DNA of 64,000 bases from Bdellovibrio bacteriovorus. GTDB lineage: Bacteria; Bdellovibrionota; Bdellovibrionia; Bdellovibrionales; Bdellovibrionaceae. The translations under genes were made by a program, and so were the position numbers. Shown piece by piece: positions 1 through 64,000 of this stretch; position 1 is the first letter of the stretch; each line of letters starts with the position of its first letter. Under the pieces are notes generated by a model. The model did no database searches, had not been told where the DNA came from, and was given only the letters and a program-made list of their open reading frames with translations. The DNA is taken from the NCBI RefSeq assembly GCF_002208115.1, contig NZ_CP020946.1:744001-808000 (forward strand), written 5' to 3'.

Positions 1-1
1 G

Positions 2-994
2 GCTCGTCGTGAAGACGGTCAAATCAATCTGTCCCTGACTGCGGGGGGGACTCCGGGGGCGATGGACTTCTATAATGAGTTCTCGGACATCGATAAAAGC
101 AATCAGACCGATCAGCAGAAACAGCAGGCTTATCTGGAGCTGATTGAAAAGAACTATGGCGAAGTTTATTCTATGCGTATCGCACCGATGGAAGGCTTCT
201 GGGTTCGTCCGAATTGGGGTATTGCCCTGATTCCGGCTGATGTGTCGGTTGAAATGGCGATGCACCAGCAAGTCGGGCCTACGGTGAACACGACCGTCTA
301 TGCTGACACCACTCTGGCATTGTCTTATGCCGATGATGTCAAAGGAGTGGATCATGGTCGTCTTTCCTGGGGTGTGACCGGTAAATTTGTGAACCGTGGA
401 TTCTACAGCCGTCCGATCAGTTCCACGGATTTTGCCAACGGGGATGAGATCATTAAGAAAGAGGACATGCTGGAAGGCTACACGATTGATGCCGACATTG
501 GTTTCCTCTGGACTCCGGAATTGCCGGATTCAGGCTTGTGGTCGGTGCTTCGTCTGGCCAGCCCGACTGTGGGTTTGGTGGTTCGTAACGTTGCTGAAAC
601 CGGGTTTGGTTCTTCTTTGAAGCTCTTGAATAAAGAGGGCCAGAACGGGGAACCGGAGAAACTGTATCGTGTGGTGGATATCGGGACTCGCTGGGAATAC
701 CCAAGCATGTGGATCTTTGGTGGGCGCGGAGTTTTGGATGTGCGTGATCTTGGACACCCTGACTTTAACTGGAGAAAAGGTGTTCACCTTGGTTTTGAAT
801 TCGACTGGACAGTTTCCACCTGGTGGAAAGGTCACTACAGAGTGGGCCTGAAAGAGTCATTCTGGACAGCAGGTATTTCCGCAGAGCTGGGGATCTTCAA
901 TCTGGATTTCGCATCCTACGCGGATGACGTCGGCACCCGCAACACCCCGGTTGAAAGCCGCGTCTACATGACCCGCCTAAACCTCGACTTCTAA
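2..994 (+). CDS. Outer-membrane beta-barrel-like protein, 5' end outside window
   Basis: The frame is open from base 2 without a start codon, so this is the C-terminal part (330 codons visible) of a longer protein. The visible part alternates short hydrophobic and polar stretches rich in Gly, Tyr and Trp, as in transmembrane beta-strands, and ends in LNLDF, matching the terminal-Phe signal read by the BAM complex. The last 30 residues (ASYADDVGTRNTP, then RVYMTRL) align by eye with the ends of the barrels at 2054-3139 and 4120-5238, so the three look like one family. A bidirectional terminator follows, and the stop codon is the first base triplet of a 30-bp repeat. Substrate unknown; FadL/PorV-like by analogy with its neighbours. 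Confidence 0.75.
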   Translation, partial: ARREDGQINLSLTAGGTPGAMDFYNEFSDIDKSNQTDQQKQQAYLELIEKNYGEVYSMRIAPMEGFWVRPNWGIALIPADVSVEMAMHQQVGPTVNTTVYADTTLALSYADDVKGVDHGRLSWGVTGKFVNRGFYSRPISSTDFANGDEIIKKEDMLEGYTIDADIGFLWTPELPDSGLWSVLRLASPTVGLVVRNVAETGFGSSLKLLNKEGQNGEPEKLYRVVDIGTRWEYPSMWIFGGRGVLDVRDLGHPDFNWRKGVHLGFEFDWTVSTWWKGHYRVGLKESFWTAGISAELGIFNLDFASYADDVGTRNTPVESRVYMTRLNLDF

Positions 995-1021
995 AAGGTA
1001 CCTGCTTACTTTTGCAGAAGC
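992..1021 (+). repeat. Stop-codon-anchored 30-bp repeat, copy 1
   Basis: Starts at the TAA stop of the upstream barrel gene and reads TAAAAGGTACCTGCTTAC then TTTTGCAGAAGC. It is a perfect inverted copy of 1101-1130, so the two flank the terminator between two convergent genes. It contains the GGTACC palindrome. Confidence 0.8.
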
Positions 1022-1030
1022 TCTGCAGCA

Positions 1031-1069
1031 AAATAGAAAACGGCCCACTTTAGGGCCGTTTTGCTATTT
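1031..1069. terminator. Bidirectional intrinsic terminator
   Basis: A 10-bp perfect stem (AAAACGGCCC at 1037-1046, GGGCCGTTTT at 1053-1062) with a 6-base loop, extended by AAATAG/CTATTT around one bulge. T-rich on either strand, it lies between convergent genes and can serve both. Confidence 0.8.
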
Positions 1070-1100
1070 TTAAATCTGTATTTCGGACAAATGGCTCGAT

Positions 1101-1130
1101 GCTTCTGCAAAAGTAAGCAGGTACCTTTTA
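1101..1130 (-). repeat. Stop-codon-anchored 30-bp repeat, copy 2
   Basis: Exact reverse complement of 992-1021. On the minus strand it begins at the TAA stop of the lipoprotein gene 1128-1850, the same relation to a stop codon as copy 1. Confidence 0.8.
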
Positions 1131-1850
1131 TGGTTGCCATTGGGCTAGCAGGGCTTGGCCGATGGCGTTGATGTCTGCGGTGGACATGTCAATGCCGGCA
1201 CTAGCGGCTGCCTGGTTGATGTCGCCACAGATGTCAGAGTTGGCGTTGTTGGTTCCGCCACAAGTTACGGAATACACCGTCTGAATCGAAGAGCCGATAG
1301 CTTCGATTGCTTCCACAGCGGCAGGCGAGTTCGGATCAGCGATAATGTCGTTGATAGCGCCTTCAATCGCTGCTGTATCACAGCTTGCGATGTCACCACC
1401 ACAAGAGCCCAGATTCAGAAGTTCGGCGGCATTGGAAAGAGCCGTCGCACTTTTCGCCATGGCACCAATCAAAGCCAGACCTTTTTGACCGGACTGGTTG
1501 CAGTAGTTGGCGGTGTCGTTCACAAGACTAACATCGCCAAAGTTCAATGCGTTCAGCATATCTGTTGGACCGCCGCCTTCACTGATTGCAGTCAGGGCCG
1601 TAGACAGGTTGGCAGCAGAGGTGATGCCGGAGGAAATAAATCCAGCCGCACATCTTAATGTATAAGCGTTCGGGGAGGTGATCCCGTTGATTTTGCTCAT
1701 GCAGGCTTGGGCGGAAGCGGCATCTCGCGCTTCGTCCAGACAGAACTGGGCTTCGGCGATCATGTCTTTCTCAGTTTGTTCACCCTCACATCCCGTGAGA
1801 AGAGCTGCGCTCAATCCTAGAATCATGGTTGCGATTTTCTTCGAAAACAT
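1128..1850 (-). CDS. Predicted lipoprotein, Cys-rich, unknown function
   Basis: 240 residues. The N-terminus is a lipoprotein signal (MFSKK, hydrophobic core, lipobox LLTGC with Cys21), so the protein should be exported and lipidated. The mature part is small-residue rich (Ala, Ser, Gly, Asn) with about ten cysteines in spaced pairs, suggesting disulfides. I recognise no named domain. Its pattern (a Cys next to a Gly-Phe about 65-85 residues in, then repeated helical stretches ending in Cys) recalls the lipoprotein at 3149-4120, which sits in the same barrel cluster; the two may be distant paralogues. Convergent with the barrel gene at 2-994. Confidence 0.8.
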   Translation of the reverse strand: MFSKKIATMILGLSAALLTGCEGEQTEKDMIAEAQFCLDEARDAASAQACMSKINGITSPNAYTLRCAAGFISSGITSAANLSTALTAISEGGGPTDMLNALNFGDVSLVNDTANYCNQSGQKGLALIGAMAKSATALSNAAELLNLGSCGGDIASCDTAAIEGAINDIIADPNSPAAVEAIEAIGSSIQTVYSVTCGGTNNANSDICGDINQAAASAGIDMSTADINAIGQALLAQWQP

Positions 1851-2053
1851 CCTGGATACTCCTTGGTCTTAGGTACAGAGAACTTATCGGAATTCATCCG
1901 GGGTCCTTAACTCACAATCGACAATGGTCGTGAATTCGTAACGAATATGTAAGCAGGACCTTTGAATGTATTTTTCTGAAACGTCTCAATGTGATCCCCT
2001 GTTCGACCGATAAGGATGATGACTTGTTTCGATGTTTTTCAATCGGGGTATCT
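1851..2053. other. Divergent intergenic region
   Basis: About 200 bp between divergent genes, so it should hold promoters for both. Visible: a small dyad ATTCG-TAA-CGAAT at 1934-1946, and at 1949-1964 a sequence (GTAAGCAGGACCTTTG) resembling the core of the 30-bp repeat with one base missing. No convincing -35/-10 pair was picked. Confidence 0.4.
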
Positions 2054-3139
2054 ATGAAAAGGATTTTGTGGATAACGCTCATTCAAATGTTTCTTTTGAT
2101 GGTATTCACGCCGGAAGTGAATGCACGTGAGCGTCATAATTTTTATAGTGGTGTGCGCTGCCTGGGAATGGGCGGAGCCTGTCTGGCTGTAACCAATGAT
2201 GAAACCGCTTTGCTGGTGAATCCGGCAGCGCTGGGTAAACTGCGTGATTTCTATGGGACGATCTTCGATCCTGAAATTGAATTTGGTTCAGAGACTCAGG
2301 GCTTCTATGCGGATCAGTCTTTTTCAAATCCCTACAGCTTAGAGGACGTGCTGGGCGCATTGGATAAAAAACGCGGCACTCCCTATCATGCAAAACTTCA
2401 GGTGTTCCCGTCCTTCGTGGGCAGAAATTTCGGAGTGGGGATCTATGGTAACTACACTCTGGATGCCACGATGGCGGCCGATGGCAGCACCGTCGATGCT
2501 TATTATCGCAATGACCTGGCATTCGTTCTGGGCTTTAACTTCCGCTTCTTTGATGGACGCGTGAAGCTGGGCTTCAACACCAAACTGATCAGTCGGGTGG
2601 AAGTGGATGATCCGGTTCTTTCTGCGACGGGCCCGATGAGTTATGACTCCATCGCCAGTGAAGGTGTGGGGCTTTCAACAGATGTGGGTTTGATTCTGGC
2701 GGCACCGTGGAAAATGATTCCGACATTGTCGGCAGTTGTTCGTGATGTGGGTGGCACCAGCTTCGATCAGGCCCATGGTGTCCGATTAGACACAGCCAAC
2801 CGTCCCAATTTGGTGAAGCAGGACATTGATGTCGCAGCAGCAATCTTTCCGATTCATTCTAATTACGTTCGCTCTGCTTGGACGGTGGAGTACCGTGGCT
2901 TATTAACATCAGGGGATGAAGAGGACAAAGCCAAATTGATCCACGGCGGTCTCGAATTGAACTTCGGGGATGTGGTTTTTGCCCGTGCCGGATATAATCA
3001 AAGATATTGGACCGCTGGTATGGAGCTCGCCTCCGAACGTTTTCAGTGGCAGTTTGCCACCTACGGCGAAGAGATCGGCACCTCAGATTCACCCAAAGAA
3101 GACAGACGATACACCGTCAAGTTCGCATACCGGTTTTAA
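2054..3139 (+). CDS. FadL/PorV-like outer-membrane barrel protein
   Basis: 361 residues from the ATG at 2054; an in-frame extension to 1991 is possible, but the signal peptide (MKRILWITLIQMFLLMVF, cleavage near VNA-RE) begins at 2054. After the signal, residues about 30-60 carry the motif LGMGGACLAV...NPAALGKL, typical of FadL, PorV and related barrels whose N-terminus plugs the pore. The rest is strand-rich and ends VKFAYRF with a terminal Phe. Expected in the outer membrane; the family moves hydrophobic compounds or acts as a secretion accessory, and which applies here cannot be read. Followed after 9 bp by a lipoprotein and then a second barrel, probably one operon. Confidence 0.8.
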   Translation: MKRILWITLIQMFLLMVFTPEVNARERHNFYSGVRCLGMGGACLAVTNDETALLVNPAALGKLRDFYGTIFDPEIEFGSETQGFYADQSFSNPYSLEDVLGALDKKRGTPYHAKLQVFPSFVGRNFGVGIYGNYTLDATMAADGSTVDAYYRNDLAFVLGFNFRFFDGRVKLGFNTKLISRVEVDDPVLSATGPMSYDSIASEGVGLSTDVGLILAAPWKMIPTLSAVVRDVGGTSFDQAHGVRLDTANRPNLVKQDIDVAAAIFPIHSNYVRSAWTVEYRGLLTSGDEEDKAKLIHGGLELNFGDVVFARAGYNQRYWTAGMELASERFQWQFATYGEEIGTSDSPKEDRRYTVKFAYRF

Positions 3140-3148
3140 GGATGAAGC

Positions 3149-4120
3149 ATGAAAAGTGTTAAACAAGCTTTCATAATTCTGCTGAGCCTGGTACTGACCA
3201 CCTCCTGTGCCCAGCCAAATCTGCTGACCGATGTCTCGGACACCGATTCAGACGATGCACTTTACTATGAGGCCAAGAAAAAGCTCGATGCTCTGGAGTG
3301 GGACGAAGCCATTGATATTATCGAAAATCAACTGTCGCCTTCTTACGCTGCGAAAGTCAGCGTGAAGGAAACTTTGGCCGGAGCTTATGCCGGCAAATGC
3401 GGCTTTACTTTCGTGGATATCATCAGCGGCATGCAAAACAGCCCGTCTGCGAATATCTTCCCGTTCTTTGTTTCGATTTTCGGGGGCAATACACTTGATA
3501 CCGCTTCCTGTGATCAGGCGATTTCCATTATTTCGAGTTTGGGTACGGTTTTGCAGCGCACGCAGGATCAGAATCTTTTCATGACCATTCTGGGAATTGC
3601 CCGGATAGGAACCACCTTGGGTGCTAAGTTGGATCCAACCAATGACGGCGTCGCTGACGGTGTCTATAATACGGACTTCAGTGTCTGCCATAACTATTCG
3701 GGTGCGCCGGGCACCGCCACAGCCACCGATGGCTGGGAACAACCCGGCCCAAGTCCGCAGAATCCACTGGCAATCCCGGCACCGGTTGTGGCGCCAACTC
3801 GTTCAGTCACTGACACCGAAGCCAAAAAAGTGGCCTCTGGAATTGGCCTGATTTTTGAGAACATTTCCGCGCTGGCCTCTGTACTTTCCGGTGACAATTC
3901 CACGCTGACAGCTTTGCAGGATGCGCTCACTCAGTGCGAGGATGTGGCCGGGGCCGGCAACTGCACCGCGACCAATGAGGCGGCGGTGACTCCGGAACTG
4001 CTCTACACAATCCGCGTGCTGATGGATGCCAACGGCATGGGGTTTGGGACTTGTGATCCTACTAAAGTTTATCCTGACGCGGCGGCATGCTGCCCTCGTC
4101 TGAAGATTCCGGGGTTCTGA
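3149..4120 (+). CDS. Predicted lipoprotein of the barrel cluster
   Basis: 323 residues. Signal peptide with lipobox LTTSC (Cys20) predicts a lipoprotein. A good Shine-Dalgarno (AAGGATG) lies just before the ATG. The first 60 mature residues (YYEAKKKLDALEWDEAIDII) look like one TPR-type helical hairpin; the middle carries several Cys residues and a Pro-rich linker near 195-215, and the last residues have a second Cys group ending in ACCPRLKIPGF. No named family recognised. Its stop codon overlaps the next start by one base, so it is translationally coupled to the barrel gene at 4120. Likely a periplasmic partner of the barrels (inference from position). Confidence 0.8.
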   Translation: MKSVKQAFIILLSLVLTTSCAQPNLLTDVSDTDSDDALYYEAKKKLDALEWDEAIDIIENQLSPSYAAKVSVKETLAGAYAGKCGFTFVDIISGMQNSPSANIFPFFVSIFGGNTLDTASCDQAISIISSLGTVLQRTQDQNLFMTILGIARIGTTLGAKLDPTNDGVADGVYNTDFSVCHNYSGAPGTATATDGWEQPGPSPQNPLAIPAPVVAPTRSVTDTEAKKVASGIGLIFENISALASVLSGDNSTLTALQDALTQCEDVAGAGNCTATNEAAVTPELLYTIRVLMDANGMGFGTCDPTKVYPDAAACCPRLKIPGF

Positions 4121-5238
4121 TGATGAAGTTCCTGGCGTCTTTCATTCTTTTGCTTCTGGGTCTGTCAGCGCAGGCGCAGGAAATCAATCAGATGTATCGT
4201 CCTATCCGCTCTCTGGGGATGGGGGGTACAATGCTGACGACAGTTCATGGGTCGGAGGCGCTGTTTTCAAATCCGGCGGCGATGGGTAAAATCGAGGGTC
4301 TTGATATTCATCTTCTCAGCGTGGGCTTGGGGGGACGAGTGCCAAGCACTGAGGACCTTGATGCCATCGAAGGAATCGACTCCAATGACCCGTCCACTTA
4401 CAACGACCTGTTTGGACGCCGTCTGCATTTCCTGGGAACGGGAAGTGCCGCGATTGCTTTACCCTACATAGGCTTTGGCTATTACACCGACTATACTCTT
4501 TCTTTGGAATTGCATAACCCCGGCTATCCCGAGTTCACGACGTACTTCCGCAACGACTCGGCTTATTATATCGGCGGAGCTTATCCGCTGGGACCGAAGA
4601 CCTTCCTGGGCCTGGCAATGAAGCGCGTGAATCGCTGGGGTGGAGACGTGCAAGAGCTGGGTCTGACGACCGTGGCCAACGCGGGTGACATCAACGCCAT
4701 CATGGACGAATTTGAAAACAAGGGTACCGGCTATGGCGTGGACATCGCCTTGCTGACTCAGGCGGACACTCCGCTGAATCCAACCCTGACCGTGGTGTGG
4801 AAAGATGTGGGTAACACGGCTTTCGAAAAAACTGCCGGGGCGGATGCTCCGTCGCATATTCCTCAGAATCTGGGGGCGGGGGTGTCCCTGGGCTTTGATC
4901 TTCCGGGTCTTGATTGGATTGTGGCTCTGGAAGGCCAGCACCTTTTGGATCCGGACATACAGATCGGAAAAAAGTTGCATTTGGGGACTGAGATTTCAAT
5001 TCCGTTCCTGGATATCCGCGCTGGTATCAATCAGGGGTATTTCTCCTATGGTGCAGGCTTTGATTTCTTTATTTTCCGTCTTGATGCTGCAAGTTACACA
5101 GAGGAGCTGGGTGTTTACCCGGGCCAGAGTGCTGACAATCGCATCATGGTGGGCCTCAGCATTGATTTAAGCTTTGATGCTAACTTCAAATTCACGGATA
5201 ATAGCGGCAAGAAGAGAAAACTGAAACAACGCCGGTAA
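4120..5238 (+). CDS. FadL/PorV-like outer-membrane barrel protein, basic C-terminal tail
   Basis: 372 residues if translation starts at the ATG overlapping the upstream stop; the next codon is also ATG. Signal peptide MKFLASFILLLLGLSAQAQ, then LGMGGTMLTTVHGSEALFSNPAAMGK, the same signature as the 2054-3139 barrel, and a strand-rich body. The final strand (IMVGLSIDLSFD) matches the end of the relatives, but about 20 further residues follow, ending GKKRKLKQRR. A basic non-aromatic end is unusual for a BAM substrate. The 4087 upstream start is rejected because it lies before the signal peptide and inside the lipoprotein gene. Confidence 0.8.
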   Translation: MMKFLASFILLLLGLSAQAQEINQMYRPIRSLGMGGTMLTTVHGSEALFSNPAAMGKIEGLDIHLLSVGLGGRVPSTEDLDAIEGIDSNDPSTYNDLFGRRLHFLGTGSAAIALPYIGFGYYTDYTLSLELHNPGYPEFTTYFRNDSAYYIGGAYPLGPKTFLGLAMKRVNRWGGDVQELGLTTVANAGDINAIMDEFENKGTGYGVDIALLTQADTPLNPTLTVVWKDVGNTAFEKTAGADAPSHIPQNLGAGVSLGFDLPGLDWIVALEGQHLLDPDIQIGKKLHLGTEISIPFLDIRAGINQGYFSYGAGFDFFIFRLDAASYTEELGVYPGQSADNRIMVGLSIDLSFDANFKFTDNSGKKRKLKQRR

Positions 5239-5244
5239 TCCTGA

Positions 5245-7968
5245 ATGCTGAAAGTAATTTCCATTGAAAGCAGATCTCAGATTTCTGAGATCTTCGCCAA
5301 TTACAATCCCCGCGAGCAATCCTGGCTCGTGTCGGATCTGCGCACCAAATTTGAACTTCAGCAAAAAATCCTGGGCCGTGATGGCCAGTACATCGATGAA
5401 TCCGTTCTGCGTGCCAGTGACCTGTGGAAGATGCTGCTAAAGCGTCTGGATCCGGGGCTTCGTCTGGTCAGTGATCCGTTTGCGCGCTCGCTTCTGCGCA
5501 CAATCATGGATGAACACGCCGATGTTCTGGGTGTGAATTCCTCTGCCGAAGACACTGTGTTTAGTTATATCGATCAGATGGCGGCTGTCATCTTTCACCC
5601 GGAAGGCACTGAACGTCTGAAGGAGTGGTTTGAAAGCCACTCGGAAGCTCAGAACCGTTGGCAGGAATGGTATCTGCGCGCGCGACTTTGCGCGAAGATG
5701 CTGGTCGATGGACACCGTGTGATCACAGCCGACTGGATCACCGCGTACCTGCAAACCTTCCCTGATCTGGAAAGAGTCTGGAGCATGCCCTTGATCGTGG
5801 ATCTCAGCGGAGAGATCACGCGGGTGGAGGCTGAGCTGCTGCAGGCGCTTTCCCGTTCGGTTGATGTCGTGGTGCTAGAACCAACCCCTGCCTGGCGGTC
5901 GGACTTCCACTTCCTGTTGCAACCTTATGAAGACCTGCGTGCGATGAGCACGGCAGTGCAAAAGCTTCCGGCGGTGGTGCGTGGGGAAAAGAAATCCGAA
6001 GTTCTGCGTTTCTCAGGGATGCTGGCTGAAATCAAACACAGTGTCGGGCAGGTTCGTCAGTGGCTGGATCAGGGCATTGCCGCTGAAAATATCGCCGTTA
6101 TTGCCCCGGACATTGAAACCTATTGGCCGGTGCTTCAGGCGTATCTGGCTGAAGAGGGCATTCCCGCGCAAAAAGACATCACTCACAAGGCACAAAGCCT
6201 GCCTTCGGTGACCCGTTGGCTGGCACTGCTCAGATCCAAAAGCGGCCGACTATCGACTTCGGATCTGGAGATTTCATTCTTTGAAAAAGAAGAGGCCCAA
6301 CAACTGCGCTACGAGGAGTTCCGGTCCCTGTTTAAGAGCCTCTATGTCAATGAGGATCTGGCGCGCAATGAAATCGTGCATAAGGTCTTTTTCGAACAGA
6401 TGGATCTGGGCGGTTTCTTAAAGCGCGATGAATTTGTCGCTAAAGCTTTGTTGTCCTGGAATTCCGATGAAACCGATATCGTGCAGGTTGTTTTGCGTGA
6501 ACTTCTGCAAAACGCTGTGGCCGGCACATCCCTGACCTGGAAAGAATGGTTGAGCTATCTTGAAAGCATCGTCGCTGCCAAGGAATACACTTTGGAAAAA
6601 GGCGAGCCTCGCGGGATCATGGTGACGAAACTGATGTCGGCCCACAGTGAAAAAGCCCGTCGTCGTATTTTCGTGGGCTTGACTGATGAAGCCCTGAAGG
6701 GTCGCAACAAGACCCAGCTTTCAGGACAAGACTATTTTGAACTGGCCAAAGACATTGGATTCTATCTGGACAATCCGGATCAAAGCGATCTGGAGTTTGA
6801 GTTGCGTTTGCTGGCAGAAGCGGAAAGTGATGAAGACCTTTATTGCTTCGGCGCCACGGACTTAAGCGGTTCCCTGTGTTCACCGGCCACTTTCTGGATG
6901 AGCCTGCAGGGCGAGCACGAAAAGCTGACGGTGCCTCTGGAAACCCGCTGGGACGAATTGCAACACTCGACACAGCGGGGGGAGCGTCCGCTGCTGGCTG
7001 GAAGAAAAGAGCTGGTAGAACAAAGAATCCTTCAGGATCTGGGCAAAGTTCCCTTTGCCACAATTACATCGCCAGAATTGCCACGCATTTCGGCGTCGGC
7101 GGTGGAAAGCTTCCTGGAGTGTCCGTTTATCTTCGCGGCACAAAGATATTTCAAATTAAAAGACCTGCCGGACATTGATCTGGATGTGGATCATCGCACC
7201 CGCGGGCAGTTAGCCCATGCCATCTTTGAAAAGCTGACGATTGAGCCCATGCGCTTTGACTGGAAGGTTGAAGAGCTGGATCAGTTGCTTGAAACCGTGC
7301 GGGTAGAAAAGAAGCTGGTGTTCGCAGACGAGCGTCTGTGGATGCCGCTGAAAAAGAAACACGTACAACTGGGTCTGCGCTTCCTGGATTTTGAAAAGCG
7401 CTGGCGCGAGGAGTTTAAGAAAACCCGCACCATCGGACGCGAAAAACGTTTTGAGTTTTATCTGGACCCGCAGTCCGGGGATGTTTCCACTGAAGCCCGC
7501 GACAACTGCTTCCGCATTTCGGGGCAGATTGACCGAATCGACAGCGATGGCGGCCAGCAGCTGGTGGTGGTGGATTACAAAAGTTCTTCGGGCGGGATTT
7601 CCGCCCATGGTTCGTGGTTGAAGAATCGTGAGTTGCAGCTGCTGTTCTATATGTGGGTTCTGGAAAAGGGCCTGGTGCAGGACGTGCAAGGTGAAGTCAT
7701 CGGATTGTTCTATTATGTTTTCAGAAACTTTGAGCGCAAGGGCTTCAAGGTCGATGACCTGGCCGGCGTTCTTTACCCGGCCAACAAACGCAAGGACAAA
7801 AACGCCACCTTCGAGGCCAAAGAACGCTATCTGACCGAGTTCAGCCAGATTCTGATGACGACTTTGGGCCGCATCAAGAATGGTGAATGTGATGCGAAGC
7901 CGGCTGATTTCAAAACCTGTACTAGCTGTGAGTGGAGGCGACAATGTCGGGCACCACACCTGAATTAA
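5245..7968 (+). CDS. addB: AddB-like subunit of helicase-nuclease
   Basis: 907 residues. The C-terminal 300 residues are a RecB/AddB-type PD-(D/E)XK nuclease: QIDRID and the active-site VVDYKSS near residue 777. Cysteines at about 626, 892, 895 and 901 (ECPF and TCTSCEWRRQC) match the four-Cys iron-sulfur cluster of AddB. The N-terminal part looks like the inactivated helicase fold of AddB; I see no Walker A at its start, where many AddB proteins keep one. With AddA it should process double-strand DNA ends for RecA-dependent repair. ATG at 5245 follows the barrel gene by 6 bp. It overlaps addA by 25 bp, so the two are coupled. Confidence 0.88.
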   Translation: MLKVISIESRSQISEIFANYNPREQSWLVSDLRTKFELQQKILGRDGQYIDESVLRASDLWKMLLKRLDPGLRLVSDPFARSLLRTIMDEHADVLGVNSSAEDTVFSYIDQMAAVIFHPEGTERLKEWFESHSEAQNRWQEWYLRARLCAKMLVDGHRVITADWITAYLQTFPDLERVWSMPLIVDLSGEITRVEAELLQALSRSVDVVVLEPTPAWRSDFHFLLQPYEDLRAMSTAVQKLPAVVRGEKKSEVLRFSGMLAEIKHSVGQVRQWLDQGIAAENIAVIAPDIETYWPVLQAYLAEEGIPAQKDITHKAQSLPSVTRWLALLRSKSGRLSTSDLEISFFEKEEAQQLRYEEFRSLFKSLYVNEDLARNEIVHKVFFEQMDLGGFLKRDEFVAKALLSWNSDETDIVQVVLRELLQNAVAGTSLTWKEWLSYLESIVAAKEYTLEKGEPRGIMVTKLMSAHSEKARRRIFVGLTDEALKGRNKTQLSGQDYFELAKDIGFYLDNPDQSDLEFELRLLAEAESDEDLYCFGATDLSGSLCSPATFWMSLQGEHEKLTVPLETRWDELQHSTQRGERPLLAGRKELVEQRILQDLGKVPFATITSPELPRISASAVESFLECPFIFAAQRYFKLKDLPDIDLDVDHRTRGQLAHAIFEKLTIEPMRFDWKVEELDQLLETVRVEKKLVFADERLWMPLKKKHVQLGLRFLDFEKRWREEFKKTRTIGREKRFEFYLDPQSGDVSTEARDNCFRISGQIDRIDSDGGQQLVVVDYKSSSGGISAHGSWLKNRELQLLFYMWVLEKGLVQDVQGEVIGLFYYVFRNFERKGFKVDDLAGVLYPANKRKDKNATFEAKERYLTEFSQILMTTLGRIKNGECDAKPADFKTCTSCEWRRQCRAPHLN

Positions 7969-10900
7969 GAAATATCATCCTGCGTGCCGGTGCCGGTGCG
8001 GGGAAAACAACGACTTTGACCCAGACCTTCCTGGATTTTGCGAAAGCTTTTAAAGCCAAGGATAAAAAGTTCCCGCGGATCGTGGTGACGACCTTCACCC
8101 GCAAAGCCACGCAGGAACTGAAAGAGCGTCTTGTTGGAAAAGCGCTGGTTGAAGAAGAGACCGATGAAAAGAACAAAGGTTTGTTCCAGTTTGTCAGCTC
8201 CAAGTCCCAGGTGCAGATTTCAACCATTCACGGGGTGCTAAGCCTGTTCTTGTCCCGCTATGGTTCCTCCATCGGACTGACTCCGGACTATAAAATCATG
8301 AGCGAATCCGAGATTCGCAAGGGCGCACGCAAGATCATGCGCAAGTACCTGCTGGAAAACCCGCAGTTGCAGGAACTTTTGGAAGAATATGACTTTCAGA
8401 CTCTGGAAGGGGCCCTGCTGAAGTATTTCGGCGAACAGGTGATCTTTCCGGGAATGACCTTCATCCGTCGTGGCGAGATGGAAAAAGAAACCGCCAAGTT
8501 TGTGGCTGATATCGGCGGGGCTTTGCGCCGGGTGTGCCTGGAAATTTCCCAGGAAACCAGCAATGACAAGTGGGTGGATTATGCCGGTGCCATGACTGGT
8601 TTTGACTGGAATGCTGCCAACGGGGATTGGGAGGGCTTCTTTGCCCGCCTGGAGTCCTTCTGGGAAAACATCAGCAAGCCTGTCTTCCGCAAAGCGACTC
8701 CGCCATTCAGTTTAAGTCTGAATGAAGAGCTGGAAGAGCTGCGAGACCGTGTTGATCGTTTGTTGGCTGAACCCCGCTATCGTCCCGAATACTGGGATCG
8801 TCATGAAAAGAACTGTGCGCTGTTTGAAGAACTGGCACAGAACTTCTGTCGCGACTTTATGCAGACCAAGCTGGAAAGCGGTCTGCTTTCGATGAGTGAT
8901 CTTGAAACCTTGGCCTCCAAGATCACTTTGGATCAGCCCGAAGCTGCAGTGAAGTTTTCCCAGGAATGGGACTTCTGGATGGTCGATGAATATCAGGACA
9001 CCAGCCCCGTGCAGGTGGAGCTATTGCGCCATCTTGTTGGGGAAAAGCCGGTGTTCATCGTCGGGGATCCTCAACAAAGTATTTATCTTTTCCGTGGCGC
9101 CCGTTCAGAGGTCTTCCGTGAAAAGGTGGCTGAAATCGAAGCCCAGCAGGGCGACGTGCAGGTCAAGCTTGTGAACTATCGCTCTTCCCCGGAAGTGCTG
9201 GAGTTCTTCAATCATTACTTCACTCGTCTGGGTTCGCAGTTTGCTGCGATGACCCCGGATGAAAAGAAACCGAAAAAAGGCCCCGAAGTTCCAGTCGTGC
9301 AGGTTGTTCTGTCTGAAACCGGTGACGAGGATGAAACCTCGGCCGAGATCCTGGCCACTGTTGCACGCATTCAGGAGCTGTTGCAGGCTGGAACCAGTCC
9401 GGAGCAGATCTGTGTTCTGGGGCGCACACATAGAACTTTGGAAGACATTGCCAAGGTCGCGCAGGAATACGGTGTGCCTTTGCAGCTTCACAGCGGCAGC
9501 GGATTCTATGAGCGTCGTGAGGTGCTGGATGCTTTGGCGGTTCTGAAGTTCCTGGTGAATCCCCATGACAATGCCAACTTTGTGGCGCTTTTAAGATCGC
9601 CATGGCTGGCGCTGCCGGACAGCGAGATTCTTTCTTATTGCCATTCGTTCCGTCATTCTTTCTGGAAAGAAGCACAAAAGGGTCTGGATCAGAAGCCTGA
9701 AATCCATCCGCTACGGGTGATGAAGGCTCTTTTGGCGCAGGCTGAAATCAAAGGCTTGTCCTGGACACTGAAAAAGGCCCTGATTGATCTGGGTCTGTTT
9801 GATTATTCCGCACGTATTGATTCCACCGGCCGTCGCGAAGCGAACCTGTGGAAGGTTATCTCTTTGCTTTCGCAGGAAGAACGCCGTCCGGGTTTTAACT
9901 ATCTGGACTTCCTGGATTCGAGTCTTGAAACACTTTCGACCGATGAGGGTGGCGAGGATGCGGATGCGACTCCGGTGATTGAACCCAAACGTGTGAACTT
10001 TATGACGGTCCACGCGTCCAAAGGGTTGCAGTTTGATCAGGTGATTTTACCGGGCATGGGGAATGACCCGCGCGCCAGTCATGCGCCGGTTTTGAGCATT
10101 CATGAAAAGACCGGACAGTGGTCTTTGAAAGTGCGCAACGAAGAAACTCAAGCCATGGCCGGCAGTGTGTTGGCCGATCAGATTGTGGAAGAACTGCGCA
10201 AGCGTGAAACCGAGGAATTCAACCGTGTTTTGTATGTGGCTTTGACCCGTGCCAAATCCGGAGTGACGTTGCTTTGGGATAAAAAGGTCGGGAAGAAATC
10301 CTGGGCGGCCCATTGCCCGTTGAATCTGGAAGAAGGTCTTCACGAGGAAAAAGATTTTTCTTACGTTGTACGCAGCGAGAATCCTCAGCCGCAAAAAATG
10401 TCCGAGCAGGACCTCGCGGAAAAGGACCTGCGCCCGCAATGGCAGGCGCAAGCATCTGAAAAACGAAAGTATATTTCTGTCACCGAGCTGGTGACGCCGG
10501 AAGGTGTTCAGGCTGGGGGTGGTTACACACCGAAGGCCTCTCAGTTGGGGTCGGGCTTGGCCCGGGCTCAGCAGGGGACTAATGCGCACCGTTTGTTTGA
10601 AGCTTTGAAGTTTACCTCCTTTGACGAGCTTCTGAAGATTTCAGACGAGGATTTGAAGAAGCCTTTGCAGTTCCTGGCCAAGACCCCGGAACTGCCACTT
10701 CTAAGAATCATTAATGAGGGATTTGTCGAGTGGGGGTTTGCTCTAAAGTACAAGGACGCCCTGATGCAGGGGCAGATCGATCTTTGGGGTGTTGTGGACG
10801 GCACGTTGTGGATGGTGGATTACAAAACCGGATCCCAACGATATTCAGACACTGCTTTCAGGCAGTTGGAGGCCTACACCTGGGCGCTGTATCGTATGAA

Positions 10901-11039
10901 ATATCTGGATAACGTGCAGCAGGTGAAACTGGCGGTTGTTTATCCTGTGGACGAAGTGGTCAAGATCGAAACTTTGGGCAGTCTCAAAGAGTTGAACGAA
11001 CGGCTTGAAAAGAGCATCGATAACTATTTCCTTGTCTAG
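7944..11039 (+). CDS. addA: AddA-like UvrD helicase-nuclease subunit
   Basis: 1,031 residues. Superfamily 1A helicase motifs occur in order: Walker A AGAGAGKTTT (near 15-24), Ia TTFTRKATQEL, STIHG, motif II DEYQDTSPVQ, motif III VGDPQQSIYLFRGA, motif IV VNYRSS, motif V MTVHASKGLQFDQV and motif VI ALTRAK. The C-terminus has the RecB-type nuclease core, with HRLFEAL and active-site MVDYKTGS. This is AddA: ATP-driven unwinding plus single-strand cleavage. Start chosen at ATG 7944 because GGAGG lies 5 bases upstream; a GTG at 7932 is in frame but lacks this. Overlaps addB by 25 bp. Confidence 0.92.
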   Translation: MSGTTPELRNIILRAGAGAGKTTTLTQTFLDFAKAFKAKDKKFPRIVVTTFTRKATQELKERLVGKALVEEETDEKNKGLFQFVSSKSQVQISTIHGVLSLFLSRYGSSIGLTPDYKIMSESEIRKGARKIMRKYLLENPQLQELLEEYDFQTLEGALLKYFGEQVIFPGMTFIRRGEMEKETAKFVADIGGALRRVCLEISQETSNDKWVDYAGAMTGFDWNAANGDWEGFFARLESFWENISKPVFRKATPPFSLSLNEELEELRDRVDRLLAEPRYRPEYWDRHEKNCALFEELAQNFCRDFMQTKLESGLLSMSDLETLASKITLDQPEAAVKFSQEWDFWMVDEYQDTSPVQVELLRHLVGEKPVFIVGDPQQSIYLFRGARSEVFREKVAEIEAQQGDVQVKLVNYRSSPEVLEFFNHYFTRLGSQFAAMTPDEKKPKKGPEVPVVQVVLSETGDEDETSAEILATVARIQELLQAGTSPEQICVLGRTHRTLEDIAKVAQEYGVPLQLHSGSGFYERREVLDALAVLKFLVNPHDNANFVALLRSPWLALPDSEILSYCHSFRHSFWKEAQKGLDQKPEIHPLRVMKALLAQAEIKGLSWTLKKALIDLGLFDYSARIDSTGRREANLWKVISLLSQEERRPGFNYLDFLDSSLETLSTDEGGEDADATPVIEPKRVNFMTVHASKGLQFDQVILPGMGNDPRASHAPVLSIHEKTGQWSLKVRNEETQAMAGSVLADQIVEELRKRETEEFNRVLYVALTRAKSGVTLLWDKKVGKKSWAAHCPLNLEEGLHEEKDFSYVVRSENPQPQKMSEQDLAEKDLRPQWQAQASEKRKYISVTELVTPEGVQAGGGYTPKASQLGSGLARAQQGTNAHRLFEALKFTSFDELLKISDEDLKKPLQFLAKTPELPLLRIINEGFVEWGFALKYKDALMQGQIDLWGVVDGTLWMVDYKTGSQRYSDTAFRQLEAYTWALYRMKYLDNVQQVKLAVVYPVDEVVKIETLGSLKELNERLEKSIDNYFLV

Positions 11040-11052
11040 GAATTGAGGGTTC

Positions 11053-11070
11053 CATATCATTTTTGATATG
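11053..11070 (+). promoter_or_regulatory. Hairpin enclosing a start codon
   Basis: CATATCA (11053-11059), loop TTTT, TGATATG (11064-11070) form a perfect 7-bp stem whose last three bases are the ATG of the PilZ gene. The likely Shine-Dalgarno GAGGG (11045-11049) is about 18 bases from the ATG. Could limit translation or end addA transcription weakly. Confidence 0.4.
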
Positions 11071-11862
11071 AAAACAAAACCATGGTCCCTCATCATCCTT
11101 GCTTTGCTTCACATCCTGGCTCCGGCAGGTAACCTTTTGCTGAATGCACTACGTTCCGGAAGGACGCTGTCTCAGCAGTGGACGTACTGGTTTGAGGTTC
11201 TGCCAAAACCTTTGGTAGCTCTTTATGTTCTGGTGCCGGTGTTGGCGGGGATCTTTATTTTCATCTGCCGCCGCTGGAGCTACTGGGCTTATCTTGGTTG
11301 TCTGCTGGTGATTCTGCTTTCAAATATCTACAGTTATTGGACCAATATGAACAAGAGCACTCTGGTGCTTTTGTTGGTGGTGGTTTTGATCGATGTTCTG
11401 GTGGTGGCTTACTTTGTGGTGCCTTCCGTTCAGAAAGTTTATTTTGATCCACGCATGCGCTGGTGGGAAGCGGCTCCTCGCTATCACTTCAATCACATGG
11501 GCTCTGCCAACGGGCAAAAAGCCTTTATCAAAAGTATTTCTCAGGGGGGCTTGTTTCTGTCTTCCGCACCGGAACTGCATGAAAACGATACGGTCGAGAT
11601 GGAGTGGAACTATCAAAGCCAGCACATCAAGGTGAACGGAACTGTGGTTTATAAAAACACCCGCACGGATATTCCGGGTTACGGTGTGAAGTTCAGCCAT
11701 TCTGATGAATCCGAAAAGCAAGTCAAAGCCCTGGTGGCCAAACTTCGTGGGGAAGGGTTGATTATCTCTGAGCGTTTGCCAGGACCGGAGGACAGCTTCG
11801 GTGTGTGGCTGAAGAAACTTCTGACCAAAGGGGAAGGTCTGTTCCCGAAAGCCAGAGTTTAA
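11068..11862 (+). CDS. Membrane protein with C-terminal PilZ-like domain
   Basis: 264 residues. The first 125 hold four hydrophobic segments (about 7-27, 47-68, 70-90 and 96-118). The cytoplasmic C-terminal half, about 140-235, looks like PilZ, the c-di-GMP-binding beta-barrel: ISQGGLFLSSAP fits the (D/N)xSxxG part with a changed first residue, and YGVKFSH is the usual closing strand. The N-terminal RxxxR arm is not clear, so c-di-GMP binding is uncertain. Starts 28 bp after addA and ends at a strong terminator. Probably a membrane c-di-GMP effector, target unknown. Confidence 0.7.
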   Translation: MKTKPWSLIILALLHILAPAGNLLLNALRSGRTLSQQWTYWFEVLPKPLVALYVLVPVLAGIFIFICRRWSYWAYLGCLLVILLSNIYSYWTNMNKSTLVLLLVVVLIDVLVVAYFVVPSVQKVYFDPRMRWWEAAPRYHFNHMGSANGQKAFIKSISQGGLFLSSAPELHENDTVEMEWNYQSQHIKVNGTVVYKNTRTDIPGYGVKFSHSDESEKQVKALVAKLRGEGLIISERLPGPEDSFGVWLKKLLTKGEGLFPKARV

Positions 11863-11870
11863 AAAATAAA

Positions 11871-11899
11871 AAAGGGAGGCTTTAAGCCTCCCTTTTTTT
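11871..11899 (+). terminator. Intrinsic terminator after PilZ gene
   Basis: AAAGGGAGGC / GCCTCCCTTT stem with short TTTAA loop, then a run of seven T. The opposite strand also has an A/T-rich flank, so it may serve the convergent gene at 11909 as well. Confidence 0.85.
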
Positions 11900-11908
11900 G
11901 TTCCGGGA

Positions 11909-12400
11909 CTATTTGCTGCGAATGTATTCGCACTTGGCAACAGCATCGCGACCCACGCCGAAGGCAATACCTTCGAATTCCTTGCGGGTCAGAGTCAGCA
12001 CACGGCCTTTCTCAGAAATTTTCATGGAGACACCGCTCTGCACGCGGCTGGCAGGCACACCCAGGAACTTGTTAACTCCGCTGTATTGGAATGTCAGAGT
12101 GCCGTTTTTATAGGTCACTTTTTCCTTCCCTTTGGAAGAGCTCAGCGCCTCGCCGTGAGAACCACTGACTTCGCGAGCCTCGCCATTCACAACACCTTTA
12201 TAAAGTGGCATATAGGTGACGTCGGCGCGATAGAATTCCAGTTCAGATTCTTCGTTCTCAGATATGATCACTCCGTCATAGCAGAAGGTTTCACCATTGA
12301 TGTCAGACGCATTCAGGTCGTAACGACCGATGAATGAACTGACGTCAGCCAGGGCGGAAGAAGCACTTAGCAGAAGGGCTGCAAACACTACTTTTTTCAT
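11909..12400 (-). CDS. Secreted protein of unknown function
   Basis: 163 residues with a classical signal peptide (MKKVVFAALLLSASSALA, cleavage before DVSS). The mature part, about 145 residues, is strand-rich (GRYDLNAS, NGTLTFQYSG, GRVLTLTRKEF) with two cysteines, one near residue 40 and one near the end, possibly a disulfide. This recalls small periplasmic beta-barrel or lipocalin-like proteins, but I recognise no family. Monocistronic: a terminator stands on each side. Confidence 0.75.
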   Translation of the reverse strand: MKKVVFAALLLSASSALADVSSFIGRYDLNASDINGETFCYDGVIISENEESELEFYRADVTYMPLYKGVVNGEAREVSGSHGEALSSSKGKEKVTYKNGTLTFQYSGVNKFLGVPASRVQSGVSMKISEKGRVLTLTRKEFEGIAFGVGRDAVAKCEYIRSK

Positions 12401-12463
12401 AAAAACTCCGGGTTCATGCTTGGTTTATTGTTTGGTTCAAGTCACTTGTCTAAAACAAAAAAA

Positions 12464-12496
12464 GGCGCGGATTCCAGAGAGAGGGGAATCCGCGCC
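12464..12496 (-). terminator. Intrinsic terminator of the large lipoprotein gene
   Basis: Perfect 12-bp stem GGCGCGGATTCC (12464-12475) / GGAATCCGCGCC (12485-12496). On the minus strand it is followed by a T tract (A-rich on plus at 12453-12463) and sits 15 bp past the stop at 12512. Confidence 0.85.
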
Positions 12497-12511
12497 AGGA
12501 GAGCCTATTGA

Positions 12512-15500
12512 TTATCTGTTGTACTCTGGGTTTGTCATCAGAGTCAGCTTGTTCAGGAACTCAAGGTTCTTCATGATGATGCCGTAGGAAACTTCCAGAC
12601 CGCCGCCATCAACCAACTGGGATGAAACGTCACCCAGTTGAGCCAGAACTTCCAGACCCTGCTGCTTGCTCAGAGCTTCGCCAGCAGTTTTCATTGCTTC
12701 GTTCAGAGCGTTGAAGTCCAAAGCCAGTAATGGAAGAACTTCTGCCAATTGAGCTGTCTGAGCTGCCAATTCCTGAGCTGCCTCTTGAGCGCCCTGTTGT
12801 TTAGTCAGAACCGCTACAGAGATAGAGATCACCTGCTCATTCAGTTGAGTCATCAACTCAACTTGTTTTTCAATGCTCAGGTTCGGATTGGCTTTAACCA
12901 TTTCAGCAGAAACGATTTTGCCATCTTTGTTCAGCTCGTTCAGTTTCGCCGTCAGAGCCGTCTTCGCTTCAGTCAGTTTCGCTTCCATCTGACCTTGAGT
13001 CAGAAGGTTCTGAAGCTGAAGGACCGCCATTTTCTGCATCAGTGGGTTCAGAACTTCTGCATTCTGGATGAAGAAGTTTTTCTGAGCCGCCACATCAACC
13101 AGAGTCTGGGAAGCCAAAGCGTTGTCCAAAGCCCAGAAGCTCAGACGAGTTTTGGATTTCTCAGATACACCGAGCTGGCTCAAAGCCGTTCTGTCAGAAG
13201 GCGCTTTACCCAGGCTGCTGCCAACTTTGAACAGAGTTGCAAAGTTGTCTTTGTCACGCAGAGTGGATGCTTCCAGATTCAGGATGCCGTAAATACCGGC
13301 ATAGAATCTCATGGAAGCCGTCACCGTCGCTTTTTCACCCTGGATTGGCTGCAAAGTAACGTCTTCGTTAGAGAACGTCGGCTGCAGTTGATCCAGCATC
13401 ATGCCCGTGATTGTGTTCACGAACAGGCTGTTTTCCGGGCTCATGCCAAGGATATACTTTTCGAAATCCAGGAACGAGAACTGGATGCTGTTGTAGTAGT
13501 ACTTGTATGAAGGGTATCCCTTCATAGTCAGCATTTCCATGGCCGTGATTTTTTCGTACTCAAGGCCTACAGTGTCCAGACGGTCTTTGGTTACAGAGAT
13601 GTCCTGGATTGCACGTTTTTCAACGATCGCAACATCCATGGAAGTCTTGCCAGTCTCTTCACCCTTTTCGTTCACTTCTTTCTTCTCGTAAGGAACCGCA
13701 ATGAAACGGTCCGCGCTCTGGAACAGGGAGTTCGCATCCGGAGTGTTGATCAGTTGCGTGTAGAACAGGTACGTCTTCAAAGAAGCCTGTACGTAGTCCT
13801 GGATCGCAGGGTTTCTGTTGTCAACAACCAGCATGTAGAACAACTCGTCCATGAACTTGCGCATACGGAACTGGTAGTAAGAGGACATGGAGCTTGCACG
13901 GATGGAAGTTCCAACATCGAATACCAGGCGGTCCCAAGAGTGGAACGAATTCACGTACATGCTTTCCCAGTCGTTGATATTGGATTCAACGATCTCTTGA
14001 GCGGAAGTACCGAAGTCGTGACGCTCACACGTAGGCTCGTAACCAACGTCTTTGTCTGTGCAGTACATGTACTCTTTCACCACGCCCTGAACCTGGTACT
14101 TGTTGAAGTTAGCCCAGCCGTTTTTGGCGAAGTTAGCTTTGATCGTGTTCACGTGCAGGTACTTGCCGTTAACAAGAAGTTTCTTGGAAGCAGCGTTACC
14201 TTCAAGCTTCGCGATCATTTCTGGAGTCGCTTCAACCAAGCCCAGGTGCGAAGCACGCAAAGCGCGGATGTCGTAAGTACCCAGACCATCCCAGTTGAAC
14301 TTGCCTGGAGTCAGGTAGTCCATGATGGAAGAGTAGTTACGTTTGCTTTCAGTGCCGTCTTCGTTAGCGAAGTTCGCTTTGTCGAAGGAACCGATGAAGT
14401 TGTGAGTCAAACCCTGGGAGTGACCCATCTCGTGACCCAGTGTATTGATGATCTCGATCTTCAAAGCCTGGTTGAATGGCATCGCGATAAAGCTGGAGTC
14501 AGCCAGTTCCGCGGATGTTTTCATACAACCTGGAGCGTTCTGCATCGTCGCCATCATTTTGGCGTGGATTTCACCCATTTTAACAGTTTTAGCCAAAGTC
14601 GCTTTTTCTTTCGCAGACAGCTTGGAACCCTTTGCCGCCAGCATTTCACGAGCCATCACTGTCTCGATTTCACGAGGAGTCATGCCCGGTTTTTCAGACA
14701 ACGCCTTGTGAACTTTGTTCATCCAAGCGTCCTGAGTCTGCGGAGAAGAGAACTTGAAGTTGCTGTCGCCACCCAAAGATTTACGCTCAGCCACCGCCGC
14801 TTTCAGGATGTTCATGGAAGCGCCGATGTTCTTAGCCTTCATTTTGGACTTGGCATCAGTCTGGGCACCTTTGACCATGTTCACCATGTTACGTGTGAAT
14901 TGAGTCGCAGCGACCGCTTTGTCCTGGGCTGTGCCTTGCTGAGTCTGGGCTTTTTTAGCTGCCTCAGCCTCTTCAGCCTGCTGTTTAGCCAACTGAGCGC
15001 GAGCCTGTTCACGGAAGCTCTCTTTCATTTTGTCCCAGTCTTGTTTGATCTTCATGTTGCGGAAGTCCGCACCCACGCTTTGCAGCATGTTACCAGCATA
15101 AAGGATCAAAGAGTCAGCAACCACGATCGCAGAGCGAGGGTTGAAACCAACCTGAGATACTCCCAGGATGCCGTGGTCAGCAGGTTTGTTCTCGAAGTGG
15201 ATGATGTTCTTATCAAGGTCACCCAAGTGAGCTTCCACACCGTTTTCACCGGCGATCTGCATTTCGATATAGTCACCAGAGCGCTCCAAAGCGGAACCTT
15301 TAAAGGCTTGTTTGTAAGCAAAGTTCCATGCCTTCACCAGCTCTTCAGTGGATTCGATGTAAAGCTTGCGCATTTCAGGGTTATCAGTTGGCAAACCAGT
15401 TACTGTGTAAACCAGTTTCTTGCCGTTTCTGAAATCGTGGACCATCGGCAGTGATTTTTCAGTGCCTTCGCGACCACGCAGGTTGTTCTTGTCAGGATTT

Positions 15501-17410
15501 GCCTGACCGATAGTCCAAACACCGTAGCCCAGTGCATTTTGTGCAGAGAACGGGATGGATTCAACAAACGCTTTGTCAGTAGAACCGTCATTCAATTTGA
15601 AGGATACGCGTTCTTTTACGCGAACCGCTGCCTGGTAACCTGGAGTTCCGTTGTAATCATCAAAGGCCTGGAAGTCACCGATGCAACCCCAGCGAAGACC
15701 TGTGGAGTACTGCTGAGTGAAGCTCAACACACCCTGATCCAGTTTCATGTTGACGTCCATTACCTGTGCATCAGCGATACCAGTCAGGCAACCGTCATAG
15801 ATAGCAGCGTAAGGGGATTTGTCCTGTGGAAGAGAATTCTTCGTCCAGTCCAATTCCATGTAGTCAGCATCTTTACGGGAAGTTTCAACCAGACGAGCCA
15901 TTGCGTATTTCGCGCCGGTAGCGTCCTTTTCTTCCAGTTTCAGGTATTTCACCGGCAAAGACATCAGCTCTTCATAGTCCACTGCGTTTGTGCCGGATTT
16001 GTAGTTGGCGATCAGGTCCGCCTTGCGAACCACTACGCGGGATTCTTCAAGGTCGAACTTAACGATAGTCAAAGAACCGGCCATACCAGCAGCCAAACCT
16101 GGGGAAGCAGCAGAGAATGCCACGTCTTCGATCGTGCGCTTATAGAAGAATTCTTTGCCTTTAACATCAGCAATTTTGATTGTAGTGCGCGGGTCGAACT
16201 GAGTGTTCGCCTCTACTTTTTTAGCTTGTACGTTTTGAGCGATCTGAACCAGACCTACAGAGTCACCAGCACGAACCTCTTTGAAAGAGATCGTTGCGTC
16301 CTGGTTGCCTTCGTAGTCAACAACTGGCAGTTCCGGGCGTACATATGTTACTGGAACATCGTAACGCAGAACCAGGATACAGTTTTGTTGAGCATCAGCC
16401 GGAAGAGCTTTTACGATTTCTTCGGTACATTGACGAACGTTGGCGTTTTTAGCGCCGGATTTCAACTGAGCCAATTGAGAGTCAGTCAATACAGTTTTAC
16501 CAACCTGACCCACTTCAAACACATGCAAAGCATCCACATCCAGCAAAGTCAGGATGCGAGTGTCTTTTTCAAGGTTCACCGGGATCTGATAGTCAGAGTT
16601 CAAAGTGCCAGCAGTCATCAACTTATTGTTGATTTTGTTCATTACGAATGTGCGGTCCAGATCGCCGCGAGAAGCCGCGTCGATACCCACCGGCATACGA
16701 TCAGCCGGGTTGATGGACACCTGGATGTGAGTTGCATCAGCCCAGTCAGTTGTTTTCATGCGAAGAGTGGAGGTCTCTTCGTTCAACTGATTTTTAACTC
16801 TTTGCAAAACACCGTAACCATTGATTTTGAATTTGAACAGTGGAACCAGCAGAGTTGCAGACTTCTGGGAGAGAAGAGCCTGCTTTTCTGAACGGATCTT
16901 TTTCAAGGAAGCCACCATGGACTTCGCTTTGCTGTTGTCTTTGGATTTCTGAAGTTGCTTTTGAAGCTGAACTTCCTCTTTCACCTGGGCCAGGTGTTTT
17001 TCCAGATTGGACAACTCAGAAGTGTCAGTCACGATTTTGTAAGCTGTCACGAACTGCTTATCAACAGAGAAAGTGATGGAGTACTTCTGGCCAGCCTGAC
17101 CGGACATCTCCAGACCTTTAAACATATATTTAAGACGTTTTGGAACCTGGGAGTCGCGAACCGCAACCACACCTTTTTCCGCCGTCGCTTTGGAGGAATC
17201 CCCCAGGCTTAAAGTGGAGAGACTGTCATCAGTCTGAACTTCATACTGAGAGTTCTCAGTTTGCAGCTCAGGGATGTCACTGATCGCAAAGATGTTTTCC
17301 TGGGCTTCTTCCGGCAAAGCGGCGTCCCTTTTCTTTGTACAACCAGTAGCAAAGATTGCCAGAGCCAGCAGGGCTGTGAAGGCCTTTGCGTATTGAGACT
17401 TGTTAGACAT
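12512..17410 (-). CDS. Giant lipoprotein with gluzincin/metzincin-like motif
   Basis: 1,632 residues from ATG 17410, chosen because GGAGAG precedes it and the lipobox (IFATGC) follows after a proper signal peptide; an in-frame start at 17422 is less good. The zinc site is HEMGHSQGLTH: His993, Glu994, His997 and His1003, followed by NFIGSFD and SSIMDY, which resembles the Met-turn of metzincins and the large DUF4953/DUF5117-type zinc proteases. A Lys/Gln/Ala-rich coiled region precedes it (about 810-900), and a helical Gln/Ala-rich region ends the protein (about 1,490-1,620). Predicted cell-surface or periplasmic protease. Substrate unknown; a role on prey material is a guess. Single gene with its own terminator. 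Confidence 0.82.
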   Translation of the reverse strand: MSNKSQYAKAFTALLALAIFATGCTKKRDAALPEEAQENIFAISDIPELQTENSQYEVQTDDSLSTLSLGDSSKATAEKGVVAVRDSQVPKRLKYMFKGLEMSGQAGQKYSITFSVDKQFVTAYKIVTDTSELSNLEKHLAQVKEEVQLQKQLQKSKDNSKAKSMVASLKKIRSEKQALLSQKSATLLVPLFKFKINGYGVLQRVKNQLNEETSTLRMKTTDWADATHIQVSINPADRMPVGIDAASRGDLDRTFVMNKINNKLMTAGTLNSDYQIPVNLEKDTRILTLLDVDALHVFEVGQVGKTVLTDSQLAQLKSGAKNANVRQCTEEIVKALPADAQQNCILVLRYDVPVTYVRPELPVVDYEGNQDATISFKEVRAGDSVGLVQIAQNVQAKKVEANTQFDPRTTIKIADVKGKEFFYKRTIEDVAFSAASPGLAAGMAGSLTIVKFDLEESRVVVRKADLIANYKSGTNAVDYEELMSLPVKYLKLEEKDATGAKYAMARLVETSRKDADYMELDWTKNSLPQDKSPYAAIYDGCLTGIADAQVMDVNMKLDQGVLSFTQQYSTGLRWGCIGDFQAFDDYNGTPGYQAAVRVKERVSFKLNDGSTDKAFVESIPFSAQNALGYGVWTIGQANPDKNNLRGREGTEKSLPMVHDFRNGKKLVYTVTGLPTDNPEMRKLYIESTEELVKAWNFAYKQAFKGSALERSGDYIEMQIAGENGVEAHLGDLDKNIIHFENKPADHGILGVSQVGFNPRSAIVVADSLILYAGNMLQSVGADFRNMKIKQDWDKMKESFREQARAQLAKQQAEEAEAAKKAQTQQGTAQDKAVAATQFTRNMVNMVKGAQTDAKSKMKAKNIGASMNILKAAVAERKSLGGDSNFKFSSPQTQDAWMNKVHKALSEKPGMTPREIETVMAREMLAAKGSKLSAKEKATLAKTVKMGEIHAKMMATMQNAPGCMKTSAELADSSFIAMPFNQALKIEIINTLGHEMGHSQGLTHNFIGSFDKANFANEDGTESKRNYSSIMDYLTPGKFNWDGLGTYDIRALRASHLGLVEATPEMIAKLEGNAASKKLLVNGKYLHVNTIKANFAKNGWANFNKYQVQGVVKEYMYCTDKDVGYEPTCERHDFGTSAQEIVESNINDWESMYVNSFHSWDRLVFDVGTSIRASSMSSYYQFRMRKFMDELFYMLVVDNRNPAIQDYVQASLKTYLFYTQLINTPDANSLFQSADRFIAVPYEKKEVNEKGEETGKTSMDVAIVEKRAIQDISVTKDRLDTVGLEYEKITAMEMLTMKGYPSYKYYYNSIQFSFLDFEKYILGMSPENSLFVNTITGMMLDQLQPTFSNEDVTLQPIQGEKATVTASMRFYAGIYGILNLEASTLRDKDNFATLFKVGSSLGKAPSDRTALSQLGVSEKSKTRLSFWALDNALASQTLVDVAAQKNFFIQNAEVLNPLMQKMAVLQLQNLLTQGQMEAKLTEAKTALTAKLNELNKDGKIVSAEMVKANPNLSIEKQVELMTQLNEQVISISVAVLTKQQGAQEAAQELAAQTAQLAEVLPLLALDFNALNEAMKTAGEALSKQQGLEVLAQLGDVSSQLVDGGGLEVSYGIIMKNLEFLNKLTLMTNPEYNR

Positions 17411-17700
17411 AACTCTCTCCATTCCTAAAATGTCACCTCTCGGGACCCATATCGAATATAAAGGTCTTCGGGAAATGACTCTCTCCTAAGAGGATATAAA
17501 TGCATTGAAGGTGCCACGGTGAAACCACCTCAGTTTGAACTATTTGCATTTCAGCCGCGAAAGGTGTCCAGAGTTTGATCAAGGGACAATTAGGGCTCTT
17601 CTCATTTTGAAACAAGGCAAGCGCCCTGATTCCTTACACAGGATCTTGTCTCGGAATGGATCTGGGGATTGGCTATGGGTATGTCTTCAAGGAGGAAGAA
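17411..17700. other. Divergent intergenic region
   Basis: About 290 bp between divergent genes. It should hold promoters in both directions. AT-rich GAATATAAAGG lies near 17453, and an AAGGAGGAAGA ribosome site ends at 17699. No further gene, repeat or RNA structure seen. Confidence 0.4.
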
Positions 17701-18435
17701 ATGAAGCTTCTAATGCTGTGGCTTTCAGTGTGTCTGTATGGGATCGGAGCAAACGCCGTCGTTGTCTGGGGACCTCCTACGACGATGGGGAAAGGGGAGG
17801 TGCGCACCTTCATTGAAACCACTGATTCGGGCGAGCCGCTTTCCATCGGATTGGCCTTTCCGAAAGAGGCCATGGAAGGGCTTTCTGAGCATGCCCCGGA
17901 GGTTTTTGTGGTGGCTCTGCCCTCGGCAATGGCGCTGCCTCCGTACAATCACGTGATGCTGGACTGGATGCCCCACGGGCATGATCCGGATTCAGTCTAT
18001 GGTCGCCCGCATTTTGATTTTCACTTTTACATGATGAGCTCTGAAGACCGTCAGAAGATCACTTGCCTGGGGCCGGATGAGGCTGTGTGTATGAAGCAAC
18101 CGTTGCGTGAGCTGATTCCGCCCTTCTATGTTCCGACGCCGGCGGGAGTTCCGCAGATGGGCTGGCACTGGGTGGATCCACGTTCGCCCGAATACAATGG
18201 GCAGCCTTTTACCAGCACGATGATCTATGGATTTTATAACGGAGAAATGAGCTTCATCGAGCCGATGATCACCAAAGAATTCATCCAGGCCACAACGTGG
18301 TTTGCCAGTCTGATTCCCGTCCCGGACAAGGTGATGATCAGCGGGCATTATCCGACGGCCTATTCGCTGGCTTATGATCCGTTTAAGAATCTGTATTATG
18401 TGAAACTGAAAAATCTGGTGAAAAAAGAAAAATGA
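17701..18435 (+). CDS. Secreted DUF5602/TTHB210-like protein
   Basis: 244 residues from ATG 17701, directly after a near-perfect AAGGAGGAAGA site; a longer in-frame start at 17656 lacks this. Signal peptide MKLLMLWLSVCLYGIGANA. The mature protein has HGHDPDSVYGRPHFDFHFYM, a His/Asp-rich stretch near 98-117, and MGWHWVDPRSPEYNG near 155-169. This layout matches what I remember of the TTHB210-like (DUF5602) family, small exported proteins of unknown activity with clustered His residues that may hold metal. Stands alone, convergent with the HAD gene with only one base between the stops. Confidence 0.65.
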   Translation: MKLLMLWLSVCLYGIGANAVVVWGPPTTMGKGEVRTFIETTDSGEPLSIGLAFPKEAMEGLSEHAPEVFVVALPSAMALPPYNHVMLDWMPHGHDPDSVYGRPHFDFHFYMMSSEDRQKITCLGPDEAVCMKQPLRELIPPFYVPTPAGVPQMGWHWVDPRSPEYNGQPFTSTMIYGFYNGEMSFIEPMITKEFIQATTWFASLIPVPDKVMISGHYPTAYSLAYDPFKNLYYVKLKNLVKKEK

Positions 18436-18436
18436 T

Positions 18437-19228
18437 CTAGAACACGCGCCCGCAGGCAGGGGCTTTCGGGCGGGCGATCAAAGTACGGCCCTTTTCCAGA
18501 GTGAAACGGTTTTGCGGGTGCTTATTCCATTGGATCTCGGCTTCAGTCGCCAGATCGCCATGAACGCGGGCATTTTCAAGGGCCGTATCAAGCATTGCCA
18601 GCCACAGCAGGGCTTTGTTGCGTTCCATGCTCCAGGCTTCAAAGGAAGCAGGCGCATAGGGCTTTCCAGCCATGGAAGAATCATAGTTTTTAAAGTAGTC
18701 AAAGATTCCCAAAGAGCCGACGGCTTTATGGGGTTTCACGGCAAAGTCAGTCTGATCATCGATCAGTATCGTGCGGGCCGGTACCGCTTCTGGCATCACC
18801 AGGCTTAGATTCTTTTTAAAGCGGGAAGGAAATGACAGTGTCTCATCCTGAGAAACCACCTGCAGGTGGTCTTTGGAAAACACGCGGTGAGCGATCTGCA
18901 GCAGGGATCTGCCGTCGGATAAATGCACTTGCGATAACAGGGTTTCGTTGCGGGATTTGGTGCCCCCGCTGAAGAATGAAATGCGCGCATCCGGGTGTCT
19001 TTGCATCAGGGCTTCAATCATTTCGGGCAGAAAATCAGTGTGGCGATAGGCTTTGTCCTCGACAACGCGAATTTGTCTGTCGCCTTTATGATCGTCAGGA
19101 TTTTTGATGCTGTAGAAGGTTGTCCAGTCGATATCAAAAACAATATCAAATCCGGGGGAGGGGCTTTGCGCCCGGGCCTGCGGCTGGAAACTCAAAATCA
19201 GAATGAGAATTGCCAGCCACAGTTTCAT
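18437..19228 (-). CDS. Exported HAD-superfamily phosphatase-like protein
   Basis: 263 residues with a signal peptide (MKLWLAILILILSFQPQARA). HAD motifs: motif I DIDWTTF (nucleophile Asp32, acid Asp34, Thr three residues later) near 32-38, motif II Ser in FFSGGT near 86, motif III Lys in RFKKN near 140, and motif IV ILIDDQTDF near 158. All catalytic positions appear present, so it should be an active phosphatase acting outside the cytoplasm. Export of a HAD enzyme without an acid-phosphatase B-type sequence is uncommon. Substrate unknown. Eight bases separate it from the minus-strand barrel gene upstream, so they may share a transcript. Confidence 0.72.
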   Translation of the reverse strand: MKLWLAILILILSFQPQARAQSPSPGFDIVFDIDWTTFYSIKNPDDHKGDRQIRVVEDKAYRHTDFLPEMIEALMQRHPDARISFFSGGTKSRNETLLSQVHLSDGRSLLQIAHRVFSKDHLQVVSQDETLSFPSRFKKNLSLVMPEAVPARTILIDDQTDFAVKPHKAVGSLGIFDYFKNYDSSMAGKPYAPASFEAWSMERNKALLWLAMLDTALENARVHGDLATEAEIQWNKHPQNRFTLEKGRTLIARPKAPACGRVF

Positions 19229-19236
19229 GAAGTTCC

Positions 19237-20088
19237 TTAGAATACAACAGTCACAGAGCCATAGACGATGGACGTGTCTTCGTCCATAAGGTCGATATTG
19301 GAATCAGTTCCGTTCGGCTTCAAAGTCGAACCGCTGTTGGTGTGACCCACTGCAATCGAGAACGTAGGATTGATTTCATAACCGATTTCCTGAGAGAAAT
19401 CGAAAGAATCACGCATCACACGCTGGTAAGACCAGGTGTTCATATGCACGAAGTCCGCAGACAGGGAAATGCCGTTGGCAAAAGAGTAAGCAAAGGACAA
19501 ACCCTGGTTCGATGAGTATTCTGTGTTCACAGATCCATCCAGAGCCGTTTCATACTGGTGGAAGTTGCGGTTGAAGCCCAGAGTCGCCGTGATATCCAGT
19601 CCCGAAATGAGATAGTCCGGATTGACAATGAAAGTCGTTCCCGCCGTCAGGGCCGTGATCATATTCTGTCTTTTCTGAGCGTCTTTGGAAGTTGGCGCCA
19701 CCATGCCCACGCGATAGTTCATGGACAGGCGTTTACCCACCTCGAACGGTGTTCGGTTCACACTGAAAGTGGTGTTGCTGAAAGAATCGTTTTGGGAGTC
19801 TTTCAAGTCCTGCGCATAACCACCCTGAACGCGGGCGGTGAAAGTGTTGTTCAGTTTAAGGTTGAAGCGGGCCATATAGTCCATGGATTCCCCACGGGTG
19901 CCGTCTTGATAGTCGATCATATTGGTGGAATAGCTGGAATTGATAAAACCACTCCAGCGGCGGCCGTCCTTTTTCGGGGCTTGCATCACGGATGTTGCTG
20001 ATGTCACAGAAGCATTGTTGGCAAGCGCGGGCGCTGCCATCAGAGCACTGATCAGAAATCCAAGAACAGGACGAATAGCAAAAGACAT
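19237..20088 (-). CDS. Predicted outer-membrane beta-barrel
   Basis: 283 residues from ATG 20088 (GAGG eight bases upstream); an in-frame start at 20151 would place 21 residues before the signal peptide. Signal peptide ends at ALA-NNAS. The body consists of amphipathic strands (NLKLNNTFTARVQGGYAQ, FAYSFANGISLSADFVH) and ends SVTVVF, a good BAM signal with terminal Phe. Roughly 12 strands could fit. No named porin family recognised. Starts divergently from the RNase H gene, 172 bp away. Confidence 0.75.
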   Translation of the reverse strand: MSFAIRPVLGFLISALMAAPALANNASVTSATSVMQAPKKDGRRWSGFINSSYSTNMIDYQDGTRGESMDYMARFNLKLNNTFTARVQGGYAQDLKDSQNDSFSNTTFSVNRTPFEVGKRLSMNYRVGMVAPTSKDAQKRQNMITALTAGTTFIVNPDYLISGLDITATLGFNRNFHQYETALDGSVNTEYSSNQGLSFAYSFANGISLSADFVHMNTWSYQRVMRDSFDFSQEIGYEINPTFSIAVGHTNSGSTLKPNGTDSNIDLMDEDTSIVYGSVTVVF

Positions 20089-20260
20089 AGGCCACCTCAG
20101 AACCATTACAACTGCGAATCGGGTGCCATTGAAATCCGACCTGAGCTGCAATAAGACCCTAGTTGACTGTCCAAGGTTTGGTCACCGGGCCAATTCCGGC
20201 TTCCTTAAGCTTACGCACAGGGCATTGACAGAAAAGCCCCGGCTCGTAAGGATGTTGGGC

Positions 20261-21016
20261 GTGTCTACAAAAACTCGCGACCATATCATGATTTATTCCG
20301 ACGGAGCTTGCTCCGGCAATCCCGGCCCTGGGGGCTGGGGCAGTGTGATTCTTTACCCTGACAATCAGGTGCAGGAGCTGGGGGATGGTGAAAAATCCAC
20401 CACCAACAACCGCATGGAGATGACGGCCGCCCTTGAGGCCTTGAAGGCCGTAGCGCACTTCAAGGTGCCAGTGCGTTTTTATACGGACTCCACCTATCTG
20501 ATTCGTGGGATCACCCAGTGGGTGCATGGTTGGCGTCGTCGCGGCTGGAAAACTGCTGAAGGTGGCGAAGTTTCCAATCAGGATATCTGGGAAGAGCTGT
20601 CCCATGTCGTTGCTGCCCGTGGGGCACAAGGCAAGATCGAATGGCACTATTCCCGCGGTCACGTGGGAATACCTGGGAATGAGCGCTGCGACCGTATTGC
20701 GGTGGCGTTTTCCAAGAACGACTATGTGTCTTTGTACTCTGGGAGTTTGGATCAATATCCCTACGATCTGTTGCAGGTTCCTGCTGACACCAGCCTTCCA
20801 GAAATGAAGGGCCCTGGTGAAAAGAAGAAAGAAGCCTTTAGTTACCTGAGCAACCTGGGGGGCTTGGTTTACCGTCATCGCAACTGGCCTTCTTGTCAGA
20901 AGCGCGTGAGTGGGCAGTCCGGAGCGAAGTTTAAAAAAGCCACCTCGGCCGCTGAAGAAATCGAGATTCTGAAGTCCTGGGGTTTAAGTCCCAGCACAGT
21001 TATCAAGGAAGGATAA
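20261..21016 (+). CDS. rnhA: RNase HI with C-terminal hybrid-binding-like domain
   Basis: 251 residues from GTG 20261, preferred because AAGGA lies 8 bases upstream; ATG 20252 and ATG 20288 are alternatives. The RNase HI fold occupies about 9-150: YSDGACSGNPGPGGWG (Asp14), NNRMEM (Glu), YTDST (Asp) and GHVGIPGNERCD (His and last Asp), so the catalytic DEDD set is complete. Residues about 195-240 (SNLGGLVYRHRNWPSCQKRV, then SGQSGAKFKK) match the hybrid-binding/viroplasmin domain. That domain normally precedes the nuclease in eukaryotic RNase H1 and here follows it. Cleaves RNA of RNA-DNA hybrids. Six bases separate it from the dehydrogenase gene. Confidence 0.88.
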   Translation: MSTKTRDHIMIYSDGACSGNPGPGGWGSVILYPDNQVQELGDGEKSTTNNRMEMTAALEALKAVAHFKVPVRFYTDSTYLIRGITQWVHGWRRRGWKTAEGGEVSNQDIWEELSHVVAARGAQGKIEWHYSRGHVGIPGNERCDRIAVAFSKNDYVSLYSGSLDQYPYDLLQVPADTSLPEMKGPGEKKKEAFSYLSNLGGLVYRHRNWPSCQKRVSGQSGAKFKKATSAAEEIEILKSWGLSPSTVIKEG

Positions 21017-21022
21017 GCACCT

Positions 21023-21799
21023 ATGGAAATCACCAACCGTCATGTCCTGATCACCGGAGCCAGTCGTGGAATCGGTCGTGCCTTTGCAAAAATCTGTGCC
21101 GAAGACAAAGCCCATTTGCATCTGGTGCTCAGAAAAAAAGACGACGAAGTGATCAAGGAATTTGACTCCCTGGGTGCCAAGTCCGTGAACATCTGGGAAG
21201 CAGACCTGTCGACCCGTGAAGGCGTTGAGCATCTGCTGGAGCAAATCAAAGATGTACCGGTGGATATCCTTTTCAACAATGCCGGTGTATTGACCGGTGG
21301 TCTGATTGAAGAACAGCCGATCAATGACGTATACAAGATGCTGCAGGTGAATGTGAATGCGCTGGTGCATCTGACCCAAGGGGTGCTGCCAGGCATGCTG
21401 AAAAGAAAACGCGGAAAGATCATCAATAATTCCAGCGTCTCTGCGTATATGAACTTCCCGTGCGCTTCGACCTATGCAGCAAGCAAGGCGGCCGTGATGG
21501 CTTTCACCAACTGCATCCGTCTGGAGCTGAAAGACACCGGCGTCAGCACGTTGCTGCTGATCACCCCGGGAATCAAAACCCGCATGTTTGATGAAATCGA
21601 AACTTTGTATTCCAAAAACTTTGTGATTCCATCGGAATCAATGACTCCGGGGAAGTATGCCGAAGTCATCCGCGAAGCGGTTTTGCATGATCTGGAAGTG
21701 GTGGAGCCATCCGGTTTGACGGGGGTGGGCTTGAAGATCGCAAAGCTTGCGAAGCCCCTGTTTGAAATGGAAGTCATGCGCCGGTTCAAGCGCTCTTAA
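21023..21799 (+). CDS. Short-chain dehydrogenase/reductase
   Basis: 258 residues, typical classical SDR length. Cofactor motif TGASRGIG (11-18), NNAG near 90-93, catalytic Ser in NNSSVSAY and the YAASK pair (Tyr151, Lys155). The Arg after TGAS favours NADP(H), a family rule of thumb. The C-terminus (LAKPLFEMEVMRRFKRS) is hydrophobic then basic and may touch membrane, as in some lipid-active SDRs. Substrate cannot be read. Follows rnhA by 6 bp with AAGGA before the ATG and ends at a terminator. Confidence 0.85.
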   Translation: MEITNRHVLITGASRGIGRAFAKICAEDKAHLHLVLRKKDDEVIKEFDSLGAKSVNIWEADLSTREGVEHLLEQIKDVPVDILFNNAGVLTGGLIEEQPINDVYKMLQVNVNALVHLTQGVLPGMLKRKRGKIINNSSVSAYMNFPCASTYAASKAAVMAFTNCIRLELKDTGVSTLLLITPGIKTRMFDEIETLYSKNFVIPSESMTPGKYAEVIREAVLHDLEVVEPSGLTGVGLKIAKLAKPLFEMEVMRRFKRS

Positions 21800-21803
21800 A
21801 ACT

Positions 21804-21834
21804 AAAAAGCCCGCTTTCACAGCGGGCTTTTTTT
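21804..21834. terminator. Intrinsic terminator between convergent genes
   Basis: AAAAAGCCCGCT / AGCGGGCTTTTTTT stem-loop. It works on both strands and overlaps the stop codon of the minus-strand lipoprotein gene at 21833. Confidence 0.85.
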
Positions 21835-22429
21835 ATTTTGAAGATTTGTAGCTTAAAGTTCCTGAACCCACCGGACCGGTGATGGTCAGCTTCTGGTCCT
21901 TGCCCTCGATGGAAATCATCGGAACCGGGAATGTGAAGGTGTAAGGGGTTGAGAAGCGGTTGTGAATCGGGTACAGACCCTGGATTTCAGCCAGCGGCAG
22001 CTTGATTCTTGTGGCTTTGCCTTCGAAGCGGCGGCCGTCCACATCCAGGAAGATTCTCCACACAGTGTCAGCTTTGTACAGATCGTCGTTCTTTCTTTCT
22101 GGTGTAAAGAAGGTCACAAAGAATTCAGACTGTTTGGAAAGACGCTGTTCAAACTTCGCCTTTTCTTCCGCGTATTTTTCTTCCGTCCACTGATACAGGC
22201 GCATGCTCTGATCCAGTTGTGCGGCAGCGACTTTGGAATTCAACTGAATACCTTCAACATCCAGCACGTTGTAAAAGCCGTTGTAGGTGCGAAGTTTGTC
22301 CGAGTTGTCTTCCAGAACTTGCATGTATTCGTCAGAGGTGCGCAGGGTGCGACCGGACGGAGTCACTTCATAAGTGGAAGCGCAGGCGGACAGGATTGTG
22401 ACAGTGGCCAAGGCCAGAAAATATCTCAT
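21833..22429 (-). CDS. Predicted lipoprotein
   Basis: 198 residues; signal peptide with lipobox LSACA (Cys16). A charged helix (EEKYAEEKAKFEQRLSKQ) near 85-103 separates an N-terminal segment from a strand-rich C-terminal part with two proline-rich strands (STPYTFTFPVPMI). No family recognised. The ATG overlaps the stop of the upstream lipase by one base (TAATG), so the pair is translated together; this may link it to lipid handling. Confidence 0.78.
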   Translation of the reverse strand: MRYFLALATVTILSACASTYEVTPSGRTLRTSDEYMQVLEDNSDKLRTYNGFYNVLDVEGIQLNSKVAAAQLDQSMRLYQWTEEKYAEEKAKFEQRLSKQSEFFVTFFTPERKNDDLYKADTVWRIFLDVDGRRFEGKATRIKLPLAEIQGLYPIHNRFSTPYTFTFPVPMISIEGKDQKLTITGPVGSGTLSYKSSK

Positions 22430-23280
22430 TACTTAGACTCCAAAAAACCGTCGAGGAACTTTTTGATATCCGCATACACGGTCTGGCGGATCGTATCGTT
22501 GATCAATTCATGCTTGCCGCCCGGATAGACGTAAAGCTCTTTTTCTGTGGTGCCAAGATGTTCGTACAACGCTTTGGCTGCCGCCGTGCTGATCACCGGA
22601 TCGGCATCAGACACAATCACCAATGCGGGTTTTTTCAGCTGATTCGCACGAGGGTTGACGAATTCAAAGGATTCCAGGAAGCCCAGAAAAGCGCCGGGTG
22701 AAACACGCGTGTGGCGAAGAGCATCCTGTTCGTATTCACGGATCACATCTGGATCGCGTGTCAGCATGTCGTTGGAAAGCTCATTTCCCATGGTGATCTG
22801 TGGCAGAAGCTTGTTCAGAATGCCAGCGCCTTTGGCTTTGAACGCCGGAACCGGAACTGTCAAACCCAGCAGCGGAGCACTGATGACCATCGCCGTGCAG
22901 TCGATATCGGAATTTTGCAGCAGGGTTTTTAGCTGAATCAATCCACCCATGGAATGGCAGTACAAGATCACCGGGCCTTTTTTGACCTTTTCATCTTTCA
23001 TCACCATGTCGAGGAAGATTTTGTAGTCCTTGCAGTAATCGTCAAATTCCGCCACGTAACCGCGGCGTCCGTCCGAGCGGCCGTGACCGCGCAAATCCCA
23101 GCCGTAAAAACTCCATTTGTCGTTTTCAAAAGCTTTGATCAGTCGGTGATAGGATTCCGAATGTTCGCCATGGCCATGCGTGATGATCACGGTGCCGCGC
23201 GCTTCGGGATTGTCCCAAATCTGGAAGAAAAGTTTGATGTCTTGGTAGCCCTTAAAGAAGCCTTCAGATCGTTTGTACAT
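22429..23280 (-). CDS. Alpha/beta hydrolase, monoacylglycerol lipase type
   Basis: 283 residues without signal peptide. Motifs of the Hydrolase_4 / monoacylglycerol lipase group: HGHGEHSESYH near 36-46 (oxyanion region), GWDLRGHGRSDG, nucleophile elbow CHSMGG (Ser near 114), acid in VSDADPV and catalytic His in GGKHELIND. A complete triad is visible. Likely hydrolyses monoacylglycerols or lysolipids in the cytoplasm; exact substrate unknown. First gene of a pair with the overlapping lipoprotein. Confidence 0.85.
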   Translation of the reverse strand: MYKRSEGFFKGYQDIKLFFQIWDNPEARGTVIITHGHGEHSESYHRLIKAFENDKWSFYGWDLRGHGRSDGRRGYVAEFDDYCKDYKIFLDMVMKDEKVKKGPVILYCHSMGGLIQLKTLLQNSDIDCTAMVISAPLLGLTVPVPAFKAKGAGILNKLLPQITMGNELSNDMLTRDPDVIREYEQDALRHTRVSPGAFLGFLESFEFVNPRANQLKKPALVIVSDADPVISTAAAKALYEHLGTTEKELYVYPGGKHELINDTIRQTVYADIKKFLDGFLESK

Positions 23281-23318
23281 ACTGTCTTAGCTTGCCGTGC
23301 CCGTTTAAAGCGGGCAAG

Positions 23319-24932
23319 TCAATTCAGGCCTCGAACCACGATTGTATCGTGGGCGGTCTTGCTCTTTTCCGGATAGTCGAGATTGTAATGGATACCTCTG
23401 GACTCATGTCTGCGCAGAGCGCACTCCACCGACAGGTCGGCCACAATCGCGATATTACGAAGTTCCAGAATGTCCGGGTGGATCTTCATGTTCGAATAAT
23501 ATTCTTTGGTCTCTGAAAGAATGTTTTTCAGACGGTGCTGGGCGCGTTCCAGACGTTTGTTAGAGCGGACAATCCCCATATAGTTCCACATCAGGCGGCG
23601 AATCTCGTCCCACATGTGGTTGATCACGATCATCTCATCGTCGTTGGATTCCTGAGGATGAGTCCAGGCTTTCGGCTCCTTGTCCGTCAGCCTGTAGGTG
23701 TCCCAGTGCTTTTTGATTTCCTCAGCGCAGTTGTGAGCCGTGGTCAGGCATTCCAGTAACGAGTTGCTGGCCAGACGGTTGGCGCCGTGCAGACCTGTGC
23801 AGGCAGTTTCGCCAATGGCCCACAAGCCTGTGATGTCCGTGCGACCTGAAACATCTGTCAAAACACCACCGCACAAATAGTGCGCTGCCGGCACCACCGG
23901 GATCGGTTGGGTGCTCATGTCGATGCCAAATTCCATGCACTTGTTGAAAATAGTCGGGAAGCGCTGCTTGAGGAATTCACGATCCAGTTTGGTCATGTCC
24001 AGATACACACAGTCAGCACCGGTTTTTTTCATTTCATTATCAATCGAACGAGCCACCACATCGCGCGGAGCCAGTGAGCCCAGTTCATGATACTTGCGCA
24101 TGAAGGCTTGACCCTTGCTGTCGATCAGCTCGCCACCTTCGCCGCGCAAAGCTTCCGAGATCAGGAAGTTGCGGGATTCGCGGTGATACAGGCACGTCGG
24201 GTGGAACTGCATGAATTCCAGATTGGCGATGCGGGCGCCCACTCGGTACGCCATCGCGATGCCGTCGCCGGTCGCGCCACCCCAGTTGGAAGTGTAAAGA
24301 TAAACCTTGCCCGCGCCCCCGGTGGCCAGAGCGGTGTTTTTTGCTATAAAAGTATGCACCTCTCCGGTGTCTTTGCTAAGGGCGTAACAGCCGATGCAGG
24401 TCACCGGATCCATGTCCGCAGGGTCGACCTCTTTGTTCACGATCAGGTCGATGGCGTAGTACTTTTCCATCAGGATGATGTTCGGATTTTCGCGAACTCT
24501 TGCCAGAAGAGTGCGATGGATCTCTAAACCGGTTTGGTCCTCGAAGTGAAGAATGCGCCTTTTGCTGTGTCCGCCTTCGCGCGTCAAATCCACTTCGTTG
24601 GTTTCTTCAGAGCCTCGTCTGCGGACGTCAAAATGAACGCCCCAGTTTGTTAAATCTTTAATGCGATCAGGGGCTTGCTCTACATAATCTCGGACGACAG
24701 TTTCTTTGCAAAGACCGGCTCCGGCGGTCAAAGTGTCCTGCACGTGGGACTCAAAACTGTCTTCTTCCGACATCACCGCAGAGATTCCACCTTGAGCCAT
24801 GGCCGAGTTCGTTCCACCGGCGCTTTCTTTGGCCAGCACGATCACTTTTCCATTTTCCGAGAGCTTCAGAGCCAAAGCCAAGCCAGCAGTGCCAGAGCCG
24901 ATAATCAAAATGTCGCAGCGGTGAGTACTCAT
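23319..24932 (-). CDS. nadB: L-aspartate oxidase
   Basis: 537 residues, normal length. FAD-binding GSGTAGLALALKL at 12-24, then GGTNSAMAQGGISAV, the NadB/SdhA family region. Substrate-site stretches include GGAGKVYLYTSNWGGATGDG, EFMQFHPTCL, SEALRGEGG, and the C-terminal GLWAIGETACTGLHGANRLASNSLLECL. The helical tail with LRNIAIVADLSVECALRRHESRG is the usual NadB end. It oxidises L-aspartate to iminoaspartate for quinolinate and NAD synthesis. nadA and nadC are not in the window. A small hairpin (GCCCG/CGGGC, 23299-23315) lies between nadB and the lipase gene. Confidence 0.95.
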   Translation of the reverse strand: MSTHRCDILIIGSGTAGLALALKLSENGKVIVLAKESAGGTNSAMAQGGISAVMSEEDSFESHVQDTLTAGAGLCKETVVRDYVEQAPDRIKDLTNWGVHFDVRRRGSEETNEVDLTREGGHSKRRILHFEDQTGLEIHRTLLARVRENPNIILMEKYYAIDLIVNKEVDPADMDPVTCIGCYALSKDTGEVHTFIAKNTALATGGAGKVYLYTSNWGGATGDGIAMAYRVGARIANLEFMQFHPTCLYHRESRNFLISEALRGEGGELIDSKGQAFMRKYHELGSLAPRDVVARSIDNEMKKTGADCVYLDMTKLDREFLKQRFPTIFNKCMEFGIDMSTQPIPVVPAAHYLCGGVLTDVSGRTDITGLWAIGETACTGLHGANRLASNSLLECLTTAHNCAEEIKKHWDTYRLTDKEPKAWTHPQESNDDEMIVINHMWDEIRRLMWNYMGIVRSNKRLERAQHRLKNILSETKEYYSNMKIHPDILELRNIAIVADLSVECALRRHESRGIHYNLDYPEKSKTAHDTIVVRGLN

Positions 24933-24980
24933 AGTGGGGATCTTCTACCCCTTTTAGTGGCATTTGCAAAGGACTCTTGC

Positions 24981-25010
24981 TTGATTCTTACCAGTTTCTA
25001 AAACTACAAT
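24981..25010 (+). promoter_or_regulatory. Candidate sigma-70 promoter for kinase operon
   Basis: TTGATT (24981-24986), 18-bp spacer, TACAAT (25005-25010). A perfect 7-bp dyad CGCTCTT-GG-AAGAGCG follows at 25027-25042, in the predicted 5' leader, and AGGAAGG before the ATG at 25072. Confidence 0.5.
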
Positions 25011-25071
25011 AAAATCAAAGGTATCTCGCTCTTGGAAGAGCGTGGAGAAGTTACAGGAAGGAACTGCCTCA

Positions 25072-27324
25072 ATGAAAGTTAAACTCATCGTCGTTCTGAT
25101 TGCGGTGGCGGCTGTTTTCATCAGCGCTGTCTTGTGGCGGACGGACAGTTTTGTCTATGGGGACCGTATGAGTTGGGTCGAAGCGCAGACCCGCACCCAA
25201 CTGGGTGCCATCAACCATTCATTGACGGTGGAATTGAAATCCCTGCAGCGCCTGGTTTCTGGTTTGAATTCGGAAAGTTTCCAAAAAGGAAAAATGAACT
25301 GGAGCTCCATGGCTCCGTATTATGCGGTGGCCGCTTTTTCTGTGCGTGGCAACGAGCTCGATCCGCAGGCCCTTGCTGTTCGTGAAAATTCCAAAGCCGC
25401 GAACTGGAACAAAGAATTCGTCAAGGCCGCTATCGGCAACATCGGTGCGCGCGGCAATGACATGAGATTTTATGTGAAGCCGTTCCAGGATTCCCAGCGC
25501 GGTCGTTACGTGGCGCTGGTGTTTTTGGAAGGCACGCGCGCTTATGCTTTGATCGGTTCCGGTGAAACCTTCCAGTCCCTGATCGACGCGCAAAAAGGTT
25601 CGTTGAGCGCATTTTCAATTGTGACGGCCACGGGCCTGACGGTGGGCCACTCGGTGCCGGAATATCTGGGCACGGTGATGCGCGATGATCCTGTCTTCCG
25701 TGAAGCGCAAAAAAGCGGATCCTCCCACGGCAGTTCTGTTTTCAAGCTGGCTTCCGGTCAGGATCTTTACGGCATGTTTGAAATGATCCCGCAAAGCAAT
25801 CTGTATGTGCTCAGCTCCGCTCCGCTGAAAGAGGCGATGAAGGGGCGCACCGGATTGTGGTGGCAGTTCCTGCTTCTGGGGGCGGGTCTGGTGCTGGTGG
25901 GTGCGGCTGCTGCATTATGGGTGATTTCACCTGCGGAAAAAGAAATTGAAACCTTGGAAACCCAACTGGCAGAAGCGAAGGCAAAACCGGCACCGGCTCC
26001 GGTGGTCGAAAAAGTCATCGCGCAAGATCCAGAGATCGCGCACAAAGAGCGTCTGGATGCTTCGATGCGTGTGGCTTCGGCGCTGGCGCATGAAATGCGC
26101 GGGCCGTTGGCTTCCATTCTGGGCTATTCGCAGATCATTCTTTCCAAAACTCCGGAAGCGGAAGTTGTGCAAAGCACGGATTCCATTCTGCGTGAAACCC
26201 GCGCGGCACGTTCGGTCCTGGACAAGCTTCTGGGATATGCCGGCGAAGAAGTGAAAGAAAAAAATGCCATGCGTGTTGAAGGTCCGCTGGTGCGCGCCCT
26301 GAAGCAACTGGACACGCTGTTTGCGCAAAAAGGCGTGAAGATCACCAAAGACATTCAGGACACTCACGCGAAAGATCTGGATGTGGACGGCGTGACGCGC
26401 GCAATGGTGAACATCATGACCAACTCGGTGGAAGCGATGGAGCGTATGGCGAAAAAGGAAATCAAGGTTTCCCTGTACGAATCCGAAAGCGGAACCCATC
26501 TGGACATCGAGGACTGTGGCGAGGGCATTGAACCTGCGAACATCGAAAAGATTTTTGATCCGTTCTTCACAACCCGTTCGTTCCAGAATCACATGGGGCT
26601 GGGTTTGTCGGTGGCCTTCGGAATTCTGAAAGAGCACAACGCCGATGTGAAAGTGGAATCCCAGCGCGGGCAGGGCACGAAAGTGATGATCCTGTTCAAG
26701 AAAACCATGGGTCTTGCGGTGATGAAAGCGCCGGTGGCGCCAAAGCAGGAGGAGGAAGAAGTGATTGTGATGAAAGAACTGCCTCGCCTGAAAGAAGAGT
26801 CCCCGGAGCGCGCCGAAGCCGAAGCGAACTTTGTCGCGGCAACCACGGTGCAGCCGGAGCCTGCGGCATCCCCGCTGGATGTGAACATCGACAACCTGCT
26901 GGAAGAGCTGCCTGAGGTGGTGCCTGCCAAAGTCGAGCCGGTGGCGGCAACGGAACCGGTGATGGTTAAAAAGATCGTTAAGAAAACGGTGAAAAAGAAA
27001 TCCCAGCCTGCCAGCGATGAACTGACCTTCATTGACGGCTTCATGGGTGAAGAGGTCGAGGAGGAAGTTGAAGTGGAAGAGGAAATTCTTGTGGCGGCCG
27101 ATCAGGCCGAGGCTTCCGCTGAAACTGTTGTCGCTGCGGCGACAGAGCCCGTGACCAACACGGCGATTCCGGTGGAGCACGCTGCCGGCGCCAGCCTTGC
27201 TGATATGGATGATGAACTGACTCCGGTGAATTTTATCGTTCCGCCGAAAATGGCTGCGACGAAAAAAGAATCCAAGCTCGACGGATATCATGTTGAAATT
27301 CGCCGCCCTGGAAAGAGGATTTAA
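25072..27324 (+). CDS. Membrane sensor histidine kinase with long acidic/basic tail
   Basis: 750 residues from ATG 25072 (AGGAAGG upstream). One transmembrane helix at 3-22, a periplasmic sensor of about 240 residues, a second helix at about 262-285, then a coiled linker. The HisKA box is ALAHEMRGPLASILGY with His340. The HATPase_c domain is complete: N-box NIMTNSVEAM (447-456), G1 DCGEGI, FDPFFTTR and G2 MGLGLSV. No receiver domain. From about 545 a low-complexity tail of 200 residues, rich in Glu, Ala, Val and Pro, carries KKIVKKTVKKK near 640 and ends in a short basic segment. Its cognate regulator is not identified; the next gene is translated from the following codon. Confidence 0.85.
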   Translation: MKVKLIVVLIAVAAVFISAVLWRTDSFVYGDRMSWVEAQTRTQLGAINHSLTVELKSLQRLVSGLNSESFQKGKMNWSSMAPYYAVAAFSVRGNELDPQALAVRENSKAANWNKEFVKAAIGNIGARGNDMRFYVKPFQDSQRGRYVALVFLEGTRAYALIGSGETFQSLIDAQKGSLSAFSIVTATGLTVGHSVPEYLGTVMRDDPVFREAQKSGSSHGSSVFKLASGQDLYGMFEMIPQSNLYVLSSAPLKEAMKGRTGLWWQFLLLGAGLVLVGAAAALWVISPAEKEIETLETQLAEAKAKPAPAPVVEKVIAQDPEIAHKERLDASMRVASALAHEMRGPLASILGYSQIILSKTPEAEVVQSTDSILRETRAARSVLDKLLGYAGEEVKEKNAMRVEGPLVRALKQLDTLFAQKGVKITKDIQDTHAKDLDVDGVTRAMVNIMTNSVEAMERMAKKEIKVSLYESESGTHLDIEDCGEGIEPANIEKIFDPFFTTRSFQNHMGLGLSVAFGILKEHNADVKVESQRGQGTKVMILFKKTMGLAVMKAPVAPKQEEEEVIVMKELPRLKEESPERAEAEANFVAATTVQPEPAASPLDVNIDNLLEELPEVVPAKVEPVAATEPVMVKKIVKKTVKKKSQPASDELTFIDGFMGEEVEEEVEVEEEILVAADQAEASAETVVAAATEPVTNTAIPVEHAAGASLADMDDELTPVNFIVPPKMAATKKESKLDGYHVEIRRPGKRI

Positions 27325-28815
27325 TTGAACATTCGCGATTACAGTTCTCAGTTTACGGTTTTTGTTTTCACCACGGATGTGGATCTGGGGGCGTCGGCGA
27401 AAGTGTATCTTTCACAAGCCGGCTATGATGCCTATTTCTTCCAGGATCCTGAAACGCTGGAACAAAGACTGAAAGAGAACGCCCCGCATATTCTGGTGTT
27501 TTCCACAGCGGCCCTGGCGGGTTCGCTGAGTGATTTTGTCAGCATCGTACAGGGGATCAACGACGAGATCCGCTTTATTGCGGTCAGCTCGATTTCCCAG
27601 TTCGATATTCTGGCCCAGTACAACAGCCACGGTTTTGTGGATGTGATTTCGGACGATGCCGCAGCCCTTGAGTCCCGCGTGGTGTGGGCGGTGGACCGTG
27701 CCTGTGAAAAACTTTATCTGACCTATCAGAACGAACAGTTGTTTGATGATTTGAAATCCACCGAATCACGCATGGAAGAAGTCCACGCCGCGGCGGTGAA
27801 AAGCATGAAGCAGGCGGAAGCTGAAAAAGCTCCGCCGGTTTCCATTTCAACCCGCATCGGCGAATACCGTTCTGCGCAAAGCAAAGAGGATCTGATCCAG
27901 AAGTATCTGAATCAGTTGCCGGGCAGTCTTTGTGTGTTCTTTAAATTCCTGCCTTCAGTTCGTTCGTTTGTGGCAACCCATGCCAGTGGCATTCCGGGTT
28001 CTGACATTCAGGGCGTCGGCGTGCAGTTGGAATCCAATGACATGAAAGAGCTGAGCTCGCAAATGGCTGTCGGATTGCTGCCTCCGCGCTTTACCGAAAT
28101 GCTGGTGGAAGCCTTCCACTTCAGCCCGCCGAAAGCTTTGCCGCTGTATGCGCACAACGCTTTGGAAGGTGTGTTTGTTTATTCCGGCCAACTGCCGGCT
28201 GAAGAAGTTGCACGCATGAACGAAGAGTTCACGCTGTTGTCGCTTTGTTATTCGCACTTTTCTCTGGAAAAGAAAGTCGATTCCCTGGAAGTGCAGGACT
28301 TCGTCACTGAGGTTTATAACCGCAACTATTACCAGAAAGTTCTGGGCGATGAAGTATCCCGGGCCCGCCGCCTGAAGCAGCCTTTGTCGGTTGTTAAAAT
28401 CTCGATGGATGATTTTTATGAGATTGAATCATCTTTGGGTGAAGCGGTGAGAGATGAGTTGCTAAAAGCTGTGGCAACCATCATCACTAAGACCAGCCGA
28501 ACCAATGATGTCACCTGCCGCACGGGGGTGAATGAGCTGGCGATGATCCTTCCGCACTGCCCGAAAAAGGGTGCGGCTTTGCGCGCGGAACGTCTGCGCC
28601 GGATCATCGAAGGCACGTCGTTCATGGATAATGGCATGAAGGTGTCCATCAGCCTGGGTGTCAGTGAGTATCCTTCCTTGTGTGATTCCGCCAAGTCTTT
28701 GGATGAATCCGCAACCAAGGCTTTGCTTCACATCAATGACAAGGGTGGAAATAAAATTTGTTTGTTCAAGGCTCCGGAAACCCACAAGCCTGAATTTGAA
28801 GTGACAGCGGAATAG
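27325..28815 (+). CDS. Receiver-like protein with degenerate GGDEF domain
   Basis: 496 residues from a TTG that directly follows the kinase stop, with AGAGGA five bases upstream. Residues 8-125 look like a receiver fold, but the phosphorylatable Asp is not evident (HILVFSTAAL in that place), so it is probably a pseudo-receiver. The middle may be GAF-like (about 180-320). Residues about 325-480 are GGDEF-type: DFVTEVYNRNYYQKVL, then RxxD (Arg392-Asp395) exactly five residues before GVNEL (401-405), which replaces GGDEF. The cyclase should be inactive while the inhibitory c-di-GMP site is kept, so it is a likely c-di-GMP receptor. CdgA of B. bacteriovorus is a published degenerate GGDEF protein; identity with it is not claimed. 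Confidence 0.8.
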   Translation: MNIRDYSSQFTVFVFTTDVDLGASAKVYLSQAGYDAYFFQDPETLEQRLKENAPHILVFSTAALAGSLSDFVSIVQGINDEIRFIAVSSISQFDILAQYNSHGFVDVISDDAAALESRVVWAVDRACEKLYLTYQNEQLFDDLKSTESRMEEVHAAAVKSMKQAEAEKAPPVSISTRIGEYRSAQSKEDLIQKYLNQLPGSLCVFFKFLPSVRSFVATHASGIPGSDIQGVGVQLESNDMKELSSQMAVGLLPPRFTEMLVEAFHFSPPKALPLYAHNALEGVFVYSGQLPAEEVARMNEEFTLLSLCYSHFSLEKKVDSLEVQDFVTEVYNRNYYQKVLGDEVSRARRLKQPLSVVKISMDDFYEIESSLGEAVRDELLKAVATIITKTSRTNDVTCRTGVNELAMILPHCPKKGAALRAERLRRIIEGTSFMDNGMKVSISLGVSEYPSLCDSAKSLDESATKALLHINDKGGNKICLFKAPETHKPEFEVTAE

Positions 28816-28824
28816 AGACTGAGA

Positions 28825-30033
28825 ATGGAAATGTACCGTCGCACGTTTGCGGAAATTAATCTGGATCATCTGAAGCACAACATCCAAGTGCTGCAGAAGG
28901 CCTTTCCGCAAACCCCTTTTCTGTGTCCCATGGTCAAGGCCAATGCCTATGGCCACGGGGATGTGCAGTTGGCGCGTTTCCTGGAAGCTCTGGGCATCAA
29001 ACATCTGGGTGTGTGCCTGATTGAAGAAGGCCTGCTGCTTCGTCGCTCGGGTGTGAGCGCAGAAATTCTGGTCTTCCGCGGTTTCGATCGCGAAGGGGCG
29101 GAAAAAATCATCGAATACAACATGACACCGGTGGTGAGTTCCTGGGAGCAGATCGATCATCTGGAGGCTGTAGCTTCAGACCCGGTGGGAATTCACCTGA
29201 AGTTTGACACCGGTATGAACCGTCTGGGATTCCGGCCCGAAGAAGCGCAAAAACTTTTCGATCGTCTGTGGCAGAACAAAAAAATCCGATTGAAAGCCCT
29301 GGTGACTCATCTGTTTAACGGTGAAGACGCCACGGATTCTCAAGGGATCAGTGCCCGCCAGTTGCGCGATTTGAATCGTGTCAGCACGGTGTTTAAGCCA
29401 TTTAATATTTTCTGCCACGCTTTGAATTCAGCCGGGATCATGAGCGCCCTGCAGATGAAAGACGCCGGAAACACATCGGCGGATCATCCGTTGTTCATGC
29501 AAAACTGGGGGCTGCGTCCGGGGCTGATGATCTACGGTTACAACCCACTGGGGGCGAAGAACTTCGGGGGGCTAAAGCCGGTGATGAGCCTGAAATCTCA
29601 TGTGGCCACCTACAGACAGCTTCACATCGGTGAAACTGTTTCTTATGGCGGCACGTGGACGGCAAAACAGGAGTCTGTCATTGCGGTGGTCCCGATTGGA
29701 TATGCGGATGGTTATCATCGCATTTTATCCAATCAGTCTTCTGTGGTTTTTGCAGGCAAAAGAGTTCCTCTTGTCGGAAACATCTGCATGGATTATCTGA
29801 TGCTGGATGTGACTGAAGTGGTGCGCGGCAGGGATCTGAAGGACTTTAAGGATCAGGAAGTGACTTTGTTCGGATTTGCTTCCGATGGCAGTTTCCTGTC
29901 TCCGGAAGAACTGGCGGTTCAGGCCAAAAGTATCACCTGGGAAATGCTGACCAGTGTGGGCGAGCGCGTGCCGCGTATTTACTCCGGCGTGGATGTCGGA
30001 TTTGTGTTTGATGAAAGCAGAGGCCAACGATGA
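28825..30033 (+). CDS. alr: Alanine racemase
   Basis: 402 residues (ATG 28825 or 28831). PLP lysine in MVKANAYGHG (Lys38). Catalytic Tyr274 in VSYGGTW, the FDTGMNRLGF strand and VGNICMDYLMLDV all fit alanine racemase. Converts L- to D-alanine for peptidoglycan in the cytoplasm. Ends in an ATGA overlap with the mlaE-like gene, so cell-wall precursor supply and lipid transport are coupled by translation here. Confidence 0.95.
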   Translation: MEMYRRTFAEINLDHLKHNIQVLQKAFPQTPFLCPMVKANAYGHGDVQLARFLEALGIKHLGVCLIEEGLLLRRSGVSAEILVFRGFDREGAEKIIEYNMTPVVSSWEQIDHLEAVASDPVGIHLKFDTGMNRLGFRPEEAQKLFDRLWQNKKIRLKALVTHLFNGEDATDSQGISARQLRDLNRVSTVFKPFNIFCHALNSAGIMSALQMKDAGNTSADHPLFMQNWGLRPGLMIYGYNPLGAKNFGGLKPVMSLKSHVATYRQLHIGETVSYGGTWTAKQESVIAVVPIGYADGYHRILSNQSSVVFAGKRVPLVGNICMDYLMLDVTEVVRGRDLKDFKDQEVTLFGFASDGSFLSPEELAVQAKSITWEMLTSVGERVPRIYSGVDVGFVFDESRGQR

Positions 30034-30857
30034 CCCTGTCGCAAAAACTGTATAAACTGATTGCCGGGCTCGGTCGGTACTTTATGGGCACCATCTCGGA
30101 TCTGATTTCCTCGACGGGAAAGATCATCATTTTCTTCAATGAAAGTATGCGCCTTATTTTCGCCAAACCCTCGCGTTTTGCCGAAATCATCCGTCACATG
30201 GAATTCATCGGAAACCAGTCCATCGGGATTATTTGCCTGACCGGTGGTTTTACGGGGCTGGCTTTATCCCTTCAATTGTATCTGGGTTTTAAACTGTTTA
30301 ACGCGGTCAACATGGTGGGACCGACGGTGGCGTTGGGTATCACTCGTGAATTGGGTCCGGTATTGACGGGTCTGATCGTGGCTGCGCGGGCTGGGGGTGC
30401 CATGGCGGCTCGCCTGGGCACCATGCGTGTGAACGAGCAGATCGATGCCCTGGATGTCATGGGTGTGAACACCAAGCAATATCTGGTGTCACCGCGTCTG
30501 GTGGCGGCCTTCATCTGCATGCCGTTGCTGGTGGCGGTCTTTGACTTTATTGCGATGCTGGGAAGCTGGTTCCTGTGTGTGAAAATGGTGGGTTTGGACG
30601 AAGCGGTCTTCTGGCAAAAGATCGCCGACTTTATTGAAATCCGTCACATCAACGAGGGGCTTTTGAAGGGGATGATCTTCGGAATCTACTTTGCCCTGAT
30701 GTGCACCTATCGCGGATTTAACACCACGGGCGGCGCCAAGGGGGTGGGTGAAGCCACCAATCAGGGTGTCGTGCAAAGCATGGTCGGTATTATCATTCTG
30801 GATTATTTTGCGACCAACCTGATCCGTCTGTTCTACAGTCTTGTGGGGATTACATAA
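30030..30857 (+). CDS. mlaE: MlaE-type lipid ABC transporter permease
   Basis: 275 residues with five or six hydrophobic segments. Family stretches: FIGNQSIGIICLTGGFTGLALSLQ (near 55-78), ITRELGPVLTGLIVAARAGGAMAARLGTMRVNEQIDALDVMG (about 106-147; the most conserved block, coupling helix EQIDAL) and YRGFNTTGGAKGVGEATNQGVV near the end. Inner-membrane component of a phospholipid carrier between inner and outer membranes, with the next two genes. Start overlaps alr by 4 bases; stop overlaps mlaF start by one. Confidence 0.9.
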   Translation: MTLSQKLYKLIAGLGRYFMGTISDLISSTGKIIIFFNESMRLIFAKPSRFAEIIRHMEFIGNQSIGIICLTGGFTGLALSLQLYLGFKLFNAVNMVGPTVALGITRELGPVLTGLIVAARAGGAMAARLGTMRVNEQIDALDVMGVNTKQYLVSPRLVAAFICMPLLVAVFDFIAMLGSWFLCVKMVGLDEAVFWQKIADFIEIRHINEGLLKGMIFGIYFALMCTYRGFNTTGGAKGVGEATNQGVVQSMVGIIILDYFATNLIRLFYSLVGIT

Positions 30858-31621
30858 TGGCGATTGAATCAGCAATTTCACTGCGTGATGTGAAAAAGTC
30901 CTTCGATGGCGGGCATGAGTTCGTTCTGAAAGGCATCAATCTGGAAATTCCCAAAGGAAGTCTGACGGCAATCATCGGTTTTTCCGGCACAGGAAAAAGC
31001 GTGATGCTGAAACACTTGCTGGGACTTTTCAAACCCACTTCGGGAACCATCGAAGTGTTGGGTACAGATCTGTCCACGTTGAATCCGGATCAACTGACGA
31101 AGTTCCGCTGTAACTTCGGGGTGCTTTTCCAGTCTGCGGCCTTATTTGATGATATGACCGTTCTGGAAAACGTCTGCTTCCCCCTGCAGGAACACCGCCG
31201 GGATCTGAAGCCGGCCCAAGTCCTTCGTATAGCCGAAGAAAAGCTGCATCAGGTAGGTTTGGAGTCCAAACATTACCATAAACTTCCGAGTCAAATCAGT
31301 GGTGGTATGCAGAAGAGAACTGGTCTGGCGCGAGCTCTCGCCCTAGATCCAGAAATTCTGATCTATGACGAGCCGACCACGGGTTTAGATCCCATTCTGA
31401 CAGAAATGGTGGATAATTTGATCCTGAGTACCCATAAGTTAAAAAAGGGTGTGACTTCAATCATGGTATCGCATGATTTGTCCGCTGCGTTTAGGATTGC
31501 CGACCACATCGCGATGTTGGATAGTGGGCGGGTTTTGTTATTTGGTACTCCAGAGGATTTCTTCAACACGGATATTGAACTGGTGAAGAGATTTGTGAAT
31601 AAAGGGATGAAACATCAATGA
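30857..31621 (+). CDS. mlaF: MlaF-type lipid ABC transporter ATPase
   Basis: 254 residues. Walker A GFSGTGKS (near 41-48), Q-loop FQSAALFDDMTV (matches the MlaF-type sequence), signature ISGGMQKR, Walker B LIYDEPTTGLDP and His switch VSHD. The MQKR signature is characteristic of the Mla group. Powers the MlaE permease. ATGA overlap with the MCE gene that follows. Confidence 0.93.
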   Translation: MAIESAISLRDVKKSFDGGHEFVLKGINLEIPKGSLTAIIGFSGTGKSVMLKHLLGLFKPTSGTIEVLGTDLSTLNPDQLTKFRCNFGVLFQSAALFDDMTVLENVCFPLQEHRRDLKPAQVLRIAEEKLHQVGLESKHYHKLPSQISGGMQKRTGLARALALDPEILIYDEPTTGLDPILTEMVDNLILSTHKLKKGVTSIMVSHDLSAAFRIADHIAMLDSGRVLLFGTPEDFFNTDIELVKRFVNKGMKHQ

Positions 31622-32994
31622 ATTGGCTTCGCGCTGCAGAATTTAAAGTCGGATTAATGGTGATTGTGGTGGGTTCACTCATCGCGGTCATGTCTATGCA
31701 GGTCAGCGACGATCCATCTTATCTTGGTCGTTCCAAAAAAGCCTGGTTCCTTCTTCCCAATGCTGGTGGTCTGGTTAAAAACTCCGCCGTTCGTTCCGCC
31801 GGTATCCCGGTGGGTGTTATTAAGGACATTCGTTTGCAGGACGGCATGGCCCGCATCGATATCACTATCAAATCTGAAGTGCCGCTGACGACGTCCGCAT
31901 CTGTAGAAATCAAAGCTCAGGGCATTTTGGGTGACAAGCACATCGAAGTATACCCAGGTTCACCCACGGATCCTCCGTTGGAAGATAACGCCCAGATCCT
32001 GTCCATTAAAGACGGGGCGGGTATGGAAAACCTGATGGCTCAGGTTTCTGATGTGGCAAGCTCCCTGAAAGAAGTGGCAAAAAACCTGAAAGAAGCGACT
32101 TCTGAAGACGGCACCCGTGCCCACGTTCTGGGCCGTATCGTTAAAAACATCGAGACACTGACCGGTGATCTGGCGCAAATGACCACCGAGAACAAGGACA
32201 AGATCGGCGATATCGTGGATGACATTCACGGCATCACCGCGAACCTTCAGGAAGTCATGAACGACAAAAGCGACTCGGGCCTGAAAGAGACCTGGAAGAA
32301 GCTGTCCAACACAGTTAAAAACCTGGATGACATCACCACCCGTATCAACAAGGGTGAAGGTGCTTTGGGTAAACTTATCAGTGATGAACAAACTTCCGAA
32401 AACCTGACCTCGGCGATCGATGGTCTGGGGGGAATGCTGGACACTGCCAACCGCATTCAAACAGCGTTTGAGTTCCGCGGCGAGTATCTGAATGAGGTCG
32501 GCGCGACCAAGTCTTATATTGGTGTGCAGATCCAGCCGGGTCTGGATCGTTACTATTATATCGGTGTGGTGGATGACCCTGCCGGTGTGGTGGAAACGAC
32601 GAAAACTGAAGTCACCGGTCCGGGGGCGGGTGATGTTGGGCCGGGTTCTTACACCGAAAAGAAAACCTACAGCAACAAGATCAAGTTCACTGTTTTGTTT
32701 GCAAAGAATTTCTGGGATCTGACTCTTAAAGGGGGTCTGATCGAAAACAACGGCGGTTTCGGTATCGATTACTACTTCTTCCGCCGCAAGCTGAAGTTCA
32801 CGGCTGAAGCCTTCCAGTTCAGCGAAACCAACGTGCGCAGCAGTCTGACTTACAACCTGTATCGCGGTATCTTTATTACCGGTGGTATCAACGATGCCTT
32901 CGATCAGCAGGGGGCACGTTCCAGCTATCTGGGTGCGGGTTTGTTCCTGACGAACGACGATCTTAAACTTCTTCTAACCAAGGCACCTTTTTAA
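31618..32994 (+). CDS. mlaD: MCE (MlaD-type) protein with C-terminal strand-rich domain
   Basis: 458 residues, far longer than E. coli MlaD (about 180). One N-terminal transmembrane helix (10-27), an MCE domain at about 40-115 (LLPNAGGLVKNSAVRSAGIPVG, then ILGDKHIEVYPG), then a long helical, coiled-coil-like region at about 125-285. The last 170 residues are strand-rich (YYYIGVVDDPAGVV, KFTVLFAKNFWDLTLKGGL, GAGLFLTNDDLKLLL) and look like an outer-membrane barrel or lipid-contact sheet. The layout suggests one chain bridging inner membrane, periplasm and outer membrane. Substrate-binding part of the transporter. Confidence 0.85.
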   Translation: MNWLRAAEFKVGLMVIVVGSLIAVMSMQVSDDPSYLGRSKKAWFLLPNAGGLVKNSAVRSAGIPVGVIKDIRLQDGMARIDITIKSEVPLTTSASVEIKAQGILGDKHIEVYPGSPTDPPLEDNAQILSIKDGAGMENLMAQVSDVASSLKEVAKNLKEATSEDGTRAHVLGRIVKNIETLTGDLAQMTTENKDKIGDIVDDIHGITANLQEVMNDKSDSGLKETWKKLSNTVKNLDDITTRINKGEGALGKLISDEQTSENLTSAIDGLGGMLDTANRIQTAFEFRGEYLNEVGATKSYIGVQIQPGLDRYYYIGVVDDPAGVVETTKTEVTGPGAGDVGPGSYTEKKTYSNKIKFTVLFAKNFWDLTLKGGLIENNGGFGIDYYFFRRKLKFTAEAFQFSETNVRSSLTYNLYRGIFITGGINDAFDQQGARSSYLGAGLFLTNDDLKLLLTKAPF

Positions 32995-32997
32995 ACT

Positions 32998-34770
32998 ATG
33001 AGCGGTGACAACGTGATGAGCAGCACAGAAAAGAACTGGTTGGTGAAATCCTCCACAAGGATTCTGGGCCCCTTCACTCTGGCTGAAGTCACTGAACAAT
33101 TGCGCTCTAAGCAGGTGTCCATCATCGATGAGGTTCGTCAGCCGGAAGGCCGCTGGAGCTACATCCGTGAAAACAAACTGTTCATGGATATCGTCAAGAA
33201 TATCCGTGAAGAACAGGATTCCCACTCTGAACAAACCATGACCCAGTCGATTGCTCATCACACGATGACAAGGACTGATGTCTTGCCAGTGACCGATGAT
33301 CTGACGCCGACCCCGGTGCCACATCTGGATCTGACCCCGCCACCGATTCGCGACATCAAGGATGTGACTCCGGTGGTGCAGACTCCGGCGAACCGTGCCT
33401 CGGTGAATGCAACCGCTGCCAAAAGCTATGGCGCGACTGGCGACACCCGTTTGCAGGGTAAAATCCGTGAAAAATCCAATCTTATGCGCTGGGGAATGCT
33501 GGCGGCGGCCGTGGCCGTGGCAGGTGTGGTGTTCTTCACACTTTCCCAGAAAGACAAGAATAAATCCCTGGGTTATGAAGAGCTGATGAGCCAGGCTTTG
33601 CGCTACAAATCCCTGGGGTTGTACGAAAGATCCCTGGAATCTTATCAGCGCGCTTCCAAGCTGAAAGAGCCGGATGCCGAAGCCCAGGTGCAGATGGCAA
33701 CCGTGCTGATTTCTGAAGACCGTCAAAGTCTGATGGGCCGCCGTATTCTGGAGCGTGCTTTGGTTCAGGAAAACCGCAGCCGCAGCGAAATCGTCGATGC
33801 TTATTTGGGGATTGCCGTGTCCTATATGATGGACGGGGACCTGAAACAAGCTGAAGACACTTTGCAAAAAGCCATCGGGCATGAGCCGTTTAATATTTCT
33901 GCTCTTTTGAATCTGGCAATCATCCAGTTAAAAAAAGGGAATTACGGCGAAGCGATGCGTGACTTTGATTCCATCTATCGCAAAAACCCGGGTTCTGTTC
34001 TGGCGCTGTTTGGTAAAGCGATGGCCTCGGTGGAATACGCCAAGTCCGTCAACGATCTGACTTTCCTGAACCAACTGGTGGGCGATATCAAAGCCAATAT
34101 CCAGAAGACCGGTTATCTTCGTCAGGAACTTTTGCTGTTCCTGGTGTACGCGCAAAGTTTGATGGGGGACGTGGACGGGGTGAATCGTGCCGTTGTGCAG
34201 TTCCTGGCAGAAATGCCGGGACAGGCCCGCAACTACATCCATCCTTTGCAGGTTGAATGGCGTTTCACCCAGTGGGACTATCTGGAAAAATATTGTGCAG
34301 AAGCATTTAAAAAACAATCCCCGCATGCCGAACTGAAAGCGTTGCGTTCCGTGTGTCTGATGGAAGTCAACCGTGACTCGGATGCCGCGAAGATTCTGCA
34401 AGAGGCGTTGGCGGAAGCTCCAAAAGATCCGTATGTTCTGGTGACTCAGGCCAGTTATCTTTCCAAAGTGGGGCGTCTGCCGGAAGCTTTGGGAATTCTG
34501 AAAATGCCGGAGCTGTCCCAGATTTCTGTAAAAAACTTATTGATGGGTGACATCTGCATCATCACGCAGGATGTGAATTGTGCCCAGACTGCTTATACTC
34601 ATATCTATAGCACTGACAAACGAAGTGCGCCGACGTTGTATGGTTTGGCGTGGGTGATGGTGAAGAGCAACAACCGTCCTATGGCTTACGACTATGTTCG
34701 CGCTGGTTTGCAGGCAGAACCAAACTATCTGCCACTTCTGGAGTTGAGGGATCAACTGGAGTCTGAGTAA
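32998..34770 (+). CDS. GYF_2-like domain, transmembrane helix and TPR repeats
   Basis: 590 residues; a second ATG at 33016 is an alternative start. N-terminus: a GYF_2-like module (TRILGPFTLAEVTEQLRSKQ, then W) at about 18-60, then a Thr/Pro-rich linker. A single transmembrane helix lies near 164-182 (GMLAAAVAVAGVVFFTLS). The rest is about 400 residues of TPR-like helical pairs (YKSLGLYERSLESYQRASKL, YGEAMRDFDSIYRKNPGSVL). Topology would place GYF_2 in the cytoplasm and the TPRs in the periplasm. No enzyme motif. Probably a scaffold in the envelope operon; overlaps the next gene by one base. Confidence 0.75.
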   Translation: MSGDNVMSSTEKNWLVKSSTRILGPFTLAEVTEQLRSKQVSIIDEVRQPEGRWSYIRENKLFMDIVKNIREEQDSHSEQTMTQSIAHHTMTRTDVLPVTDDLTPTPVPHLDLTPPPIRDIKDVTPVVQTPANRASVNATAAKSYGATGDTRLQGKIREKSNLMRWGMLAAAVAVAGVVFFTLSQKDKNKSLGYEELMSQALRYKSLGLYERSLESYQRASKLKEPDAEAQVQMATVLISEDRQSLMGRRILERALVQENRSRSEIVDAYLGIAVSYMMDGDLKQAEDTLQKAIGHEPFNISALLNLAIIQLKKGNYGEAMRDFDSIYRKNPGSVLALFGKAMASVEYAKSVNDLTFLNQLVGDIKANIQKTGYLRQELLLFLVYAQSLMGDVDGVNRAVVQFLAEMPGQARNYIHPLQVEWRFTQWDYLEKYCAEAFKKQSPHAELKALRSVCLMEVNRDSDAAKILQEALAEAPKDPYVLVTQASYLSKVGRLPEALGILKMPELSQISVKNLLMGDICIITQDVNCAQTAYTHIYSTDKRSAPTLYGLAWVMVKSNNRPMAYDYVRAGLQAEPNYLPLLELRDQLESE

Positions 34771-35426
34771 TGAAACGTTCCGTCCAGGCCGCAAGCATCT
34801 GGATGTTTCTTTTGCTGGGAGCCTGCACGAAGGAGCCCGGTTATCACGTGGCAGATTATCAGGAAATCAAGTTCGAGGATGTTCCTGAGGAAATCAAAAT
34901 TCCCACCAAGGCCTGGGACCTTTTGGAGTTTAAACCCGCTGCCGACGGCCATGGGCCCGCAGTGGGTAAAAACCTGATCTTTTCTGAACTGACTGTTTAT
35001 CTGGTCGAAAAAAATCCTGGTGTGGTTGAAGGTGAAGCCATCAAGATCCAGCTTCCGCGCGGCGGGGGCACGATTGACCTTTCACGCTTTATCACCGACC
35101 GCCGGGGCACTTTCTATGTGGGCTTTGATTTTCCGGAATTCACTGATGCCACGGGCAAGAAAGTGTTGTTCTTGAGCAAGGCGCGCAAGCGCCGTCTGGG
35201 CAGCGAGGTCTTCGGGGCCGGCTGTAACCAGTACTTTGATATTACGGATGAATTCTTCAAGAAAATGAAGGCCGAAGGACTGAAGGTCAACAGCACCCAG
35301 GACAGATATTTGAGTGTGCTAGGGGGAAGCTTCCTGTTCGCGGCGGAAAAAGGGACGGATGTTCATCTGGCCCAGGTTCGATTCACCAACTCTCAACAGC
35401 CCCAATTCTTCTGCGAGGAGCGCTGA
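34770..35426 (+). CDS. Predicted lipoprotein
   Basis: 218 residues; lipobox LLGAC (Cys19) after a signal helix. The mature part has no recognised family: a strand-rich middle (GKNLIFSELTVYLVEK, RRGTFYVGFDFPEF) and single Cys residues near 150 and the end, which may pair. Overlaps its neighbours by one base on each side (TAATG and TGATG), so it is coupled to the GYF_2-TPR and nuclease genes. Confidence 0.78.
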   Translation: MKRSVQAASIWMFLLLGACTKEPGYHVADYQEIKFEDVPEEIKIPTKAWDLLEFKPAADGHGPAVGKNLIFSELTVYLVEKNPGVVEGEAIKIQLPRGGGTIDLSRFITDRRGTFYVGFDFPEFTDATGKKVLFLSKARKRRLGSEVFGAGCNQYFDITDEFFKKMKAEGLKVNSTQDRYLSVLGGSFLFAAEKGTDVHLAQVRFTNSQQPQFFCEER

Positions 35427-36388
35427 TGGAAAAACAAACTGTCCAAAGTCTTCAGGATAAAAGCAATGTCGACGCTCTTTTCCTGGTGAAGGAAAAGAAT
35501 GTTTCTGTCGGTAAAAACGGCCGTCCTTTTATGGGTCTGCAATTGGGTGATGCCACGGGCACCATCGATGCACGTCTGTGGGACCGAGTGGACGAACTGG
35601 CTCGCGAATTTGAAATTGGCGATATTCTGAAAGTGAAGGGTCTGGTTCAGATCTTTCAAAATCGCAAGCAACTGATCGTGCATCGTCTGGAACGGGTCGA
35701 GTCTTCGACGGTGGACATGGCGGAATTCATTCCGGCCACGGCCCGCAATGCCGAAGACATGATGGCCGAACTGACTCAGCTTGTGCGTTCAATGAAAAAC
35801 GATTATCTGCGCCAGTTGGTGACCGACACCTTGGAAGATCCCGAGATTCGTCCCATGGTGCTGCGTGCGCCGGCCGCGAAAAGCATTCACCACGCGTGGA
35901 TGGGCGGCCTGTTGGAGCATATTCTTTCCATCTGCAAAATTATGGACTTCATGGGGACGCACTATCCGTTCCTGAATCGTGACCTGCTTTTGTTCGGTGC
36001 GATTTTCCATGATATCGGCAAGGTTTGGGAGTTGTCGTATGACAATGGAATTTCTTACACCGATCGTGGCCGTTTGATCGGGCACATGCAGATCGCGTGC
36101 GAGCTGATAGACAAGAAGTCCTCACGTATCCTGGGTTTTTCCGAAGAACTGCGTGACATCTGCAAGCACATTATCTTAAGTCATCATGGCAAACTGGAGT
36201 ACGGATCGCCCAAGCGTCCGAAGTTCCTCGAAGCGATGGTGGTGGCCATGGTGGATGATTTCGACAGCAAGGTTGCCACAGTGAAGACCCTGATGGATAA
36301 CGAGCGCGGTTCCGGAGAAAAGTGGTCCCGCTATAGCGAACTGTTTGATCGCTATTTCCTGCTCGATGATATGAACGAGAAATACTAG
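35426..36388 (+). CDS. YhaM-like OB-fold/HD-domain 3'-5' exoribonuclease
   Basis: 320 residues. N-terminal OB fold at about 14-95 (GRPFMGLQLGDATGTIDARLWD is the usual YhaM strand pair). HD domain at about 150-290: KSIHHAWMGGLLEHIL, FHDIGKVWEL (HD pair), HMQIACELI and ILSHHGKLEYGSPK. This architecture and length fit YhaM/Cbf1, Mn-dependent 3'-5' exoribonucleases of RNA turnover. The fold could also be a generic HD phosphohydrolase. Confidence 0.85.
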   Translation: MEKQTVQSLQDKSNVDALFLVKEKNVSVGKNGRPFMGLQLGDATGTIDARLWDRVDELAREFEIGDILKVKGLVQIFQNRKQLIVHRLERVESSTVDMAEFIPATARNAEDMMAELTQLVRSMKNDYLRQLVTDTLEDPEIRPMVLRAPAAKSIHHAWMGGLLEHILSICKIMDFMGTHYPFLNRDLLLFGAIFHDIGKVWELSYDNGISYTDRGRLIGHMQIACELIDKKSSRILGFSEELRDICKHIILSHHGKLEYGSPKRPKFLEAMVVAMVDDFDSKVATVKTLMDNERGSGEKWSRYSELFDRYFLLDDMNEKY

Positions 36389-36400
36389 AAAAGAAGCACG

Positions 36401-36907
36401 ATGATTAGCGGCATTTTGGAATTCCTGCGCACCTATAAGAACTACGACCCGGCGGCAAAATCCCTGTGGGAGATCGCTTTGCTGTATCCGGGGCCCAAAG
36501 CCGTGGCTTTGCATCGGATTGCTCATGAACTTTATGGGATGAAATTGTTTTTCCTGGCCCGACTGGTGGCCGAGATTTCCCGTTGGCTGACCGGCATTGA
36601 GATTCATCCCGGCGCCACTCTGGGAAAACGCCTGGTGATCGATCATGGCTTCGGTGTCGTGATCGGGGAAACCGCCGTCATTGGTGATGACTGCATCATC
36701 TTTCACGGTGTGACTTTGGGTGGATTGAAATTTGATCCTGTGAAACGTCATCCAACGGTTGGCAACAAAGTGCTGATCGGAACTGGCGCCAAGATTCTGG
36801 GACCTATCACTATCGGTGATGGAGCCCTTGTGGGCGCCAATGCCGTGGTGATTCGCGACGTGCCGGCCGGGGCGACGATGGTGGGGCCGGTTTCAACTCA
36901 GAGGTAG
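36401..36907 (+). CDS. cysE: Serine O-acetyltransferase, short type
   Basis: 168 residues. Left-handed beta-helix hexapeptide repeats with the CysE signature: [26 protein letters not shown] from about 67, then HGVTLGG. Makes O-acetylserine from serine and acetyl-CoA for cysteine synthesis. The short N-terminal helical part and absence of the long E. coli N-domain fit the EpsC/SrpH-like short form. Thirteen bases after the nuclease gene, one base before the Mpo1-like gene. No cysK is visible in the window. Confidence 0.9.
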
Positions 36908-36908
36908 C

Positions 36909-37334
36909 ATGAAAACGCTGGAACAATGGTTTGCCGAATACAGTGAAAGTCATCAGCATCCCGTCAACCAGCGCCTGCACAAAGTCTGCGTGCCCTTGAT
37001 CTTCTTTTCTATCGTTGGAATGCTTCTGCAAATCCCTGTTGAACTGGGGCCGATCAAGCTCGGAGAGCTGTTGATTGCCGTGGCTTTGGGTTGGTACATG
37101 ACCCTGGGTCCCCGGGTTTTTCTGGTAATGTTGGGCCAATTGGTTCTGAGTTATGCTTTGGTTTACGTATTAAGTCTGTGGGTGTCACCGATCTGGCCCT
37201 TGGTCCTGATCTTCGTTTTGGCGTGGGTGGGACAGTTTTATGGGCACCACCTTGAAGGTAAAAAACCATCTTTTTTCAAAGACTTACAGTATCTACTGAT
37301 CGGACCCTTGTGGGTGGTCCGTGGCCTGTTTTGA
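36909..37334 (+). CDS. Mpo1/DUF962-like membrane protein
   Basis: 141 residues, four hydrophobic helices. The N-terminal EYSESHQHPVNQRLHKVCVP and the C-terminal FYGHHLEGKKPSFFKDLQYLLIGP match the YGL010W/Mpo1 family. In yeast Mpo1 is an Fe-dependent dioxygenase that shortens 2-hydroxy fatty acids; the conserved His residues are present here. Whether this bacterial homologue acts on hydroxy fatty acids is inference, but Bdellovibrio lipids do include hydroxylated chains. Last gene of the long run. Confidence 0.75.
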   Translation: MKTLEQWFAEYSESHQHPVNQRLHKVCVPLIFFSIVGMLLQIPVELGPIKLGELLIAVALGWYMTLGPRVFLVMLGQLVLSYALVYVLSLWVSPIWPLVLIFVLAWVGQFYGHHLEGKKPSFFKDLQYLLIGPLWVVRGLF

Positions 37335-37453
37335 GTGCCAAGATATTCTCATCCTGTTTTCATGACTCAAGCTTCATATTAAATGGTTCGCTTGCCGCCG
37401 TGCGTTTCTGAGATACTAAGGGTGATCTTAATCTAGGCGAAAGGAGTTCGGCT
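37335..37453. other. Leader region before small ORF
   Basis: About 120 bp with no clear -35/-10 pair; a possible weak one is TTGCCG followed by TACTAA near 37391-37418. Ends in a strong AAAGGAG ribosome site at 37440-37446. Confidence 0.3.
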
Positions 37454-37570
37454 ATGAAGCAGACAGAACAAATCCAGACGGTGCCAACTTCGACTCCGCA
37501 CCAGGAAAGCAACGGAACAGTTGCTCCGGTACGCAAGAGAAGAAGTCGCAGACGTCTCAGCGGTTGGTAA
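37454..37570 (+). CDS. Small Arg-rich protein, 38 residues
   Basis: An AAAGGAG site 7 bases before the ATG supports real translation. The product reads MKQTEQIQTVPTSTPHQESN, then GTVAPVRKRRSRRRLSGW: a polar N-half and a strongly basic C-half (eight Arg/Lys in ten residues). It could bind nucleic acid or ribosomes. Its stop sits in a hairpin loop and two further hairpins follow, so the transcript is compact and structured. No homologue recognised. Ribosome profiling or conservation in related genomes would decide. Confidence 0.55.
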   Translation: MKQTEQIQTVPTSTPHQESNGTVAPVRKRRSRRRLSGW

Positions 37571-37580
37571 GCCCAACCGC
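37560..37580 (+). promoter_or_regulatory. Hairpin with stop codon in its loop
   Basis: GCGGTTGG / CCAACCGC, eight perfect pairs around a 5-base loop that contains the TAA stop of the small ORF. Confidence 0.5.
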
Positions 37581-37582
37581 CA

Positions 37583-37672
37583 CAGCCGGTGAACAAGGCC
37601 CATCCGAATAAGCGGCTGAACCTTTTTGACCGGCTTTTTTTAAAGCTCCCATTTCGGGGGCTTTTTTTTATT
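37583..37672 (+). terminator. Two consecutive terminator-like hairpins
   Basis: First: AGCCGGT (37583-37589) can pair with ACCGGCT (37629-37635) before a T run. Second: AAAGCTCCC (37642-37650) with GGGGGCTTT (37656-37664), followed by six T. The second is a good intrinsic terminator; the first depends on closing a long loop. Confidence 0.7.
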
Positions 37673-37826
37673 CATTTTCAGTTGGCACTTCAGTTCGTTT
37701 TCAATCTCATCTTCTTTTCAATCCGCTTTCCTCACGTTTTCATTCGCGCTTGTTTTCAATGAAATGCTGTTCTTTCACTCAGGGTGCTTTTAAATCGTCT
37801 GACGACATTGAAGGATGAAATAATCT
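37673..37826. other. T-rich upstream region of S4 paralogue
   Basis: T-rich run with repeated TTTTCA (five or six times, 37675-37760), then GAAGGATG before the rpsD start. No gene seen. Confidence 0.4.
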
Positions 37827-38453
37827 ATGAACAGACAAGGTAAAACGCCACGTTTTAAAAGACAGAGAAGACTTTTGACCGAACTTCCCGGTATGGGGAA
37901 GGCGGGCGCTCTTGAAAGACGCCCTTATCCTCCAGGTCAGCACGGCTTGCAACGCCGAAAGTACTCTGAATTCGCTTTGCAACTTGAGGAAAAACAAAAG
38001 CTGAGATTCCACTATGGTCTGCGCGAGGAGCAGTTCCGTCGTTTGATCAATAAAGCCAAAAAATCCAAAGCCACCAACTGGGTTGAAGCTTTGGTGAACT
38101 TGCTTGAAAAACGCCTGGACAACGTCGTATTCCGCCTGGGCTTCGCTGGCAGCATCCCGGCAGCAAGACAGTTGGTATCTCATGGCAAGGTTCTTGTGAA
38201 CGGCAAGAAAGTGAACATCGGTTCGCAAATTATCAAGGTTGGCGACAAGATCACTTTGAAAGATGAAGCGTACCAAAATCAGGTTTACATGGCTGCGAAA
38301 CAGGCTCCACGTCTGCCTTTGCCATCATTCATGGCTAAAGAAGACGTCGCAGGCAAAGAACAAGGCCGTTTGACTGATGAACCGAATCTTGAGGCCGTTC
38401 CATTTGCCTTCGAGCCGGGTTTGGTCATCGGTTACTACTCAATGAGGGGCTAA
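37827..38453 (+). CDS. rpsD: 30S ribosomal protein S4, zinc-ligand-free form
   Basis: 208 residues, normal S4 length. The N-half carries ERRPYPPGQHGLQRRKYSEF and LEEKQKLRFHYGLREEQFRR, hallmarks of S4, and the S4 RNA-binding domain follows (LEKRLDNVVFRLGF..ARQLVSHGKVLVNGKKV). No cysteines occur in the first 40 residues, so this is the C-minus form without the Cys4 zinc site. It stands alone, away from the alpha ribosomal operon, so it may be a second S4 for zinc-poor conditions or, if the genome has no other, the only one. S4 also binds rRNA to start 30S assembly. Stop overlaps the next ATG (TAATG). Confidence 0.9.
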   Translation: MNRQGKTPRFKRQRRLLTELPGMGKAGALERRPYPPGQHGLQRRKYSEFALQLEEKQKLRFHYGLREEQFRRLINKAKKSKATNWVEALVNLLEKRLDNVVFRLGFAGSIPAARQLVSHGKVLVNGKKVNIGSQIIKVGDKITLKDEAYQNQVYMAAKQAPRLPLPSFMAKEDVAGKEQGRLTDEPNLEAVPFAFEPGLVIGYYSMRG

Positions 38454-38689
38454 TGAAAACGACGAAGTTCATCGAAGCAGAGCAAATTGCTTTCGAAGAA
38501 GTAGCTGAAAACTGGGTCTCCGTAAAATTCGGGGATGAGAAGTTCGTGATCGACGTGGATACTCTGTTCGATCTGTCCTTCCGCTGTGCTTCTTTCCTGG
38601 CACAAGTCGAAGCCAAGGAAGAAGAACAGGCCGCAATGCAAGGCACCTGTGTCTGCGAAGGCGTTCCTGCAGAAGCTAAAGTACACTAA
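38453..38689 (+). CDS. Small acidic protein coupled to S4
   Basis: 78 residues, starting within the S4 stop codon. Acidic and Glu-rich (KEEEQAAMQ) with a CVC pair near residue 68. No domain recognised. Strict overlap with rpsD suggests a partner of S4 or of zinc/redox control, but that is only inferred from position. Confidence 0.65.
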   Translation: MKTTKFIEAEQIAFEEVAENWVSVKFGDEKFVIDVDTLFDLSFRCASFLAQVEAKEEEQAAMQGTCVCEGVPAEAKVH

Positions 38690-38690
38690 G

Positions 38691-38720
38691 AAAAAGGCCT
38701 CGAAAGAGGCCTTTTTTTTT
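38691..38720 (+). terminator. Intrinsic terminator of rpsD pair
   Basis: AAAAAGGCCTC-GAAA-GAGGCCTTTTT followed by further T. Strong stem and stable tetraloop. Confidence 0.9.
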
Positions 38721-38821
38721 GCCCAAAATCCAAAGCCATCCAGGCTCCGCTGGCACCGTGATTGCTCCCTCCCTTATGAGAATCATTTGAGATGATTCAG
38801 AGTCGTTATATTGGAGGCCAC

Positions 38822-39664
38822 ATGCCCTTGTTTCGCCCATTTTTGTCGTTTGTTCTGGGGTTGGTCACCATCCTTTCTGTGGCTCAGGCCCAAGCCCGTC
38901 CCCAAAGTGCTCTGGATGTGATGACCTTTGAGGATGAATTCACCTGCAACGACAAGTTTCCTCATCATTCCTTCTGCGAGGCTGTGGAGTTCCGCCCCTG
39001 GTCTGAGGCCGAAAAACAGATCGTCGGGGAGTATCTGGCCAACATCAACGATCCCCGTCTGGGGCACCTGCTGGAAGTGATCAAAAGCAAAGGCATCACC
39101 AAAATTCACCGCGTGGGGTACGGTGCCACCTGGTACAACAATATTTCCAAGCGTCGGGCCGAGTTCGTGCGCAGCAGGGACAAAGCTTTGTTGTGGGTCA
39201 ATCCGGTCACCAATGTGATTGGTTTCTCGGACTCATTCTTTACCGGCACATCTTTCATGGATCCTCACGCGAAAGTGGATCGCAAACAGATCAATGTCTT
39301 CCACGAACTGGTGCATGTCTTTGATGTGGCTTTGGGGCATATCTCTACCTCGCAGGAATTCTATGACAGCGTGGGCTGGCACTGGGACGGCAAGGAGCAT
39401 GTGATTGGTGGCGTGGACTATCATCAGTCGCAGTTGGACTTTAAAAATATTCTGGCGTTGGTGGGAAACAAACAAAGTGCGCGGGCTTATGCTCAAGACC
39501 GCGAACTGGGAATTCAGTATGGATTCCCGACAGTGTATTCCATGACCAACACTCATGAATCCTTCGCAGAGATCATTTCCTATTACATCTTCGATCCCAC
39601 GGCGAAAGACTATCTTTCCCCCAAGATTCAAGCATATGTAAAATCAGTCCTCAAAGAAGACTGA
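38822..39664 (+). CDS. Secreted zincin-like metalloprotease candidate
   Basis: 280 residues from ATG 38822 (GGAGG 5 bases upstream); an in-frame start at 38792 lacks a signal. Signal peptide ends near AQA-RPQS. HELVHVFD gives HExxH (His161, Glu162, His165), and a downstream THESFAEIISYY could give the third ligand Glu, a gluzincin pattern. Five cysteines, several near the mature N-terminus. A periplasmic or secreted protease is expected. Ends 33 bp before the stop of convergent hrpB, with repeat copy 3 between. Confidence 0.75.
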   Translation: MPLFRPFLSFVLGLVTILSVAQAQARPQSALDVMTFEDEFTCNDKFPHHSFCEAVEFRPWSEAEKQIVGEYLANINDPRLGHLLEVIKSKGITKIHRVGYGATWYNNISKRRAEFVRSRDKALLWVNPVTNVIGFSDSFFTGTSFMDPHAKVDRKQINVFHELVHVFDVALGHISTSQEFYDSVGWHWDGKEHVIGGVDYHQSQLDFKNILALVGNKQSARAYAQDRELGIQYGFPTVYSMTNTHESFAEIISYYIFDPTAKDYLSPKIQAYVKSVLKED

Positions 39665-39670
39665 CGCAAA

Positions 39671-39700
39671 GCTTCGGAAAAAGTAAGCAGGTACCTTTTA
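39671..39700 (-). repeat. Stop-codon-anchored 30-bp repeat, copy 3
   Basis: 28 of 30 bases match copies 1 and 2, and on the minus strand it again begins exactly at a stop codon (TAA of hrpB at 39698-39700). It lies between convergent genes. No hairpin terminator is seen here. Confidence 0.8.
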
Positions 39701-42238
39701 GTGGCGGCGGCGGCCTTTGGCTTCCGGGACGCCATCGGCGGGGTCTTCGGGCCATTGGTGTTTCGGGTATTTGATGCGCAGTTCTTTGCGCACTTCCGGG
39801 TAACCATTCTTCCAGAAACTTTCCAGATTTGAAGTCACCTGCACCGGGCGGAAATTCGGCCCCAGCAAATGCAATGTGATCGGAATCGTCTGTTTATAGA
39901 CTTTCGGTGTATGCATCAGGCCGAAGACTTCCTGAATGCGCACTTCCAGGTATGGTGGTTTGTCGGACGGATAAATCACGCGGATTTTGCTGCCGCTGGG
40001 AACTTCAATGCGGTCGGGGATTTCCCGGCGCAGGGTGTTTGCGGTTTCTGGTGGCAGGACACTTTCAAAGAAGAAACATAGGTCCTTTTCCATCACAGTC
40101 TGCATTTTGCTTTCGCCCATGCAGGCTTGCGTGAAGGCTTCGACCTTCATTTTTTCGATATCAAGATTCAGGTCCTCTTGCTGCTGCAGGAACTGCAGGC
40201 GCTCCCACCAGTGGGACAGGGCTTCGTTGGTTTTTAAAACCAGATCAAACTTGTCGGCCAGAATCTGTGGCAGTTTTTCAGCGACTTCGGTTGCTGAAGC
40301 CGGACTCAGTGATGGCTCTTCCAAAGGCAGGCCGTACAGGGACCGGTATTCGCGAGTGAAAAATTGTCCCTTTTCCTCGACGAAGGACACATCACGAATT
40401 TTGACGATGTCATCGCGGAAAAGATCCAGCACGAAATCTTTTTCAGCACCGCATGCAAGGCTTACCATGGTTTCTGCGTCGGAACTGCCTTCCACTCCAT
40501 TCAGAGCGGCAAAGAATTCAGAATTTTTCACCAGAGTTTCATTTTGCAGCTTCACTCCGCGACCGCCCACCATCAGGGCGCGTTCGGACTTGCCACGGCG
40601 GCGGCACAGGCGGTCAGCGTAAGCTGTCAGCAGAATTTTTTTAGTTAAAGCCAACTGCTGATCTTTTTTTAGCGCTGCTGCCGGAGCTTCTGAAGATTTT
40701 TGCAGGCGCTTGGCCAGTTCCTGAATCTGGCGAGCCGCCTGATCCACAGTTTGCAACGAGAAGTAGGCACTGCCCGCTGGGGCTTTCTTGCTTTGGCGGA
40801 ACTGATGCAACACCTCCAGGCGCGCACTCAGGTCGCATTCCAGATTGTCCCCCAGGAAGGAAGCGACGGATTCACGTCTGAGGATGTCACGCTCTTGCAG
40901 CAAGGCGGCCATCTCTGACGCCAATTCAATGGCGCCCAGATCCATTCCCACCAGCATCAGCTTTGCCAGACGCACGGGCAGTGGGAAGTGCAGGATCTTG
41001 CGACCCAAAGCTGTGATTTTGTTGTTGTCGTCCACGGCGCCGGAAATGCGCAGGTATCGAAGGGCATTTTCAATGGCCACTTTCTGAGGTTTTTCAAACC
41101 AGCTGAAAGAATCAAAATCAGTGACACCTTGAGCACTTAAGAACAACAAACTTTCTGTCAGGTCCACGCGCTGGATTTCAGCCACTTCGCTTTTACCGAA
41201 GGACAGCTCATCCATTTTATTCCACATGCGATATGCGACACCCGGGAATTGACGGGCGGCCCGGCCGGAACGCTGAATGGCGCTGGACAGACTGATACGT
41301 CCCAGCTCCAGGCGGGAAAACCCGGTGCGGTGATCCTGCTTCATGTTTTTGGCAAGACCTGAATCGATAACCGTGTTCACGCCGTCAATGGTGACCGAGG
41401 ATTCCGCAATATTGGTGGAAAGGATCACCCGTTGCTGGGAGGTCTTTTTCAAGGCACGTCGCTGGTCTTCCAGATTCAAGGACCCATGCAGTGGGACCAG
41501 TTCGATGTTTTTGCTGTCAGCCCAGCTTTGCAAAGCATCTTTGGCGCGGTCAATTTCACCCACGCCCGGCAAGAACACCAGAATGTCGTGACGGGTTTGC
41601 AGTTGGGCGTCTTTCACAGTTTGCGCGACGGCATCAAAGAACTGCGGAAAGGTTTGCAGTTGCTGAGATCCCTTTTGATAGCGCACGTCCAGCTCAAACA
41701 ATTTTCCCGGCACACTGACAATCGGGCAGTCGCCCAGATAGCTGGCGATTTTTTCGGCTTCCAGGGTCGCGGACATCACCAGTATTTTGATATCACGGCC
41801 CAGCTCCTGCAATTCACGCAAAAGTCCCAAAGCCAGATCCACGTGCATGGAGCGTTCATGGAATTCATCCAGAATCACCAGTTCGACTTCGGATAGTTCC
41901 GGGTCGTCGATCATCTGGCGGGCCAGCAGTGCTTCGGTCATAAAAACCAAACGCGTCTTATTCGAAGTTTTATTGGCAAAGCGAACTTGATAGCCGATCT
42001 CTTCACCTACCTGCCAGCCTTGTTCTTCGGCGATGCGGTGGGCAGCAGCGATGGCCGCCATACGGCGCGGTTCAAGCACGATGACTTTTTTGGAAGTTAC
42101 CTGCAGCAGGGCCGGAGGCAGACGGGTGGTCTTACCGGCACCCGGCGCTGCGGTGATGACAAGATTCTGGCCATTTTTCAGAAGGCTCTGAATCTCGGGG
42201 ACGAAACTGTCAATTGGAAGCAGCAGTTCCTGGTTCAT
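39698..42238 (-). CDS. hrpB: ATP-dependent helicase HrpB
   Basis: 846 residues from ATG 42238; TTG 42241 is an alternative. Walker A APGAGKTT, DEFHERS in place of DEAH (usual in HrpB), MSATLEAEK, then motif VI QRSGRAAR. The C-terminal region of about 350 residues matches the HrpB extension. DEAH-type RNA helicase family; in other bacteria its role is not well settled. It follows the rsmI-like gene directly on the minus strand. Confidence 0.92.
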   Translation of the reverse strand: MNQELLLPIDSFVPEIQSLLKNGQNLVITAAPGAGKTTRLPPALLQVTSKKVIVLEPRRMAAIAAAHRIAEEQGWQVGEEIGYQVRFANKTSNKTRLVFMTEALLARQMIDDPELSEVELVILDEFHERSMHVDLALGLLRELQELGRDIKILVMSATLEAEKIASYLGDCPIVSVPGKLFELDVRYQKGSQQLQTFPQFFDAVAQTVKDAQLQTRHDILVFLPGVGEIDRAKDALQSWADSKNIELVPLHGSLNLEDQRRALKKTSQQRVILSTNIAESSVTIDGVNTVIDSGLAKNMKQDHRTGFSRLELGRISLSSAIQRSGRAARQFPGVAYRMWNKMDELSFGKSEVAEIQRVDLTESLLFLSAQGVTDFDSFSWFEKPQKVAIENALRYLRISGAVDDNNKITALGRKILHFPLPVRLAKLMLVGMDLGAIELASEMAALLQERDILRRESVASFLGDNLECDLSARLEVLHQFRQSKKAPAGSAYFSLQTVDQAARQIQELAKRLQKSSEAPAAALKKDQQLALTKKILLTAYADRLCRRRGKSERALMVGGRGVKLQNETLVKNSEFFAALNGVEGSSDAETMVSLACGAEKDFVLDLFRDDIVKIRDVSFVEEKGQFFTREYRSLYGLPLEEPSLSPASATEVAEKLPQILADKFDLVLKTNEALSHWWERLQFLQQQEDLNLDIEKMKVEAFTQACMGESKMQTVMEKDLCFFFESVLPPETANTLRREIPDRIEVPSGSKIRVIYPSDKPPYLEVRIQEVFGLMHTPKVYKQTIPITLHLLGPNFRPVQVTSNLESFWKNGYPEVRKELRIKYPKHQWPEDPADGVPEAKGRRRH

Positions 42239-42241
42239 CAA

Positions 42242-42898
42242 TCAGACCGGATACACCAGCAGCATGAATTCTGCCTTGTCGGCTTTCAGGCCGCCGATCA
42301 GTTTGTCGATTGAGCCCTCCAGAACGATCTCTTCTTCCTGGGACAGATTCATGGTCAGCAGGAAGCGACGTTGAGCAAAATGCTCTTTCATGTCGTTCAG
42401 GGTTTTTTTCAGGCGGTAAGGAGTGTCCATCAGAATGATGGCGCGCTTTTCTTTGGTCAGTTCTTTTAAAGCACGCGCACGAGCTTCGTTTTCAGCCGGC
42501 AAGAAGCCGCGAAACACGAACTCATCAATGCGCTGACCGCTTAAAGACAGCAATCCCATCAGGGCTGAAGCGCCCAGAACGGATTTTACCGGTACGTTTT
42601 TCTGGCGGCACAGGCGCACCAGATCCGCTCCCGGATCGCAGAACCCTGGCGTTCCACAGTCAGAAACCAGAGCCACGGTCTTTTCCGCACACAGCGGAAC
42701 CAGCGCGGCTTTGTCTTCAGGGGTGGAATGCTCATCCAGAACTTCGTAGGATTTACCCGTAATGCCATGGGCACGCAGAAGCTTTGACGCTTCTTTCGTG
42801 CTTTCGCAAATCACCACGTCGCAGTTTTTCAGAATTTCAAGGGCGCGCAGGGAAATTTCGCTGACATCGCCAATCGGGGTGGCCACCACGTAAAGCAT
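42242..42898 (-). CDS. rsmI: RsmI-like tetrapyrrole-methylase-fold methyltransferase
   Basis: 218 residues. LYVVATPIGDVSEISLRALEIL is the RsmI N-terminus, followed by SDCGTPGFCDPGADLV, the family's SAM-loop region, then VLGASALMGLLSLSG and GFLPAEN. RsmI methylates the ribose of C1402 of 16S rRNA. This copy lacks the roughly 60-residue C-terminal domain of E. coli RsmI. It could be a paralogue with a different RNA substrate. Overlaps the HAD gene by one base. Confidence 0.8.
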   Translation of the reverse strand: MLYVVATPIGDVSEISLRALEILKNCDVVICESTKEASKLLRAHGITGKSYEVLDEHSTPEDKAALVPLCAEKTVALVSDCGTPGFCDPGADLVRLCRQKNVPVKSVLGASALMGLLSLSGQRIDEFVFRGFLPAENEARARALKELTKEKRAIILMDTPYRLKKTLNDMKEHFAQRRFLLTMNLSQEEEIVLEGSIDKLIGGLKADKAEFMLLVYPV

Positions 42899-43635
42899 CA
42901 GGACTCCTTCTGATTCAGCAGAAAATTCATGATACGCGGAAGGTCCGCGGGCGGCTCGGCTTTTCCGGCATGGGTGCTTTCAAAGAAGATCATCTGTACT
43001 TTTGGACAGTGCTGCGCCAGCAGATGCAGATTCACCGGTTCATTTTCAAAGAAATAAATCGCCTCGTAATTCTTTTTCTCGGCATCCAAGAACCAGTCCG
43101 TTTTGAATTTCGCGTCGTCCATACTGCGATGAGGTTTCAACACCAGCTTGGCTTTTTCATTCAAAGGGAATCCCCATTGTGCAATGACTTCGCCTGAGCT
43201 TCCGCCCATGCGTTCGACGTCCCGGCCGGTCAGATATACAACATCAGCACCGGCATCGGAAACGGCGTTCACAAATTCCACGGCTCCGTCATAAGGTGCA
43301 TCGAACTGCAAATAGTGGTTCGAGAAAAAGCTTTTCTGCCAGTAGGCTTTCACGGCCTCTTGGAACTCAGGATGATGCCCGTCCAGTCCGGCGCGGGTCA
43401 GGGCTCCCACGATGCCCCAGTCGGTTCTCAGGGTCTTGATGTTCTTTAGCAACGCCACTTGCTCAGGGAATTTTTTTTGATTCAATGGCGAAGCCGCGAA
43501 ATCCAGAAGGATTCTTTCAAGGCGGGGACTGACATCAAATAAAGTGGAGTCGAGGTCGAAAACAGCAAGGCTGGTTTTGCCCTGTTTTGTGAGGTCCTGA
43601 ATATTAACAAGAATCTGTTCCAGCATAGGGGCCAT
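42898..43635 (-). CDS. HAD-superfamily hydrolase
   Basis: 245 residues (ATG 43635, or 43626 if MLEQ is the start). Motif I FDLDSTLFD at about 24-32 with both Asp, motif II YLTGRD, motif III in LKPHRSMDDAKFK, motif IV IYFFENEP with a Glu/Asn pair instead of the usual Asp pair. Cytoplasmic phosphatase or phosphonatase-like enzyme, substrate unknown. First gene of a minus-strand run with rsmI and hrpB. Confidence 0.78.
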   Translation of the reverse strand: MAPMLEQILVNIQDLTKQGKTSLAVFDLDSTLFDVSPRLERILLDFAASPLNQKKFPEQVALLKNIKTLRTDWGIVGALTRAGLDGHHPEFQEAVKAYWQKSFFSNHYLQFDAPYDGAVEFVNAVSDAGADVVYLTGRDVERMGGSSGEVIAQWGFPLNEKAKLVLKPHRSMDDAKFKTDWFLDAEKKNYEAIYFFENEPVNLHLLAQHCPKVQMIFFESTHAGKAEPPADLPRIMNFLLNQKES

Positions 43636-43719
43636 CTAGCCATACAAGTCCAGTGAAATCAAAGACTTTTCTTGCCCGTGCTTGGGGGTTTTCTATAATG
43701 ATTTTGGGAGGCAAACAGC

Positions 43720-44613
43720 ATGAAGAAACTTCTTCTTGGCATGGTTCTGTGGGGACCTGTTGTGCTTGGTGGATGTCATCTGAAGAAAGATGTTTTAGGA
43801 ACGGCTGAAAACCCGATCAAGTTTCATTTGGTTCCTGCAGTTGATGCCAAAGTTCTGACCGACAATTCTCAGATTCTGAAGGATTATCTGGAAAAGAACA
43901 CACCTTATAAATTTCAAATCACTATCCCTCAGAACTTTGTGGCGGTGGTGGAATCTTTCGGCACCAAGCGGGCGGATGTTGCTGCTATCAACACCTATGG
44001 ATACTATCTGGCGCACAAGCAGTACGGTGTGGAAGCCCGTCTGACGGTGATTCGTTACGGGTCCGCGACCTATCAATCGCAGTTTCTGGCCCGGGCGGAT
44101 GGAAAGATCAAATCACTGAAAGACCTGCAGGGAAAGAAAGTGGCCTTCGTCGATCCGGCTTCGACTTCGGGTTATCTGCTGCCGCTGAAGACTTTGAAGG
44201 ACCGCAAGATCGAACCCAAGGACACCGTCTTTGCAATGAAGCACGATTCCGTTGTGACGATGATTTATCAAGGGCAGGTGGATGCGGGCGCAACCTATTA
44301 CAGTCCACCTCAAAATGGGCAGCTTGAAGACGCCCGCCGCCTGGTGAAAACCCAGTATCCTGATGTCGAACAGAAGGTGAAAATCATCGAATTGTCCGAA
44401 CCCATCCCGAATGACCCGATCGTCTTCCGCAAAGACATGCCGGAAGAAATGAAAGAAAAGATCGTCGACACCCTTTTGCAGTTTGCTGCCACACCTGAAG
44501 GGCAAAAGTCCCTGGACCTGATGTTGGGGGCAACCAATTTGAAAAAATCCACCGACAGTGACTATGACAGCGTTCGCGAGATGCTGTCGACGCTGGCGCC
44601 GGAAGGGAAGTGA
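43720..44613 (+). CDS. phnD: PhnD-like phosphonate/phosphate-binding lipoprotein
   Basis: 297 residues. Lipobox VLGGC (Cys19). PhnD-type solute-binding protein: FHLVPAVDAKVL, ESFGTKRADVAAINTYGYYLA, the substrate-loop KVAFVDPASTSGYLLPL (binding residues Ser/Thr/Ser) and the C-terminal pair EEMKEKIVDTLL. Binds phosphonates or phosphite in the periplasm for the phnC-phnE transporter that follows. Confidence 0.85.
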   Translation: MKKLLLGMVLWGPVVLGGCHLKKDVLGTAENPIKFHLVPAVDAKVLTDNSQILKDYLEKNTPYKFQITIPQNFVAVVESFGTKRADVAAINTYGYYLAHKQYGVEARLTVIRYGSATYQSQFLARADGKIKSLKDLQGKKVAFVDPASTSGYLLPLKTLKDRKIEPKDTVFAMKHDSVVTMIYQGQVDAGATYYSPPQNGQLEDARRLVKTQYPDVEQKVKIIELSEPIPNDPIVFRKDMPEEMKEKIVDTLLQFAATPEGQKSLDLMLGATNLKKSTDSDYDSVREMLSTLAPEGK

Positions 44614-44615
44614 TC

Positions 44616-45395
44616 GTGGCTGAAGCCCTGTTGCGCGTTGAAAACCTGTCCAAGACCTATCCCAACGGTGTGCAGGCGCTGAAAAATATCAATCTGGAGG
44701 TTCATCCCGGAGAATTCCTGGTGGTGATCGGCCTCAGTGGCTCGGGGAAATCAACCTTGCTGCGATGTCTGAACCGCCTGCAGGAGCCAACTTCCGGACG
44801 TATCTATTTCTCGGGACAGGAAATAGGTCAGTTGCAAGATGCGGCGAAAATTCGCAGTGTGCGCAGCAAGATGGCCATGATCTTTCAACACTTCAATCTG
44901 ATTCCGCGACAAAGTGTTTTAAAGAATGTTCTAATGGGGCGACTGGCGGCAAAGTCCACCTGGCAAAGTTTGTGGGGGATGTTTTCCGGCTCAGAAAGGT
45001 CAGAGGCCAAAGAGAACCTGCGTCTGGTGGGGATCGCTGAAAAAGCCTCCTTGCGCGCAGACCAGCTTTCAGGCGGTCAAAAGCAGCGTGTGGCCATTGC
45101 CCGGGCTTTGATGCAAAAGCCGACATTGCTGCTGGCGGATGAACCGGTGTCCTCGCTGGATCCGGCGACTTGTCATGTGGTGATGGATTATTTGCGCAAG
45201 ATCAATCAAGAGATGGGCATCACCGTGATCGCCAATCTGCATTTTCTTTCACTGGTGCGCCAGTACGCGACCCGTGTGGTTGCGCTGAAAGACGGTGAAA
45301 TCGTCTTCCGCGGAAAGCCCGAAGAAATCACCGAAGAATGGTTCCGCCGTATTTACGGGGAAGGAGCACAGGATGTTGCGCCGAACGATATTTGA
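44616..45395 (+). CDS. phnC: PhnC-like ABC transporter ATPase
   Basis: 259 residues from GTG 44616, preferred because GGAAGGGAAG lies in proper range; GTG 44610 is also in frame. Walker A GLSGSGKS, Q-loop FQHFNLIPRQSVLKNVLMGRL (typical PhnC), signature LSGGQKQR, Walker B LLADEPVSSLDP and switch region with NLHFLSL (His present). Overlaps phnE by 23 bp and starts 3 bases after the phnD stop. Confidence 0.9.
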   Translation: MAEALLRVENLSKTYPNGVQALKNINLEVHPGEFLVVIGLSGSGKSTLLRCLNRLQEPTSGRIYFSGQEIGQLQDAAKIRSVRSKMAMIFQHFNLIPRQSVLKNVLMGRLAAKSTWQSLWGMFSGSERSEAKENLRLVGIAEKASLRADQLSGGQKQRVAIARALMQKPTLLLADEPVSSLDPATCHVVMDYLRKINQEMGITVIANLHFLSLVRQYATRVVALKDGEIVFRGKPEEITEEWFRRIYGEGAQDVAPNDI

Positions 45396-46380
45396 CGGCA
45401 TTGTCTTTGGCTTTTTGCTGTGCCTTCTGGCGGCTCTGTTTGTCACTTCGGAAGAGCAGCTTTTGCAGTTGGGCCTGGTTTCATCTTTGGCCTTATTGTT
45501 CTTTGTTGTTGGTTGCGGCATCAGTCTGGGGCTTTCAGCCCGCAACGTCGTCACTCTGGGCGCAAAGTTATTCGCAGCTCATCAGGGGGCTGAGGAAGAT
45601 CGCCCTTGGTATCGCACTTTCTGGTGCTGGCAGCTTTTGGTTTCTTTGGCCGCCACGCTGACGGTGGCCGTGATCAAGACCGAGTTTTCGTTTGTTGAGC
45701 TGTTTGATCAGAACGGTTTTGCCGGGGCAGTTCGTCTGTTCAAGGGACTGTTGAATCCGAACTGGGATGTGTTGCCCCGAGCTGTGCTGAATATCATTGA
45801 AACCATCTTTATGGCGTTTCTGGCAACCACGCTCGCAATCCCGGTGGCTTTTTTGCTAAGTTTTGTCTGTGCCAAAAATATCATGCAGGGTCCCTGGGCC
45901 CGGATGATCTATTTCGTCATGCGAACCTTCCTGAACGTCACTCGATCCATTGAAGCTCTGATCTGGGCCATCATCTTTTCGGTGTGGGTGGGGATAGGAC
46001 CGTTTGCCGGGATGCTGGCTTTGATGATTCATTCGGTTGCTTCACTGGCCAAACAATATTCCGAGATGGTGGAATCTGTTGAAGAAGGGCCGATTGAGGC
46101 GATTGAATCCACCGGAGCCAATAAACTGCAAACGATTTGGTATGCGATTGTTCCTCAGGTGCTTTTGCCTTATATTTCATTTACGGTCTATCGCTGGGAC
46201 ATCAACGTGCGCATGGCGACGATCATCGGTCTGGTCGGTGGTGGCGGTATCGGCACGATGCTGGTGCAGTATCAGGGGCAGGCGATGTGGCGTGAGGTGG
46301 GTTGTATCATTGTCGTGATTGCGGTGGTGGTATGGGCCCTGGATCAGGCCTCGGCCTATGTTCGTGAAGCATTGAAATAG
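45373..46380 (+). CDS. phnE: PhnE-like ABC transporter permease
   Basis: 335 residues from ATG 45373 (AAGGAG upstream); a start at 45295 would precede the first membrane segment inside phnC. About seven hydrophobic segments; the permease signature EAIESTGANKLQTIWYAIVPQVLLPY near 262-287 contains the EAA loop. The order D-C-E is a compact phosphonate/phosphite importer. No C-P lyase or phosphonatase is next to it, although a HAD gene starts divergently 85 bp away from phnD. Confidence 0.88.
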   Translation: MLRRTIFDGIVFGFLLCLLAALFVTSEEQLLQLGLVSSLALLFFVVGCGISLGLSARNVVTLGAKLFAAHQGAEEDRPWYRTFWCWQLLVSLAATLTVAVIKTEFSFVELFDQNGFAGAVRLFKGLLNPNWDVLPRAVLNIIETIFMAFLATTLAIPVAFLLSFVCAKNIMQGPWARMIYFVMRTFLNVTRSIEALIWAIIFSVWVGIGPFAGMLALMIHSVASLAKQYSEMVESVEEGPIEAIESTGANKLQTIWYAIVPQVLLPYISFTVYRWDINVRMATIIGLVGGGGIGTMLVQYQGQAMWREVGCIIVVIAVVVWALDQASAYVREALK

Positions 46381-46396
46381 TCTTAAGGAGCTTTCC

Positions 46397-46801
46397 ATGT
46401 CTGTTTTGAATAACTATAAAGTCACTATCAAAGAACACCATGTCGATTCACTGGGCCACATGAACAATGCCACCTATCTGGCGTTGTACGAGGAAGCCCG
46501 CTGGGAAGCGATCACCAGTCGTGGATACGGTTTTAGGGACATTCAAAAGATGAAACAGGGTCCGGTGATTCTGGAAGTGAATTTGAAGTTCCAGCGCGAA
46601 GTGCTGTTGCGTGAAACGATCACCATTACTCTGGAGATGCTGGGTTACAAAGGAAAGATCGCCCAGATGAAACAGCAGATGATCAAGGACGATGGCAGTG
46701 TTGCCAGCGAAGCGGTCTTTACGTTTGGTCTGTTTGATATGAAAGAAAGAAAACTGATTGAGCCCACTCCGGAATGGAAGCGGGCGATTGGAATGGATTA
46801 A
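46397..46801 (+). CDS. 4HBT-type acyl-CoA thioesterase
   Basis: 134 residues, a single hotdog domain. VDSLGHMNNATYLALYEEARWE (residues 16-37) is the 4HBT/YbgC pattern with the catalytic Asp17. Hydrolyses an acyl-CoA; chain length unknown. AAGGAG upstream. Its stop overlaps the convergent REC-CheX gene by 4 bases. Confidence 0.88.
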   Translation: MSVLNNYKVTIKEHHVDSLGHMNNATYLALYEEARWEAITSRGYGFRDIQKMKQGPVILEVNLKFQREVLLRETITITLEMLGYKGKIAQMKQQMIKDDGSVASEAVFTFGLFDMKERKLIEPTPEWKRAIGMD

Positions 46802-47715
46802 GCGGCTTTTGCCAGTGGCAGGGCGACGACGGTGATGTAGAACTTTCCTTTTTCAGTCGCAAAAGGAATCATCATCCCGGCGGAGCCTTGAGCGCACGGC
46901 ACATTTTGGCCGCTGCCCAAAAGAACTTTCGGCACGGTCATCTGAACTCCATAGGAACTGATTTCCGCCTTGGCGTTACCAAAGATAATGTTATTGATCT
47001 CACCCACGGCATCCTGATTGTCTTTATTCAGCTCGGTTTGTTCCTCCATAAGCATGGAAGACACAACCTCCAGGAAGCTGCCTTTATCAAAGGAAATGCA
47101 CAGATGTCCCTGGAATGCCTGGGACTTGATCTCCACAACCGAGGAAACTTCCCCCATCATCGGATCGTGCGGGGACTTGGGGCCGGCTTTTTCCATTTTT
47201 ACGGACGAGCAGCCAAACTGACCCAACACATGCGTGGTGGCCTTGATGACGGCGTTGATCACGCGCACATCGACGGCATACTTGGTGGCGGCCGCCGCAG
47301 TGGCAGGTTCTTTCGCGCCGGTGCCGTGGTGTTGGGCATTTAGAACCGAAATCATCGCGCTGATCAGTTCATTCGGAGAAACAGGCTTTTTAAAGAATTT
47401 TGAAGACTGCAGACTTTCCGGCAGATCCGAAGAGTCTCGTTGTGAGATTACGATCAGCTCGGCATCCTGGGTGTTCTTATAAGTATGGATACCATAAACG
47501 AAACCGCCGTCCATCAGGCGCGGCACTTCGGTATCAATCAGCACGACGTCGAACTTTTGGTTTTCGGACTTGATCGCAGCTTCGGCGCCATCCTTTGCAC
47601 GGACCACCACCGGGGAAAACCCCGAGTTTTCAAGCTGCTTTAGCAGTGGTTCTTTCACCAGTTGCTCAAGCTCACAGTTGTTGTCCACGATCAGGATGTT
47701 TTTTCGTGTTTTCAT
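46798..47715 (-). CDS. Receiver domain fused to CheX-like phosphatase domain
   Basis: 305 residues from ATG 47715; the start at 47739 adds eight residues. Residues about 6-125 form a receiver (ILIVDNN, VVLIDTEVPRL with the phosphorylatable Asp in LIDTE, ISQRD and KKPVS with its Lys). A linker follows, then a CheX/CheC-like domain (about 150-300) with VGEINNIIFGNAK, the ExxN phosphatase helix. CheX removes phosphate from CheY, and this fusion may control its own receiver or another. Unlinked to other chemotaxis genes. Confidence 0.8.
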   Translation of the reverse strand: MKTRKNILIVDNNCELEQLVKEPLLKQLENSGFSPVVVRAKDGAEAAIKSENQKFDVVLIDTEVPRLMDGGFVYGIHTYKNTQDAELIVISQRDSSDLPESLQSSKFFKKPVSPNELISAMISVLNAQHHGTGAKEPATAAAATKYAVDVRVINAVIKATTHVLGQFGCSSVKMEKAGPKSPHDPMMGEVSSVVEIKSQAFQGHLCISFDKGSFLEVVSSMLMEEQTELNKDNQDAVGEINNIIFGNAKAEISSYGVQMTVPKVLLGSGQNVPCAQGSAGMMIPFATEKGKFYITVVALPLAKAA

Positions 47716-47938
47716 TTCTTTCTTCTGTATGAATACCATAAACTCTATTCGGTTTAAGATGCGGATTTCTTAACTGGCAGTAATCTTGTCGGGTAACTGT
47801 GAGGAAGCCTTTAACTCTATTTATTGTCCAGAACTTCGACGAAATTTCCCAAACAAATTATCAACAAAATGTCTAATTTCCTACAGTTAAGTCATCTTCT
47901 GTTTGTGCCGAATAGTGCGGAACAGGAGTATCGAGAGC
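47716..47938. other. Divergent intergenic region
   Basis: About 220 bp between divergent genes; AT-rich in the middle. Promoters for both expected, none assigned. AACAGGAG lies 13-18 bases before the start at 47939. Confidence 0.35.
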
Positions 47939-48730
47939 ATGGGAAAACAGTATTATCTTTCGAACAATGGGACTCATATCGGGCCGTTCAATCTTGAGAC
48001 AGTTCTAAAAAAGATTGAGACTCAGGAGAACCAGTGGACGGATTACATCTATGACGAAGCGCTGGGTGAGTGGCTTATGCTGCTGGAGCATCCGGAGTTT
48101 TCTGCGAAACTGGCACAAAAGCCTGCGACTCGACCTTCGGCGTCCCCAGTGTCATTGCTAAGCAAGCTGGCATTGAAAGACAAAGAATGGTTTATTTTGA
48201 AAGAGGGTAATAACTACGGCCCGTTCTGCCAGTTGGAGCTGATCCAGATGCTGCAGGAAAAGGCGTTGTACGAATACGACTACATCTGGCACTCCAAACT
48301 TCCTTCCTGGAAAAGAGTGGCCGAGGTGGAAGACTTCTCTGCGGAAAGCATCCGTGTGATGAAAGACTCCAAGGAAGCTGATGTGGCCGAGATTTTCTTC
48401 CGCCGTCGTCATGTGCGTGCATCCTATGGCGCTTCTTTGATTGTTCATAACAACAAAACAGTTTTCCGCGGTCAGGCTCTGGAAATCAGTGCCGGTGGGG
48501 CGGGTGTTCTGATCGACACTCCGAATCTGCAGCCGGGGCAAAGTCTGTTCCTGCATTTCCAGCCGGGTGATGGTGTGCCGCCTTTCAATGCGGTCTGCCA
48601 GATCGTCAGCAAACAATACGTGAAGGACAGTGGCGCCGCCGTTGAGCCGGTGAAGTATGGCGTGAAGTTCACAACTCTCAGCCAGTCCGCTCGCGAATCA
48701 ATCAAGAATTTCACAACGAAGGCTGCATAA
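47939..48730 (+). CDS. Double GYF_2 plus PilZ-domain protein
   Basis: 263 residues from ATG 47939. Two GYF_2-like modules: LSNNGTHIGPFNLETVLKKI (about 6-48) and FILKEGNNYGPFCQLELIQM (about 80-120), each ending in a Trp-containing strand. PilZ domain at about 157-255: RRRHVRASY gives the RxxxR arm, ISAGGAGV the xSxxG part, and YGVKFTTLS the closing strand. Probably a c-di-GMP effector with protein-binding GYF_2 modules. A GGCTGC/GCAGCC hairpin encloses its stop codon at 48719-48740. Confidence 0.82.
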   Translation: MGKQYYLSNNGTHIGPFNLETVLKKIETQENQWTDYIYDEALGEWLMLLEHPEFSAKLAQKPATRPSASPVSLLSKLALKDKEWFILKEGNNYGPFCQLELIQMLQEKALYEYDYIWHSKLPSWKRVAEVEDFSAESIRVMKDSKEADVAEIFFRRRHVRASYGASLIVHNNKTVFRGQALEISAGGAGVLIDTPNLQPGQSLFLHFQPGDGVPPFNAVCQIVSKQYVKDSGAAVEPVKYGVKFTTLSQSARESIKNFTTKAA

Positions 48731-48756
48731 AAGCAGCCTTTGAGAGGATCTTTGGT

Positions 48757-49743
48757 ATGAAAAAGGACTTTCAGCTTTTTGTTGTCGCGGCAGCGTCAGC
48801 TTTCTTGATGGCCTGCGCGCAGAATGTGTCTTTCGATCTTCCAGAAACTCAAGACAACTTTGGTCAAAGCATCACGTACAACAACAAGGTGGATATTCTG
48901 TGGATCGTGGACAACTCCACCTCCATGCTGAAGCATCAGCAGCGTCTGAGTGAACAAATCCCGGATCTGGTCAGCAAACTCAATACTCTTAAGATGGATT
49001 ATCACATGGCCGTGGTGACCACCAGCATGGGGGGCACGTCCCCTGACGGCGGGAAGTTTATCGGCAGTCCCAAATATGTGACTTCGAAAACCCCGGATCT
49101 GGTCAACAGCCTGAAAAATCGCATGATCGTGGGTGAGGCGGGCAGCAATTTGGAGCGCGGTCTGGAGTCCATGGAAAATGCGCTGTCAGCAAACTATCTT
49201 GCCAATGAAGGCAAAGGCTTCTTCCGCAATGACGCCCTTTTGGTGGTGATCGCGTTGTCGGATGAAGATGACTTCAGTAAATCCAGCTCTTCCGCGGGCA
49301 TCACCTACTACACTAATTTATTGGACAGTATCAAAGAGCCGTGGGTGGATGGCAGCCGTTCCTGGGTGTTTAATTTTATCGGCGTCTTAAGTTTGACGTC
49401 CCAGTGCAAAACCTTCAATGACTTTGCGTCGGCGGGTTTAAGCTATATGGGTTTGGCTGATACGTCAGGCGGGGTCAAAGAATCCATCTGCAGCACGAAT
49501 CTGTCGTCGGCCGTGGGGAACATTCGTTCACGCATCTATCAGATCCTGACGGACTTTAAACTGTCCAAAGTGCCTTTGGAAGAGTCCATCACGGTCAGCA
49601 TCAATGGTGTCAGCATTCCGCGTGACACCACCAATGGTTGGGACTATCTGGCCGCCAGCAACGTGATCCGTTTCTATGGAACTGCGGTGCCAGCGGCGGA
49701 TGCGTCGATCAAGGTCGATTTCAAACCTAAAGACGCGAACTGA
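48757..49743 (+). CDS. Lipoprotein with von Willebrand A-type domain
   Basis: 328 residues. Lipobox LMACA (Cys20). The VWA fold starts near 45 with ILWIVDNSTSM, the MIDAS motif DxSxS (Asp52, Ser54, Ser56); later IALSDEDDFSK provides the acidic MIDAS residues. The last 60 residues (EESITVSINGVSIPRDTTNGW) look like a small beta domain. Expected to bind a protein ligand outside the inner membrane via a metal ion. It overlaps the convergent ABC transporter gene by 70 bp. Confidence 0.85.
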   Translation: MKKDFQLFVVAAASAFLMACAQNVSFDLPETQDNFGQSITYNNKVDILWIVDNSTSMLKHQQRLSEQIPDLVSKLNTLKMDYHMAVVTTSMGGTSPDGGKFIGSPKYVTSKTPDLVNSLKNRMIVGEAGSNLERGLESMENALSANYLANEGKGFFRNDALLVVIALSDEDDFSKSSSSAGITYYTNLLDSIKEPWVDGSRSWVFNFIGVLSLTSQCKTFNDFASAGLSYMGLADTSGGVKESICSTNLSSAVGNIRSRIYQILTDFKLSKVPLEESITVSINGVSIPRDTTNGWDYLAASNVIRFYGTAVPAADASIKVDFKPKDAN

Positions 49744-51485
49744 TAATACATGCCCTGGGCTTGCATAAGTTCTTCGTGCGAGCCCATCTCGGCCACTTCC
49801 CCCTGATTCAGAACAATAATGCGATCGCACTGTTCAATCGTTGAAAGACGGTGGGCAATGATGATGCTGGTACGGCCTTTGGTGATCTCTTTGGTCGCAT
49901 CCTGAATGATGTGTTCACTTTCAGAATCAATATTGGCGGTGGCCTCATCCAGAATTAAAATATCCGGATTGAAGGCCAGAATGCGCGCAAAGGCGATCAG
50001 CTGGCGTTCGCCGACCGACAAGTTGGCTCCGCGTTCTGCCACCGGGCTTAGCAGATCGCGGCCTGTGCGGGTCAATAGAGCCATATAGCCGGTTTTTTCA
50101 CAGGCCATGCGGATTTGTTCTTCTGTGATGCGCGGGTCGCCCAGGCCAATATTGTCGCGGATGTTGCCGCGGAAGATGAAGTTATCCTGCTGAACCACGC
50201 CGACGTGGTGGCGGATTTCCTCGCGCGGGATGCTTTCCAGGGCAAGACCATCGACAAAGACCGTCTGCTCCGGGGCATCATAGAATCGCTGCAACAGCGA
50301 GATGAACGTGGACTTGCCGCTGCCGGTACGCCCCACCAAAGCCACGGATTCTCCGGCTTTAATGTGCAGGTTGATGTTTTTCAAAACCAGCGGCAGATGG
50401 CTTTCGTACTGGAAGTTCAGGCTCTTGATTTCCAGTTCTCCACGCAAAGATCCCGGGCTGGTCAGAGCGGCCAGTTCGTGCTCTTTCGGTTCATCCATCA
50501 GGGTGAAGATGCGCTCGGCACTGGTCAGGGAGTTTTGGAACTGCTGGTATTTCTCTAAAATCTCTCGCAATGGCGGGATGAAGTCCTGGATGTTCATCAA
50601 AAACGCCACCAATGAACCAATGGCGATCGAGTTTTCAGCGCTTAAGTAACCACCGAAATACAAAGCCGATGTGATGGTCACGGCGTTGAACAGATTCATC
50701 ACCGGTTGCATCAGGGCATAGGCTTTGATCGAACGCATATTGGTATCGCGATAGTCCACCGACAGTGCGCCGAACTTGTCGCGATTGCGGGTCACACGGT
50801 TGTAAAGCTGAATGACCTTGATGCCGTTCAGATTTTCAGCCAGGAAGGCGTTGATCACGGACAGTTTCTTTTTTTGTTCGCTTAAGATCGCACGAATTTT
50901 ATTGGACAGGTGGAAGGTGGCCCAGATAAAGAACGGCGCCAGGAACAGGGACACCACGGTCAGCTTCCAGGAAATCAGGCTGAGCGCAATCACCACCGAC
51001 GCGATGATCACCGCGTTGGTGAAGACCGAAATCACACCTTCTGAAAACAGTTCGCCCAAGGACATCACGTCATTGGTCAGGCGCGTGACAATGCGCCCGT
51101 TCGGAGTTTTGTTGAAGAACTGCATCGGCAGTCTTTGCACGTGGTTCATCAGATCTTCGCGCAGGTGGTACAGCATGCGGTTTCCGAACAACTGGAATAA
51201 AAAGGCATTTCCGAAAGAAAACACCGAACGCATGATTTCAAGTGCCAGGTACGCGTAAGCCACTTTGGTGAAGATCGAAAGATCGCGACCCACGACACCT
51301 TTGTCGATGGCTTGTCCTACGAGCATCGGAATCAAACGGGCCACGGTCGCGCCGCCGGCGACAGCAAAGATCGCCATGAACAAAAGACCTTTTTCGCGAC
51401 GGGCATAAGGCCACAGGCGTTTGAATAGAATCGGGTAAGTGACCTTGGTTTTTACCAGGTCCTCATTCATAAAGTTATCATTCAT
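49674..51485 (-). CDS. ABC exporter half-transporter, catalytically normal NBD
   Basis: 603 residues from ATG 51485, preceded by GGGGGATC; a longer start at 51575 lies inside the partner gene. Six hydrophobic segments, then the NBD: Walker A VGRTGSGKST, signature LSVGERQL, Walker B LILDEATANID with the catalytic Glu, His switch AHRLST. Together with the upstream gene it fits a heterodimeric exporter of the BmrCD/TM287-288 group. The C-terminal end (TLIDASAAGTAVP) is encoded opposite the end of the VWA gene. Overlaps the partner by 8 bp. Confidence 0.85.
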   Translation of the reverse strand: MNDNFMNEDLVKTKVTYPILFKRLWPYARREKGLLFMAIFAVAGGATVARLIPMLVGQAIDKGVVGRDLSIFTKVAYAYLALEIMRSVFSFGNAFLFQLFGNRMLYHLREDLMNHVQRLPMQFFNKTPNGRIVTRLTNDVMSLGELFSEGVISVFTNAVIIASVVIALSLISWKLTVVSLFLAPFFIWATFHLSNKIRAILSEQKKKLSVINAFLAENLNGIKVIQLYNRVTRNRDKFGALSVDYRDTNMRSIKAYALMQPVMNLFNAVTITSALYFGGYLSAENSIAIGSLVAFLMNIQDFIPPLREILEKYQQFQNSLTSAERIFTLMDEPKEHELAALTSPGSLRGELEIKSLNFQYESHLPLVLKNINLHIKAGESVALVGRTGSGKSTFISLLQRFYDAPEQTVFVDGLALESIPREEIRHHVGVVQQDNFIFRGNIRDNIGLGDPRITEEQIRMACEKTGYMALLTRTGRDLLSPVAERGANLSVGERQLIAFARILAFNPDILILDEATANIDSESEHIIQDATKEITKGRTSIIIAHRLSTIEQCDRIIVLNQGEVAEMGSHEELMQAQGMYYQFASLGLKSTLIDASAAGTAVP

Positions 51486-53235
51486 GGTGATCCCCCAATC
51501 CTTGAATCTGCACAATTTTCTGGAAGGTCGGGCTGGTTTCCTGAACCTGCTCCATCGTGCCCCAGGCTTCCGCATGGCCGTCTTTTAAAATCAGCAGACG
51601 GTCCACGGACTTCAGGGAGGACAGGCGGTGAGCCACAATAATGCGGCTGAGACTGCCATGGCTTTTACGCAGTTCCTGCTCAATTGCTTTTTCAGTGCGG
51701 GTGTCGACGGCACTGAGTGAGTCATCCAGAATCAGCACCGGAGTTTTCATGATAATTCCGCGGGCGATGGTCAGACGTTGTTTCTGGCCTCCGGATAGAT
51801 TCACACCGCGTTCACCCAGTTGGGAGTCAAACTTGTGCGGTAAAGAATCAATTTCTTTGGTCAGATCGACGATTTCAGTCATGCGTTGGATTTCATTGAT
51901 GTCCGCTCGCTCGGTCAGGCCCAGGCTCAGATTGTCGGCAATGCTGTCGCTGAATAAGAAGGCCTCTTGCGGGACAAGCAGGAAGGTGCGGCGCAAAGAT
52001 TCCTGGGTGATGCTGCTGATATCGTGGCCGTTGACCAGGATCTGGCCTTCTTCAAGCGGATACATGCGGGTCAAAAGATTCAGCAGTGTGGTTTTGCCAG
52101 CCCCCACCGGCCCCATGATGCCCAGGCTTTCGCCAGCCTTCAGGGTGAAGGACACATTTTTAAGCGCATACACCGGGCTGGTTTTATGGCAGAAAGAAAC
52201 GTTTTTAAATTCCAGCGTTTCAAACTTTTCAATTTCCACGGTGCCGTTGTCGGGAATGTCGGTTTCGGTTTGCAAAACCTCTTTGATCCGGTCAAAGGAA
52301 GCATATCCTTTTTGGAAGTTGGAAAAGCCCATGCCCAAAGCCGTCATCGGCCATACCATCTTTTGGATGTAGCGCTGGAAGGCAAAGAAGGTCCCGATGG
52401 TGACTGCACCCGAGTACAGATCGTCCTTGGCGATGAAAAGCAGAATCACACTGCCTGAAGTCACGCCGAACTCCATCACCGGAATGAACATCGAATCGAC
52501 GCGGGCCACTTTGTTGCAGGCTTTTTCAAAGCCGGCGCTGATACTGTTGAAAAGCTGAGTGCGGTTGTTTTCCTGCGCGAAGCTTTTGATCACGCGGATC
52601 CCGCCCACGGTTTCCTGGGCGATCCCGGTCAGTTCAGAAAACCGTTCCTGCTGAATTTTATAGTTTAAGTGTATTAATCGCATGACTTTCCAGATCAGGA
52701 AAGGCACCAGCGGCAGGAACACCAGGGTTTTCCAGGTCCATTCCCAGTTCAGGGACATCATGATCGGCAGCACCATCAGGATATAGATGATCCCGTCGGC
52801 CAGAATCAAAAGTCCGGGGCCGATGGCCTGACGGAACGACTGCACATCGTTGGTCAGAAGACTCATCAGTTCGCCCACGGGGTTTTTGTGGAAGAAGTTC
52901 GGTCCCAGAGAGGTGATGTGGCGGAAGATTTTTTGACGAATGTGTTCAGCGGCGTAGGTGTGGAAACGGCCAAAGTTCGCGCGCCAGCCGTAACGGGTGA
53001 TGGCAAGTCCGGTCATCATGGCCAGAAAGATCAGGCAGGTCTTTCCGATGTCGGACAAGGAAGCCTTGGCCTGAATCTGATCGATGGCGGCTTTCATGAC
53101 CAGTGGATAGGCGGAATCCAGGGCATTCGTCAGCAGCAAAAAAATCATCCCCAAGCTGAAGGCCCGGGGATTGTTTTTGATATAAAACCAAAGGGGACGC
53201 TTAAATAATAAGGAATTTTCAGAGGAGTTCTGCAT
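51478..53235 (-). CDS. ABC exporter half-transporter, degenerate NBD
   Basis: 585 residues from ATG 53235; an alternative TTG start at 53274 has no ribosome site in range. Six transmembrane helices (first near 20-45), then Walker A MGPVGAGKTT, signature LSGGQKQR, Walker B LILDDSLSAVD where Asp replaces the catalytic Glu, and AHRLSS. The Asp-for-Glu change marks the degenerate site of heterodimeric exporters, and its signature is canonical while the partner's is altered, which is the expected pairing. Palindrome CCCCGGGG lies just before its start. Exports drugs, lipids or peptides; not resolved. Confidence 0.85.
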   Translation of the reverse strand: MQNSSENSLLFKRPLWFYIKNNPRAFSLGMIFLLLTNALDSAYPLVMKAAIDQIQAKASLSDIGKTCLIFLAMMTGLAITRYGWRANFGRFHTYAAEHIRQKIFRHITSLGPNFFHKNPVGELMSLLTNDVQSFRQAIGPGLLILADGIIYILMVLPIMMSLNWEWTWKTLVFLPLVPFLIWKVMRLIHLNYKIQQERFSELTGIAQETVGGIRVIKSFAQENNRTQLFNSISAGFEKACNKVARVDSMFIPVMEFGVTSGSVILLFIAKDDLYSGAVTIGTFFAFQRYIQKMVWPMTALGMGFSNFQKGYASFDRIKEVLQTETDIPDNGTVEIEKFETLEFKNVSFCHKTSPVYALKNVSFTLKAGESLGIMGPVGAGKTTLLNLLTRMYPLEEGQILVNGHDISSITQESLRRTFLLVPQEAFLFSDSIADNLSLGLTERADINEIQRMTEIVDLTKEIDSLPHKFDSQLGERGVNLSGGQKQRLTIARGIIMKTPVLILDDSLSAVDTRTEKAIEQELRKSHGSLSRIIVAHRLSSLKSVDRLLILKDGHAEAWGTMEQVQETSPTFQKIVQIQGLGDHHE

Positions 53236-53252
53236 CACCCCGGGGACTGTAT

Positions 53253-53393
53253 TTAATCCTTCCAAAGTCTGCAAGAGAATTGGGCGTCACAGTGGGATTG
53301 CTCTTGGCGTCGTTCATAAGCCCGTTGTTCCCACCCATAAAAGAAGGGGCGGTGCTGTGTCAGTCTTTGGAAAAGCAGTCTCAGAGCGGTCAT
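53253..53393 (-). CDS. Short ORF (46 codons) leading the ABC exporter operon
   Basis: The ATG at 53393 has GGAGG six bases upstream on the minus strand. The product is MTALRLLFQRLTQHRPFFYG, then WEQRAYERRQEQSHC and DAQFSCRLWKD: amphipathic, basic, with two Cys. Its stop lies 17 bp before the exporter start. B. subtilis bmrCD is preceded by the 54-codon leader bmrB that controls it by attenuation; this ORF has a similar position and size. It could also be a small membrane or exported peptide. No homologue recognised. Confidence 0.5.
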   Translation of the reverse strand: MTALRLLFQRLTQHRPFFYGWEQRAYERRQEQSHCDAQFSCRLWKD

Positions 53394-53439
53394 TGGAACC
53401 TCCATGCCTGCTGTTAGGATCGGTTGTTTGGTGCCAGCA

Positions 53440-53468
53440 TTCAATACCCTTGCTTGGGGTACTATAAT
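53440..53468 (+). promoter_or_regulatory. Candidate promoter of the XRE gene with dyad operator
   Basis: TTCAAT, 17-bp spacer, TATAAT. Within the spacer, TACCC (53445-53449) and GGGTA (53457-53461) form a dyad around TTGCTTG. It also lies within the divergent control region of the exporter operon, so the XRE protein could repress both. Confidence 0.45.
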
Positions 53469-53494
53469 GTAATACTCTGGTTTTGGGGGTTGAG

Positions 53495-54229
53495 ATGTCA
53501 CAGATTGACCAGTTTTTGAATGCCTTAAAACGATCCTTAAAAGCGAAGAATATTCTTTATAAGGATCTCGCCAAAGCTTTGGATTTGAGCGAATCCAGTG
53601 TGAAGCGCATTCTATCCAGCAAAAGTTTAAGTCTGGATCGTCTGGAGGAAATCTGTCGGATCGCCGACCTCAGTTTTTCCGAGGTGGTGAAATCCGCGAA
53701 TCTGGAAGAAGCCAATCAGCCGATGATTCTGTCGGACGAACAGGAAAAGGCCCTGGCTGAAAACGCGCGCCTGCTGCATTTCTATATGATGCTTCAGGAA
53801 GGCAAAACCCCGCAGAAAATTGAAAAGGAATATCAGATCCCGGGTTCCGAGGCGAAAAAATATTTATTCCAGTTGGATCGTCTGAACCTGATTGAACTGC
53901 ACCCCCGCGACAAGGTGAAGCTGAAGCGTCAGGGCTTTCTGCGTTTCCGTCGTGACGGGCCGGTGGGGAAAGCGTTGTTTGAGCAAACCAAGTCGAATTA
54001 TTTGAATTATGATTTTCGTCCCGAGGATTACATCCGCTTTACGTTGATCAAAGTCAGCGCGCCCACTCTGGCCAAGTACAAGGCCAAACTGGAACGTCTG
54101 ATGATGGATATGCAAGAAGAGTCACGCTACGAGGTGGAACATAACGTTTCTGTCATCGATTCCGGCGTGTTGATGGCATTCCGTCCTTGGCAGTATTCCT
54201 ATATGGGTGCACTGAAGAAGAAAGAATAG
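53495..54229 (+). CDS. XRE-family HTH transcriptional regulator
   Basis: 244 residues from ATG 53495 (GGGGGTTGAG upstream). HTH at about 18-70: YKDLAKALDLSESSVKRILSSKSLSLDRLEEICRI fits the XRE pattern, with recognition helix SSVKRIL. The C-terminal two-thirds has a second winged-helix-like part (PQKIEKEYQIPGSEAKKYLF) and an alpha/beta end, reminiscent of TIGR02147/DUF4423 regulators. Divergent from the ABC exporter operon, which is a good candidate target. Confidence 0.8.
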   Translation: MSQIDQFLNALKRSLKAKNILYKDLAKALDLSESSVKRILSSKSLSLDRLEEICRIADLSFSEVVKSANLEEANQPMILSDEQEKALAENARLLHFYMMLQEGKTPQKIEKEYQIPGSEAKKYLFQLDRLNLIELHPRDKVKLKRQGFLRFRRDGPVGKALFEQTKSNYLNYDFRPEDYIRFTLIKVSAPTLAKYKAKLERLMMDMQEESRYEVEHNVSVIDSGVLMAFRPWQYSYMGALKKKE

Positions 54230-54329
54230 TCCGTCAGTTGATTACCTGATTTTCATACACTGTTTACTGGCAAGTGCAGAGGCCCTGCCTTGCCTTTGTT
54301 TTAGAGTCCAAAGTATTCCTTTGGGCTCT

Positions 54330-55661
54330 ATGAAAAACTTCACTGAATCCATTCAATATCTCATTTCACTGGTGACGGAAGATCCGCATCTGGAATCCGC
54401 GTGGCTTAGCACCCTGGCGCACATGGAGCACTTGGCTTCGCAGCAGGTGCTGGGAAATGTCTCAGCCTCGACGCCCTTGCATTTTGTGAATGAAATTCAA
54501 GAGCATGCGGCAGATGAAGCCCGTCATCGTGATATCATTTTATCTCTGCGACCTTATCCGCTGGCCAAAGACGGGCGTTATGAAGATTTGCGCCATCGGC
54601 TGCGGGCGGTGGCGGAAAGTTTTGTTCTTGGATTTTTTGCCAATCCGGTTTTGCTGCAGGCGCAGTCCCGCTTTGCCGCTTACGTTCATGGCGCGATCAC
54701 CATTGAACAGTTTCCCTTTCAAATTTATTCCGCCTATATCGACGGCACCGGCAGCCCGCGGATTCGCGAAGGCATGCAAGAGGTTTTGGCTGACGAAGTC
54801 GGGCACATCCAACTGGGTAAAAAGTTTTTGGCCACTTTGCCCGAAGCCGAACGCCTGTCTTTGCAGGAACTGCAGATCATTGAAAAGGAAATGTGCCTGC
54901 TGATGGTCCAACGCATGACCGTGCTGGTGCAGGAGTTTCAGAATCATGAAATGCCGACAGAACCTGCCGTTCGCGCCAGTCAAAAGCTGGTTCGGGTCCT
55001 GGCGGACCGTCCTTATGCTCAGGTGGCGTGGGTGCATGCTCTGGGACACAGCGAGCTGATGGCTTCTTTGCACATGCAAAAGATTTTTATTTCGCGCAAT
55101 CTGCCCATGCCGGACCTGATGCCTGAACATGTCAGCGATGAATTGCGCCATGCCCGCCTGCTGCAAAGAAGTGTTGTGATGGAAAGACGCAAATGGCTGT
55201 CAGTACCCGGTTATCGCCAGTTGGAGCGTCGCTTGTGTCATGAGCTTGAACGCTATCTGAACCGCTATTTCAGTTTGATGATGCGGGAAATCCCGGAACC
55301 CGAACAACTGTATCTTTATGGGGCCTGGGGTTTGGAAATGCGGGTGTTCCGTCACTACACGGATATCATGCGCGGGACTGACCATGTCGGGGTGGCCCAG
55401 ACGATTTCCGTCATTTTGCAGGACGAAGCTGAACACACGCGCATGGTGCATGAAGAGATCGGCGATCGCGACTTTATGAATGTGCAGCTTTTGAAATGGG
55501 TTCGTCAGACCGAGGATGTGGTTTTCGAACACACTGCCAGCCGCGTGCTGTCCCTGATTGAAGTCCAGGATCAGATGTCTGAATTTGCTCCGCTGTATCA
55601 GCGCGCCTTTCCGGTGCGCAATTTGGTTCGGCACCCCGAGACGGAAATGGAGTTGCGATAA
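54330..55661 (+). CDS. Tandem ferritin-like diiron protein
   Basis: 443 residues from ATG 54330 (no strong ribosome site seen; TTG 54321 also in frame). Two four-helix diiron sets. First: Glu33 in HMEH, Glu63-x-x-His66 in DEARH, Glu96 in AESF, Glu156-x-x-His159 in DEVGH: a full carboxylate-bridged set. Second, about 240-395: GHSEL, DELRH, GLEMR and DEAEH, again E...ExxH...E...ExxH. Both sites look complete, so it could be a two-site oxygenase or oxidase. I do not recognise a named member. Its stop overlaps the FabD-like start (TAATG), so the two products probably work together. Confidence 0.8.
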   Translation: MKNFTESIQYLISLVTEDPHLESAWLSTLAHMEHLASQQVLGNVSASTPLHFVNEIQEHAADEARHRDIILSLRPYPLAKDGRYEDLRHRLRAVAESFVLGFFANPVLLQAQSRFAAYVHGAITIEQFPFQIYSAYIDGTGSPRIREGMQEVLADEVGHIQLGKKFLATLPEAERLSLQELQIIEKEMCLLMVQRMTVLVQEFQNHEMPTEPAVRASQKLVRVLADRPYAQVAWVHALGHSELMASLHMQKIFISRNLPMPDLMPEHVSDELRHARLLQRSVVMERRKWLSVPGYRQLERRLCHELERYLNRYFSLMMREIPEPEQLYLYGAWGLEMRVFRHYTDIMRGTDHVGVAQTISVILQDEAEHTRMVHEEIGDRDFMNVQLLKWVRQTEDVVFEHTASRVLSLIEVQDQMSEFAPLYQRAFPVRNLVRHPETEMELR

Positions 55662-56608
55662 TGGCGACGGCTTTTCTTTTTCCCGGCCTGAATGCTTTGC
55701 TGCGAAAATCAGATCGTCATCGCTTTTTGCATCTGCCCGAAGTGCAGGCCTGTTTTCGTCGGGCCGAGGCCATCATTCAGGAACGTTTTGGTTATCGTTT
55801 CAGCTTCAGGGAGTTTCTTGAGCTTCCAGCCGAGGATATTTATTCTTTGAAAAATATCAGCCTGGCAGCCGTGGCGATCTGCTGCATTCAGACCGGCGTG
55901 GCCCGGCGTTTACGCGATCAAAGCGGCGACCCGGACTGGGTCATGGGATGTTCCTTGGGGGATCTGGCCCGTGCGGTGTTTGCGGGGACTTACACCTTTG
56001 AGGATGCTGTTTATAATCACATCCATTTCACCCGCAGTATCGAGGGGATTGACAAGATCGGCCGCAATATTGCGGTGCTGGCCCCCAAAACGGCGCCTTT
56101 TTCCGTCGAGGATTATGCGTGGTTTGAACAAAACAACGTGGACGTGTCCTGCCTGACCCCGAGATTTTTGAATATTGGCGGCCGCTATGCAGACCTGGAT
56201 GAAGTCGAAAGACACGCCAAAAACAAAGGTTGGAACGTGATGCGTATTTTGGATTACCCCGTGCATTCACGTTATATTCTTCCCTATGTGCAGGCGGTGG
56301 AAAATGACTTCGCAAGTGTGCACACGGAACATCCGCGGGTGCCGATATTCTCAAGCTTGAGTGCTCAGCCCCTGAATGATCCCCAACAAATCAAACAGGA
56401 GTTTCTTCTGAGTATCACGAAACCCATTCACTGGAGCCGGGCCGTGCAGAAGCTGGTGCAGGATCATCACATTGACTGCTTCGTGAATATCGGTCCGTGT
56501 CGCAGTTTGACGGGGCTGATGCGGGAAATTCCGGTGCAGGCGGTGATGGTCGAGGCTGCGGATCTGATTGCCGGTGCGATGCCGGATAGGGAGCTGGCAG
56601 GTGTTTAG
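55661..56608 (+). CDS. Divergent FabD-like acyltransferase
   Basis: 315 residues. Malonyl-CoA:ACP transacylase fold: FPGLNA at the start, nucleophile Ser98 in MGCSLG, His202 in PVHSRY, and NIGPCRSLTGLM near the end, so the Ser-His pair is in place. Compared with E. coli FabD from memory, Gln11 of the oxyanion PGQG is Leu, and Arg117, which binds the malonyl carboxylate, aligns with Phe123 (an Arg is two residues later). This suggests a non-malonyl acyl group. Coupled to the diiron gene by a one-base overlap. The stop overlaps the convergent gene by 4 bases. Confidence 0.8.
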   Translation: MATAFLFPGLNALLRKSDRHRFLHLPEVQACFRRAEAIIQERFGYRFSFREFLELPAEDIYSLKNISLAAVAICCIQTGVARRLRDQSGDPDWVMGCSLGDLARAVFAGTYTFEDAVYNHIHFTRSIEGIDKIGRNIAVLAPKTAPFSVEDYAWFEQNNVDVSCLTPRFLNIGGRYADLDEVERHAKNKGWNVMRILDYPVHSRYILPYVQAVENDFASVHTEHPRVPIFSSLSAQPLNDPQQIKQEFLLSITKPIHWSRAVQKLVQDHHIDCFVNIGPCRSLTGLMREIPVQAVMVEAADLIAGAMPDRELAGV

Positions 56609-57537
56609 AAGAACACTGTCGCGGTGACAGAGCCTTCTCGCAAAAGATAGTAATTGTAAAGTGCGCCGAGCATAAAGCGGCGGCTGAGGGCATACTGAAC
56701 GCCGCCAAAGTATTCTTCTTTGATCTGCTTTTCTTCCAGCTCTTTGGTTTCATAGTTATAGGCCCACGCCGGAGAATCCTCGATGCGTTTAGCGGCCGTG
56801 AAAATGAATTTTCCCATTGCCAGAGAAGCCGTGTAAGTCTGCACGCGGGCTTCGTACAGCTCCTCTTGTTCCATCAGATGCAGATTTGCATAACTTAAAA
56901 TCAAAGAGCTTAAGTGAAGGGCCACGTTATAGGTGTTGACCTGGTATTTGATGGTGGTCTTCACGTATTCGCTTTGTTGCAGTTGAGTTTCATCGCCGTA
57001 CACAGAATAGCCGGCCGAAAACGGGCCCCAGATGGCATTGATCCCGCCGCCAATGTTGATTTTATTCGTTTCGGTATTGTACTTCGCCATGGCGCCGGCC
57101 TTCAGGCTGTAACGGCGATACCCATTCCCTTTGCGGTCGACGATGTCGAAGGCCGAAGCCAGGGTCAGTTTCTGATTGGGGTATTTTTCCTGATTGTGTT
57201 TGCGCTCCCAAAGGTCATCCATCATTTCAAAGCCGGGGGCTCCAAAGAAGGTTTCCTCACTATTGGAAGGGGACAGAGCTGCGCCAATCTTGCCATTGCC
57301 CCGAACAATCGAAAAGTCTGCCGAAGGGTTGAAATAGATGGCTTCCAGACCCAGACCTTTTTCAGTTGGGACAGCGGACGGGTTGATTTTAATCTGGCTG
57401 CCGCCCGGGGCGGGACTGGCGGGGTCCCGCCGGAATTTGCTGCATTCGTTGATCAGATAACAATCCGAAAAGTCGGCCTGGGCCACGGAGGCAGTCCATA
57501 AAGCAAAGATAAGAATGAAAAAACGCAAACCAGGCAT
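56605..57537 (-). CDS. Secreted, probably outer-membrane protein
   Basis: 310 residues. Signal peptide MPGLRFFILIFALWTASVAQA. Two Cys pair near 26 and 32 (CYLINEC). The rest has long strands (RYSLKAGAMAKYNT, INIGGGINAIWGPFSAGYSVYG) and ends SVTATVFF, a BAM-type end. Unknown function. Stop overlaps the FabD-like gene by 4 bases. Confidence 0.7.
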   Translation of the reverse strand: MPGLRFFILIFALWTASVAQADFSDCYLINECSKFRRDPASPAPGGSQIKINPSAVPTEKGLGLEAIYFNPSADFSIVRGNGKIGAALSPSNSEETFFGAPGFEMMDDLWERKHNQEKYPNQKLTLASAFDIVDRKGNGYRRYSLKAGAMAKYNTETNKINIGGGINAIWGPFSAGYSVYGDETQLQQSEYVKTTIKYQVNTYNVALHLSSLILSYANLHLMEQEELYEARVQTYTASLAMGKFIFTAAKRIEDSPAWAYNYETKELEEKQIKEEYFGGVQYALSRRFMLGALYNYYLLREGSVTATVFF

Positions 57538-57667
57538 TCATTTAAGGTTAGAAGATGCCCCGGGATTTGTTAAGGACCGGTGACCAATTTCTGGACAGTC
57601 GAGGTTTATTTACAGGGGCCCGGAGCCCGGGGGGCGGGTCGTTTGCGGGGTATGGTATAACGAGCTC

Positions 57668-58390
57668 ATGAAGTCTTTGTCTGTGATTCTATTCAGCTTT
57701 GCGGTTTTTGCGGTGCCGGCCCTGTCCTGGGCGGGTCTGAAAGACGTGCGCCCCTGCCTGTCTGAGCATATTCACGAAGCCCTGGTTCTGAATAAAGAGC
57801 GCAAGCCCCTGTATATGAATCTTTCCGACGGCAAGTCCAAGGCGGTTTCAGACAAGTTGATCTGGATGGAACGAAAGCTGTCTGTGGCCGTTCCGTTTGC
57901 AGATGCGTGGGCGGCTCCTTATCAGGCGGCGGGAATTCCAATTCTTTGTCAGGACTTTATCTCGATGTCGGAAACCCCGAAGTTCCAGGCGCAAAACCCT
58001 GAAGGCCCGGATTCTTTGCACAACTATCGCCGTCCGGATATCGCGGGTATCAAGTCCCGTCTGCTGGAGCTGTACAAAGCCAAGGCTTACCAGCAACTGG
58101 CTGAGTATGCAGATAAACAGATCGTCGATCTGGATCAGAAGCCGCGCTACAACTGCATGGTAAAACACATTCTGGAATCAGTACGTCGCATGGCGGCCCT
58201 GACCCCGGTGCACGCACAAAAATCAAAAGCCAAAAATAAAGTGTCGAGTGAGTTCCTGTCGCGTACAGTTTTGAGATCTCACATCATGCTTTTGGATGAC
58301 TCGGCCGAGATTGATGAAGTTGCTGCACCTTTGCAAGCGGCGGGTTTGCCAATCGTCTGTCAGGATGTTCCGTACATTCCCTGGCCGTAA
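57668..58390 (+). CDS. Exported protein with internal duplication
   Basis: 240 residues. Signal peptide MKSLSVILFSFAVFAVPALSWA. Two stretches repeat: VAVPFADAWAAPYQAAGIPI then LCQDFI near 72-102, and DSAEIDEVAAPLQAAGLPI then VCQDVPYIP near 211-239; each ends in a LCQD/VCQD Cys. Unknown family. Upstream GC-rich GGGCCCGGAGCCC (57617-57630) may form a hairpin. Confidence 0.65.
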   Translation: MKSLSVILFSFAVFAVPALSWAGLKDVRPCLSEHIHEALVLNKERKPLYMNLSDGKSKAVSDKLIWMERKLSVAVPFADAWAAPYQAAGIPILCQDFISMSETPKFQAQNPEGPDSLHNYRRPDIAGIKSRLLELYKAKAYQQLAEYADKQIVDLDQKPRYNCMVKHILESVRRMAALTPVHAQKSKAKNKVSSEFLSRTVLRSHIMLLDDSAEIDEVAAPLQAAGLPIVCQDVPYIPWP

Positions 58391-58448
58391 CTCTGACCTT
58401 TCCGATTCTTAATTTGCGGATGCGCCCATCTCCCTTGAGAGTGGGGGA

Positions 58449-59204
58449 ATGAATTGCGCATCACGAATATACCAATACTTAGTGGCGTTGTTTTTACTGC
58501 TATCTGCCTCTGTCAGCATGGCGGAATCCATGTTCAATCGCAGAGCAGCCAACGGTCGTTTTCTGTTTGATGTCCTGTTGGAACAATCCGTTCCCCGTGA
58601 ACCACTGGATCTGATCTTCCGTATGTTTGACTATAATGAAGGCCGTATTCCCAATACTGATTATGCGGTGTTGGTGGACTATTCCCGTCCCAGCACGGAA
58701 AAACGCCTGCATCTGCTGGATCTGCGCACGGGGATGGTGCAGAAATTCCATGTCGCTCATGGTATTCGTTCGGGGATTCTGGAAACACGAAGCTTTTCCA
58801 ATCTGCCGGACTCCTGGAAGAGCTCTTTGGGGTTTTATTTCGCCAAAGGAACTTACAACAGTCCCAAGAACGGCTTGTCACTGTATCTGGACGGTATAGA
58901 TCGTTCGAATAATAATTCGCGCTTGCGCCAGATTGTTTTGCACGGGGCCAGTTATGTCAGTGAGGAATTCATCGCCCGCAACCGGCGCCTGGGCTGGAGC
59001 GAGGGTTGTTTTGCCGTAGGGTTAGAGTATGTGCAGTACCTGATCAATCTTTTGCAGAACGGAAGCATTTTGTTTTCCTATCACAAGGACCTGATTGGGT
59101 ATTCCCGCCGTTACCCTTCGGAGCAGTCTTTGATGGGGGACGAGCTGTTGCCTCCGGGAGTGAACACACGACGCAACCCCGGCGAAGGTGGGGGCGTGGA
59201 TTAA
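58449..59204 (+). CDS. Exported L,D-transpeptidase-type (YkuD_2) enzyme
   Basis: 251 residues. Signal peptide ends near SMA-ESMF. The catalytic pattern is HGASY with His165 and the SEGC motif with Cys187 (HxxxxxSxGC of YkuD domains). This form matches the murein L,D-transpeptidase_like YkuD_2 group: it can crosslink peptidoglycan or transfer amino acids. Good ribosome site GAGAGTGGGGGA before the ATG. Bdellovibrio uses such enzymes on prey and self wall; which applies here cannot be read. Confidence 0.82.
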   Translation: MNCASRIYQYLVALFLLLSASVSMAESMFNRRAANGRFLFDVLLEQSVPREPLDLIFRMFDYNEGRIPNTDYAVLVDYSRPSTEKRLHLLDLRTGMVQKFHVAHGIRSGILETRSFSNLPDSWKSSLGFYFAKGTYNSPKNGLSLYLDGIDRSNNNSRLRQIVLHGASYVSEEFIARNRRLGWSEGCFAVGLEYVQYLINLLQNGSILFSYHKDLIGYSRRYPSEQSLMGDELLPPGVNTRRNPGEGGGVD

Positions 59205-59310
59205 AATGAGACACTTAGGATAAACTTCCTCGCAATAACATCTGTGATATTCAGTATCCTGAAGCGAATCCGATAATTCCCTACGACTTCAACCCTAGGG
59301 GGATCGGATT

Positions 59311-60765
59311 ATGTGGAATAAACTCTGGAAGACTCGCAGTTATCGCTACAAGACGCTGGCACTGCTTATCGGCGCGATGATTCCCCTGTGGGCGATTGTT
59401 CTTTTCTATGTGCTTCCGCTGGTGCGTGAGAACATGTACGAAGACCGCCGCGTGGCGATTCGCGCCACAGTCGATATCGCCACCAAAGTGCTGGAATTTT
59501 ATCACGATCAGTATCAGCAAAAAATTCTGACAGAAGATGAAGCCAAGAAGCAGGCGCTGGCAGCGGTGGCAAAACTTCGCTACAGCGGTAACGAGTACTT
59601 CTGGATCAACGATCTTCATCCGACCATGCTTATGCATCCGATCAAACCGGAATTGAACGGCAAGGACCTTTCAGGTTTTAAAGACCCCAATGGTTTCCAT
59701 TTGTTCGTGGCCTTTGCTGAAAAAGGAAAGACTGCGGAAGGTGAGGGTTTTGTTCCTTATCTGTGGCCGAAGCCGGGGTCTCCGAATCCGGAACCCAAGA
59801 TCAGCTTCGTTCGCAATTTCAAACCGTGGCAATGGATCGTGGGCAGTGGCGTTTACGTCGATGACGTGGAAACGGCCATCGGAAACTTCCGAAATAAAGT
59901 TCTGATTGGCTTCACCCTTGCCTTTGCTGTGGCGTTTGCCTTGTTCTTTGTCTTTGCCAGCCGTTTGATGAACTTCCTGGCGCGCACGGTGAATGATACC
60001 AACGATGCCAGCCAACAAGTGCTGGAGGCGTCCAATATGCTTTCCAGCGCAGGACAAAACGTCGCGCAAGGGGCGGTGGAGTCTGCAGCGCGTATCGAAG
60101 AGACCATGGGTTCAATCAAAAATCTGAATGATATTGTTCAGGCCAATCAGGAAAGAGCCCGTGCGGCGGCCGATCTGGCAAGAAGCTCTGAAAGCGGAGC
60201 TTCCCAAGGGGCTATGGAAGTGAAAAAACTGATTGAATCCATCAACGTCATGTCCAAGATTTCCGGTGAAATCACCTCGGCGATGGACATCATTGATGAT
60301 ATCGCTTTCCAGACGAATCTGCTGGCGCTGAATGCGGCGGTCGAGGCGGCCCGGGCCGGAGAGCAGGGGAAAGGTTTTGCCGTCGTGGCAGAAGCCGTGC
60401 GCAGTCTGGCGCTGAAGTCGGCGCAAGCCGCAAAAGAAGTAAAATCCGTTATCACCAGCAGTGTGACGCAAACCCAAGTGTCCTTGGAGCTTGCAGAACG
60501 CAGTGACCGCGTGCTTGATGGCATTGTCAGCTCGGTGCAAAAAGTGAATGTGTTGAATCAGGAAATTTCAGAAACCACCACGCATCAGTCTGAAGGCATC
60601 CGTGCCATTCACGAAGCTATGGGTTCTTTGGAGCGCCAGACGCAAGCCTTCTCGGCGGCGGCAGAGGAAACAGCAGCCACCTCCGAGGAAATGTCCGCTC
60701 AGGCCAACACGCTTCAGCACATGGTGCACAGTATGGCTACAGAAGTGATCGGTAAGGCCTCTTAG
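59311..60765 (+). CDS. Methyl-accepting chemotaxis protein with single Cache domain
   Basis: 484 residues. TM1 about 17-37, a periplasmic Cache-type sensor ([15 protein letters not shown] and GSGVYVDD, the sCache_2 ends) to about 195, TM2 about 199-219. No HAMP domain is recognisable before the signalling coiled coil. The conserved tip [32 protein letters not shown] is at about 329-361. Binds small ligands and controls CheA. Stop overlaps the convergent HvfC-like gene by 4 bases. Confidence 0.88.
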
Positions 60766-61538
60766 TAGGCCTCTACCGACATCACATCCTCAATGATCCC
60801 GGCTTTCATCATCATTTCAAAAAGCTGGGCGATTCTTTCAGGGCTTAATGAATTTGCATGCGGGGTCAGGGCTTCAGCGACCGTGCGCCCGCTGGCCAGA
60901 GCGCGCAGAATCTGCGCCTCCACGGGTTGCAGTTCCTGCACCAGCACCTTTTTTTGTTTCTTGTGAATCATAAGACTTTGGGGGGTGTTCCAGTTCACAC
61001 CCTCAAACATATAAGCCGGTTCGAAGCGATGCTCCCAGATATCATAGACCGCATACTCGCTTTCAAAAATCTCCATCGCATCAATCATGTGCATCTTCAC
61101 ATCATCCGAATTCAGCAGTTCCTGAATAGTTTCAACCGGCAGCGGCTCCGGGGTTGCCGCGTGTTGCACTTCTTTATGGATCCATTCAAATTTTGCCAGG
61201 TCCGGCAAGAAAGGAATGCCTTTGGCGGTGGAGGTTTCCTGAATGAACCCGGAAAAAGCTTCGCCATAGTCCGCCAGATTATAGGCCACGGACGGCTGGG
61301 CTTCGATGTACTTTCGGCACAGCTCATTGAAGAAGTTGTCACCCAGGACCCAGGCCACGGCCGGATAGGTCGTGCGCAAAGCCTCAGTCAGACGTGCCAC
61401 ATAGGTGCGGTGATAGATCTGAAAGGCCTGCTCAAGGCTGAGCTTTCCGGCGGGTTTCAGATACGCCAGATGCTGCGGATCTGCTTCGGGAGCCAGGATG
61501 TTTCTTTTAAACAGACTCTGTAGTTCGCTCAGTTTCAT
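60762..61538 (-). CDS. DUF2063/HvfC-like MNIO partner
   Basis: 258 residues. N-terminal DUF2063 pattern: [21 protein letters not shown], then [15 protein letters not shown] and [11 protein letters not shown]. The C-terminal part ([19 protein letters not shown]) is winged-helix-like, probably a peptide-recognition domain. In known systems (MbnC, BufC/HvfC) the partner brings a precursor peptide to the MNIO enzyme. Overlaps the MNIO gene by 32 bp. Confidence 0.82.
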
Positions 61539-62361
61539 AGGAATTCTCCAGAATGTAAGCGGCCTTCATCACTTCAACTTCGAGTTCACGGAAATCCGGT
61601 ATGTCATCGTCCCGTTCAATCAGTACCGGCAGGTGACGAACCTGGGGCGCCAGCATTTTAAACAGATCCCAAACTTGCGCCGGAATTTCCTGAGAGTGAG
61701 TGTCATACAGGAAGTCACCATAATCGCTCGGGCCGGACAGGTGAATTTGCGCCACACGGTCCAGTGGAATGTGGTTGATAAAGTATTTTGGGTCAAAGCC
61801 GTGATTGCGGGAGTTCACATAGATGTTGTTCACATCAAGTAACAGCGCGCAGCCGGAACGCTTGCTGACTTCCGAGATAAAGTCCCATTCATTCATGTGG
61901 CTGTGATGATAGCTGATATAAGTCGAAATATTTTCAAGCACCAATGCCCGGCGCAGGAAGTTCTGCACAAAATCGATGTTGTTCACCAGTGTCTGCAGGC
62001 TGTCTTCCGTAAAAGGTATTGGCAGCAGGTTGTGAAAATTCTGACCTGAGATCGAATTCCATGACATGTGATCTGAAACAATGAATGGTTCCACACGTTC
62101 AATCAGTTCGCGCAGTCCCTGCAGGTAATCCACGCGAATGCCCTCGGGCGCACCGATGTTCATGGAAATCCCATGCAGAGCGACGGGATAGTCCTGGCGG
62201 ATGGTTTGCAGCATCTCCAGCGAGCGTCCGTGGGTATGAATGTAGGTTTCAGTCTGCGCCTCGAACCACGCCACCTCGGTGGAGGGGCGCTGTTCAAGAT
62301 AAGAAAAATGCGGGGCCCGCAGGCCCATGCCCACCTTGTGGGAGAAGCTGGAATTTTGCAT
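61507..62361 (-). CDS. MNIO (DUF692) non-heme iron enzyme
   Basis: 284 residues. TIM-barrel DUF692 family with metal-binding motifs: ALHGISMN, SDHMSWN, LENIS, YHHSHMNEWDF, LLDVNNIYVN, IHLSGP and a final acidic pair (VLIERDDDIP). MNIO proteins (MbnB, TglH, BufB) modify cysteine-containing or other precursor peptides with two or three irons. GAGGACGTC before the ATG is a good ribosome site; the ATG is 8 bp after the YceI stop. Confidence 0.87.
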   Translation of the reverse strand: MQNSSFSHKVGMGLRAPHFSYLEQRPSTEVAWFEAQTETYIHTHGRSLEMLQTIRQDYPVALHGISMNIGAPEGIRVDYLQGLRELIERVEPFIVSDHMSWNSISGQNFHNLLPIPFTEDSLQTLVNNIDFVQNFLRRALVLENISTYISYHHSHMNEWDFISEVSKRSGCALLLDVNNIYVNSRNHGFDPKYFINHIPLDRVAQIHLSGPSDYGDFLYDTHSQEIPAQVWDLFKMLAPQVRHLPVLIERDDDIPDFRELEVEVMKAAYILENSYETERTTESV

Positions 62362-62369
62362 GACGTCCT

Positions 62370-62975
62370 CTATTTTTTTGGAGCTGCTGGAACTGCTGCG
62401 ACTTTGGCTTCGCCATCGATTTCGATTTTGATCTTGTCACCGACAACAAATCCGCCCTTGTCCATGGCCTTGTTCCAGTTCAGCCCGAAGTCCTTGCGGT
62501 TGACTTCGCCTTCGGCTTCAAAGGTGACAACGCGATTGCCCCAGGGGTCGGTGACTGCGCCGTTGTAATCAACATCCAGGGTGACTTTCTTGGTGATCCC
62601 GCGAATGGTCAGGTCACCTTCGACTTTGTCGGGTTTGTTCTTGTCGTATTTGACGTTGGTGGATTTAAAAGTCATTTCCGGGTACTTTGCCACATCAAAG
62701 AAGTCCGGACTGCGCATGTGTTTGTCGCGATCGGCTTCATTGGTGTTAATTGAATCGGTTTTGATGGTCACATTGATGTCACTTAACTTCATGGACTTTT
62801 CATCGAACTCGAAACTGCCACTGACCTGGTCGAAACGGCCTTTGACTTTTGAAACCATCAGGTGCGGAGCTGTGAAGGAAACGTTGGTGTGAGCCTTGTC
62901 GACATCAAATTTCGCGGCAAGGGCAGAGGTGGATACCAAAGATGTGGCCATGAAAGACAAGAGCAGCGCGCGCAT
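62370..62975 (-). CDS. YceI-family periplasmic protein
   Basis: 201 residues. Signal peptide MRALLLSFMATSLVSTSALA. Lipocalin-like YceI domain: DVDKAHTNVSFTAPHLMVSKVKG, RDKHMRSPDFFDVAKYPEM, then GDLTIRGITKKVTLD. Binds an isoprenoid or fatty amide in homologues. No cysteine at all, so it is unlikely to be a MNIO Cys substrate. AAGGATCACGT before the ATG. Leads the MNIO-HvfC run. Confidence 0.9.
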   Translation of the reverse strand: MRALLLSFMATSLVSTSALAAKFDVDKAHTNVSFTAPHLMVSKVKGRFDQVSGSFEFDEKSMKLSDINVTIKTDSINTNEADRDKHMRSPDFFDVAKYPEMTFKSTNVKYDKNKPDKVEGDLTIRGITKKVTLDVDYNGAVTDPWGNRVVTFEAEGEVNRKDFGLNWNKAMDKGGFVVGDKIKIEIDGEAKVAAVPAAPKK

Positions 62976-63138
62976 ACGTGATCCTTTCGATTGTTCTTAA
63001 ATAGGTGCTCCGGGATGGAGACGGTATTCATTAACTGTTTTTGATCGAAAGAAGATTTACAAATTAAGAAGCAGAAAGTTTTTAAGATAAAAACAGAAGC
63101 TCAAGGAATATTGTGCGGCGACAGATTTTGGGCAAAAA
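62976..63138. other. Promoter region of YceI operon
   Basis: About 160 bp, AT-rich on the YceI side. No gene or Cys-rich small ORF was found here. Confidence 0.35.
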
Positions 63139-63169
63139 AAAGCCCGGTGCTTTGTCGGCACCGGGCTTT
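63139..63169 (-). terminator. Intrinsic terminator of the subtilase gene
   Basis: AAAGCCCGGTGC / GCACCGGGCTTT perfect 12-bp stem; followed by a T run on the minus strand (A-rich on plus at 63133-63140). Confidence 0.9.
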
Positions 63170-63181
63170 GAAGTTCAGAAC

Positions 63182-64000
63182 TTAGTAGCTCATCAAAGCT
63201 TTCACATCAAGCTTGCCGCCTGACACGGATTTGCGGTCAAGAGCATTGATCTTACGAGCAGATCCGATGATCGCCGCTTTCACATCCTGCCAGGATTTTT
63301 CCGGGTGAGCAGACCAGTAAAGAGCCGCGGCACCCGCAACGTGAGGCGCCGCCATGGACGTGCCATCCCAAGTTGCTTTGAAGCCAAATTTATCGATAAC
63401 AGTGTCGCTGTAGCTTTGTGCTACGGTTGTGGAATAAACCTTCACGCCCGGCGCGCCGATATCCACAGATTTTTGACCCCAGTTGGAGAATGAACCCAGA
63501 CGGTCGTTGGAATCCAATGCCGCCACAGAGATGATGATGTCGTGATCATAAGACGCAGGGTAAGCCGGAAGCTTGTCCGTGTCGTTGTCATAGCCCACAC
63601 CTTTGTGCCCGTTGCCCGCCGCTGCGATGAACAGAACACCTTTGTCCTGAGCGTATTGAACAGCATCACGCAATGCCTGATTTTCAGGAGCGCCTGGCTC
63701 TTCACCTTCAGAACCCCACGAGTTGTTCATGATTTTCGCGCCGTTATCAACAGCATAGCGGATGGATTTGATCGCATCAGCTGTGGTTCCGCCGCCCGTC
63801 ATGCCGATGAAACGCAAAGACATGATTTTCACGTTCGGTGCCACGCCCGCAATACCTTTGCCATTGTCACCACGAGCCGCCACGTTACCCGCACAGTGAG
63901 TGCCGTGACCTGGGTTGCCACCTTTGAACAGGCCGTCCAAAGAATCCACGGCAAGGTCATAAGGTTTGTTGTCGTTGGTCACAAAATCCCAGCCGATCAC
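63182..64000 (-). CDS. Subtilisin-like serine protease, N-terminus outside window
   Basis: 272 residues visible; the frame is open to the right edge, so the signal, propeptide and catalytic Asp are missing from view. The His motif is GHGTHCAGN near 32-40, the oxyanion Asn in AAAGNGH, and the catalytic Ser in GTSMAAPHVAGAA. Family S8. Ends soon after the catalytic domain, with no C-terminal extension. A secreted protease is likely, but the signal cannot be seen. Confidence 0.88.
   Translation of the reverse strand: MIGWDFVTNDNKPYDLAVDSLDGLFKGGNPGHGTHCAGNVAARGDNGKGIAGVAPNVKIMSLRFIGMTGGGTTADAIKSIRYAVDNGAKIMNNSWGSEGEEPGAPENQALRDAVQYAQDKGVLFIAAAGNGHKGVGYDNDTDKLPAYPASYDHDIIISVAALDSNDRLGSFSNWGQKSVDIGAPGVKVYSTTVAQSYSDTVIDKFGFKATWDGTSMAAPHVAGAAALYWSAHPEKSWQDVKAAIIGSARKINALDRKSVSGGKLDVKALMSY

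Follow-up and report, generated by a model that had tools for sequence, protein, structure and literature searches.

What does an MNIO act on when no precursor peptide is encoded beside it? The question is raised by an operon of Bdellovibrio bacteriovorus on the minus strand of a 64,000-nucleotide stretch of DNA (hereafter the window), which consists of genes for YceI (62370-62975), an MNIO (61507-62361) and a DUF2063/RRE partner (60762-61538). The original prediction described the operon as YceI, MNIO and DUF2063 only, with no Cys in YceI, and the coordinates and Pfam matches bore this out. The first gene encodes a YceI-family periplasmic lipocalin-like protein of 201 aa that is indeed free of Cys. 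It matched PF04264 with E 2.8e-53 (180.8 bits; cut-off 23.7) and, among the solved YceI structures, E. coli YceI (1y0g, E 4.9e-40). By inspection of the sequence, it has a predicted Sec signal peptide, MRALLLSFMATSLVSTSALA (62916-62975, minus strand).

The MNIO gene follows after a gap of 8 bp (62362-62369, minus strand), and its ribosome-binding site overlaps the YceI stop. Its product (DUF692, MbnB_TglH_ChrH; 284 aa) matched PF05114 with E 1.8e-95 and scored 315.4 bits against the NCBIfam model MNIO_BufB (cut-off 310), which places it in the bufferin-maturase type. The partner gene, which shares 32 bp with the MNIO gene, encodes a DUF2063 plus RRE-type protein of 258 aa (PME type 1, HvfC-like) that exceeded the cut-off of PF09836 (E 9.1e-20); it also aligned with the HvfC model over nearly its full length (residues 37-245, E 4.6e-15), with a score under that model's cut-off. 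The genome, a single contig of 3.77 Mb, has only one MNIO and one DUF2063 gene, together with five YceI genes. A contig search with the MNIO protein gave a match in one MAG only. The lack of a precursor in this arrangement is not a product of chance, since nine other congeners have the three genes in the same way, and most of them share the protease and chemoreceptor neighbours as well.

We looked for the missing precursor at the locus and throughout the genome. In a six-frame search of the locus, no small exported ORF rich in Cys turned up in the YceI-MNIO gap or in the flanks, in agreement with the original prediction, and the operon lacks the exported Cys-rich precursor gene that marks bufferin operons of the BufA2 type. 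At the precursor-less loci of the genus, the six-frame search also ruled out that a precursor had escaped notice through its reading frame or a wrongly called start. The original prediction would have been refuted by a clear precursor gene just outside the window, or by a co-regulated DUF2282 gene elsewhere, which would make this an ordinary split bufferin system. Neither was found, and the operon is thus not an ordinary split DUF2282 system: the window and the 19 kb past its right edge contained no convincing exported Cys-rich small ORF, a scan of six other 19-kb stretches together with the window gave none either, and the best DUF2282 score in the whole genome was 13.6 bits (cut-off 22.4).

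A BufA2 profile built from 20 BufA2-like precursors of the phylum had no match with an E of 10 or lower in the window's genome. Across the 24 genomes of the genus, its credible matches were confined to two (G145 and G127), and the NCBIfam BufA2 model agreed, finding these two genomes only. A Buf1-like profile, for which the two congener BufA2 genes served as a positive control and were weakly found, had no match in the window's genome, and a mixed profile of the phylum's other bufferin-like precursors found nothing credible there. Thus, none of five profiles recognised a precursor anywhere in this genome. As the genome was searched by models, and ORF by ORF over a small part of its length, a novel precursor family outside the known ones is possible.

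We also sought a co-regulated precursor through the upstream region. Intergenic comparison revealed a conserved element, TTAATTTGTAAA (63056-63067, minus strand), a putative part of a promoter or operator, whose core TAATTTG is retained across the genus. The element precedes the operon in most of the genus, whether a precursor is present or not. In a genome-wide search of the window's genome, the exact 12-mer occurred in a single copy, at this operon alone; matches with one mismatch were mostly intragenic and no commoner than those of a reversed control. One congener that lacks YceI (G065) has a close variant of the element immediately before the MNIO gene.

The origin of the operon was clarified by comparing gene neighbours across the Bdellovibrionota, as the original prediction had proposed; this comparison revealed an ancestral order of YceI, BufA2, MNIO and DUF2063. 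MNIOs were present in 106 of 291 genomes of the phylum, and about 100 of the surveyed loci were read. A BufA2-like precursor was found at 55 of 102 loci, and at many of the remaining loci the MNIO is preceded by an exported Cys-rich ORF of another kind. The order YceI - BufA2 - MNIO - DUF2063 is frequent in the phylum, and G145 and G127 of the same genus retain it, with ∼310 bp between YceI and MNIO. The precursor of G145 exceeded the curated BufA2 cut-off as a protein, and in the genome search those of both genomes exceeded it. The other 15 loci of the genus, that of the window included, are without a precursor.

A tree of 98 MNIOs placed the genus in a single clade (100/100), nested among YceI-BufA2 operons. 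This nesting, together with the order kept by two congeners, led us to conclude that the precursor was lost within the genus and that the operon in the window is a bufferin operon of the BufA2 type after loss of its precursor gene. The loss took place once or twice, and the two are not told apart: a single loss was not rejected (p-AU 0.37), and the YceI-MNIO junctions differ between two precursor-less groups. The gene calls of the relatives are mechanical ORFs, for loci outside the genus the lack of a precursor refers to the locus alone, and locus L028 is labelled precursor-less in the tree, though reading of its gap recovered a precursor. Among the other loci, one genome (G150) has two related MNIO loci, L074 and L075, with a BufA2-like precursor at one only. 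Another congener (G154), which has no such operon, carries tandem, unrelated-looking MNIO genes (388 and 266 aa; L021) in a different cluster, possibly another RiPP pathway.

We next consider the state of the enzyme. Nine iron-site positions (H63, H98, E143, D176, N179, H207, D220, H222 and E249) were picked by conservation and known motifs; N179 (codon at 61825-61827, minus strand) was mapped to HvfB N175, and D220 and H222 (codons of D220-T221-H222 at 61696-61704, minus strand) to HvfB D242 and H244, through the 3bww alignment (PMC13419390). All nine residues are intact in the MNIO of the window, which by these residues is predicted to be catalytically competent. They are likewise intact in 92 of the 98 MNIOs, and none of the six with an altered iron site has a detected precursor at its locus. 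In the window's lineage, every one of the ten species keeps all nine residues across deep divergence. All four sister species carry both N179A and H222K, and all four have a Csp-like gene beside the operon; the MNIO of G065 is changed at six of the nine positions. In another family of the order, one MNIO (L033, genome G057) independently lost the residues at the E143, N179, H207, H222 and E249 positions, and no precursor was detected there; the MNIOs closest to it in the tree come with Buf1-like precursors. As HvfB activity requires each of N175, D242 and H244 (PMC13419390), we predict that the four sister MNIOs are pseudoenzymes. This stays a prediction, since equivalent changes leave some activity in MbnB.

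Selection was compared by Nei-Gojobori counting of dN/dS between the window's trio and the closest pair of predicted pseudoenzymes. In the trio, the MNIO had the lowest dN/dS of the operon (0.011-0.018), with 0.05-0.09 for YceI and 0.04-0.07 for the partner; such values indicate strict purifying selection. In the pseudoenzyme pair, the MNIO rose to 0.13, and its partner and YceI were not relaxed. The contrast in the MNIO was significant in each comparison, the pairs not being mutually independent (Fisher p 6e-5 to 3e-6), and Fisher comparisons detected no relaxation in the partner, YceI or the neighbouring protease. Pairs of precursor-bearing loci of the phylum gave 0.037-0.076, at much larger distances than the pairs within the genus. 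Some other positions have moved in the window's lineage. Of the 81 MNIOs from outside the genus, 78 have N at position 39; within the lineage, six of the ten species have T or S there, and the pseudoenzyme group has D. C100 and A209, otherwise near-invariant like N39, are also changed. A substrate-side constraint may have been altered in this lineage; N39 and the other changed residues are putative neighbours of the active site.

In six congeners, the operon is adjoined by a gene for a protein of 132-143 aa with 12-14 Cys, which resembles the Csp-type four-helix cytosolic copper storage proteins. These loci (L017, L018, L019, L020, L022 and L023), in which the gene is convergent with the downstream end of the operon, belong to both precursor-bearing congeners and the four pseudoenzyme species. 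The likeness is by resemblance only, the DUF326 match being sub-threshold, and the window genome's own homologue lies outside the operon and far from it (C1:2210137-2210511). We did not take this protein as the MNIO substrate, as it occurs in 23 of the 24 genomes of the genus wherever the operon lies and has no evident signal peptide.

Among known systems, the product of a bufferin operon is a thiooxazole-bearing, copper-binding peptide. With operons of the BufA2 type (Buf2, Buf_6/12Cys), from which descent is direct by tree and gene order, the operon in the window shares an MNIO above the BufB cut-off, a DUF2063/RRE partner directly after it and the gene order; it differs in that YceI leads the operon and that BufA2 is absent from the operon and, by profile search, from the genome. 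The HvfABC oxazolin system of Haemophilus likewise has an MNIO with an HvfC-like partner and the same iron-site residues. However, our proteins fell below the curated models (HvfB 233.4 bits, cut-off 360; HvfC 56.1 bits, cut-off 142), and no EGKCG-type precursor was recognised here. The BcnA/LcoA system of Burkholderia shares a periplasmic YceI-family lipocalin, but an adjoining cytochrome b561 gene is missing here, the operon partners being the MNIO and DUF2063. An orphan MNIO is not new in itself, since ∼4000 main-cluster MNIOs without a known adjacent precursor have been reported (PMC12452194). That 2025 landscape gathered exported Cys-containing precursors of <200 residues, or Cys-containing proteins without a signal peptide, and by these criteria a Cys-free exported YceI of 201 residues falls outside both collections.

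Taken together, we favour, with moderate confidence, the explanation that the MNIO is a still-active bufferin maturase that works in trans on an unrecognised substrate, having come from a BufA2 operon whose precursor was deleted; its activity, the trans mode of action and the substrate class are the parts that we infer. The precursor gene would have been deleted from YceI - BufA2 - MNIO - DUF2063 in this Bdellovibrio lineage, with the enzyme and the partner staying functional. The RRE part of the partner probably still recruits a peptide or an exported protein, and, like HvfC with HvfB (PMC13419390), the partner would let the MNIO form an active mixed-valent iron centre. The substrate, oxidised by the MNIO at a Cys or some other residue, would be encoded elsewhere and fall outside the known families of bufferin precursors. 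It is conceivable, though somewhat doubtful, that the MNIO-partner pair was re-targeted after the loss, possibly to a full-size exported protein other than a bufferin, and that the sister enzymes became pseudoenzymes. A split bufferin system, in which a Cys-rich exported precursor encoded elsewhere has diverged beyond the profiles while chemistry and copper role are unchanged, appears unlikely. It would suit the intact, strictly conserved enzyme and partner and the small part of the genome read ORF by ORF, and modification of stand-alone bufferin precursors from another locus has been proposed (PMC12452194); yet the BufA2, DUF2282/Buf1 and mixed profiles found nothing credible in this genome, even though the BufA2 and Buf1-like profiles do detect the precursors of both congeners. 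Re-targeting and precursor divergence are not separated by these data, as model searches are blind to a novel precursor family. We consider it improbable that the substrate-less pair is a non-catalytic or decaying remnant, with a structural or binding role or on its way to disappearance as in the sister species. The loss of iron-site residues in those species and the changes at N39, C100 and A209 point in that direction, and the N39 changes, which could mark early relaxation, count against the explanation that we favour; strict conservation alone does not prove catalysis either. On the other hand, the iron site is complete throughout the window's lineage, and no other protein of the operon is as constrained as the MNIO.

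The original prediction offered an either/or, of which a substrate in trans, or a changed one, survives as the best remaining reading, and the proposal that the enzyme acts on YceI or its ligand is not supported. YceI adjoins the MNIO, is exported and occupies the usual position of the precursor, and some MNIOs modify Asp, Asn or Phe rather than Cys (PMC12452194). Nevertheless, we regard YceI or its bound lipid as a very improbable substrate. Of the 81 loci outside the genus, 16 have YceI on the same strand and no more than three genes away, and all 16 carry a precursor-like ORF; YceI is usually Cys-free beside true BufA2 precursors too. Its side varies: at three of these loci (L101, L110 and L111), YceI lies downstream of DUF2063 rather than upstream of the precursor, which suggests that it joined bufferin operons more than once. 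Moreover, conservation of YceI persists where the iron site of the MNIO is damaged, and the gene is missing in G065, whose MNIO is degraded too. The C-terminal Ala/Pro/Lys tail of YceI was ruled out as a core peptide, being variable in sequence and length.

Under the favoured explanation of action in trans, YceI would be an envelope protein with an accessory role, carried over from the bufferin operon, and it is likely such an accessory rather than a substrate. It probably serves in envelope stress. The YceI family binds isoprenoid or quinone ligands, which for this protein is family-level knowledge, and a Burkholderia YceI lipocalin helps to shield membranes from lipid peroxyl radicals (PMC9113575); membrane protection of this kind would suit a copper-stress operon.

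In the literature searched, we found no mention of a link between YceI and MNIOs or bufferins, and as far as searched, three things are new: the traced precursor loss, the contrast between intact enzymes and broken ones in a single genus, and the association with YceI. For thousands of MNIOs no precursor has been assigned, and it is a general question whether they reflect decay, precursors in trans or other protein targets. The question is testable within this one genus, which offers for comparison precursor-bearing species, precursor-less species whose enzyme is intact and strictly conserved, and species in which the iron site is broken. If the MNIO is active, whatever shifts in mass upon its deletion is the substrate. 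The survey ties the YceI lipocalin to bufferin operons across the Bdellovibrionota, and if re-targeting is true, the MNIO would have become a protein-modifying enzyme in one lineage and a pseudoenzyme in its sisters.
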